Positions 1 to 40,519 of a stretch of 40,519 nucleotides of DNA are shown in pieces (the first letter of the stretch is position 1; every line of letters starts with the position of its first letter). The DNA is from Prochlorococcus sp. AG-432-D11 (GTDB lineage: Bacteria; Cyanobacteriota; Cyanobacteriia; PCC-6307; Cyanobiaceae). Made by a program: the position numbers and the translations under genes. Location of the stretch: positions 1 to 40,519 of the forward strand of contig QCOP01000008.1 of assembly GCA_003212885.1 (NCBI GenBank), read 5' to 3'. The notes beneath the pieces were generated by a model that saw only the letters and a program-made list of their open reading frames with translations, had not been told where the DNA came from and searched no databases.

Positions 1-988
1 TACATCAGAGCTTGAATTAACACCTTTGTTTACTGCCTCTGAAACGGCTTTAACAGTCGTAGATGCAAATGATACTACTTCTCCTGTTTCTTTGGATTTA
101 AATGTAATTGTCACGAACGAATCATCGACCGTAAATCAACTTGGTTATGTTGTTCTTAATCCTGGTGAAAGTGATACTTTAACTTACGATTTAATAAAAG
201 ACAGGGGATCAGTTCTTCTTTCTAATCTTGAAAGTTACGATAGTCCAAACGTATCAGCGATGAATTTGTCAGCCAATGTAAGTCTCGTTAATAATCAGAA
301 AATAGTTTTCTTTGAAGTAGTAGATACAACTCTTGAGTCTCTGCTAGCCAGTAATACAAATTTAGAAGGATTTGGCTCTAGGTTCAAAATTCTCAATTTG
401 GTAGATACAAATAATTCTTATGCTAATGCTAGCAATGCAGGTAGTACAATAGCTATCTCTATTTCGTCAGATTTGTCAGGGGTAGATAATTTAATTGGAA
501 GAGACTCAGGCTTAAATCCTATATTAGATTTCTCAGAATTTGCAGGACAAATTTTAGAAGGAACTGTTTCTGTTGCAAGAGAGGCAGATTTTGCGAGTAC
601 GGTTGGTTTTTATAAAATACAAAATTCCATTGGATCTGTGTTAGATCCACTAACAGGTGAAGTTTTAAATCCTGGTGAAGATGGTTATCGGACGGCCGCG
701 CTTGATCCTACGAATTTAGTTTCTTCTTTTGGTGCTTTATCTACTGCGGACGATACCACTATAACTAATGAAATCCAATCTTTCTTAGGAGGTGATATGG
801 TTGCTCCATATGCTTTTATAACTCAGACGGGAGAAACTTATTTTTCATTTAGTGCAGCCAATAGTGATGGCATATCTCATTTTAGGGAATTTGGAAGTAC
901 AACTATAGGGTTAGAAGATAGTCATGGTGGAGCAGACCAAGATTTTGATGATTTAATCTTTGGGTTTGATTTAAATTTAACTATTTAA
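1..988 (+). CDS. C-terminal part of a secreted/surface protein with DUF4114-like end (5' truncated by window edge)
   Basis: Frame is open from base 2 to the stop at 988; C-terminal motif DSHGGADQDFDDLIFGF resembles the acidic DUF4114 signature. Confidence 0.6.
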   Translation, partial: TSELELTPLFTASETALTVVDANDTTSPVSLDLNVIVTNESSTVNQLGYVVLNPGESDTLTYDLIKDRGSVLLSNLESYDSPNVSAMNLSANVSLVNNQKIVFFEVVDTTLESLLASNTNLEGFGSRFKILNLVDTNNSYANASNAGSTIAISISSDLSGVDNLIGRDSGLNPILDFSEFAGQILEGTVSVAREADFASTVGFYKIQNSIGSVLDPLTGEVLNPGEDGYRTAALDPTNLVSSFGALSTADDTTITNEIQSFLGGDMVAPYAFITQTGETYFSFSAANSDGISHFREFGSTTIGLEDSHGGADQDFDDLIFGFDLNLTI

Positions 989-1223
989 TTTCTATACACT
1001 TAAAATTTTAATTGCTTACTAGAATACAAACCATTACATGTAGTAGTTAATGAGGGTAACAGCAGGCAAGTTGTTTCTCTATTTTTTATAGCTTCTAACT
1101 TTTTCTGTAGTTTTCATCATTGGGGTCTTTGAGTATTTATTACTAAAGATTATTTTTTGTAGTAACTATTACTTCTCATAACTTGAATTAAATTTCAAAA
1201 TAATTCTAACATGAACTAAATCA

Positions 1224-1379
1224 ATGACTTTTGTTAATGATCAAATGAAAAATGATTCAATCAAAATTCAAGATAAATTTGAAAGGGCAAAAAAATTTTT
1301 AATCCAGAATGGTTTTAATAAATCAATAAAGGGATTGATCAAAGATTTAGAAGAAGAATTAAAATATGATTTATTGTAG
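1224..1379 (+). CDS. small hypothetical protein, 51 aa (MTFVNDQMKNDSIKIQDKFERAKKFLIQNGFNKSIKGLIKDLEEELKYDLL)
   Basis: ATG-to-stop ORF below the length cutoff of the supplied track; charged helical composition. Confidence 0.4.
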   Translation: MTFVNDQMKNDSIKIQDKFERAKKFLIQNGFNKSIKGLIKDLEEELKYDLL

Positions 1380-1499
1380 AAATAATTTTGGATGTAAAAT
1401 ATGCTACTCATTAGTATTGATGAATGTTCAAAGAGAAACTTTTAATGACTTTTTGTACTTTTTTTGTTAGAACTCAATTTCATCATTTACTTATCCTCA

Positions 1500-1805
1500 A
1501 TGGCTCTTTTTAAACTTGACTGGGCATTCCCTACCCAGGAATCATCGTTTGAAGGAGGAGAAACATTTCTTGAATACCTTGAAGCAGGTGGTCCTGCTGA
1601 CGAAACTGAGGGGTTTAAAATTCTATGGCGTGTAACTAATCCACTCAATGGCACTGGTACCTTTGTAGCGGAAGCAAGTGATATCAGTAAAATGTGGGAA
1701 CATGCTGCTCCTTGGATCAAAGGTTTTGGCTGCATGTGTGAAGTAGAAGCGGTGTTTTCTGATGAGCAATTTGTTAATACTGCAAAGAAAATCTACGCTG
1801 TTTAA
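1500..1805 (+). CDS. DUF3303-like small protein, 101 aa
   Basis: Supplied ORF 1464..1805; internal ATG at 1500 gives MALFKLDWAFPTQESSFEGGETFLEYLEAGG..., typical of DUF3303-type proteins. Confidence 0.65.
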   Translation: MALFKLDWAFPTQESSFEGGETFLEYLEAGGPADETEGFKILWRVTNPLNGTGTFVAEASDISKMWEHAAPWIKGFGCMCEVEAVFSDEQFVNTAKKIYAV

Positions 1806-1852
1806 GCAATTGATTTACTAATCGCATCGGGACGATTTCATTAGAATTTTTG

Positions 1853-1872
1853 GGACTGACTTAGGTCAGTCC
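1853..1872. terminator. Hairpin between convergent genes (GGACTGAC-TTAG-GTCAGTCC followed by TTATTT)
   Basis: Perfect 8-bp arms with 4-nt loop and T-rich 3' flank. Confidence 0.6.
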
Positions 1873-1876
1873 TTAT

Positions 1877-2110
1877 TTATTTCACTTGATAGACTTTCGA
1901 ACGTCCATTACATTTCCTAACACCCCAAGAGATAGGTGCTTGAGATTTAGCTACTTCTTGTTCGACGCAGATGTTCTGATTATTAGCCCATGTAGCCAAC
2001 GGCCGTAAACTAACTGCAATAATGGCAAGGCAAACAACACATAAGAGTAGTGCTACTCCATTGAGAATCTTAACCAAGTCAAAGTTCCTTATGTCTTTAG
2101 TGTTAGTCAT
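1877..2110 (-). CDS. small single-TM hypothetical protein, 77 aa
   Basis: ORF with hydrophobic segment ILNGVALLLCVVCLAIIAVSL and a Cys-containing C-terminal tail. Confidence 0.55.
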   Translation of the reverse strand: MTNTKDIRNFDLVKILNGVALLLCVVCLAIIAVSLRPLATWANNQNICVEQEVAKSQAPISWGVRKCNGRSKVYQVK

Positions 2111-2313
2111 CTACTGAAATGAGCTTAATGAATAAACAGATTATTTTTCTTGTCTAGTTTTTGCAACTTTCCTGCATTTATCTACATGAAAAACTTCTGC
2201 CTTCTTAGAATAGTGGACAGACTAATAATGGTGACGATAGAAAGCTTTTTTTTTGTGGCCTTGCTTATTAAACTCCTCAAGAGAAACTTGGATATATATT
2301 TAAAATTATTTTA

Positions 2314-2835
2314 ATGCCTTCATTAGTAACTTTGCTTTTATACCTACTTGGCGGAGCAGCCTTGGGGACTTTAATGCTTCTAAGTGGTATTCCAGCAGCT
2401 CCTCTTTTAGGAGCTATGTTAGGGGCGGGCTTATTAAGCATTAGTGGTCAGCTTGATGTTGCCGATTGGCCTTTGGGGACTAAAACAGTGCTTGGGATAG
2501 GGATAGGAACAGTTATTGGTACTGGGATTAATCCAGATACAATAGAGGAATTACAAGTACTTTGGAAGCCAGCATTAGTTATAACCTTCACTCTCTTAGT
2601 CACTGGAATTATAGTTGGTTTATTAATTAATAGATTTTTTGGTGTAGACAAAGTTGTTGCTTTGTTAGGAGCAGCACCAGGAGGAACGATAGGGATGAGT
2701 CTTGTTGGCGCAGAGCTTGGAGTTGGTGCAGCTGTTGCAGCATTGCATGCAGTTAGATTAATAACAGTTCTTTTCTTAATGCCAGCAATAGTAAATTTTC
2801 TTTCTCCATTGCAAGGTATTGATATCTCAAAATAA
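2314..2835 (+). CDS. AbrB-family (ammonia monooxygenase-like) membrane protein, half-size
   Basis: 173 aa, multi-TM, Gly-rich GIPAAPLLGAMLGAGL and GAAPGGTIGMSLVGAELG motifs. Confidence 0.65.
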   Translation: MPSLVTLLLYLLGGAALGTLMLLSGIPAAPLLGAMLGAGLLSISGQLDVADWPLGTKTVLGIGIGTVIGTGINPDTIEELQVLWKPALVITFTLLVTGIIVGLLINRFFGVDKVVALLGAAPGGTIGMSLVGAELGVGAAVAALHAVRLITVLFLMPAIVNFLSPLQGIDISK

Positions 2836-2989
2836 TAATTCAAACTCCCAATATTTTACTGTTAACTAAAGTCAATAGATGTTTTATTCTGTTGGTATTA
2901 ACATTAAAAAAACTTTACCAGGTTTAATTTTCAAAAATATAATTATTGAGAAGTCATTGATTACGTTAATCCTTAGACTATTTGACTTT

Positions 2990-3265
2990 TTAATCACCAA
3001 AGCGATAATGCTTTTTGATTGCTTTATGCACTTCCCAAGTACATGACATTCCTTTAGGGAAAATTACTAAATCACCCACTCCAAGCCTGACAGGTTTTCC
3101 TCCATAAGGTGTTACTGTCACCTCACCTTCAAGTATTAAGCAAGTTTCCTTGTCGCTATATGTCCAAGGGAAAGTACTTGGTTCACAGGTCCATATAGGC
3201 CAGTTTTGTATGCCTAGGCTTTGAATTGTACTTTGAGAGCATGGAGATTTTACTGAAATACTCAT
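2990..3265 (-). CDS. cupin domain protein (DUF861/cupin_3 type)
   Basis: ETCLILEGEVTVTPYGGKPVRLGVGDLVIFPKGMSCTWEVHKAIKKHYRF. Confidence 0.8.
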   Translation of the reverse strand: MSISVKSPCSQSTIQSLGIQNWPIWTCEPSTFPWTYSDKETCLILEGEVTVTPYGGKPVRLGVGDLVIFPKGMSCTWEVHKAIKKHYRFGD

Positions 3266-3313
3266 TTAATAAAACTTTGAGCTTAAAGAATGTTTTCTTC
3301 TATTATCTCTTAT

Positions 3314-3478
3314 ATGGAAACATCTAATTGGAGCCCCTCCGAAGAAGAAAGAGAGGTTATGGAAGCTGTTTGGATGCAAGTGAAAGGAGCCTGCGAGAAA
3401 CTAAAAGAAGAAACCAATGCGCAAGACGAGCATATTAGAAAGATGCTGAAAGAGTTGTCAGATCGTTATTATGCTTGA
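3314..3478 (+). CDS. small conserved hypothetical protein
   Basis: Supplied ORF 3290..3478; internal ATG gives METSNWSPSEEEREVMEAVWMQVKGACEKL... Confidence 0.5.
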   Translation: METSNWSPSEEEREVMEAVWMQVKGACEKLKEETNAQDEHIRKMLKELSDRYYA

Positions 3479-3595
3479 AAAGAGCTAGTCATAGAAAGCA
3501 ATTTATAAAAAACGTGCGAGACTGTAGAGAGTTGCAGAAATGAACAAGCAATTTTTGCTCTCAAGCATGTCATCACATTGGCAGGGTTTAATATT

Positions 3596-3637
3596 GATGC
3601 TTTAATGATTGTGTTTAAAGCTGTTCATTAAAGCATC
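3596..3637. repeat. Perfect 13-bp inverted repeat, 16-nt spacer
   Basis: GATGCTTTAATGA ... TCATTAAAGCATC. Confidence 0.7.
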
Positions 3638-4290
3638 AGAAGAATAAGCATCTCAATCAAATTTTATGGATATAGAACATACTTAATATTGGGATCTCAA
3701 TCAATTTTTTATTAGGCATCAACGACAAATAAGTATTTATTTAGTTTAATTCTGTATATGTAATTATTTTATTTAACCCTGCATATTATCTAATTAATGT
3801 GAACTGGCTAACACGATCTCTGCCAAAGTAAAAACAATAAAATTAGATAAAGTGATCAGGAATTAGATAAAAAATATCATTTGAATCATAATAAAGAGAA
3901 TTAATGATTGTTTCTGTAAATTCAAAGATCAATGCGCCTTTTTCATAGTTTCTTTCGCCTGGGGAGAAATCGCATTAGCTGTATCTATAAAAGAAATAAA
4001 AATTTAAAAATAAAGAAAATAACAAATAATAAGAAGATTTTGCATAAAAAGACTTTGTTAATATATCTTTAATCCATTATTCTAGCTTAGATTAAAATAA
4101 TTTTATTGTTTGATCTCTTGAATGAATCTCAACTCTATTTCTAGACAGTTTGCTATGAAAGGGAGGTACTTTCCTCTAAATATTTCTTCGTCTCATTCAT
4201 AGGCCACAATTTTATTAGGTTACAAATTAATATACATAAGTTGCCGAATAAGAAAAAATAATAGAATATGAATTGATAATATATATTTAA

Positions 4291-5598
4291 ATGTATTTCT
4301 TACAAAAAGGCATTCAAAAGAGCTTGGGACCTGGGATATTGCTTGCAGGTGCGGCCATAGGTGGTTCACATTTAATGTCATCTACTACAGCAGGAGCAAG
4401 GTTTGGTTTCGCCTTGCTAGGGCTGATACTTCTTACTAATTTATTAAAGTATCCTTTTTTATTGGTTGGAACACGCTTTACTGCAGCCACTGGAAAATCC
4501 TTATTGGAAGGCTTTAAAGAGAGAAATTCTTTTTATCTCCCACTATTTTTAATAGTTAGTTTGATAACTGGTACTTTTACTATCGCTGCTGTCAGTTTTG
4601 TTTCTGGAGTGCTTTTAACAAATATTCCTATATTTTCTAATTTTCCCGCTATGGATTTATCTATAGGGGTTCTTGTAGTTAGTGGTTTAATATTACTACT
4701 TGGAAAATATCGAGCTTTAGATAGAATTTCGAAATTTTTAGTAACTTTACTGACATTACTTACTTTATTTGCAGTTATTTCGCTTATCTCTAAAGGGACT
4801 TTTAGTGAAAGTCTTAATACAAGTTGGATTAATCCTCAGGTAAGTCCTTGGAAACTATCAAATTTAGCGTTTTTAATACCATTAATGGGTTGGATGCCGT
4901 GCCCTGTAGAACTGTGCGTATGGCCTTCCTTATGGATGTTCTCTAGAGCCAAAGATTCGCAATATCAACCTAACCTTCGTGAAGCAGAATTTGATTTTAA
5001 TCTTGGTTATGTAATTACAGTTATTACGGCGATTTTTTTCGTAACCCTTGGTGCAATAACAATGTATGGAACAGGAGACGGAATGCTTTCTGGAAGTGGA
5101 GTGTCTTTTGCTCAGAAATTAATCCGCTTATACACCAATTCAATTGGAGAATGGTCAAAATGGATAATTATTCCAGCCTCTTTTGCCGCAATGTTTAGTA
5201 CGACACTTACTTGCTTAGATGCATATCCAAGAAGCATATCTTCAATACAAGGACTAATCAAAGGTACTGATCAAGGTCATATGGAATCTGCTTTAGAGCA
5301 AACTCGCTTTCAAAATTGGATGGTTATTCATATCTTTGCTTCTTTAATAGGATTACTTATTGCAAAATCTGGTGGAATAGGTGTCAAAGATTTTGTTTTT
5401 GGAGCCATGACAGGGAGCTTTTTGACAGCTCCATTATTTGCATGGATGGCAATGGATACTATGAATAGTAATTTGGTACCTATTGAGAATAGATATGGAC
5501 CAATTTTAAAAACTATTTGTTGGATAGGATTGATTTTTCTTATAGGCTTTAGTTTATTGTTTATTTCAAATTCATTTTTCGGCTTAGGAGTATCTTAA
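4291..5598 (+). CDS. NRAMP-family divalent metal transporter, divergent
   Basis: 435 aa multi-TM; GPGILLAGAAIGGSHLMSSTTAGARFGFALLGLILLTNLLKYPFLLVGTRFTAATGKSLLEGF and GWMPCPVELCVWPSLW regions. Confidence 0.75.
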   Translation: MYFLQKGIQKSLGPGILLAGAAIGGSHLMSSTTAGARFGFALLGLILLTNLLKYPFLLVGTRFTAATGKSLLEGFKERNSFYLPLFLIVSLITGTFTIAAVSFVSGVLLTNIPIFSNFPAMDLSIGVLVVSGLILLLGKYRALDRISKFLVTLLTLLTLFAVISLISKGTFSESLNTSWINPQVSPWKLSNLAFLIPLMGWMPCPVELCVWPSLWMFSRAKDSQYQPNLREAEFDFNLGYVITVITAIFFVTLGAITMYGTGDGMLSGSGVSFAQKLIRLYTNSIGEWSKWIIIPASFAAMFSTTLTCLDAYPRSISSIQGLIKGTDQGHMESALEQTRFQNWMVIHIFASLIGLLIAKSGGIGVKDFVFGAMTGSFLTAPLFAWMAMDTMNSNLVPIENRYGPILKTICWIGLIFLIGFSLLFISNSFFGLGVS

Positions 5599-5786
5599 CT
5601 CCTAAGAGTTACAATGAATTTCTTCTGATGAGTTTATGATAAATTCTTTTCCTAGTTTTTTTTAATTAGTAAGAGATAAACATCAAAACATCATACAAAA
5701 AACTATGTCCATATTTATTGGCACTATTTATAGGGACTTCTTAAACTTCTAAGACCGTTTAATTGGATAAAAGAAAACATTTTTTT

Positions 5787-6020
5787 ATGCGTTCATTTTT
5801 AACATTACCTTTTCTATTATGTTTTTGTGCAGTTACTGCTATTACAGGATAAGTGCTAGATAGATACAATGTCTTAACATCAACACCAATTAATCGGGAT
5901 GTGCGGATGGCAAAAGTTAAGCGTTATAGAACTAGAAAAGATCCATATGGTGTTATTCGAGCCTACAAAGAGTGTAACACTTACGGAAGTGGAGGAAGCA
6001 TTGTGTCCATACTTGTGTAG
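5787..6020 (+). pseudogene. Small exported-protein ORF interrupted by in-frame TAA (5850-5852)
   Basis: MRSFLTLPFLLCFCAVTAITG*VLDRYNVLTSTPINRDVRMAKVKRYRTRKDPYGVIRAYKECNTYGSGGSIVSILV*, signal-peptide-like start in the same frame as the downstream part. Confidence 0.45.
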
Positions 6021-6193
6021 AAGGCACGTAGAACCCTTGAGTTCTTCTGCCGCAAAGCGAGAATTAATTGATATGTCTAATTGAAGAGGGGGACGTATTT
6101 GAGTAGACCACATCTGTAAAAATTCCCTTCTCAAACGACTTTGTAACTATCAACACATCAGAGGGAAAAAATATCTTCTATTGTTGAAAGATA

Positions 6194-6340
6194 ATGACAA
6201 AAACACAATTGCACGAAGAATACTCAAAGATTCTTCAAGAGGCTCATCAGGCCTCTGGCAGAAGAGAAACTATGGACCTTTATAAGAAAGCTTCTTCCAT
6301 AAAAAAACGACTTCAGAAAGCGGAGTCAGAATATCCTTAA
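6194..6340 (+). CDS. small hypothetical protein, 48 aa
   Basis: MTKTQLHEEYSKILQEAHQASGRRETMDLYKKASSIKKRLQKAESEYP; charged helical ORF missed by length cutoff. Confidence 0.45.
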   Translation: MTKTQLHEEYSKILQEAHQASGRRETMDLYKKASSIKKRLQKAESEYP

Positions 6341-6473
6341 AGATATAGCAGCGAATCTTTTTTCTAATTTCAATAAAGTAGCTGTTTCTTCTAGTGAGTT
6401 TTGATTTCGTTTTCTAATGTATATTTCCAAATCGCATAGACTATGTAAAGCTATTTATAATTGATTTTTTTTG

Positions 6474-6770
6474 ATGTCTAAAGGATTCTGGATGGTCACA
6501 ACTAACGTTACTAATCCAGCTTTTGCTGAATATGTTAAAGCTTTTCAACCTTGGATTGAATCAGTAGGAGGCTCTATTTTTGCTAAGGATATGGAGTCAA
6601 ATACGGTAGAAGGGAAAGGGGGAAAATTGGCTGTGATTATTGAGTTTCCATCCAAGAATGCTGCAATTGAAGCTTATGAGAGTGCAGAATATCAAGAATT
6701 AAGCAAGCTACGTTGGGCTAATTCAAGTGGTACTAATATCACAATTATGGATGGTGATGTAACTCATTAA
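6474..6770 (+). CDS. DUF1330 family protein
   Basis: MSKGFWMVTTNVTNPAFAEYVKAFQPWIESVGGSIFAKD...; ATG at 6474 preferred over the TTG at 6471. Confidence 0.75.
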   Translation: MSKGFWMVTTNVTNPAFAEYVKAFQPWIESVGGSIFAKDMESNTVEGKGGKLAVIIEFPSKNAAIEAYESAEYQELSKLRWANSSGTNITIMDGDVTH

Positions 6771-7066
6771 GGAGTAGTCAATTCCTTAGAGTGATATACT
6801 GAGCTAACTATTAGAAAGAGCATTTATTTTGTAAATATCTACTATTTAGAGCTATATTTGAAGAGCCTATAATTCATCTTTCCCTTGTGATTTTTGGATC
6901 ATGTGAAATATACTTAAAAATATCTACAAATAATTGGATATTTGTTTGCTTTAATTCTTCTAAGGCCTTGTCTTAATCTTAGAAAAATATGTTTAAACTC
7001 ATTTTTTTTCTATTATAAATATATAATCTATTTATAATATTGGGAAATTATCTTATGCTTTTCCTC

Positions 7067-7085
7067 TTAATATGGACCATATTAA
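7067..7085. promoter_or_regulatory. 19-bp perfect palindrome upstream of the hli cluster
   Basis: TTAATATGG-A-CCATATTAA. Confidence 0.4.
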
Positions 7086-7252
7086 ATTATTTTTAAGAGT
7101 CAATAGATAAGTGATACTAGGGGCTAATGAGGTTATTCAAAACTCTAGCCTCAAAGCAGGAAAACCGAAGCTTCACATTTCGTAATATATATGTTATAGT
7201 TCTTAACAAGTTGAGTTAGCGAGCTCGGCTTGTCATCTATCTATTTAATCAA

Positions 7253-7396
7253 ATGAAAAAAGTATCTCAAAAAACGAAGGTTGAACCAGAAAAACTTCTT
7301 GCAGAACGCATCAATGGATGGGCTGCAATGGTTGGTTTTTGGGCAGCTATTGGTGCTTATTTGACGACGGGTCAAATTATTCCTGGCATTGTTTAG
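7253..7396 (+). CDS. hli: high light inducible protein (HLIP), 47 aa
   Basis: MKKVSQKTKVEPEKLLAERINGWAAMVGFWAAIGAYLTTGQIIPGIV; ERxNGxxAM helix and TGQIIPG tail. Confidence 0.9.
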   Translation: MKKVSQKTKVEPEKLLAERINGWAAMVGFWAAIGAYLTTGQIIPGIV

Positions 7397-7398
7397 TG

Positions 7399-7572
7399 AT
7401 GGGAATAGGTAAATTATTTTTAACATCTATTTCGTCTGGTGTTATCACTTTAGATGAGCTCAAATGGATAGCTAAGAATCAGTTATCGTTTTCTAGATGT
7501 GAGCAAGCCACAGCTTTAAGAATTGGTCATTTAATGGATCTTGGCCAGTTGAACCTAGGTTGTAGGCTTTAA
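7399..7572 (+). CDS. small hypothetical protein within the hli cluster, 57 aa
   Basis: MGIGKLFLTSISSGVITLDELKWIAKNQLSFSRCEQATALRIGHLMDLGQLNLGCRL; begins 3 nt after the hli stop codon begins to end (stop 7394-7396, ATG 7399). Confidence 0.65.
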   Translation: MGIGKLFLTSISSGVITLDELKWIAKNQLSFSRCEQATALRIGHLMDLGQLNLGCRL

Positions 7573-7620
7573 TCTATTTCTTCAATATAAAATCATTTAT
7601 TAACTATTCATTTAAATCTC

Positions 7621-7728
7621 ATGACACCTGAAGCAGAAAAATTTAATGGATGGGCTGCAATGATCGGTTTCGTTGCTGCCTTTGGTGCATATGCCACTAC
7701 AGGTCAAATCATTCCTGGGATCTTTTAA
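7621..7728 (+). CDS. hli: high light inducible protein, 35 aa
   Basis: MTPEAEKFNGWAAMIGFVAAFGAYATTGQIIPGIF. Confidence 0.9.
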   Translation: MTPEAEKFNGWAAMIGFVAAFGAYATTGQIIPGIF

Positions 7729-7731
7729 CTT

Positions 7732-7956
7732 ATGACAACTTCTACTCCCCATCTAATTTCTAAGGCAACTTTAGTTGTCACAGAATATGGCAAGCAAAAT
7801 ATGTTTGCTTACGAAGCTCCAATGGAATTAGATGAAAACTACACAAATTATCTTGAAGAAGCTGAAAAAACTAATGGAAGATGGGCAATGATAGGTTTTT
7901 TAGCATTGATACTTTCTTATGTATCTACTGGTCAAGTAATTCCTGGAGTTTACTAA
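7732..7956 (+). CDS. hli: high light inducible protein, 74 aa
   Basis: EEAEKTNGRWAMIGFLALILSYVSTGQVIPGVY. Confidence 0.9.
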   Translation: MTTSTPHLISKATLVVTEYGKQNMFAYEAPMELDENYTNYLEEAEKTNGRWAMIGFLALILSYVSTGQVIPGVY

Positions 7957-8075
7957 TGAACAATAACTTTTGGGAAATAGCTGAAAGAACTAATGGCCGA
8001 CTTGCAATGATTGGTTTATTCTCCCTAATCATTAATTATGGTTTCTTTGGTTGGATTATACCTGGACTCTACTAA
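7956..8075 (+). CDS. hli: high light inducible protein, 39 aa
   Basis: MNNNFWEIAERTNGRLAMIGLFSLIINYGFFGWIIPGLY; start overlaps the preceding stop (TAATG). Confidence 0.9.
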   Translation: MNNNFWEIAERTNGRLAMIGLFSLIINYGFFGWIIPGLY

Positions 8076-8105
8076 CCTAATAAAGTTAATTTGTATGTGA
8101 TCAAG

Positions 8106-8150
8106 AAAAAGTTATCATGAAAAATCTAAAATTATGATTGATAACTTTTT
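8106..8150 (+). terminator. Terminator-like hairpin after the hli cluster
   Basis: AAAAAGTTATCA ... TGATAACTTTTT, perfect 12-bp arms ending in a T-run. Confidence 0.55.
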
Positions 8151-8346
8151 GCTCAGTGTTAGGTTTAATTATTTTTTAAACAATTCGTTTGCAAGAGGTC
8201 TGATTAATTTCAGATCTTAACATTCACTAAGAATACAGGTTGCAATTTTCGTCAACTTTATACGTGGTCTAAATATTTACAGAAATCAATTCTTCGTTGG
8301 TTAAAATTGTTAAATTTCTTTTCTTTTATGTTGTGAATTTTTCTTT

Positions 8347-8466
8347 ATGAACAGTGGTTTTTGTTTGAATCTTTCCTTTTTATTTTTTGTTATCTCTTCA
8401 TTTACATTGTTTTATATCGGTGTCTTGCTTTGGAGAGATGTGTCTAAGACCAAATCATTTAATTGA
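8347..8466 (+). CDS. putative single-TM microprotein, 39 aa
   Basis: MNSGFCLNLSFLFFVISSFTLFYIGVLLWRDVSKTKSFN. Confidence 0.4.
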   Translation: MNSGFCLNLSFLFFVISSFTLFYIGVLLWRDVSKTKSFN

Positions 8467-8512
8467 TAAAAAATTTATTCTAAAGTTATAGAACTAATTA
8501 TTCTTTTTTCAA

Positions 8513-8986
8513 ATGTCTTTAAAAATTGGTGAACAATTGCCTTATTTTTCCTTAATTGATCAACAAGGTATAATGAGAAACAGTAAACAATGCAAAGGCC
8601 AGAAACTTGTCTTATTTTTCTATCCAAAAGATGACACTCCTGGATGTTCTGCTGAGGTTTGTGGCTTTAGAGATAAGTATGATTTGTTTAAGTTATTTGG
8701 ATCTGTTGTTTGGGGAGTTAGTAGTGATGACAAGTTAAGTCATCAGAAATTTGCAGAGAAGAATAAACTACCTTTCCCTATATTATGCGATGAAAATAAT
8801 GTATTAAGAAAGATGTTGGGTGTGCCTATGGTCCTTAGTTTATTAGATGGCCGTGTTACTTATTTGGTCGATTCTAATGGAATAATCCGTTATATTTTTA
8901 ATGATCTTTTAAATAGTTCGAAGCATGTAACTATTGCTTTAGAAGAATTAGAAAAAATCCATTCAGAAAGTAATGTTCATTTCTAA
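8513..8986 (+). CDS. peroxiredoxin, BCP/PrxQ type
   Basis: FFYPKDDTPGCSAEVCGFRDKYD catalytic motif. Confidence 0.92.
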   Translation: MSLKIGEQLPYFSLIDQQGIMRNSKQCKGQKLVLFFYPKDDTPGCSAEVCGFRDKYDLFKLFGSVVWGVSSDDKLSHQKFAEKNKLPFPILCDENNVLRKMLGVPMVLSLLDGRVTYLVDSNGIIRYIFNDLLNSSKHVTIALEELEKIHSESNVHF

Positions 8987-9206
8987 AATGAAATTTTTAT
9001 GCAATAAAAGTCAACATTTATTGGTTAAATATTAACTATTTCTTATATTATTTAGGTATCTAAATTAATTATTGCCACCTCTTTTAGAATTAATAGATCT
9101 CTTCAGAGAACTATGGATTTTGTATTATAAGCTCAATCAATCTTTGTAGTTTTTATTTCATTAGAATCTTAGATTATCAGGCCTCTATTTTAATGGGGAA
9201 ATAAGT

Positions 9207-10298
9207 TTATATCTCTTCATTTCTCCATTTAATTAGGTTGTAAAGTGTTTCTTCAACAATTCCAGAAGCTATAGAAGCTTTTGATTGTTTGATACCTTCA
9301 TGGAGTGTTTTTGATCTACCAGAGAACCAGAGGTAGGCTCCTGCGTTCCATTGAAGTGGTTTTAAAAAAGGTCCTTTGTTTTTAAGAGCATTTAAAGCAT
9401 TTTCTTCCCAAATATCAATACCATTCCACTCAGGATCTTTAGCGTAACAATCATAGTCTCGAGGGTGAAGGATTAAGCGTTGATGCTTATTTTGCTTCAT
9501 TTGACTTGTGATGCATGCTCTGCTTATTGGCAAATCAGTGCTCCCTTCAAGCCCTTTGACGGTTATTGCATTAAGTTCCCCTGCTATTTTGAGAGATTTC
9601 CATGCTCTATCTTCTGTAGGGGGATGAACAAAGCCACTTACTAGCAGATGCTCACCTTGATGAGTTGTCCATAACAACTCCATGCTCGCTATAGGTGGAC
9701 GTTTACCTACTTCATCGCGATATGAGATTATTGAATCTGCGAGTGGGAAATGATCAGGTTGATGTATTAAGGCAAAATTATTTTTATAAAATCCAGATTG
9801 CACTTGATTGATTGAAAGACCGCCTAGGTTTGCCCCAAGTGCCTTAAATAATTCCTGGGCAGTGACACCATACTTGATAGGCATTCTTTTTCCGCCATGA
9901 AGTATAACTGGCTGTTTATTGGCAAGAAGAACTAATGAAGTAAGTGGGTATATAGGTGAAGTTTTGCTTCTGCCATCAAAGGGCATTCCAAAGCAGATAG
10001 GCTGTAACTGATCATTTTTTGAGCGTAATTTAGGCCCAAGTTCCCTATAGGTGTCTAGCATGCCGACTAATTCTTGAGGTTCAGGCCTTCTTATTCGATG
10101 AGCAATCATAAAAGCCCCAATTTGGGCTGGAGTAGCTTTTGAGGTAAGAATGAACTTTAGTGCTTCAGATGATTCTCTGCGGCTAAGACCTTTACTGGTC
10201 CCTTCACCACTGCCAATTTTTCTTAAATAATACTTAAATTGATCTGTTGCTTGAACTTCTATCGATGAAATCACTTTGACTTTGGTTTGTTCTAGCAT
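9207..10298 (-). CDS. anthranilate phosphoribosyltransferase/glycosyltransferase-like protein, CnaT-like
   Basis: TrpD-family helical N-terminus (SRRESSEALKFILTSKATPAQIGAFMIAHRIRRPEPQELVGMLDTYRELG) and nearness to nirA. Confidence 0.75.
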   Translation of the reverse strand: MLEQTKVKVISSIEVQATDQFKYYLRKIGSGEGTSKGLSRRESSEALKFILTSKATPAQIGAFMIAHRIRRPEPQELVGMLDTYRELGPKLRSKNDQLQPICFGMPFDGRSKTSPIYPLTSLVLLANKQPVILHGGKRMPIKYGVTAQELFKALGANLGGLSINQVQSGFYKNNFALIHQPDHFPLADSIISYRDEVGKRPPIASMELLWTTHQGEHLLVSGFVHPPTEDRAWKSLKIAGELNAITVKGLEGSTDLPISRACITSQMKQNKHQRLILHPRDYDCYAKDPEWNGIDIWEENALNALKNKGPFLKPLQWNAGAYLWFSGRSKTLHEGIKQSKASIASGIVEETLYNLIKWRNEEI

Positions 10299-10381
10299 TT
10301 ATTCTCTTAATTCGATCCTTAATTCCCTGTAGCAATATATACATTTTCAATGAATTTCGTATTCCTTTACACTTCTTGCAT

Positions 10382-11104
10382 TTATTGAATGCAATTATGA
10401 GCTAGTTGCTTCTGCACTAATTCTAAATTTCTTCCTTGAGGTAATATTTTAACAAGAGTCTCTAAAGTAGTTTTGCTATTTTGAGATCTAATACAGCCTA
10501 ATGCTGATATTGCTTTCTCTGAAGTAATAGAAGAACCTGATATTACTAAGTCTTTTAGTTTACTCACTATTTCTTCCCCATCTCTTCTTTGAAGTATTGT
10601 TATAACTTTGATTAAAATTTCATCACGAAAATCATCAAAAATTTCGTTCATTGCGTTTAACAGCTCATTATTGGTCATTAGATGAGCTTTGAAACTTAAT
10701 AATTCTAGTCCTGCAAGCTTTGCTCTTTTGCTAGGCTCTTTAATAATTTTTTCTATCAATTTACTTGGAATAGAAGCCCCCCAGCATGCTAATGATTCAT
10801 ATATTTCAATGTTATAATCATTACTTTCTTCTTCCAAAAGTAGATCTAAGAGAAACTCTCTAGATCCATCTTGATGGGAAATCCCTGCTGCTTTTATAAG
10901 AGGTGATTGAACTCCATATTTCTTCAATAAGATTCTGATTACTTCCCAGCCTTCCTTCTCCATTGTGCCTAGGCGTTCTGCAATTAAAGCCTTTAGACCA
11001 TCGGAAAGATCATTTGAGTAAATTTCTTTTAAAGAATATGGATCAATAGAGTTTTTACGATTGCTAAGAAGCTTTATTATTTCATCTTCATTAACTTGGC
11101 CCAT
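10382..11104 (-). CDS. HEAT-repeat-like protein next to the nitrite genes
   Basis: 240 aa, alpha-helical repeat pattern; upstream of the cnaT-like gene on the same strand. Confidence 0.5.
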   Translation of the reverse strand: MGQVNEDEIIKLLSNRKNSIDPYSLKEIYSNDLSDGLKALIAERLGTMEKEGWEVIRILLKKYGVQSPLIKAAGISHQDGSREFLLDLLLEEESNDYNIEIYESLACWGASIPSKLIEKIIKEPSKRAKLAGLELLSFKAHLMTNNELLNAMNEIFDDFRDEILIKVITILQRRDGEEIVSKLKDLVISGSSITSEKAISALGCIRSQNSKTTLETLVKILPQGRNLELVQKQLAHNCIQ

Positions 11105-11280
11105 TTCTACTTTTTTTAATCAAAAAATTAATAATTTGATTATACATTAAAAATTTTCTAATAAATTTAAAATCCATTAAAAAAAGTTTGTTAATTTATT
11201 AATTTCATAGCATTGATTTTAAATCGATCAAATAAATACCAGAAGCAGGCATTAATATATTACCCTTTTTAGTCAAAAAA

Positions 11281-11310
11281 TTTGGGGGTAAATGCAAATT
11301 TACCCCCAAA
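11281..11310 (-). terminator. Intrinsic terminator of the nirA-focA unit
   Basis: TTTGGGGGTAAAT-GCAA-ATTTACCCCCAAA 13-bp perfect stem; minus strand continues with TTTTTT. Confidence 0.85.
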
Positions 11311-11333
11311 CGATAAGAATAATTTTTTTTTAT

Positions 11334-12251
11334 CTATCTTGCTCCTAGCTCTGCAGCAAGTTCCCTTTCTAATTTTTCATCATGCACTGTAGGTAAGACA
11401 TTATTCATTTTTGTTCGATGTGTGCTATAGAACAGCATTCCTATAAATACCATTCCTCCAAGAATATTGCCTAGAGTTACTGGAAGGAAATTCCAGAAAA
11501 TTACTTTTATAAAAGGGACTCCTGATCCTAGGAATGGACCTGCTGTATGAAGGAACATATTGACTACAATATGTTCCATACCCATTGTTTGGAATGCTGT
11601 TATAGGTAGCCAACATGCAAGGATTTTTCCTGGAACACTTTTACTAACTAGAGCCATCGTCACTCCTAGGCATACAAGCCAGTTCGCGATAACTCCTCTT
11701 AAGAATGCTAAAAAGAAACCTGTACTTCCTAAGGATTCATATTTGACTAATACATTTGCTTTGTTTAATGCAATTATCTTTGCTGCTACTGCGGCCCAAC
11801 CTTTACCACCGTCTGCCACTGAAAGTGGTTCTAAAGTTCCTGCACTTGTAAGACTTATTGATAACAAATAAGCAACTAAAACGGTTCCTAGAAAATTTCC
11901 AATCCATACCCACATCCAATTTCTAAAAGTAGCTTTCCAAGAACTTTTGCCTGCCCAGGTTGCCATTGGAAGTAAAGCAAAGTTCCCTGTTACAAGTTCC
12001 ATTCCAAACAGAACTATGCTTGCGAACCCGAATGGGAATAATACTGATCCTAAAAAAGGCATTTTGGATTGAATTCCTACAGTAATTGCAAGACATGTAG
12101 CCAATCCCAGAATTGCTCCGGAATAAAAACCGCGTAGCAACAAATTTTTGACACTAACTGTTGATTTCTTACCACCTGCGGTAATCATTCCATCTACTAA
12201 TTCATTAGGTAGGACATAGTCCATTTGTGATGCTGTGGGATCCATTGGCAT
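11334..12251 (-). CDS. focA: formate/nitrite transporter family (FNT) protein
   Basis: 305 aa; FGMELVTGNFALLPMATWAGK, WVGNFLGT-like and NWLVCLGV segments typical of FNT channels; adjacent to nirA. Confidence 0.9.
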   Translation of the reverse strand: MPMDPTASQMDYVLPNELVDGMITAGGKKSTVSVKNLLLRGFYSGAILGLATCLAITVGIQSKMPFLGSVLFPFGFASIVLFGMELVTGNFALLPMATWAGKSSWKATFRNWMWVWIGNFLGTVLVAYLLSISLTSAGTLEPLSVADGGKGWAAVAAKIIALNKANVLVKYESLGSTGFFLAFLRGVIANWLVCLGVTMALVSKSVPGKILACWLPITAFQTMGMEHIVVNMFLHTAGPFLGSGVPFIKVIFWNFLPVTLGNILGGMVFIGMLFYSTHRTKMNNVLPTVHDEKLERELAAELGAR

Positions 12252-12287
12252 TTTAAAAAAGTGTTTTTTGGTTGAATTGTTTAGGTT

Positions 12288-12431
12288 TTAACCGCTAAAT
12301 CGGTTCATGAATCGTGAAAAGATGTCGTTTCCTCCTTCCTCACGATTAATTTCTGGCTTGTCAGTTCCTGATTCGTTAAGCCAATTAACGAATCGGGAAA
12401 AGATATCACTACGAATGGGTTTAGTAGACAT
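12288..12431 (-). CDS. 47-aa small protein with internal duplication, between focA and nirA
   Basis: MSTKPIRSDIFSRFVNWLNESGTDKPEINREEGGNDIFSRFMNRFSG; 32 nt after the nirA stop. Confidence 0.7.
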   Translation of the reverse strand: MSTKPIRSDIFSRFVNWLNESGTDKPEINREEGGNDIFSRFMNRFSG

Positions 12432-12463
12432 AATTTGTAATAGGTTTTGATTAAAAAGGCAGA

Positions 12464-14083
12464 TTAAGTCTTATAACTGCCTTTAAGAAAAATGCTTAAT
12501 TTATTAATCAACTTGCCAATAATCTCTCTTTTCCTTACTTGATGATGCTTAGATTTGGCTGAGAAATTTTCTATAAGTAATGTTTTTAGTAATGGTTTTA
12601 ATTCTTCAGTAGGTATACCTTTATGTAATAAATTTCCAAGCTTCTTATCAGGTCCTTGAGCACCACCGATGCTAATATCAAATGCTTCAACCATTTTCCC
12701 GTTGGCATCTTTAGCTTTGGTTCCTGTTAACCCAATTGCCCCCATATAGGCTTGCCCACAGCTATTGGGACATCCTGTCCAATGAATTTTTATCTCATTA
12801 GATAATTCGATTTCTGCGTCAAGTTCTTTAGCTATTTTTTGAGCTTGATCTTTGGTATTGGTTAAGGCAAAACTGCAATATGTATTACCTGTACATGCAA
12901 CAGTTCCACTGGCTATTGGAGTTGGGGATAAAGGGAATTTTGTTAGTAATGAATCAGCCTTAAACTCTTCAAGCTTCTCATCTTTTATACCTGTAATAAT
13001 TAAATTTTGATCTTCAGTTAATCTAATTTCGCAATTACCATAGGTTGAACTTATCTTTGCGATATCTAATAGATCCTCTCCCGTAAGTCTTCCAACAGGT
13101 ATATGTAATCCCGCAAAGTTCAAGCCCATTTGTTTTTGTGGGTGAACGCCAAAGAATGATCTTGGTTGTATATCAAAGTGTGATCCAGGATCATGCAAAA
13201 GCTCCCCATATTTCTCCTCAACCATTCCTCTGAATTTTTCAATACCTATTTGATTTAGAAAGAACCTGAATCTACCTTTCGGCCTTTTGTCTCTTTCGCC
13301 ATTATCTCTCCATAAAGAGATGATAATCGAAGTCATTCTGCAAATTTCATTTTCATTTATCCATGCATTCAGAGGGACTGCATATTCATTCATCTGTGAA
13401 GAAAGAATACCTCCTATCCAGACTCCAAAACCTAGGATACCTTCCTTTTCTACCGGGTGAAAAATAATATCATTGTGCAAAAGAAAATTGTCTTTTGAGC
13501 CTGCAACAGCAGTATTCCATTTCCTTGGTAAATTAGAAAATTCTTGATTACCATTATTCTTATTAGTTAAGAAATCATTTAGTATAGCTGTATATTTTCT
13601 GGTATCAATAATTTCCTTTGGATCTATCCCTGCTAAGGGATTACCTGTTACATTGCGTGGATTATCGAATCCCGATTGTGTTGTATATAAACCACAACTA
13701 TGAAGCCTTTCAAGTATATCAGGAAAATCACTAATAAGAATTCCTCGAAGTTGAATATTTTGTCTTGTTGTTATATCACAGCTGCCATTCTCTCCATATC
13801 TATTGACAATAGAAGCAATTATTTCTATTTGCTTTGTATTTAGTATCCCATTGGGTACTCTTAATCTCAGCATAAATTTTCCTGGTGTTTTTGGCCTCCA
13901 GAACAATCCATACCATTTTAGTCTTAATTCACGATCAGTTTTATCTATATTCTCCCAGCCAATCTCTGCAAATTTGTTTATTTCTTCTCCAACTTCTAAA
14001 CCATCTTTTGATGCTTTATTCTGTTCTATCTTATTTAATTTTTTGCCATTTAGATATGGTCTACTATAACTAGTAGAAGTCAT
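12464..14083 (-). CDS. nirA: ferredoxin-nitrite reductase
   Basis: ACTGNTYCSFALTNTK and HWTGCPNSCGQAYMGAIGL siroheme/[4Fe-4S] motifs. Confidence 0.93.
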   Translation of the reverse strand: MTSTSYSRPYLNGKKLNKIEQNKASKDGLEVGEEINKFAEIGWENIDKTDRELRLKWYGLFWRPKTPGKFMLRLRVPNGILNTKQIEIIASIVNRYGENGSCDITTRQNIQLRGILISDFPDILERLHSCGLYTTQSGFDNPRNVTGNPLAGIDPKEIIDTRKYTAILNDFLTNKNNGNQEFSNLPRKWNTAVAGSKDNFLLHNDIIFHPVEKEGILGFGVWIGGILSSQMNEYAVPLNAWINENEICRMTSIIISLWRDNGERDKRPKGRFRFFLNQIGIEKFRGMVEEKYGELLHDPGSHFDIQPRSFFGVHPQKQMGLNFAGLHIPVGRLTGEDLLDIAKISSTYGNCEIRLTEDQNLIITGIKDEKLEEFKADSLLTKFPLSPTPIASGTVACTGNTYCSFALTNTKDQAQKIAKELDAEIELSNEIKIHWTGCPNSCGQAYMGAIGLTGTKAKDANGKMVEAFDISIGGAQGPDKKLGNLLHKGIPTEELKPLLKTLLIENFSAKSKHHQVRKREIIGKLINKLSIFLKGSYKT

Positions 14084-14233
14084 GATTTGTTCTTAGAAGG
14101 TGTGTAAAACTAGATTAGAAATTTATGATGAAATGAACTTTTCATTTCACTATTCTTTCTCTATGGGTTACAGCACTTCAGAACGAATGGCGCGCTGATG
14201 AAACTATTAACCATGAATATCAAATTCTTCTTA

Positions 14234-14247
14234 GTATCAGATTTTAC
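14234..14247. promoter_or_regulatory. Putative NtcA binding site in the nirA / CbiX-cobA divergent promoter region
   Basis: GTATCAGATTTTAC matches GTAN8TAC exactly. Confidence 0.7.
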
Positions 14248-14355
14248 ATTTTTAAAAATTCTTTTGAATTTCTATATTTGTCTCATCTAATACATTGAGG
14301 ATTCAGCAGTTGTTGTTACTTAAATAAACAGTTTTTAAAATTTGCTTTAGTAGTA

Positions 14356-15252
14356 TTGGCGGCCAATTTCCCCCAACCACCTAATAGTTCCTTGTTTAAG
14401 CATCATCCAGACTTGGTGCATGGCAAAGAGGTCCCTATCCAAAGTGCTTCTAAAGTGCTTAGGACGATTACCGTGAAGTCTTTTGGCAGTAGAGCCAACT
14501 CTCTCGCTATGAGAAGAGAATGTGGCTTGAGTTCGATAGTTTCTTTTTCGCATTTGTATGAACTTTTGAACAATGACCAAACAACTACAGCACTTAATCC
14601 TGCCATTGATCCGTGGCGGTTGATACGAAATAAATCTTTTGGTTGTCGACCTCGAGTGATTCGTCTCATTGTGCACGGCTCATCTGATGGAAGACCACAT
14701 CCTTTAATTAAATCAATTGCAATGGGTTTGGAAAATATCCGCGGAGTTCCTGTAGAAATAGAAGTATTAACATCAAAAAAAAGTATGGAGTCATCATCTG
14801 ATTCAATTTGGCTTGTACCTTTATTGTTGTTGCCTGGTTCTCATACTAGAAAAGATGTTCCTCTCATAGCTTCAAGACTTAGAACTCAAGGGGTTAATGT
14901 GGGAATATTGCCTTTTTTAGGAGCCTTGAAATCTTGGTTATATATTTTGCGACATTTAATTCAGATTGAGTTTCAAGATGAACCTATCTGTTTTACTCAT
15001 CACCCAGTAAAAAACCATTTATTTAATCGCTATACAGACTATTTGTCTAAAGAATTAAATGCTCCAGTGATACCAATTAATGATTGGGACTCTTTCAACT
15101 CAGCTCATAAATTATGTTTTTCACCAATTCCTCTTTTTTTATCTCCTAATAAGATCTCAAGTTGCTTGGAGAACTATGGAAAATATTCAGCACTTCTTGA
15201 GTGGAAGTTGGTTAGAAATGATCTAATAAGTTTATTGGGATTATTACCATGA
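14356..15252 (+). CDS. CbiX/sirohydrochlorin chelatase-like protein (start uncertain)
   Basis: RPRVIRLIVHGSSDGRPHPLIKSIAMGLE and VPLLLLPGSHTRKDVPLIASRL; overlaps cobA by ATGA; TTG start in the ORF track. Confidence 0.7.
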   Translation: MAANFPQPPNSSLFKHHPDLVHGKEVPIQSASKVLRTITVKSFGSRANSLAMRRECGLSSIVSFSHLYELLNNDQTTTALNPAIDPWRLIRNKSFGCRPRVIRLIVHGSSDGRPHPLIKSIAMGLENIRGVPVEIEVLTSKKSMESSSDSIWLVPLLLLPGSHTRKDVPLIASRLRTQGVNVGILPFLGALKSWLYILRHLIQIEFQDEPICFTHHPVKNHLFNRYTDYLSKELNAPVIPINDWDSFNSAHKLCFSPIPLFLSPNKISSCLENYGKYSALLEWKLVRNDLISLLGLLP

Positions 15253-16067
15253 ATAATAAGAAACCTGGAACTATTTATCTTGTTGGGGCAGGACCTGGTG
15301 ATTCAGAGTTATTAACTTTAAAAGCACATCGCTTAATAAAAGAATGTGATGTGATTATTTATGACTCCTTGATATCTCAAGAAGTTTTAAATATGTCAAA
15401 AAAAAATTGTCAATTATATTTAGTAGGGAAAAGGCGAGGTTATCATTCTGTTCCTCAATCAGAAATTAACTCCTTATTATTGGAAATGGCTCATCGATAT
15501 GGTTCTATTGTTCGCTTGAAAGGTGGAGATCCATTTTTATTTGGAAGAGGTGCAGAAGAAGCTGCCTTTTTAGAAAGAAAAGGTATTAATGTTGAGGTTG
15601 TACCAGGAATTACCTCCGGTATTGCAGCTCCTGCATATGCTGGCATACCAGTGACTCATCGTAAAGCTGGTTCTTCGATTACATTTGTTACTGGTCATGA
15701 GAGCTTTGGTAAGAATAAAGCATCTGTAAATTGGGAATTGCTTGCTAAAGCAACTGATGGATTAGTTATCTATATGGGGCTACACAACATTGTTAACATC
15801 GTGAATGGATTGATTAAAGGTGGAATGAATCCTTTGACTCCTGTAGCGGTAATCCAACAAGGAACTGTCATTGGACAAAATGTAAAAAAAACTAATATAG
15901 ATAAGTTGGTTTCTACTGTAAAAAAATATGGTTTTGTCTCTCCTTCAATAATTATTATAGGGAAAGTAGTGGACTTTCAGGTTGAATCATGTGCACCACC
16001 TTTAGCAAATCAAACTATGCCAATTGCATTTAAAACTGAGGACTTGGTTAAAGCTACAGCAAATTGA
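15249..16067 (+). CDS. cobA: uroporphyrinogen-III C-methyltransferase
   Basis: TIYLVGAGPGDSELLTLKAHRLI, RLKGGDPFLFGRGAEE, VPGITSGIAAPAYAGIPVTHR. Confidence 0.95.
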   Translation: MNNKKPGTIYLVGAGPGDSELLTLKAHRLIKECDVIIYDSLISQEVLNMSKKNCQLYLVGKRRGYHSVPQSEINSLLLEMAHRYGSIVRLKGGDPFLFGRGAEEAAFLERKGINVEVVPGITSGIAAPAYAGIPVTHRKAGSSITFVTGHESFGKNKASVNWELLAKATDGLVIYMGLHNIVNIVNGLIKGGMNPLTPVAVIQQGTVIGQNVKKTNIDKLVSTVKKYGFVSPSIIIIGKVVDFQVESCAPPLANQTMPIAFKTEDLVKATAN

Positions 16068-16077
16068 TTAACTCTTT

Positions 16078-16386
16078 TTATGAATACTGGTTTTGGTACA
16101 TCTCATCTACTTCTATCATTTCTAAATCATTGTTATGGCTAGAACATTTGTACATTAAATTGATAACTCTATTGACATCAATATTTCTGTCTGCAACATC
16201 TTGCCAAAGACGATTAACTAATTCTTCATCACTTACAATAAATTGAGCTTGAACTAAATCACGCACAAGGGCAAAAACTGCTTGGCGATCATTTCGGATC
16301 CTTGATTCTTCTTCCCTAAACTTTGTTTCAATGGAGGAGGGCACTTGGGATTTATGTAAAACCACTTTAGTTGCGCGATATATCAA
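16078..16386 (-). CDS. conserved hypothetical protein (start uncertain)
   Basis: 102 aa ORF, charged soluble protein. Confidence 0.55.
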   Translation of the reverse strand: MIYRATKVVLHKSQVPSSIETKFREEESRIRNDRQAVFALVRDLVQAQFIVSDEELVNRLWQDVADRNIDVNRVINLMYKCSSHNNDLEMIEVDEMYQNQYS

Positions 16387-16659
16387 TTATTCTTTCAAAA
16401 GTTCTTTCATTTGCCATGAGTATTTATTTTGGTTTCCAATCTAAAGATGGGTTTGAATTTTTTGGAACTTTGTGAATGTATTTCTTTGGATTAAATTATA
16501 TGATGATAGAAAATTCTAAGTAAATTTTTTTGATTTATAAGAACTTTAAGATGAAATTCAATCTAAGATTATCTATGCTTATTTTTTAAAGAAGGTTTTA
16601 TAAGATTGTTTATTTTGTGGAAAACTAAAATATTTAATTATATTAGTTACTTCATTAAA

Positions 16660-17055
16660 CTAAAAGCTCTTCCATAAAGACATATCTGATTGACCTGATG
16701 ACCTTTGCATCCAAGCTATCTTCCAGATGCCATCGATTTTTCTAAAAATTGATGTTACTGTTGGCAAATCATTATTGGGTGTACCTTTATATGTGAATTT
16801 TGACCCAAGTGTAAAAACACATATAGCAGCATTTTCACAAAAAAGATTAAGCCTATGGACCATAGTAATTTCAGCACTTTCTAATACTAAGTCTCCAGAA
16901 GACCACATCTCTTCAAATCCTTTTGCGTCTATTGGATTACCACTTGGCCTTATAAATAAAAAATCTGAAGTTGAGTTATCTATGAAGAATGAACCCATTC
17001 TCTCAGATGATGCGAATGCCTCAAGTATTGAAAGTATGGTATCTTTATCAGACAT
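16660..17055 (-). CDS. SnoaL/NTF2-like (DUF4440-type) protein
   Basis: FKMEEMWSSGDLVLESAEITMVHRL-type fold pattern and terminal TVTSIFRKIDGIWKIAWMQRSS. Confidence 0.65.
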   Translation of the reverse strand: MSDKDTILSILEAFASSERMGSFFIDNSTSDFLFIRPSGNPIDAKGFEEMWSSGDLVLESAEITMVHRLNLFCENAAICVFTLGSKFTYKGTPNNDLPTVTSIFRKIDGIWKIAWMQRSSGQSDMSLWKSF

Positions 17056-17331
17056 TAAGTTAGAAGTTTCTTAGTATATTAATTATTACATATTTTTCAA
17101 TAATTTTCTATGTTAAATGCATTGTTTTAGATTCTTTTGATAAAAATACACTTATTTAAAATAAGAAATTCCTCTCTTAGGTCGCTTTTAACTCTTCTAC
17201 ATTCATTCTTTTGCGTAGTAAGATTATTCTCACCGAAATTAGCCTAAAGATTTCTTTATGAATTGTTGGAAGCTAAAAACAGCTATATTAAATTAATTTA
17301 ATCATTTACGAGAAGATGCATTTTAAGTTTT

Positions 17332-17703
17332 TTAAGCAACTTTTTCTTCTTCTTCAGTAATCGCTTCAATCAGCTCTGGACTAAATGAGGCAAGCTCATC
17401 ATCATCTTCAACGGAGGCTTTAACATCTGGGGCTACTTGTTGAACAGCTTTTAAAGTCTCTACATTTATTGGATCTGCATCCGAAGAAGTTGACTTATTA
17501 GAATCAAAGGGGCGCGAATACTTAGCTAAAATTCCTACTAGACTCCTTAGAGATGCAACTAGGTCCTTGCATATTTCATATAATTTCTTGAGCTCGTCTG
17601 TAATCACCTGTTGGGAGTCTTCTTTAACTAAGTATGTAGTAAGAGTCCAGCCAGTGATCCCAAAAATAAATATGGAGAAAGATACAGTAATCAGAGGAAA
17701 CAT
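17332..17703 (-). CDS. single-TM hypothetical protein with acidic C-terminus
   Basis: N-terminal TM, coiled middle region, acidic tail ELIEAITEEEEKVA. Confidence 0.6.
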   Translation of the reverse strand: MFPLITVSFSIFIFGITGWTLTTYLVKEDSQQVITDELKKLYEICKDLVASLRSLVGILAKYSRPFDSNKSTSSDADPINVETLKAVQQVAPDVKASVEDDDELASFSPELIEAITEEEEKVA

Positions 17704-18002
17704 AAAGTTAGATCTATTTTCCTATATATATCTATTCTTGTTAGATATTTCAAGGATCAGTGTATTTTTTCTAGATTTAGAGTCTGATGGACTTAGGGCC
17801 TAATAAAATCTAGTCTCTATACGTTGGGTTTAATGACCTTTAATAGGTTTTGAATTGAGTTGCAGTCTTAGCTCTATTTTTGGTTGGAAATTTTTCTTTT
17901 GTTGCTAATAATTCGAACTCCTAGCCATGCCCCACCCCAAAAACAATAGCAGCAGGTAATCCAAGAGTTGGTAGTTTTATGATTTTGTTCGTTGGTCATG
18001 AA

Positions 18003-18244
18003 CTATATAGAACCATGTAATTCACGCTTATAGGCAACACTCTTTTCAGAAACAAAATTTTTTAGCTCTAGTGTAGGCACAACCTTCTTGGCATATTCTG
18101 CAACGCCATTTAATTCACTAAGGACTTTAGGGCCTTTATTTATAAGATCTTCTTTGTTGTCCAAAGGTCCTAGGAATCTAAAATGATCTGTTTATGCGTA
18201 GGTTCTGGAGTTATCCTTTAGTCCCTTGCAATTAAACTTTCCAT
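18003..18244 (-). pseudogene. Degraded small ORF (frameshift plus in-frame stop)
   Basis: MESLIAR / GLKDNSRTYA*TDHFRFLGPLDNKEDLINKGPKVLSELNGVAEYAKKVVPTLELKNFVSEKSVAYKRELHGSI*. Confidence 0.4.
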
Positions 18245-18484
18245 GAATTTGTAAATAAGAAGTTGAACATTTTGATTTTAATTGTAAGCAAAGAGTATTT
18301 ATGGAAGTTGATGTAGATTTCCTATTGGATTAAACTGACTAAAAGTAAGCATTAGTTAATTGATTTTTGTTTGATTGGAATGATAGATAGGTACTCTTTG
18401 AGAAGAAAAGTATGTAATTTCCTACATTGGTAGTTGGTAAAAATTTGGGCAGTTATAGATTTTAATTTTGTCTCAGTTTTCAAG

Positions 18485-18919
18485 CTAGGCCTCATCGATA
18501 TTTACTGAATCAGTGTCAAATGTACCTCCTTCCCCATAAGCACAAACTTGACCGATGACTCCAAGAATTAGTTCGTCTCCATTCGGATCTTTCCACTCTA
18601 AATCATTGTTCTTGAACTCATTAAATTCCTGGTATCCGACTGCAATATCTCTGAAAGAGGTTTCTGCACAATCAATATCCATTGTATATAGAATGTTTTG
18701 GGTAATATTGCTAGAGCCTTTGGGGATAAATTTACTGAAAATTCTTATAGAACCATCTTGGTTTTTCTTGACATTATTTTTATCCCATAATTGTTCTCCA
18801 TATTGGTTCTTAGGAACAGGAATCCAATCAGAAGTTAAAGCATCTGTTATTAATGGATAGGAAAGGGCTAGCAATACTAGAAAAGTTGTCACAAATTTTC
18901 TAATAATTATAAGATTCAT
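18485..18919 (-). CDS. secreted hypothetical protein
   Basis: N-terminal signal peptide, WIPVPKNQYGEQLWDKNNVKKNQDGSIRIFSKF; two late Cys. Confidence 0.6.
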   Translation of the reverse strand: MNLIIIRKFVTTFLVLLALSYPLITDALTSDWIPVPKNQYGEQLWDKNNVKKNQDGSIRIFSKFIPKGSSNITQNILYTMDIDCAETSFRDIAVGYQEFNEFKNNDLEWKDPNGDELILGVIGQVCAYGEGGTFDTDSVNIDEA

Positions 18920-19188
18920 TAGATGGGAATAGTACCTTTGATATCCACTCTACTTAATCAACTACATTCCAAGTTCTAGTCTAAGAATTTCGCATTTGCA
19001 TGTAACTATTAAGTCTGTTTTATAGAGGCTCTTCCTAATGGACAGAAAACAAAATCAATAGAAAAATAATATATTCGATCATTAGTTAGCATAAATTAAT
19101 ATTTTTATAACAATTTGTACTTTTGGAAGAGTTAAATGATTTCTGAATAAAAAGAAGCTTGAAAAAAATAATGTTAACATATACACGG

Positions 19189-19587
19189 TTACATAAGTCT
19201 GTAGCAATTTGTAAGTATCTGAGAATCTGAGTTGAAAAGTTGTAACCATTCTCCCTCGCTATTTTTGTATTCGAATCGATGGAATGATTGAGTTGGATCT
19301 TCTCTATTAATAGAGACAACATCTCTAGTATCATAAGACTCTAAATTGTTTTTAATAAAGATAAATTTAGTCTTTGTGGTTTTTAAAATAAGTGATTCAG
19401 TTATAGTTTCTGATGGATGATCTAGATCAGAATAAGTGACTAATCCTTCATTCTTTTTTGGGTTTGCAATAAATGTTATGGGCGAATAACTATTAAAAAT
19501 TTTGATTTCACAACTTATTTTAACAAGATTGTTTGACGAACATGAAGTGATGAGTAGGTATAATGGCAAAATTAGTAGTCTTTTCAT
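19189..19587 (-). CDS. putative lipoprotein
   Basis: MKRLLILPLYLLITSCSSNN lipobox. Confidence 0.6.
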   Translation of the reverse strand: MKRLLILPLYLLITSCSSNNLVKISCEIKIFNSYSPITFIANPKKNEGLVTYSDLDHPSETITESLILKTTKTKFIFIKNNLESYDTRDVVSINREDPTQSFHRFEYKNSEGEWLQLFNSDSQILTNCYRLM

Positions 19588-19805
19588 AATTCGCTAAATT
19601 CTGTGGCAGTATTATTAGTAATTGACATCATTATTGAATGCTAAACTTTACAAGTGTTCTTTGGAAGATCTTAACCCAATTGCCTTTAAGGTTTCTCGCT
19701 AGTTCTTCTGACCATTGAGAAATAAATTTATTTGTAATGTTTGATATATAAAAAAGTTGTACAATTGTTTTTGGATAAATTGGCTCATTAAATATATTCA
19801 TTGCT

Positions 19806-19904
19806 TTAGGCTTTAAGAGCTGAAAACACCAATCCTCCAAAAGTTGATGCAAGTAGTAGAAAGACCATAACTAGGATAATTATTTTGGTAAAACTTTTTG
19901 GCAT
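19806..19904 (-). CDS. putative TM microprotein, 32 aa
   Basis: MPKSFTKIIILVMVFLLLASTFGGLVFSALKA. Confidence 0.45.
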   Translation of the reverse strand: MPKSFTKIIILVMVFLLLASTFGGLVFSALKA

Positions 19905-20156
19905 TTATGGTAATGAAGAAAAATCTGTTTATATTTTAATCATAAGACTTTTTGAATAATGGCTTGACCAAGATAAATTTTAGACTTTATTAATTTTATA
20001 TTTTTAGGTTTATCTTGTAATCCAAGCTATTTTATAAACATCTACATAATGCTCCTCTACTTTGATTGCTAGAAACCTTTTGTTTTGATTTGTCCTAGCT
20101 GGTGTTTATGTGGAAACTGAATTACGATGTATATACTGTATATTTGTCTACGGCTT

Positions 20157-20345
20157 ATGAGACAATCTAAAATAAATGTATACTTCATAGTGGGTTTGAT
20201 GCTCACATTTTTTATTATGGATTCACTTAATCGTCTCTCTGCTTCTCCTTCTTTTTATCAACTTGTTTAAATAATTTCTGATAGTGAGATGGCTAAATTA
20301 AAACTTCAACAACATCAAGAAGAACTTGATTCAGCATTTAAGTAA
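20157..20345 (+). pseudogene. Small TM ORF with in-frame stop (20268-20270)
   Basis: MRQSKINVYFIVGLMLTFFIMDSLNRLSASPSFYQLV*IISDSEMAKLKLQQHQEELDSAFK*. Confidence 0.3.
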
Positions 20346-21007
20346 TGAAGAGGACTAGATGATGTGTATCATCTGAAATACAACATCTACTTGTGAGAGA
20401 GATTTTTATCAAGGTCGAGATACAGGACCTTGCTAGATTTAAACGTAACCCCGTTAAAGAGACTTTGTAGAAGCCTCTTTATGTGATCAAGGAAACTACT
20501 CAGAAACTAGACACGTAGTCTCTATTTGTCGGCAGAAAAAACCTGATGACTTAGGGCTTTATTAGAAGAACTCACTTTTTTTGATTAAGAGTAAGTTGAT
20601 AATCAGCTAATTAGAAACTAAGTATTTCGCCTAAAGCCTAAATTTGAAATCTTTTGCTACGTTCGTCCTCCTGTTAGGGATGTATTTAGTGGCAGCAGAG
20701 AATGGGATTGCTATTTTGGAGTAATGTTAAGAACACTCTCAGTCTAATCCTATGTTATCTTCCCAGAGCTTAGCGTTTTTATAGGACCCAGTTGATATCG
20801 ACTACTCAAGGAAACAAATACCATGATCAGTTAATTTAAATACCAATAGTGCTTGTAGAAAGGATTAGGCGAAATGTTTACATAATGCTCAATTAATGGC
20901 TTTCTAAAAACTTCGTAGATTGGAGCTGAAACCAAAACATCAATAGTAAGAGTTTATTGAGCATAGATACTTTTCGGCTCTGCAAGGAAAGGGTATACTA
21001 ATTTTTA

Positions 21008-21799
21008 TTATTTAACTCCAAACGTAACGCCCATAACTGCAGTGATGTCTTTTTTGATCGTGCTTGTATCGTAAGATCCCCAACTACTTACGCGTGTTGA
21101 ATTAGGGACTGTGATTTGAAAAACACCAGTATTTACTTTTTTGACATTTCCAAGCTCTGAGCCTGTTTGTCTAACAATTGCTTTAGCACGAATCCGAGCA
21201 TCTTTAGTAGCTTTAGCCAGCATATCTATTCGTTTTTCAGCAAGTTTTGTATAAGTAAATTTAGGACTATTAGATTTTATAAGTATTCCTTTCCCAAGCA
21301 ATGCACCAATTGCTCTATGCGTTTTATTAATATTATGGACGTCTGTGCTTTCAACTTCTATTAATTGGCTCGTTAACCAAAATGTAGAAATAATTGCTCC
21401 TGTTTTATTATTTTTAGTGATATTTTTTGACGTAGTAGCAGGCCCTAGTTCTCTAGTTTGGTAGTCATTTGTTTGAACGCCATAGCTATCAAGGAAGTCA
21501 AGAGTTACTTGAATAGACTTTATGTGTTTTTTATAGGAATCAATTTGTGTAGATCCTTTGGTCTGGATAGTGATATCCCAATGAGCCATATCACTTTCAA
21601 TACGCTCTGTACTAGCACCTGTAACCGTGATTGTGTCTTGAGCTGGCCTTAATCCATAAACTAAGATTTTAGAAGCGCTAGTGAATCCGATAAGCCCTCC
21701 AATTGAGAGTACTGACATTGCAAAAACAAGTGGAGGTGTTCTACGAAAAATTTGAATACAGTGATTAGAAAAGGATGAAAAAAATGAAATAGATTTCAT
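21008..21799 (-). CDS. SIMPL domain (DUF541) periplasmic protein
   Basis: TITVTGASTERIESDMAHWDITIQTKG, N-terminal TM. Confidence 0.85.
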   Translation of the reverse strand: MKSISFFSSFSNHCIQIFRRTPPLVFAMSVLSIGGLIGFTSASKILVYGLRPAQDTITVTGASTERIESDMAHWDITIQTKGSTQIDSYKKHIKSIQVTLDFLDSYGVQTNDYQTRELGPATTSKNITKNNKTGAIISTFWLTSQLIEVESTDVHNINKTHRAIGALLGKGILIKSNSPKFTYTKLAEKRIDMLAKATKDARIRAKAIVRQTGSELGNVKKVNTGVFQITVPNSTRVSSWGSYDTSTIKKDITAVMGVTFGVK

Positions 21800-22160
21800 A
21801 GGAATGACTTTGAGGTGGAGAGGAGGAAGGGAAAAGTGAAATTAAATTGTGTTTATTAGTCTCGATGGTTGCTCTTTTGAGGCTAAGGAGCTTTTAGCTC
21901 ACTGTGAAAGTACTTATGATGTATGTCACTATTTAAGTAGGTTCCTAATTGTGCCGTACTGCTTGGATGCTTGCAATGGTTAAGAATAATTTATTGATGC
22001 CACATGGACGATCTCATTAACGCTCTCAAACATATTAAGACTTTTTCGTTTAATTAATTCTCTTAAGAAAGAGAACTTCTTGAAATGATTGGAAAAATTT
22101 TTTATTAAGCTTGGTAGCAGCATTCTTATTAAGTTCTCTTAATTTGAAAGATTTTTTTGT

Positions 22161-22925
22161 TTAAGGTCTTTTTAGGTTTCTAATCAGTTGAGGAGTACTG
22201 TTTGGAAGAACTTTGATGGCAAAAAAGTCGTCTTCTTTTGGCGTACCTTTTGCCCACTTCATATAATTGGAAGGGCTTAAAGAATTAATTATTGAACAAT
22301 TTTCATCCGCTATTTGTTGAGTCAACATTTTCCTTTCGATACTTTTCCATTTTTTAGAGTGCTGATCCCCTAAAGAAGTTTTAATCTTAATCCATTTCCC
22401 GGTTCGATCTAGACAATCAATGATTACTACAGATTTGTCTTGATAAACCCCAGCGATTATTTCTTTTTCCCCTGGAACATATTTAGTTTGAGCAGGTGTT
22501 GTAGTGCAGGTTTTTGGACCAGAATCATTTTCAACACATGTTGTTGTAGCTGAGCCAATAGTTTTTTGATATCCCGGAGTCCCTGCAACTGCCTCTTGAT
22601 ACCATCTTTTGACATATTGGTATTGAATATATCGACCATATAAGTTTCGAACTTTTACTTTATTAACATTATTGTGGTCGACGTAATAAATGGAATTGTC
22701 TGAGCGATCTTCCCAAGCTCTCCACCCTTTAATTGGAGGCCTCCCAAGAAAATCTACTGATTCGATTTTTATTACTGGCTCGGTGTATGCGCGTATACAA
22801 CCTTGGAAGTCGATAGCTGCTAAGCATGCTTTATGAACTTTTGGATCAATTTCAGCTGCATTGAGACTTCTTCCAGAAGACGAAGAAAGAAAAAGTATCA
22901 ACGGAGCAAGTATTAAGCGGCGCAT
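22161..22925 (-). CDS. secreted hypothetical protein
   Basis: 254 aa with signal peptide MRRLILAPLILFLSSSSGRSLNAAE. Confidence 0.65.
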   Translation of the reverse strand: MRRLILAPLILFLSSSSGRSLNAAEIDPKVHKACLAAIDFQGCIRAYTEPVIKIESVDFLGRPPIKGWRAWEDRSDNSIYYVDHNNVNKVKVRNLYGRYIQYQYVKRWYQEAVAGTPGYQKTIGSATTTCVENDSGPKTCTTTPAQTKYVPGEKEIIAGVYQDKSVVIIDCLDRTGKWIKIKTSLGDQHSKKWKSIERKMLTQQIADENCSIINSLSPSNYMKWAKGTPKEDDFFAIKVLPNSTPQLIRNLKRP

Positions 22926-23155
22926 AAGAGAAAATGTCGAAGGCGCAGAACCTGTTTATTGTTCAGTTAGAATAGAGCATTATTTATATTAAATGAACAT
23001 TAGTGAAATGTCCTGAAAGATGGAACTTCAATACCTGTGACAAAAAGTTTATGACTCCTGTTTCTGCAGAAAACCAAAAAATCTATACTGCTTTCTATCG
23101 ATTTTGAAACAATGACTCTTGGACCTATAAATTGGGCATAAGTTTGAAATAATAG

Positions 23156-23329
23156 ATGTTTCTTGGACCATTGCTTAGCTTGTTGAATTTTCAAAATCTT
23201 TCTCCAATTGATCAACTTGTAGTTTTTATGGTTTTTCTTGGAGTGCTTTTTCTTTTTTTGGTGATTTACCTTGATAACAGCAAAGACTTTGCTTTAAAGA
23301 GAGATTGGCGAGATGAAGATACTAAATAA
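23156..23329 (+). CDS. small single-TM protein, 57 aa
   Basis: MFLGPLLSLLNFQNLSPIDQLVVFMVFLGVLFLFLVIYLDNSKDFALKRDWRDEDTK. Confidence 0.5.
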   Translation: MFLGPLLSLLNFQNLSPIDQLVVFMVFLGVLFLFLVIYLDNSKDFALKRDWRDEDTK

Positions 23330-23791
23330 AGTATTTGGTAATTGTAATTTCTTCTTTATTTGACTCCCTTTTTCAATATATATATATTGAACTTTTTGGT
23401 ATCTGTTCATTTAGCTATTAAACTCCTTTCTAGAAAAAGACGATAATAAAAAATATGCGTGTATAAACAATTTTCTCTGTCGAAATTTTCTCTAATTTCT
23501 TTCAGATTTAGTATCACTTAACTTGCGAAGAATATTTCAATTCAAAGGCTTTATAATAGTAAACATTTTTCGGTAGACGAGCTTCGACTATATATCGTTT
23601 AATAAAAGGTTTAAAGGCCCTAATGAATATCAATAAAACTAAGTGTTGAGTGCAATGTATTCTCTTTCTTTAGAAATGAACTCTAACCGATAAATGGATT
23701 GTCAAAATAGAAAAGGTACAAAGCTTTTATTTTTATGGAACTCCAGTTCAAGCAAAATCTAGGAAACTATAAATAAACCATTTATAGTGTT

Positions 23792-24177
23792 ATGAAATTT
23801 CTACTACTGTCATGTCTAACGGCTCTAACACTTTTTGGGGATGTCGTTTGTCACATCTATATCTTCTGCAGAGTTGACAGCTGCAATCAAATCTCTAAGT
23901 ATAGATTTTTCTGAGAAATTCTGTTTGTACATTGACAATCGAGACACTTATGAAAAAACGGTAGCTATGACTGCCTCTCAGTTGTCAAAGTATTATTATT
24001 TAACCTCTTATGAAGGAAATAATACTTACTTAGAAATAAGACTTATTAGAATCTATATCAAATAATATTTTTGATATATGTGGAACAGTTCTTGCCGATT
24101 TTAAAGAAGAACTAGACAGTACTTTAGCTATATTAGTTGCCAAATTTCCTCGTAAATCCTTTAATGGCTTATATTAA
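23792..24177 (+). pseudogene. Frameshifted small exported protein
   Basis: MKFLLLSCLTALTLFG (frame 2) continues as MSFVTSISSAELTAAIKSLSIDFSEKFCLYIDNRD... (frame 0) across GGGG at 23837-23840, then as LLESISNNIFDICGTVLADFKEELDSTLAILVAKFPRKSFNGLY in a third frame. Confidence 0.55.
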
Positions 24178-24274
24178 TTAATTTTTTAATGCTTTTTATT
24201 TAGAGCGATTCTTGAGATGTAGTAAGTGCCCCCTTTTAGAGTTCAATTAAGTCAGAGCAGCACGATGTGTCATA

Positions 24275-25969
24275 TCAAGAGGAACAGCTGTAGTGAGATA
24301 CTCCGCCAGTATTGAAGAATTTATTGGGCATAAGACGGTTGTACTTAGCCTCTAAACCAGATGATTGCTCCTCGTAAGGATTGGTCAGTATCGTCTGTAA
24401 TTCTTTAATTAGTCTATAGTCACCTTCCTCAGCCTTTTTATATGCAGGTACAACAAGCCACTCGCGCCAGGTGTATTGGGGATTTGTTAATTTCATCGCT
24501 GAGGATGCCTCGTAGAAGTTGCTTTGGTTAGTTAATAGGTTCCGCCAGTTTTTTAGCCAAGCATTCCATTGAATATCAACCTGTTCTGAACTAGGGAGGT
24601 AGAAACTACCTTTTAAAGGTATGATATTTTCTGGAATATTGGATAGCTTTCTAAAAAAGATTGTGTAGTCGACCTTGGAGAGAATCATTAGTTTTAGTAG
24701 TTCATTTACTAAGTTTTCGTCATAGCTGGTTAATCCAAGCTTCTTTGCCCACATAGCTTCAATTTCTTGTCTCATAACTTTAGCGAAGTCGGTTCGGATT
24801 GTATCCAGCTTTATCAATGCTTCTTTGTCGTCAATGAGTAGAGGTCGGATTGCTGACCAAAACATTTGATAATTGGCTTCGGCTGCAGCCGGTTGATTGA
24901 AGAATGAGAAATGGTTTCCACCTCCTGTCCAGGGTTGAAATCTTGGATCAAACATTTCACAGAATCCAAAGGGACCATAGTCTAGGGTGAAGCCACCAGC
25001 TGCACAGTTGTCACTATTAAAGTTGCCCTGGCAGTAGCCAATGCGCATCCAATTGGATATTAGAGAGGTGAGTCGTCCGCGAAATAAATGAGCTAGATCG
25101 ACTACTTGATCCTTAAATTCAAGGCTAGTATCAATGTCCTGTTCATAATTCCTTTGGATAAGGTGCTTCACGATCATTTTGAGCTCGTTCTGTGCACCTG
25201 AATGTGAATTGCTGCGTGCTCGACGAGCAAATAGCTCAAGCTGACCAACACGTAAAAATGAGGGGGCTACTCGAGTTGTGACCGCAGCAGGAGTATTGAC
25301 GAGTATATCGGGATCTATAGACCTGGAGCCCTCCTCGTACCAAGGTCTTCGCACTGTTTCTGATCGAGAAACATAAAGTGTTAGAGAGCGTGAAGTTGGA
25401 ACTCCTAGTGCATACATATATTCCTGAGCTAGAAATTCACGAACGCTGGAGCGTAGTACTGCACGGCCATCAGCTCCACGACAGTATGGTGTTGGCCCGC
25501 CTCCCTTTAGTTGCATTTCCCAACGCCTTCCGTTGAAAATACCTTCGAATATTGAAATTGCTCGGCCATCGCCATAGCCATTGCCAGTGCCAAACGGACA
25601 TTGTTGTGTGTACTCAGTTCCGTAGATTGAAAGAGCATATCCTGTTGCCCAGCCAGTTGGAGGCATTGGCGCTTTTGCTACGGATATGTCCCCTGTAAAC
25701 AGACGAGAGAATTCCTCGTCTAAGGCAAGTTCATGACTTAAGCCAAGCTCCTTGAATAAGGTTTTGCTGTGTGTTATGTATTGCGGTTTTGGAATAGCTG
25801 TTGGTGTCACCGGTACATAATGTCCGGAGAACACTTCACGAGGACTGTGATCTTGCCCGTCACAGGTGGCTTTAGGATCCGCTTTTAGCGAATTCATGAG
25901 CGAATAGTCAGCTGTAGACAAAAACTGATTAAAAGTTTTAATCTTTGATAATTTGGAAGAAGCTGTCAT
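24275..25969 (-). CDS. selO: SelO family protein (YdiU/UPF0061, protein adenylyltransferase)
   Basis: [45 protein letters not shown] and DYGPFGF motifs, C-terminal CSS. Confidence 0.92.
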
Positions 25970-26269
25970 ATTGAAGCTTTCTTGGGAGGATTAATAGGTA
26001 AAGAGATTTCTTCTGAATGTCCTATTGGAAGTTGTGACAGGAGCAGTCGTAGGTACATGGCTCTTTGGCCCAGGAGTTTGTAATGCTCAAACTATTCTAG
26101 CTTTGTCAGATCCAATTTATACTTTTCAAAGTCTGGTTCCCTGTGAAGTCTTCGGGAGCTATAGGTTTTGAAAGTATTAATCAATAAAAGCTTTAGTAAG
26201 CATACTGAAACTATTAATAAGGATTTTGGTTTAGAAAAAATCTAAATCGTGCATAGAGCTCATTAGAAT

Positions 26270-26443
26270 ATGAATATGAGTAAAAAATTGAGGGTGTTAG
26301 AGCTCTCTGAGCAACTACAAAAAAACGCAGATGACATAATTGCTATCTGCGTTCTATTGGATATTCCTGCAAACTCAAGGATTAGTTGTTTAAGTAATGA
26401 GAATGCTCAGAAAATCATTGATTATTACAAAGAAAATCTCTAA
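26270..26443 (+). CDS. 57-aa standalone IF2_N-like domain protein
   Basis: MNMSKKLRVLELSEQLQKNADDIIAICVLLDIPANSRISCLSNENAQKIIDYYKENL. Confidence 0.55.
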   Translation: MNMSKKLRVLELSEQLQKNADDIIAICVLLDIPANSRISCLSNENAQKIIDYYKENL

Positions 26444-26952
26444 GCAAGCTTCACTGCTGGCTTTGCAGGAGCTCTCTTCGCACGTCTAGCTTTTGTTGGC
26501 TTCGTTGCTGTTGCTGTTGAGGTTGAAGTTTTTTTTGTTGAAGCTTTCTTGGTAACTGATTTCTTGGCGGCTGGTTTATTTGTTGTTGCCTTCTTAGGAG
26601 CACTCTTTTGAGATACTGCCTTTTTTGCAGTGCGCTTTTTGGGAGCCGCATTAGTTGTTGAGGCTTTGCGAGTACGATGGGCAACTATTAGAGCCCATTC
26701 TTCTGCGGAAACGTTAGCTGGCTTGTTGCCATGTACTTCTGACTGCTTAGCAGCCTTCTCGATATCTTTGATTAGGTTTTTCCAAGAAGCAGCATAACGC
26801 TTGTCAGATTGTGACTTTGCACCACTTTCAACAAGAGTTTCAACTACGCCTTGTGCTGTAACTTTTTTACGCCGACGATTAAAGATTTCTTTTTGAAGAG
26901 TTGCGATCATAGCTTCAGCCTTGGCTGAAACCTTAATAGTTAGTTGAGACAT
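26440..26952 (-). CDS. basic histone H1-like protein with Lys/Ala-rich tail
   Basis: C-terminal KKRTAKKAVSQKSAPKKATTNKPAAKKSVTKKASTKKT...; soluble N-terminal helical region. Confidence 0.75.
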   Translation of the reverse strand: MSQLTIKVSAKAEAMIATLQKEIFNRRRKKVTAQGVVETLVESGAKSQSDKRYAASWKNLIKDIEKAAKQSEVHGNKPANVSAEEWALIVAHRTRKASTTNAAPKKRTAKKAVSQKSAPKKATTNKPAAKKSVTKKASTKKTSTSTATATKPTKARRAKRAPAKPAVKLA

Positions 26953-27037
26953 TGAGGTAGATAATTTCTTTATCTAACCTCTACCATAAATAGGGTACCC
27001 AATACAATTAATATTGAGTCTAAGGCATGTAAGAAGG

Positions 27038-27214
27038 CTAAATTGTAACGCCGTATCTGTTGCCAATTCCCGCAATATCATCCATTGAAAGTTCTTGGAA
27101 GTAATTGCTGAGGCACTTGTAGGTATTTAGGTAAGTATTCATGCTTTCTATATGTGCGTGAGGTGGTTTATGCATTGCTAGAGCGATTTTGAGAGCTAGT
27201 TGATCTTTAGTCAT
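27038..27214 (-). CDS. small hypothetical protein
   Basis: Internal ATG (MTKDQLALKIALAMHKPPHAHIESMNTYLNTYKCL...) overlapping the upstream ORF's 3' end. Confidence 0.5.
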   Translation of the reverse strand: MTKDQLALKIALAMHKPPHAHIESMNTYLNTYKCLSNYFQELSMDDIAGIGNRYGVTI

Positions 27215-27218
27215 TGTT

Positions 27219-27539
27219 TTAAGCGGCTTTAGGGGTAATGCCAAATTTGTCTTCGAAGGGCTTATTCCAAAGAGTACATTTGTTAGTTAAATGAGCTGCT
27301 TGTGGAATAAGGCGAGCATGAGATCGACATGTTAGTAGAGTGCGAGAATACCTATCAGATGAATACCGAAAATGCATACAGGTCATGCAAACACATGCTG
27401 AATTCGATAACTTCAGTGTGCCTTCTTCTAGATAGTCCCAATTTTCTTCTTCAATAAAAAGGTTTCGGTGAAAGGTTTTTAAGGGAAAGTGTTTAAGCAT
27501 AGTTTTGAAAACAAAGGTTGCAGTACTACAGAACCTCAT
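27219..27539 (-). CDS. Cys-rich small protein, putative zinc-binding (start uncertain)
   Basis: ACVCMTCMHFRYSSDRYSRTLLTCRSHARLIPQAAHLTNKCTLWN. Confidence 0.5.
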   Translation of the reverse strand: MRFCSTATFVFKTMLKHFPLKTFHRNLFIEEENWDYLEEGTLKLSNSACVCMTCMHFRYSSDRYSRTLLTCRSHARLIPQAAHLTNKCTLWNKPFEDKFGITPKAA

Positions 27540-27802
27540 GCAATAGAGTGAATTTGAAATGGCTTGGGCACCGGCCAGAAGAACGAGGTTTTATAGTAGT
27601 ACACTTATACTATTAAAGTCTTAGCTTGATGGCAACCTTTTAATGCGCGAAAGTCGATTATCTTCTTTAGTTAGTTTGCTAGTCCAAGTAAAATTCCTGC
27701 TATGTCCGAAATAAGTTGTCTTGCGTAAACTTTGAGTAAATCTTTGAACTTCAAGTTCTCTCTCTTCTATTATCACTTCATTAGTAAAGTGTGTGAACCT
27801 TT

Positions 27803-29311
27803 ATGAAAAAAAGAACGGCTTTTCTTGGTGCATTTCTTTCATTGGTGTCTTTAGGACAGCCATTGATAATGGGACCTGTTGTTGCTTTTACAACTGCTGC
27901 ATCAATGCTGTCTTTCCCTGAATCAGCCACAGCAACGAAAAGACAGAGATTTTATTTCAATAGAGCATTTCAAAAGGCATTAATAGGTGATTACTCTGGA
28001 GCAATCACTGACTACAGCAAGGCTTTAGAAATTGATCCTAAAGATGCGCTTGCCTTTTACAACCGTGGTATTGCTAAAGATAATTTAGAAGATTACTCTG
28101 GAGCAATTTCTGATTACAGCAAGGCTTTAGAAATTGATCCAACTTATGTCAACGCGTATATCAACCGTGGCATTGCTAAGTCTGATTTAGGTAACCATTC
28201 AGGAGCAATTAGTGATTACACTAAGGCAATTGATATCAAGCCAGGGCAACCGGGGGCTTACTATAATCGTGCTATTGCGAAGGCAGATTTAGAAGACCAT
28301 ACCGGAGCAATTTCTGATTACAGTAAGGCCATAGAAATTAATCCAAGTTATGTGAATGCGTATTACAACCGTGGTATTTGTAAGGCTGCATTAAATGATC
28401 ATTCTGGAGCAATTAGTGATTACAGTAAGGCCATAGAAATTGAGCCAAGTTATGCCAATGCCTATATCAATCGTGGTCTTTTGAAGAGTCAAGAATTTAA
28501 TGATTTTTTTGGAGCAATTGCTGACTACAATGAGGCGATAAAAATTGATCCACAAGATGCGCTTCCTTATTACAACCGTGGAATTGCTAAGTCTGATTTA
28601 GATGATCATTCAGGATCAATCTCTGATTTCAGTAAGGCCATAGAAATTAATCCAAAATATGTAAATGCGTATTATAACCGAGGTGTTGCTAAGTCTGATT
28701 TAAATGATCACACAGGAGCAATTGCAGATTACAGCAAGGCATTAGAAATTAATCCAAAATATATAAATGCTTACTACAACCGTGGAATTGCCAAAGCTGA
28801 TTTAGAGGATTACTCAGGAGCAATTGCAGATTACAATCAGGTGTTAGCAATTAATCCCAATTATGTGAGTGCCTATATCAATCGTGGCCTGATTTATGCT
28901 GAAGAATTAGCTGATCATACAGGAGCAATTGCAGATTACAGCAAGGCATTAGAAATTAATCCAGAGAATGCAATTGCTTACTACAACCGTGGAATTGCCA
29001 AATCTGATTTAGAGGATTACTCAGGAGCAATCTCTGATTACAGCAAGGCATTAGAAATTAATCCAAAATATGTAAATGCCTATATCAATCGTGGTCTCAT
29101 TAAGGATGAAAAGTTGATCGATCATACTGGAGCAATTGCAGATTACAGCAAGGCATTAGAAATTGATCCAGAGAATGCTCTTGCTTATTTTAATCGAGGT
29201 CTTGCTAAGGGTAATTTAGATGATATGAGAGGAGCTTGTTCTGACTGGAGGAAATCAGCATCTCTTGGAGATAAAGATGCTGTTGAATTTGTAAAAATGG
29301 ATTGTGACTAA
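27803..29311 (+). CDS. TPR-repeat protein with N-terminal signal/TM region
   Basis: About 13 units of GAISDYSKALEINPKYVNAYYNRGIAKSDLEDYS. Confidence 0.9.
   Translation: MKKRTAFLGAFLSLVSLGQPLIMGPVVAFTTAASMLSFPESATATKRQRFYFNRAFQKALIGDYSGAITDYSKALEIDPKDALAFYNRGIAKDNLEDYSGAISDYSKALEIDPTYVNAYINRGIAKSDLGNHSGAISDYTKAIDIKPGQPGAYYNRAIAKADLEDHTGAISDYSKAIEINPSYVNAYYNRGICKAALNDHSGAISDYSKAIEIEPSYANAYINRGLLKSQEFNDFFGAIADYNEAIKIDPQDALPYYNRGIAKSDLDDHSGSISDFSKAIEINPKYVNAYYNRGVAKSDLNDHTGAIADYSKALEINPKYINAYYNRGIAKADLEDYSGAIADYNQVLAINPNYVSAYINRGLIYAEELADHTGAIADYSKALEINPENAIAYYNRGIAKSDLEDYSGAISDYSKALEINPKYVNAYINRGLIKDEKLIDHTGAIADYSKALEIDPENALAYFNRGLAKGNLDDMRGACSDWRKSASLGDKDAVEFVKMDCD
27985..29250 (+). repeat. 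In-frame tandem repeat of ~102-bp units encoding TPRs
   Basis: Repeated ggagcaatt..tgattacagcaaggc.ttagaaatt.atcca. Confidence 0.85.
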
Positions 29312-29362
29312 AAAAAATATTCACTGTTCGTCAGCTGAATTCTTTAATAGTTTTAGTGGTCT

Positions 29363-31072
29363 TTAAAGTAGAAGGTACCTCTGAGCAAGAGGTAGTTTTT
29401 CTGCAGGATCACAAGTAAGTAGCTCTCCATCTGCAAATACTTCATAGGTTTGGGGATCAACCTGAATTGAAGGCACTGCAGTGTTTAGTTTCATACTTTC
29501 TTTGGATATGATGCGAGTATTCTTTACAGCTACACATCTCTTAATGAGACCAAGATTTTTTGCCACATTTGCATCGATGGCATTCTGACTGAGGAATGTG
29601 AGGCAACTAGGTGCTAAAGCCTTACCAAAAGATCCAAACATTGGTCTCCCATACACAGGCTCTGGGGTAGGGATAGACGCATTGGGGTCACCCATTTGAG
29701 CCCAAGCTATAGAACCCCCTTTTATAACAAGCTCTGGCTTGATTCCGAAAAATCCTGGTTTCCATAATACTAAATCTGCAAGTTTGCCAACTTCTACTGA
29801 TCCTATGTGGTCACTCATTCCATGAGCTATTGCTGGATTGATGGTTACTTTGGAGATATATCTTTTTAATCGGTTGTTGTCATTTCGTGGTGAATCTTCC
29901 GAAAGTGGTCCACGTTGAATTTTCATTTTGTGAGCAGTTTGGAAAGTTCTAGTGATTACTTCTCCTACTCTTCCCATTGCTTGAGAGTCACTTGCAATTA
30001 TCGAAAAAGCACCTAGGTCATGAAGTATGTCTTCTGCCGCTATGGTTTCGCGGCGAATACGCGATTCTGCAAAAGCAACATCTTCGGGGATTTTGGGGTC
30101 CAAATGGTGGCAAACCATCAGCATGTCTAAGTGCTCTTCAAGAGTATTAAGGGTATAAGGCCTTGTTGGATTGGTACTGCTTGGGATGACGTTACTTTGT
30201 CCACAAATTTTGATTATGTCTGGAGCATGTCCACCACCTGCACCTTCGGTATGGAAAGTATGAATAGTTCTGCCATTAATTGCTTTGATTGTGTCTTCTA
30301 CAAAGCCAGCTTCATTTAGTGTATCCGTATGAATACAAACTTGGACATCTCTTCGATCAGCTACTTCTAAACAAGTATTAATTGATGCAGGTGTTGTACC
30401 CCAATCTTCATGAAGTTTTAGTCCACATGCTCCTGCTAAAACTTGTTCCTCTAACGCCTCAGGATTAGTTGTATTACCTTTGCCGAAAAAACCTAAATTA
30501 ACAGGGAACGCTTCTGCGGCTTGAAGCATTCTTGAAATATGAAATTCTCCTGGTGTACAAGTAGTTGCATTTGTTCCTGTTGCAGGTCCTGTTCCACCTC
30601 CAAGCATAGTTGTAATACCACTGGCTAAAGCTGTTTCGATTTGCTGAGGACATATGAAGTGAATATGAGTGTCAATTCCCCCAGCGGTCAAAATATTCCC
30701 TTCTCCAGCGATGGCTTCAGTAGATGGACCAATGATAATTGTTACTCCAGCTTGAGTATCAGGATTGCCAGCTTTCCCTATGCCAACTATTTGTCCATTT
30801 TTAATACCTATGTCAGCTTTTACTATTCCCCACCAGTCCAGAATTAATGCATTGGTAATAACTGTATCAACGGCTCCATTATCTCTGGTTGATTGAGATT
30901 GCCCCATGCCATCTCTGATAACTTTGCCTCCACCAAATTTGACTTCATCACCGTAGATGGTGTGGTCATGTTCTACTTCAAGTATTAGGTCGGTATCAGC
31001 GAGGCGCAGTCGATCGCCAGTCGTTGGACCGTAAGTCTCTGCGTAATTTCGTCTTGGAATGCGATAGGACAT
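29363..31072 (-). CDS. ureC: urease subunit alpha
   Basis: [27 protein letters not shown] motifs. Confidence 0.98.
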
Positions 31073-31080
31073 AGTTACTT

Positions 31081-31398
31081 TTAAGCAATAGAACCGTTAA
31101 TTAACCCGTTAAATCCATAAATATTTTGATGACCAGCAAAAGGGATAAGTCGAACTTGTCTAGAATCGCCAGGTTCGAAACGAATTGCAGTTCCGGCTGG
31201 TATATCCAGTCTTTTCCCAATGGTTGTTTCTCTGTCAAAGATAAGTGCTTGATTAGTTTCATAGAAATGAAAATGCGAACCAACTTGTATGGGTCTGTCT
31301 CCCTTATTAGAAACAGAAATAGTGGTTACAGGCCTTCCAGCATTCAATTCAATTTCTCCGTTTTCAGGGAATAATTCACCAGGGATTAGAGGCTTCAT
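31081..31398 (-). CDS. ureB: urease subunit beta
   Basis: [49 protein letters not shown]. Confidence 0.97.
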
Positions 31399-31407
31399 GA
31401 TATTTGT

Positions 31408-31710
31408 TTAGCGAATTGGTTCGTGCAAAGTGACAAGCTTGGTTCCATCGGGGAATACCGCCTCAACTTGAACTTCATTAACAAGCTCTGGGATGCCTTC
31501 CATTACCTGTTCACGACTAAGCCATGAAGTCCCTTCGCTCATTAATTCAGAAACAGTTTTGCCATCTCTAGCACCTTCCAAGATTTGAAAACTTAGCCAG
31601 GCCACTGTTTCTGGATGATTAAGCTTTAATCCACGATTTAACCTGCGCTCAGCAAGCAGAGCAGCAGTAACAATCAAAAGCTTATCTTTTTCTTGGGGGC
31701 TTAGATGCAT
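31408..31710 (-). CDS. ureA: urease subunit gamma
   Basis: [34 protein letters not shown]. Confidence 0.97.
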
Positions 31711-31780
31711 ACAAGAGTTGCCATATATATAACTTTCTCAATATCAACGTTATAAAAAAGTTCATTTTGGACATATTTTT

Positions 31781-32680
31781 TTAAATTGTCTCTTGTAAAG
31801 GCCATACTCTGATGTTTTTTGGAGAGCTCAAGTTTCTAACTTTTCGTATTTCAGACCAAATTCTTAAGAACCAGAATCTTGCTGCTTGTGATGATTCTCC
31901 AAGGTAACGAGCAGATATTCCTTTCCTAAGAGTGCTACACCCCATTCTCCCTTGAATACCTTCCCTGGAAGATTGGCAAATTTCTAATAATTGTTCGAGT
32001 TTAGATTGTGAAAAGTCATCTGGTGCAATCCAGATCAATGACCCAACAACGGGACTATTTGATAAGCCATGATCAGTGACAAGTGAATCGCCACAAAGTT
32101 CTAATTGATCAATAAATTCCCAATAGCTCGATTCAGAAGCAGTTCTCGAGATTTCAATTTTTGATCGCCAACATCCATTGCCTAATTTTTCTCCGGCGGC
32201 AGTTCTTCCAAGACGAACTATTTCTGTACTGAGGAAACTAGCTTTTGACTCCAATCGAATACGCATTGTTTGCTCAAAAAGACCACCTTTAAAAATTACT
32301 AATTCTTGGGGCATCCATTCTAGATCGCCTCCTTCTTGAAGATTGAAATTGCAATCTTGTTTGGCCCAAATCCCTTGTGGATGTATTAATGATCGCTCTA
32401 CTGTTCCATAGACTTTTTGCGCTGCAACAGTTGTAATAAGACCACTACTTTTTTCACGCATATTTACATTTACAAGTAGTACATCCCCTCCTACTAAACC
32501 TCCTGCTGAATGAAGTAAAGGTATTTCACAACGACCATCTCGGTTGTGAGATGATTTCATTAACTTAAATGGAGCGTTAAAGCTGCTGTGCTGAATAGTT
32601 AAAGGATTTAAAGGTGTTCTTCGCTCAAAGCAAAGTTCACATTTTCCCACCCAGTGATCTTTTTTGCTTATAGGCTTCAA
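31781..32680 (-). CDS. ureD: urease accessory protein UreD
   Basis: LLHSAGGLVGGDVLLVNV, TTVAAQKVY; position upstream of ureABC. Confidence 0.93.
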   Translation of the reverse strand: MKPISKKDHWVGKCELCFERRTPLNPLTIQHSSFNAPFKLMKSSHNRDGRCEIPLLHSAGGLVGGDVLLVNVNMREKSSGLITTVAAQKVYGTVERSLIHPQGIWAKQDCNFNLQEGGDLEWMPQELVIFKGGLFEQTMRIRLESKASFLSTEIVRLGRTAAGEKLGNGCWRSKIEISRTASESSYWEFIDQLELCGDSLVTDHGLSNSPVVGSLIWIAPDDFSQSKLEQLLEICQSSREGIQGRMGCSTLRKGISARYLGESSQAARFWFLRIWSEIRKVRNLSSPKNIRVWPLQETI

Positions 32681-32727
32681 ATCTATTGTCCAAAATCATT
32701 TTTAGTCTATTCTGATCAGATCTATAG

Positions 32728-33198
32728 TTGGAGACAATATCATTGAGAAACAAACCAATTTTGATAACTCAAAGATTAGAAAGAGCAGAAGTACACAATC
32801 CATTGATTCTAGCTTTAACAGCTGAGGAGCGAACTAAGTTAAGAGGGAAGAGACAGACAAGTTGTGGTGTTGAGATTGTTTTGCAGCTTCCAAGAGAAGG
32901 GCCATTAATACCAGGTGAAATACTTTCAGGTTCTGATGGAACTCCCCAAATAGTAGTTGAAGCATCAATTGAAAATTTATTGCAAATTAGAGGGAATAGT
33001 ACTGTTGAGCTAATTAAGGCTGGATATCATTTAGGTAATAGGCATGTGGATCTGGAAGTGTATGAAAATGAAATGTATATAAGTGATGATCCTGTGCTCC
33101 AGAAAATGCTTATAGAGAGAGGCCTTACTGTTAGGAAATTGCAGAAGACTTTTCATCCAGAACAAGGTGCTTATATCCATACTCATTCAAACCTATAA
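32728..33198 (+). CDS. ureE: urease accessory protein UreE
   Basis: RGKRQTSCGVEIVLQLPREGPLIPGEIL, YHLGNRHVDLEV. Confidence 0.93.
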   Translation: METISLRNKPILITQRLERAEVHNPLILALTAEERTKLRGKRQTSCGVEIVLQLPREGPLIPGEILSGSDGTPQIVVEASIENLLQIRGNSTVELIKAGYHLGNRHVDLEVYENEMYISDDPVLQKMLIERGLTVRKLQKTFHPEQGAYIHTHSNL

Positions 33199-33873
33199 AT
33201 GTCTACATTAGGCCTTCTGCAATTAGTTAGCCCATCATTACCAGTTGGTGCATTTAGTTATTCAGAAGGTCTTGAATGGTTGGTTCACAAAAAAAAAGTT
33301 ACTAACAAATCATCTTTATCTGAATGGTTGAGCTCAGAACTTCTCAGGGGGCAAATTAGGTTAGAAGCTGCATCCCAAACCTATATAAGAACAGCTTTGA
33401 AAAATCATCTTGATTCTAAAGATCAGAAGACACTTCTTATAATCAAAGAATGGGACTCTTGGTTATTGGCTTTAAGGGACTCTGTTGAAATAAGGAAACA
33501 ATATAAGCAAATGGGTAAGTCTCTGATTGATTTATTATCCAATATGGGGCATGTTTTGCCTTGCAAAACGAAAGACTTTTCTTGGCCTATAGCTTGGGGA
33601 TGGGCAGGGTTGTTTTGGAGCCTTTCTGAACTTGAAGTAACGCAAGGGTATTTATATAGTTGGGTTGCTAATCAATTAAGTGCTGCTCTCAGGCTCATTC
33701 CTATTGGCCCAACAGAAGCACAATATTTACAATTTTCCTTATTGCCTCTTATTGAATCGCAGGCAAAAGATCTTTTAACTAAAGATCCTCATAATCTTTG
33801 GACTGGAGATTTAGGAGCCACGCTTGCTCAAGCCTCTCATTCGGAGCTTTATTCAAAACTATTTCGAACCTAA
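33199..33873 (+). CDS. ureF: urease accessory protein UreF
   Basis: [23 protein letters not shown]. Confidence 0.94.
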
Positions 33874-34481
33874 TGACAAGTAAATTACGATTAGGAATTG
33901 CCGGACCTGTTGGTTCTGGTAAAACGGCTCTTATCGAGACACTTTGTAAAAGACTTAAGAATCAGCTTCAACTTGCAGTTGTAACTAATGACATTTTTAC
34001 TCAAGAAGATGCTGAATATCTTACGAAGTCTGGCGCACTTGAGCCCGAAAGGATTAGAGGTGTTGAAACTGGTGGATGCCCTCATACAGCAATACGAGAA
34101 GACTGTTCAATTAATCGTGCTGCTGTAGAAGATCTTGAGAGCGAATTCCCTCAACTTGATTTAATTTTTGTTGAAAGTGGAGGTGATAACCTTGCCGCCA
34201 GCTTTAGCCCTGAACTTGTCGACTTATGTATATATGTAATAGATGTAGCTGGCGGAGATAAGATTCCAAGGAAGGGAGGGCCAGGCATAACACGTTCAGA
34301 TTTATTAGTAATTAATAAAATTGATCTTGCCGATATGGTTGGAGCTAGTTTGGACACTATGCGTAAAGACACATTAAAAATGAGAGGTAAAAAACCTTGG
34401 TGTTTTACAAACCTCAAGACTGAGAATGGTTTGCAAGAGATTGAAAATTTTCTATTTGATCAGATTTGTCTTCATAAATAG
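33873..34481 (+). CDS. ureG: urease accessory GTPase UreG
   Basis: [18 protein letters not shown]-loop; start overlaps ureF stop (TAATG). Confidence 0.97.
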
Positions 34482-34532
34482 ACATTAAAAATATCTTTTT
34501 GTTGTATTCGACACTGATTAGCTTGTTTTTTT

Positions 34533-34546
34533 GTATCAGCAGATAC
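34533..34546 (+). promoter_or_regulatory. Putative NtcA site upstream of urtA
   Basis: GTATCAGCAGATAC matches GTAN8TAC exactly; CATCTT -10-like element about 22 nt downstream. Confidence 0.7.
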
Positions 34547-34657
34547 TAAAGCTCTCGACTATTCGAAACATCTTCAAAAAAGTGTAATTAACTACAAAAT
34601 AAAACGCCATTGATTTTTACCTTGGCTTCTCATAACGGGTAAACACTCTTCTTTTTT

Positions 34658-35959
34658 ATGAAGCTTTCTAAGCGAATTCTTGCGGCTATTGCAACTACAT
34701 CAGTTTTGTCAACAGTGGCTATAGCACCTCCAGCTAGTGCTTTGTGGGGAAAAAAAGATTCATCAGCAACTAAATTCGACGATACAGTTACTGTTGGGAT
34801 CCTTCATTCCTTAAGTGGAACAATGGCTATCTCGGAATCCACATTAGTTGATACCGAAAAAATGGCTATTGAAGAAATCAATGCAGCTGGTGGTGTGTTT
34901 GTAGATGGAAAGTTTTACAAGATTGAATACATAGTTGAAGATGGAGCTTCTGATTGGCCCACTTTTGCTGAGAAATCAAAAAAATTAATTGATCAAGACG
35001 GAGTACCAGTTGTATTCGGTGGTTGGACTTCTGCAAGCAGAAAAGCAATGCTTCCTGTGTATGAAGCAAAGGATGCTTTCCTTTACTATCCAATTCAATA
35101 CGAAGCTCAAGAATGTTCTAATAATATTTTTTACACTGGTGCAACGCCTAATCAGCAATCAGAACCAGCAACAGAATTCATGTTTAAGCGTTCACCTGCT
35201 GCTGGTAAACCATTTTTCTTAGTTGGTTCTGACTATGTTTTCCCAAGAACCTCTAACACAATTACTAAGGCTCAAGTAGCGCAATTAGGCGGTACGGTTG
35301 TTGGTGAAGACTACTTACCTTTAGGTAATACAGAAGTAGCGCCGATTATTTCTAAGATCAAACGTGCTCTACCAAATGGTGGGATCATTGTTAACACCTT
35401 AAATGGTGATCAAAATGTAGCTTTCTTTAAGCAGATTCAGGATGCTGGGATTACCCCTTCGAATGGTTATTATGTGATGAATTATTCGATTGCAGAAGAA
35501 GAAATCAGTACAATTGGTCCTGAGTTTCTTGAAGGTCATTACGGAGCTTGGAACTATATGATGTCCATTGATACTCCTGCTTCTAAGAAATTTGCTGCAA
35601 GTTTTAAAAAGAGATGGGGCTCAGATCGAGTTGTAGCAGATCCTCAAGAATCTGCTTATAACATGGTTTATTTATGGAAAAAGGCTGTCGAAGCTGCTGG
35701 TACATTTGATGACAACGCAGTTAGAGAAGCTCTTATTGGCCAGAAATTTGATGCTCCTCAGGGGCCAGTTGAAGTAATGCCTAATCATCATTTGTCTCAA
35801 ACTGTGAGAATAGGTCAAATAAATTCAGAAGGAGGATTTACAATTCTTGAACAAACTGGAGTTGTTAATCCACAAGCATGGAACCAAAAACATCCAAGTT
35901 CAAAAGGTTATGCATGCGATTGGACTGATGCTTCAAAAGGTGAGAAATATAAGCTTTAA
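34658..35959 (+). CDS. urtA: urea ABC transporter substrate-binding protein
   Basis: VTVGILHSLSGTMAISESTLVDTEKMAIEEINAAGGV; signal peptide; cluster context. Confidence 0.95.
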   Translation: MKLSKRILAAIATTSVLSTVAIAPPASALWGKKDSSATKFDDTVTVGILHSLSGTMAISESTLVDTEKMAIEEINAAGGVFVDGKFYKIEYIVEDGASDWPTFAEKSKKLIDQDGVPVVFGGWTSASRKAMLPVYEAKDAFLYYPIQYEAQECSNNIFYTGATPNQQSEPATEFMFKRSPAAGKPFFLVGSDYVFPRTSNTITKAQVAQLGGTVVGEDYLPLGNTEVAPIISKIKRALPNGGIIVNTLNGDQNVAFFKQIQDAGITPSNGYYVMNYSIAEEEISTIGPEFLEGHYGAWNYMMSIDTPASKKFAASFKKRWGSDRVVADPQESAYNMVYLWKKAVEAAGTFDDNAVREALIGQKFDAPQGPVEVMPNHHLSQTVRIGQINSEGGFTILEQTGVVNPQAWNQKHPSSKGYACDWTDASKGEKYKL

Positions 35960-35987
35960 GAAACTTTAACTTCTAACCTGTCTTCAT

Positions 35988-36020
35988 AACAATGAGGGGC
36001 TTTAGAAGCTCCTCATTGTT
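35988..36020 (+). terminator. Attenuator/terminator-like hairpin between urtA and urtB
   Basis: AACAATGAGGGGCTT-TAG-AAGCTCCTCATTGTT. Confidence 0.65.
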
Positions 36021-36045
36021 TTGTTCAAAGTTATTTTTAGTTCTA

Positions 36046-37203
36046 GTGCAATTAATTATTGAAAGTCTCTTTAATGGTGTAGCTATTGGTTCAGTTCTTT
36101 TAGTAGCTGCTCTTGGATTGGCAATTGTTTTTGGATTAATGGGTGTTATCAATCTTGCTCACGGGGAGTTGATGATGCTAGGTGCTTATTCAACATACGT
36201 CGTTCAACTTCTTTTCAAGCAGCTTCCAGCCTTAAAACCCTTTTATGATAGTTATGTAATAGTTGCTATAGGAGTTGCTTTTATAGTAAGTGGTGTTGTT
36301 GGCATATTTTTGGAAAGGACCGTAATTAGGCGCCTTTATGGAAGTCCACTCGAAACTCTTCTAGCTACATGGGGAGTAAGCCTTATTCTCCAACAATTTG
36401 TAAGGAGTGTTCCACTTGCTTATGGCAGTGGTTTTGTTGTGGCGATTTTAATTCATATGACTGCATCTATTTTATTACCCGATCATCTTTGGATAGGTAC
36501 TAGAGGTAGATTAATTAAAGCTGGAACTTTGTTTTTTTCAGCTATCACAGGGATTATGACAGGAGGAATATTATCTTCTTTAATCAGTAAGCTTGGTCGT
36601 GCAAGTGCAAGAAATGTTGATGTGACGGCTCCATCTTGGATGCGAGGAGGGATAGACTTCTTAGGAGTAACATTTCCTAAAACACGACTATTAATAATTC
36701 TAATTACAGTAATTTCTGTTGTTGCTGTAAGCTTTTTCCTTAATAAAAGTTCTTGGGGTATTCGAATTAGAGCAGTTACTCAAAATAGACCTATGAGTGA
36801 TTGTTTAGGAATATCAACAGAGACTGTAGATATTCTTACATTTGGAATAGGGTCCGGTTTAGCTGGTGTAGCTGGTGTAGCTGTTTCACTTCTTGGTTCG
36901 GTAGGGCCAAATGTTGGTAGTAATTATATAGTTGGTTGTTTTATGGTTGTTGTTCTTGGTGGAGTGGGCAATTTGTTAGGAACCATCTTTGCTTCTTTAT
37001 CAATTGGTATTATGACAGACCTTATTGGTGCAGGAAGATTACTAACCCTTTGGCCAAGTATGCCCTCCCCTTTGGCGGTGACTATAGATTTCTTTGCGAC
37101 AACAAGTATGGCTAGAGTCATGATATTTGCTTTAATAATTGTTTTCCTTCAATTTAGACCTGCAGGCTTATTCCCTCAGAAAGGTCGTATGGTGGAATAT
37201 TGA
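36046..37203 (+). CDS. urtB: urea ABC transporter permease
   Basis: FNGVAIGSVLLVAALGLAIVFGLMGVINLAHGELMMLGAY; GTG at 36046 preferred over ATG 35992, which lies in the hairpin. Confidence 0.9.
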   Translation: MQLIIESLFNGVAIGSVLLVAALGLAIVFGLMGVINLAHGELMMLGAYSTYVVQLLFKQLPALKPFYDSYVIVAIGVAFIVSGVVGIFLERTVIRRLYGSPLETLLATWGVSLILQQFVRSVPLAYGSGFVVAILIHMTASILLPDHLWIGTRGRLIKAGTLFFSAITGIMTGGILSSLISKLGRASARNVDVTAPSWMRGGIDFLGVTFPKTRLLIILITVISVVAVSFFLNKSSWGIRIRAVTQNRPMSDCLGISTETVDILTFGIGSGLAGVAGVAVSLLGSVGPNVGSNYIVGCFMVVVLGGVGNLLGTIFASLSIGIMTDLIGAGRLLTLWPSMPSPLAVTIDFFATTSMARVMIFALIIVFLQFRPAGLFPQKGRMVEY

Positions 37204-37206
37204 TTT

Positions 37207-38334
37207 ATGAATTTTTCAAATTCGACAAAAAAATGGATAACTTTATTTGTATGGGTGTTAATACTTGTAGCCATTGTTGCCGCCCCATCAGTTCTCCCAG
37301 TTTTCCGTTTGAACCTTTTAGGACGTTATCTTTCACTAGCAATAGTTGCTCTTGGTGTTGATTTAATTTGGGGCTTTACAGGATTATTAAGTCTTGGTCA
37401 AGGTGTTTTCTTTGCTTTAGGTGGCTATTGCGCCGCAATGTACCTTCAGCTTAATAGCTCTTTAGAGTTTCCCAATGGTATCCCAGAATTTTTTGGTTTG
37501 TATGGTGTCGAAAAGCTTCCATTTTTCTGGGAACCTTTTAGTTCTGCGATTTTTACGCTGATTGCAATTTGGCTTGTCCCTGCATTAGTTGCAGGTGTGT
37601 TGGGTTTCTTGGTTTTCAGAAATCGTATCAAGGGAGTGTATTTTTCAATTTTGACCCAAGCAGCTCTATTAGTATTTTTTAATTTGTTTAATGGACAGCA
37701 AAAATTAATAAATGGCACGAACGGTCTCAAGACTGATGTAACGCTTCTTTTTGGCCAAATGGTTGGATCAGATGATATTCAGAAATTGTTCTTTTGGTTG
37801 TCAGCTGTATTAGTAATTTTTTCTTGGTTTATAGCAAAGTGGATAGTTCGTGATCGTTTCGGGAATGTTTTGATAGCAATACGCGATGATGAACCTAGGA
37901 TAAGATTCACTGGATTTAATCCAACAATTTTTAAAACTATTATTTTCGCTATTGCTGGCGGATTTGCTGGGATATCAGGTGCTTTATATACGGTTCAATC
38001 AGGGATCGTCTCTCCGCAATTTATGACAGTTCCCTTTTCTATTGAAATGGTTATTTGGGTTGCAGTTGGGGGAAGAGGAACTCTTTTAGGAGCAATTTTA
38101 GGGGCAGTAGTGATTAATTATGCAAAGAGTCTTGTAAGTGAGGCTTTCCCTGCAAGTTGGATGTTTATTCAAGGAGGTTTATTTATTCTAGTTGTAACTG
38201 CTCTCCCTGAAGGTGTTCTGGGATGGATTCAAAGTGATGGACCTAGAAATTTTCTTTTAAGAGCAGGCCTATCTCGTCGAATCTCTACTTATCCTAAAAA
38301 TGAAATAGATAATATCGAGGAGCCAAGCCAATGA
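37207..38334 (+). CDS. urtC: urea ABC transporter permease
   Basis: GVDLIWGFTGLLSLGQGVFFALGGYCAAMYL. Confidence 0.94.
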   Translation: MNFSNSTKKWITLFVWVLILVAIVAAPSVLPVFRLNLLGRYLSLAIVALGVDLIWGFTGLLSLGQGVFFALGGYCAAMYLQLNSSLEFPNGIPEFFGLYGVEKLPFFWEPFSSAIFTLIAIWLVPALVAGVLGFLVFRNRIKGVYFSILTQAALLVFFNLFNGQQKLINGTNGLKTDVTLLFGQMVGSDDIQKLFFWLSAVLVIFSWFIAKWIVRDRFGNVLIAIRDDEPRIRFTGFNPTIFKTIIFAIAGGFAGISGALYTVQSGIVSPQFMTVPFSIEMVIWVAVGGRGTLLGAILGAVVINYAKSLVSEAFPASWMFIQGGLFILVVTALPEGVLGWIQSDGPRNFLLRAGLSRRISTYPKNEIDNIEEPSQ

Positions 38335-39083
38335 TTAAACCACTTCTAGAACTTAATCAAATAACTGTTAGTTTTGATGGGTTCCTTGCGCTTAAGAATC
38401 TTAACCTTTCACTTCAGCCTGGTGAATTAAGAGCTGTTATAGGACCTAATGGGGCTGGAAAGACAACATTCTTAGACGTAATCACAGGAAAAGTAAAGCC
38501 GACTAAAGGGGATGTAATTTTTAAAGGTCGTTCCCTATTAGATCAACGAGAACATCGTATAGCTCGAATGGGTATTGGAAGAAAATTTCAAAGTCCTAGA
38601 GTGTTCGAAAATCTTTCTGTATATGACAACCTTGCTTTAGCAGTATCAAAACCTAAGAAACCTTTACCACTTCTTCTAGGAAAAATTAAGGGCTTTCAAT
38701 CAGACAAAATTGATCAATTGATGAATATAGTCAATTTACTTACAAGAAAGAATGTACTTGCTGGCTCCTTGTCTCATGGTCAGAAGCAATGGCTTGAGAT
38801 TGCAATGCTTGTAGGTCAAGATCCAGATTTATTGCTAGTTGATGAACCTGTAGCAGGTCTTACGGATGAAGAGACAGAGCTAACAGCTGATCTCCTGAAG
38901 TCTTTATCGGGACAAAATACTGTCTTGGTAATTGATCATGATATGGAATTTATAAGACGACTAGATAGTCCAGTAACTGTTTTGCATCAAGGTGCTGTGC
39001 TATGTGAAGGTAATATGCAAACAATTCAGAATGATTCAAGAGTCATTGAAGTTTATTTAGGTAAATCTGAGGGGGAGGGGTAA
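38331..39083 (+). CDS. urtD: urea ABC transporter ATP-binding protein
   Basis: GPNGAGKTT, LSHGQKQWLEIAM, LLVDEP. Confidence 0.95.
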   Translation: MIKPLLELNQITVSFDGFLALKNLNLSLQPGELRAVIGPNGAGKTTFLDVITGKVKPTKGDVIFKGRSLLDQREHRIARMGIGRKFQSPRVFENLSVYDNLALAVSKPKKPLPLLLGKIKGFQSDKIDQLMNIVNLLTRKNVLAGSLSHGQKQWLEIAMLVGQDPDLLLVDEPVAGLTDEETELTADLLKSLSGQNTVLVIDHDMEFIRRLDSPVTVLHQGAVLCEGNMQTIQNDSRVIEVYLGKSEGEG

Positions 39084-39790
39084 TGTCACTGCTAGAGGTT
39101 ACTGGTTTAAACACTTATTATGGTGAAAGCCATATTCTTCGGGATGTAGATATCTCTTTGAATCCAGGTGAAATGATTTGTTTAATTGGTCGTAATGGGG
39201 TAGGTAAAACAACTTTATTAAAGTCTCTTATTGGTTTATTACAACCTCGCTCAGGTGAAATTCTTTTAGAAGGTAATTCAGTAATAAGAAAGCGCCCTCA
39301 CCAGAGAGCCCGTTCTGGCCTTGCTTATGTTCCACAAGGAAGAGAAATTATTCCTTATCTCACCGTTCAGGAAAACTTAACCCTTGGTATGGAAGCCCTC
39401 CCAGGAGGAATTGAAAAAAACAATAGACTCGATGAGTTTGTTTTTGATCTTTTTCCTATTCTTAGAAATTTCCTTCATCGTAAAGGTGGAGATCTAAGTG
39501 GAGGACAACAACAACAGTTGGCAATAGCCAGAGCTTTGTTAGGGAAACCAAAGGTTTTATTGCTTGACGAACCAACTGAGGGAATACAACCAAATATTGT
39601 TCAAGATATTGAGTCTGCAGTTAAGGCAATTATTTCAGAACGGGGTATAGGGGTCTTACTTGTTGAGCAACATTTGCATTTTGTGCGTCAAGCTGATCGT
39701 TACTATGCAATGCAACGTGGAGGGATTGTAGCTAGTGGTACAACATCAGATTTGAGCAAGGATGTGATAGATAAATTTTTAAGTGTTTAG
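39083..39790 (+). CDS. urtE: urea ABC transporter ATP-binding protein
   Basis: GRNGVGKTT, LSGGQQQQLAIARAL, LLLDEP. Confidence 0.95.
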   Translation: MSLLEVTGLNTYYGESHILRDVDISLNPGEMICLIGRNGVGKTTLLKSLIGLLQPRSGEILLEGNSVIRKRPHQRARSGLAYVPQGREIIPYLTVQENLTLGMEALPGGIEKNNRLDEFVFDLFPILRNFLHRKGGDLSGGQQQQLAIARALLGKPKVLLLDEPTEGIQPNIVQDIESAVKAIISERGIGVLLVEQHLHFVRQADRYYAMQRGGIVASGTTSDLSKDVIDKFLSV

Positions 39791-40384
39791 CTATCCAATC
39801 TTTGAATTAGTACGTTTCAAGAGAAACTAATGATTGCGGACTCTTCTTCTTAAGTGTCTTGATTATTTATGCCTACCAAGGCTTTCACAAATTTGAGTAT
39901 GTAAATAATGCCGCTTTCCTTATCCCTAATGATATTGATCCTTTGACTTCGTTATTTTCTTCTAATTTTTTCACATCACTACCGCGGAGTTAAATTTAAG
40001 CTTATGATTAGTTCAAAGATTGACCTTGTGATTTGAGATAAGATGATAGTTTTTTAGAACCCTTTATTAGTAATTTTTCTATTAGATGAATTGAAGCTTG
40101 TTGGAGTAGCCCCAAAGAACCTCGTTCTACCATCACTAATATGAATCTCAGTTATTAGCCTATTGTTAGCAGGATTCATTTTCTGTTGATCTTTCATGAT
40201 GAGAATATTGTTTTCCTATTTATAGGTGAAAAGGCCTTTAAATAGTGTTGTTGCATTTACATAAATACTGATAAAATCATGATGTAACTTTCTTTTGCAT
40301 TTAATTATACATATTAAAGGATCAATAATTATTTTTTTTTAATCATTGATTATTAAAATAGGGATCAAGTTTAATAATCAAGAA

Positions 40385-40519
40385 ATGGAAAATCTTGAAA
40401 AGAGTAATTTAGATGCATCTAAGGATTCTGATAAAAGAATGCAACGTGACCAAGAAAATATGTCACTTGTAGAAGCAGCATTTAATACCAAAGTAATTGA
40501 TTCATTTGGTCAAACTTTA
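40385..40519 (+). CDS. N-terminal fragment of hypothetical protein (truncated by window edge)
   Basis: MENLEKSNLDASKDSDKRMQRDQENMSLVEAAFNTKVIDSFGQTL, open to window end. Confidence 0.45.
   Translation, partial: MENLEKSNLDASKDSDKRMQRDQENMSLVEAAFNTKVIDSFGQTL

Follow-up and report, generated by a model that had tools for sequence, protein, structure and literature searches.

A conserved two-motif microprotein gene next to the nitrite channel gene focA in Prochlorococcus and other Cyanobiaceae: a candidate adaptor between channel and nitrite reductase

The nirA-sp47-focA locus

The window, i.e. the whole stretch of DNA that was analysed, is 40,519 nucleotides long and derives from Prochlorococcus sp. 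AG-432-D11 (contig QCOP01000008.1). Its minus strand carries nirA and focA (nitM), and a short open reading frame, for which the name sp47 was coined here, lies between them. The features of the locus are as follows:

14234..14247, minus strand: NtcA-type box GTAN8TAC, 164 nt upstream of nirA (consensus match only)
12464..14083, minus strand: nirA, ferredoxin-nitrite reductase of 539 aa including a C-terminal extension (passes the NCBIfam cut-off)
12494..12526, minus strand: NirA C-terminal extension with the degenerate single motif EIIGKLINKLS (by eye; the strict pattern is unmatched)
12288..12431, minus strand: sp47, gene of a 47-aa two-helix, bivalent-motif microprotein (ATG to TAA)
12375..12407, minus strand: N-terminal motif copy of sp47, DIFSRFVNWLN (Trp invariant in 70/70 distinct core sequences)
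12294..12326, minus strand: C-terminal motif copy of sp47, DIFSRFMNRFS (D, S, N and S invariant in 70/70 distinct core sequences)
11334..12251, minus strand: focA/nitM, FNT-family nitrite channel (passes Pfam Form_Nir_trans)
11337..11402, minus strand: charged C-terminal tail of NitM, NVLPTVHDEKLERELAAELGAR, candidate docking site (the segment inhibits transport in two other strains, PMC4390861)

The 47-aa ORF had been noticed in the first-pass annotation, and its sequence, running from ATG to TAA, was recovered exactly as given there. It is separated by 32 nt from the nirA stop codon and by 36 nt from the focA ATG; the neighbours had been named correctly, as both pass their family models. The two motif copies can also be seen at the DNA level, as ATCTTTTCCCGATTCGTTAAT and ATCTTTTCACGATTCATGAAC on the coding strand. 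In the window genome the hints of a transcription unit are the gene spacing and the NtcA-type box. Elsewhere in the window, a HEAT-repeat-like protein is encoded at 10382-11104 (minus strand), a gene that comes after focA in nearly all related loci, and four short ORFs in a row at 7253-8075 (plus strand) appear by eye to be high-light-inducible (Hli)-like (NGWAAMxGF...GQIIPG).

Both sp47 helices share an 11-residue consensus, D-phi-F-S-R-phi-phi-N-x-phi-S. The two copies are identical at 7 of 11 positions, which was matched by approximately 1 in 10,000 same-residue shuffles, and orthologs keep the repeat as two distinct motifs. The motif helices are strongly amphipathic, with hydrophobic moments of 0.67-0.76; in the window sp47 the values are 0.69 (N-terminal motif) and 0.75 (C-terminal motif), and both rank in the top 0.4% of NirA 11-mers. 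AlphaFold placed helices at residues 6-21 and 36-46 with modest confidence (mean pLDDT 69), in agreement with the two helices published for the WH7803 protein on the basis of PSIPRED (PMC9430850). The protein has no net charge (7 basic and 7 acidic residues), and free copies are approximately 40-56 aa long. Profile searches of Pfam, NCBIfam and PDB with sp47 revealed no family relative, only chance-level matches, as did a Pfam search with 53 sp47 members. The initial description of a bivalent amphipathic-helix microprotein linked to the NirA/FocA module is borne out.

The same description had called the ORF unannotated, which is only partly right because the ortholog of Synechococcus WH7803, RSS12335 (SynWH7803_RSS12335), was described in 2022 as a 44-aa small ORF between nirA and nitM with two predicted helices and function unknown (PMC9430850). 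RSS12335 and sp47 agree in position, have similar lengths and two helices each, and RSS12335 occupies the same place as the WH7803 ortholog (L178) found in this work. The window sp47 has two features of the RSS12335 family, the location directly upstream of focA on the same strand and the two motif copies. The ORF itself is thus already known, as RSS12335 of WH7803. This gene shares a transcript with nirA and nitM, and its expression rises strongly when ammonium is absent (PMC9430850); for MIT9313, an uncharacterised gene located between nirA and focA has been noted to be co-expressed (PMC8115048). The paper on RSS12335 deals with expression only and proposes descent from nitrite reductase (PMC9430850), whereas the present data suggest the reverse. 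New here are the linkage that follows focA, the NirA motif fusions, the phage copy and the decayed sp47 accompanying tail-less NitM. In the literature covered, which mostly excluded subscription journals, no paper was found on the family as such, on fusion of the motif to NirA, on a connection with the NitM tail or on a phage-borne copy.

NirP1 resembles sp47 in being a small protein of cyanobacterial nitrite assimilation (PMC10907346). However, NirP1 is 76-86 aa long and has an invariant single Cys and three Trp in its last ~50 aa (PMC10907346), whereas sp47 (~40-56 aa) has one invariant Trp and no conserved Cys among the 70 distinct core sequences. Identity with NirP1, for which the first-pass annotation had seen no clear match, was rejected on the basis of this Cys/Trp pattern and length; NirP1 is reportedly absent from Prochlorococcus and most marine Synechococcus (PMC10907346). 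PirN is likewise small and regulates cyanobacterial nitrate assimilation, but it contains a DUF1830 domain and does not occur in Prochlorococcus (PMC13205821), whereas sp47 is without any Pfam domain; identity with PirN was discarded for want of DUF1830.

Distribution of sp47 and linkage to focA

Orthologs of sp47 were found by profile search in 135 of 400 Cyanobiaceae genomes, and in 145 of 400 at the looser limit of a single-sequence search. The named matches include Prochlorococcus MIT 0701, Synechococcus WH7803, RCC307 and SynAce01. In a sample of the phylum (292 genomes, members of the family included) only two weak partial matches, inside long frames, were detected outside the family. 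The median pairwise dN/dS was 0.24 for the 70 distinct core sequences and 0.31 over 27 independent pairs, codon variation was highest at third positions, and residues W17, D36, S39, N43 and S46 were invariant in the 70 distinct core sequences. The dN/dS comparison, suggested in the first-pass annotation, thus clearly revealed purifying selection. According to the same annotation, its proposal would fall if the nirA-focA interval of related genomes held no ortholog in which reading frame and motif duplication are conserved; both are kept there across approximately 40 genera. sp47 is a real, conserved gene, and a chance ORF or a leader peptide was rejected on the basis of this conservation.

The gene focA was present in 133 of the 135 genomes with sp47 and absent from 246 of the 400 overall (Fisher p ~2e-80 for the co-occurrence, uncorrected for relatedness). 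The two exceptions are G121, which has only a divergent sp47 copy at a different locus, and G399, which has a weak match within a long frame. Wherever loci were read, sp47 was directly upstream of focA on the same strand. This was also true for five loci (L047, L048, L050, L061 and L062) where a divergent nirA (~44% identity) is located kilobases away. Judged by gene order, the linkage of sp47 tracks focA, not nirA. This modifies the original placement in a nirA-focA unit, and the motif was also found on NirA itself.

A few Prochlorococcus-group genomes have sp47 paralogs distant from focA (L070:7696-7797, L089:7697-7804, L090:3713-3829 and L109). The L070 paralog is close to genes that look by eye IsiA/Pcb-like and flavodoxin-like, and the one in L109 is interrupted by stops.

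An intact 48-aa sp47 was found 1.6 kb from psbA on two viral contigs of IMG/VR (L190, at L190:3995-4138, and L191; 57.5 and 81 kb), whose gene content is identical across the stretch read. The 57.5-kb contig further encodes a phage DNA polymerase, a primase, a tail-fibre-like protein and a 2OG-Fe(II) oxygenase. This phage sp47 is a gene that had gone unnoticed. No nirA was found on L190/L191 in a search that had no positive control, a nirA scan across viral contigs found nothing, and the INPHARED phage collection gave no sp47 match. A focA scan of viral contigs yielded one phage-like fragment, L234, with focA and nirA and without sp47; the region L234:3320-5878 contains focA, a 62-aa ORF that is AbrB-like by eye, and nirA, and the phage FocA retains the inhibitory tail. 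A C-terminal match in a phage-like protein of L235 was set aside as probably due to chance.

The motif on NirA and the tail of NitM

The tail of the window NirA, EIIGKLINKLS, looks by eye like a worn copy of the motif, and the NirA extensions of relatives carry intact copies. In one Prochlorococcus clade (g56) the full sp47 body is fused to the C-terminus of NirA, and one or two free copies come after it in repeats of 203 bp; within a genome, NirA tail and free copies are nearly identical. Other Prochlorococcus NirA proteins end in a single N-type motif, e.g. DPFSNFMNWFSNLG, and those of Synechococcus-side lineages in a single C-type motif, e.g. GGTDFFSRFMNRISN. The NirA tree requires at least three acquisitions of the motif (Prochlorococcus stem, UW140-like Synechococcus and G048). 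In one genome, G070, sp47 coexists with a motif tail on NirA, and in one focA-positive Prochlorococcus (L133) NirA is without the tail. At L038:7685-8210 and related g56 loci the 203-bp repeats are arranged in tandem between nirA and focA, the first copy being joined to NirA, and the first residues of the free copies (MTQSTSQMSYVLPKD) are similar to the N-terminus of FocA.

Of 80 focA-less genomes sampled, 50 have nirA, and 26 distinct NirA C-termini were read from these. The motif was found in none of the 26, close Prochlorococcus L202 and L206 included (Fisher p 0.001, uncorrected for relatedness and with most of these NirA proteins divergent). Because the tail is missing from the sampled focA-less NirA and from most marine Synechococcus NirA, the suggested descent of sp47 from NirA (PMC9430850) is disfavoured, and the comparison suggests the opposite direction, i.e. 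that the similarity to NirA represents a fused sp47 motif. AlphaFold left the fused tail undocked on NirA (pLDDT below 40), so intramolecular docking of the tail is unsupported by the model.

Full-length NitM of MIT9313 and CC9311 was inactive in S. elongatus NA4 and active when the last 21 residues were removed; CC9605 NitM, which is naturally tail-less, was active (PMC4390861). Maeda et al. 2015 proposed an unknown activator that targets the tail (PMC4390861), and sp47 is a concrete candidate partner to account for the inactivity of NitM in a foreign host, a puzzle since 2015. The tail, NVLPTxHDEKLERELAAELGAR, hardly varies among genomes that have a free sp47, and it is altered in the NirA-fusion lineages g56 and G048. 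In G215 and G278 the tail is missing and the nirA-nitM spacer contains a decayed sp47 remnant; the two losses fall within one genus and therefore count as one event. Genus g9 and seven other genomes (G023, G053, G075, G309, G306, G328 and G342) have focA with an intact or nearly intact tail and no intact sp47, so sp47 is not an obligatory activator everywhere. A strict one-to-one model was dropped because the link between adaptor and tail is imperfect among focA-positive genomes.

Possible roles of sp47

Uptake and release of nitrite by Prochlorococcus and Synechococcus matter for the primary nitrite maximum of the ocean and for cross-feeding. Our preferred reading, to which we assign a probability of roughly 45%, is that sp47, as part of the nitrite-assimilation module of alpha-cyanobacteria, may act as a bivalent adaptor that docks on NitM and ties the opening of the channel to NirA. 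The sp47 motif would dock on NitM from the cytoplasm, most likely at or near the charged autoinhibitory C-tail, and docking would open the channel, while the NirA-borne copy or the second sp47 helix would hold NirA next to it. Entry of nitrite would thereby be restricted to times when both reductase and adaptor are produced, and toxic accumulation would be avoided. The first-pass annotation had not proposed that sp47 docks on, or activates, a self-inhibited NitM channel.

The adaptor reading was adopted because sp47 co-occurs with focA (133/135) and stays adjacent to it where nirA has moved, because the motif was fused to NirA on three or more occasions and is missing from 26/26 focA-less NirA, and because the tail-less NitM of G215 and G278 accompanies decayed sp47. 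It also takes into account that NitM of MIT9313 and CC9311 is inhibited by its own tail, with an activator predicted (PMC4390861), that dN/dS is 0.24-0.31, that in WH7803 the ortholog is transcribed together with its neighbours nirA and nitM and is strongly induced when ammonium is lacking (PMC9430850), and that a psbA-carrying cyanophage encodes an intact sp47. The gating of E. coli FocA by PflB is a precedent (PMC5572259): there, too, an FNT channel is controlled by the cytosolic enzyme of its substrate, as would be the case for NirA and sp47 acting on NitM. PflB differs in binding the N-terminal helix of FocA directly, without an adaptor microprotein (PMC5572259). The same motif occurs in two forms, duplicated in a free microprotein and attached to the end of an enzyme. 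A more specific and rather doubtful version of the adaptor reading is that sp47 might itself be the predicted activator of alpha-cyanobacterial NitM, binding the C-tail by a transferable 11-residue motif that was also grafted onto NirA several times; an FNT channel would thus be opened by its own downstream enzyme, and the phage copy would open host nitrite uptake during infection.

Direct regulation of NirA, with sp47 as an unrelated counterpart of NirP1 whose motif would attach to NirA, or to its ferredoxin site, in trans and, as a fused tail, would act in cis, appears unlikely. The repeated fusion of the motif to NirA, the near identity of NirA tail and free copies within g56 genomes and the co-transcription with nirA in WH7803 (PMC9430850) are what one would expect of such a regulator, and a role confined to NirA would also be compatible with operon membership and control by NtcA. 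However, sp47 linkage tracks focA, the sampled focA-less NirA proteins are motif-free, many nirA genomes without focA are also without sp47, and AlphaFold did not dock the tail on NirA.

We consider it quite improbable that sp47 and the NirA tails are membrane-surface amphipathic helices that need no docking site on a protein and concentrate NirA close to NitM or to thylakoid ferredoxin. Hydrophobic moments of 0.67-0.76, and the rank of the window motifs among NirA 11-mers, would suit such helices, but the invariant polar residues D, S, N and S exceed what a membrane helix needs, the protein carries no net charge, and the specific linkage to focA would be left unexplained. Finally, a translational-coupling or leader element for focA, with the peptide irrelevant, would agree with an ORF 36 nt before focA in an apparent single transcription unit, but this possibility is extremely slight since it is already contradicted by the conservation at the protein level (dN/dS 0.24-0.31), and the NirA fusions, the copies distant from focA and the phage copy also speak against it.
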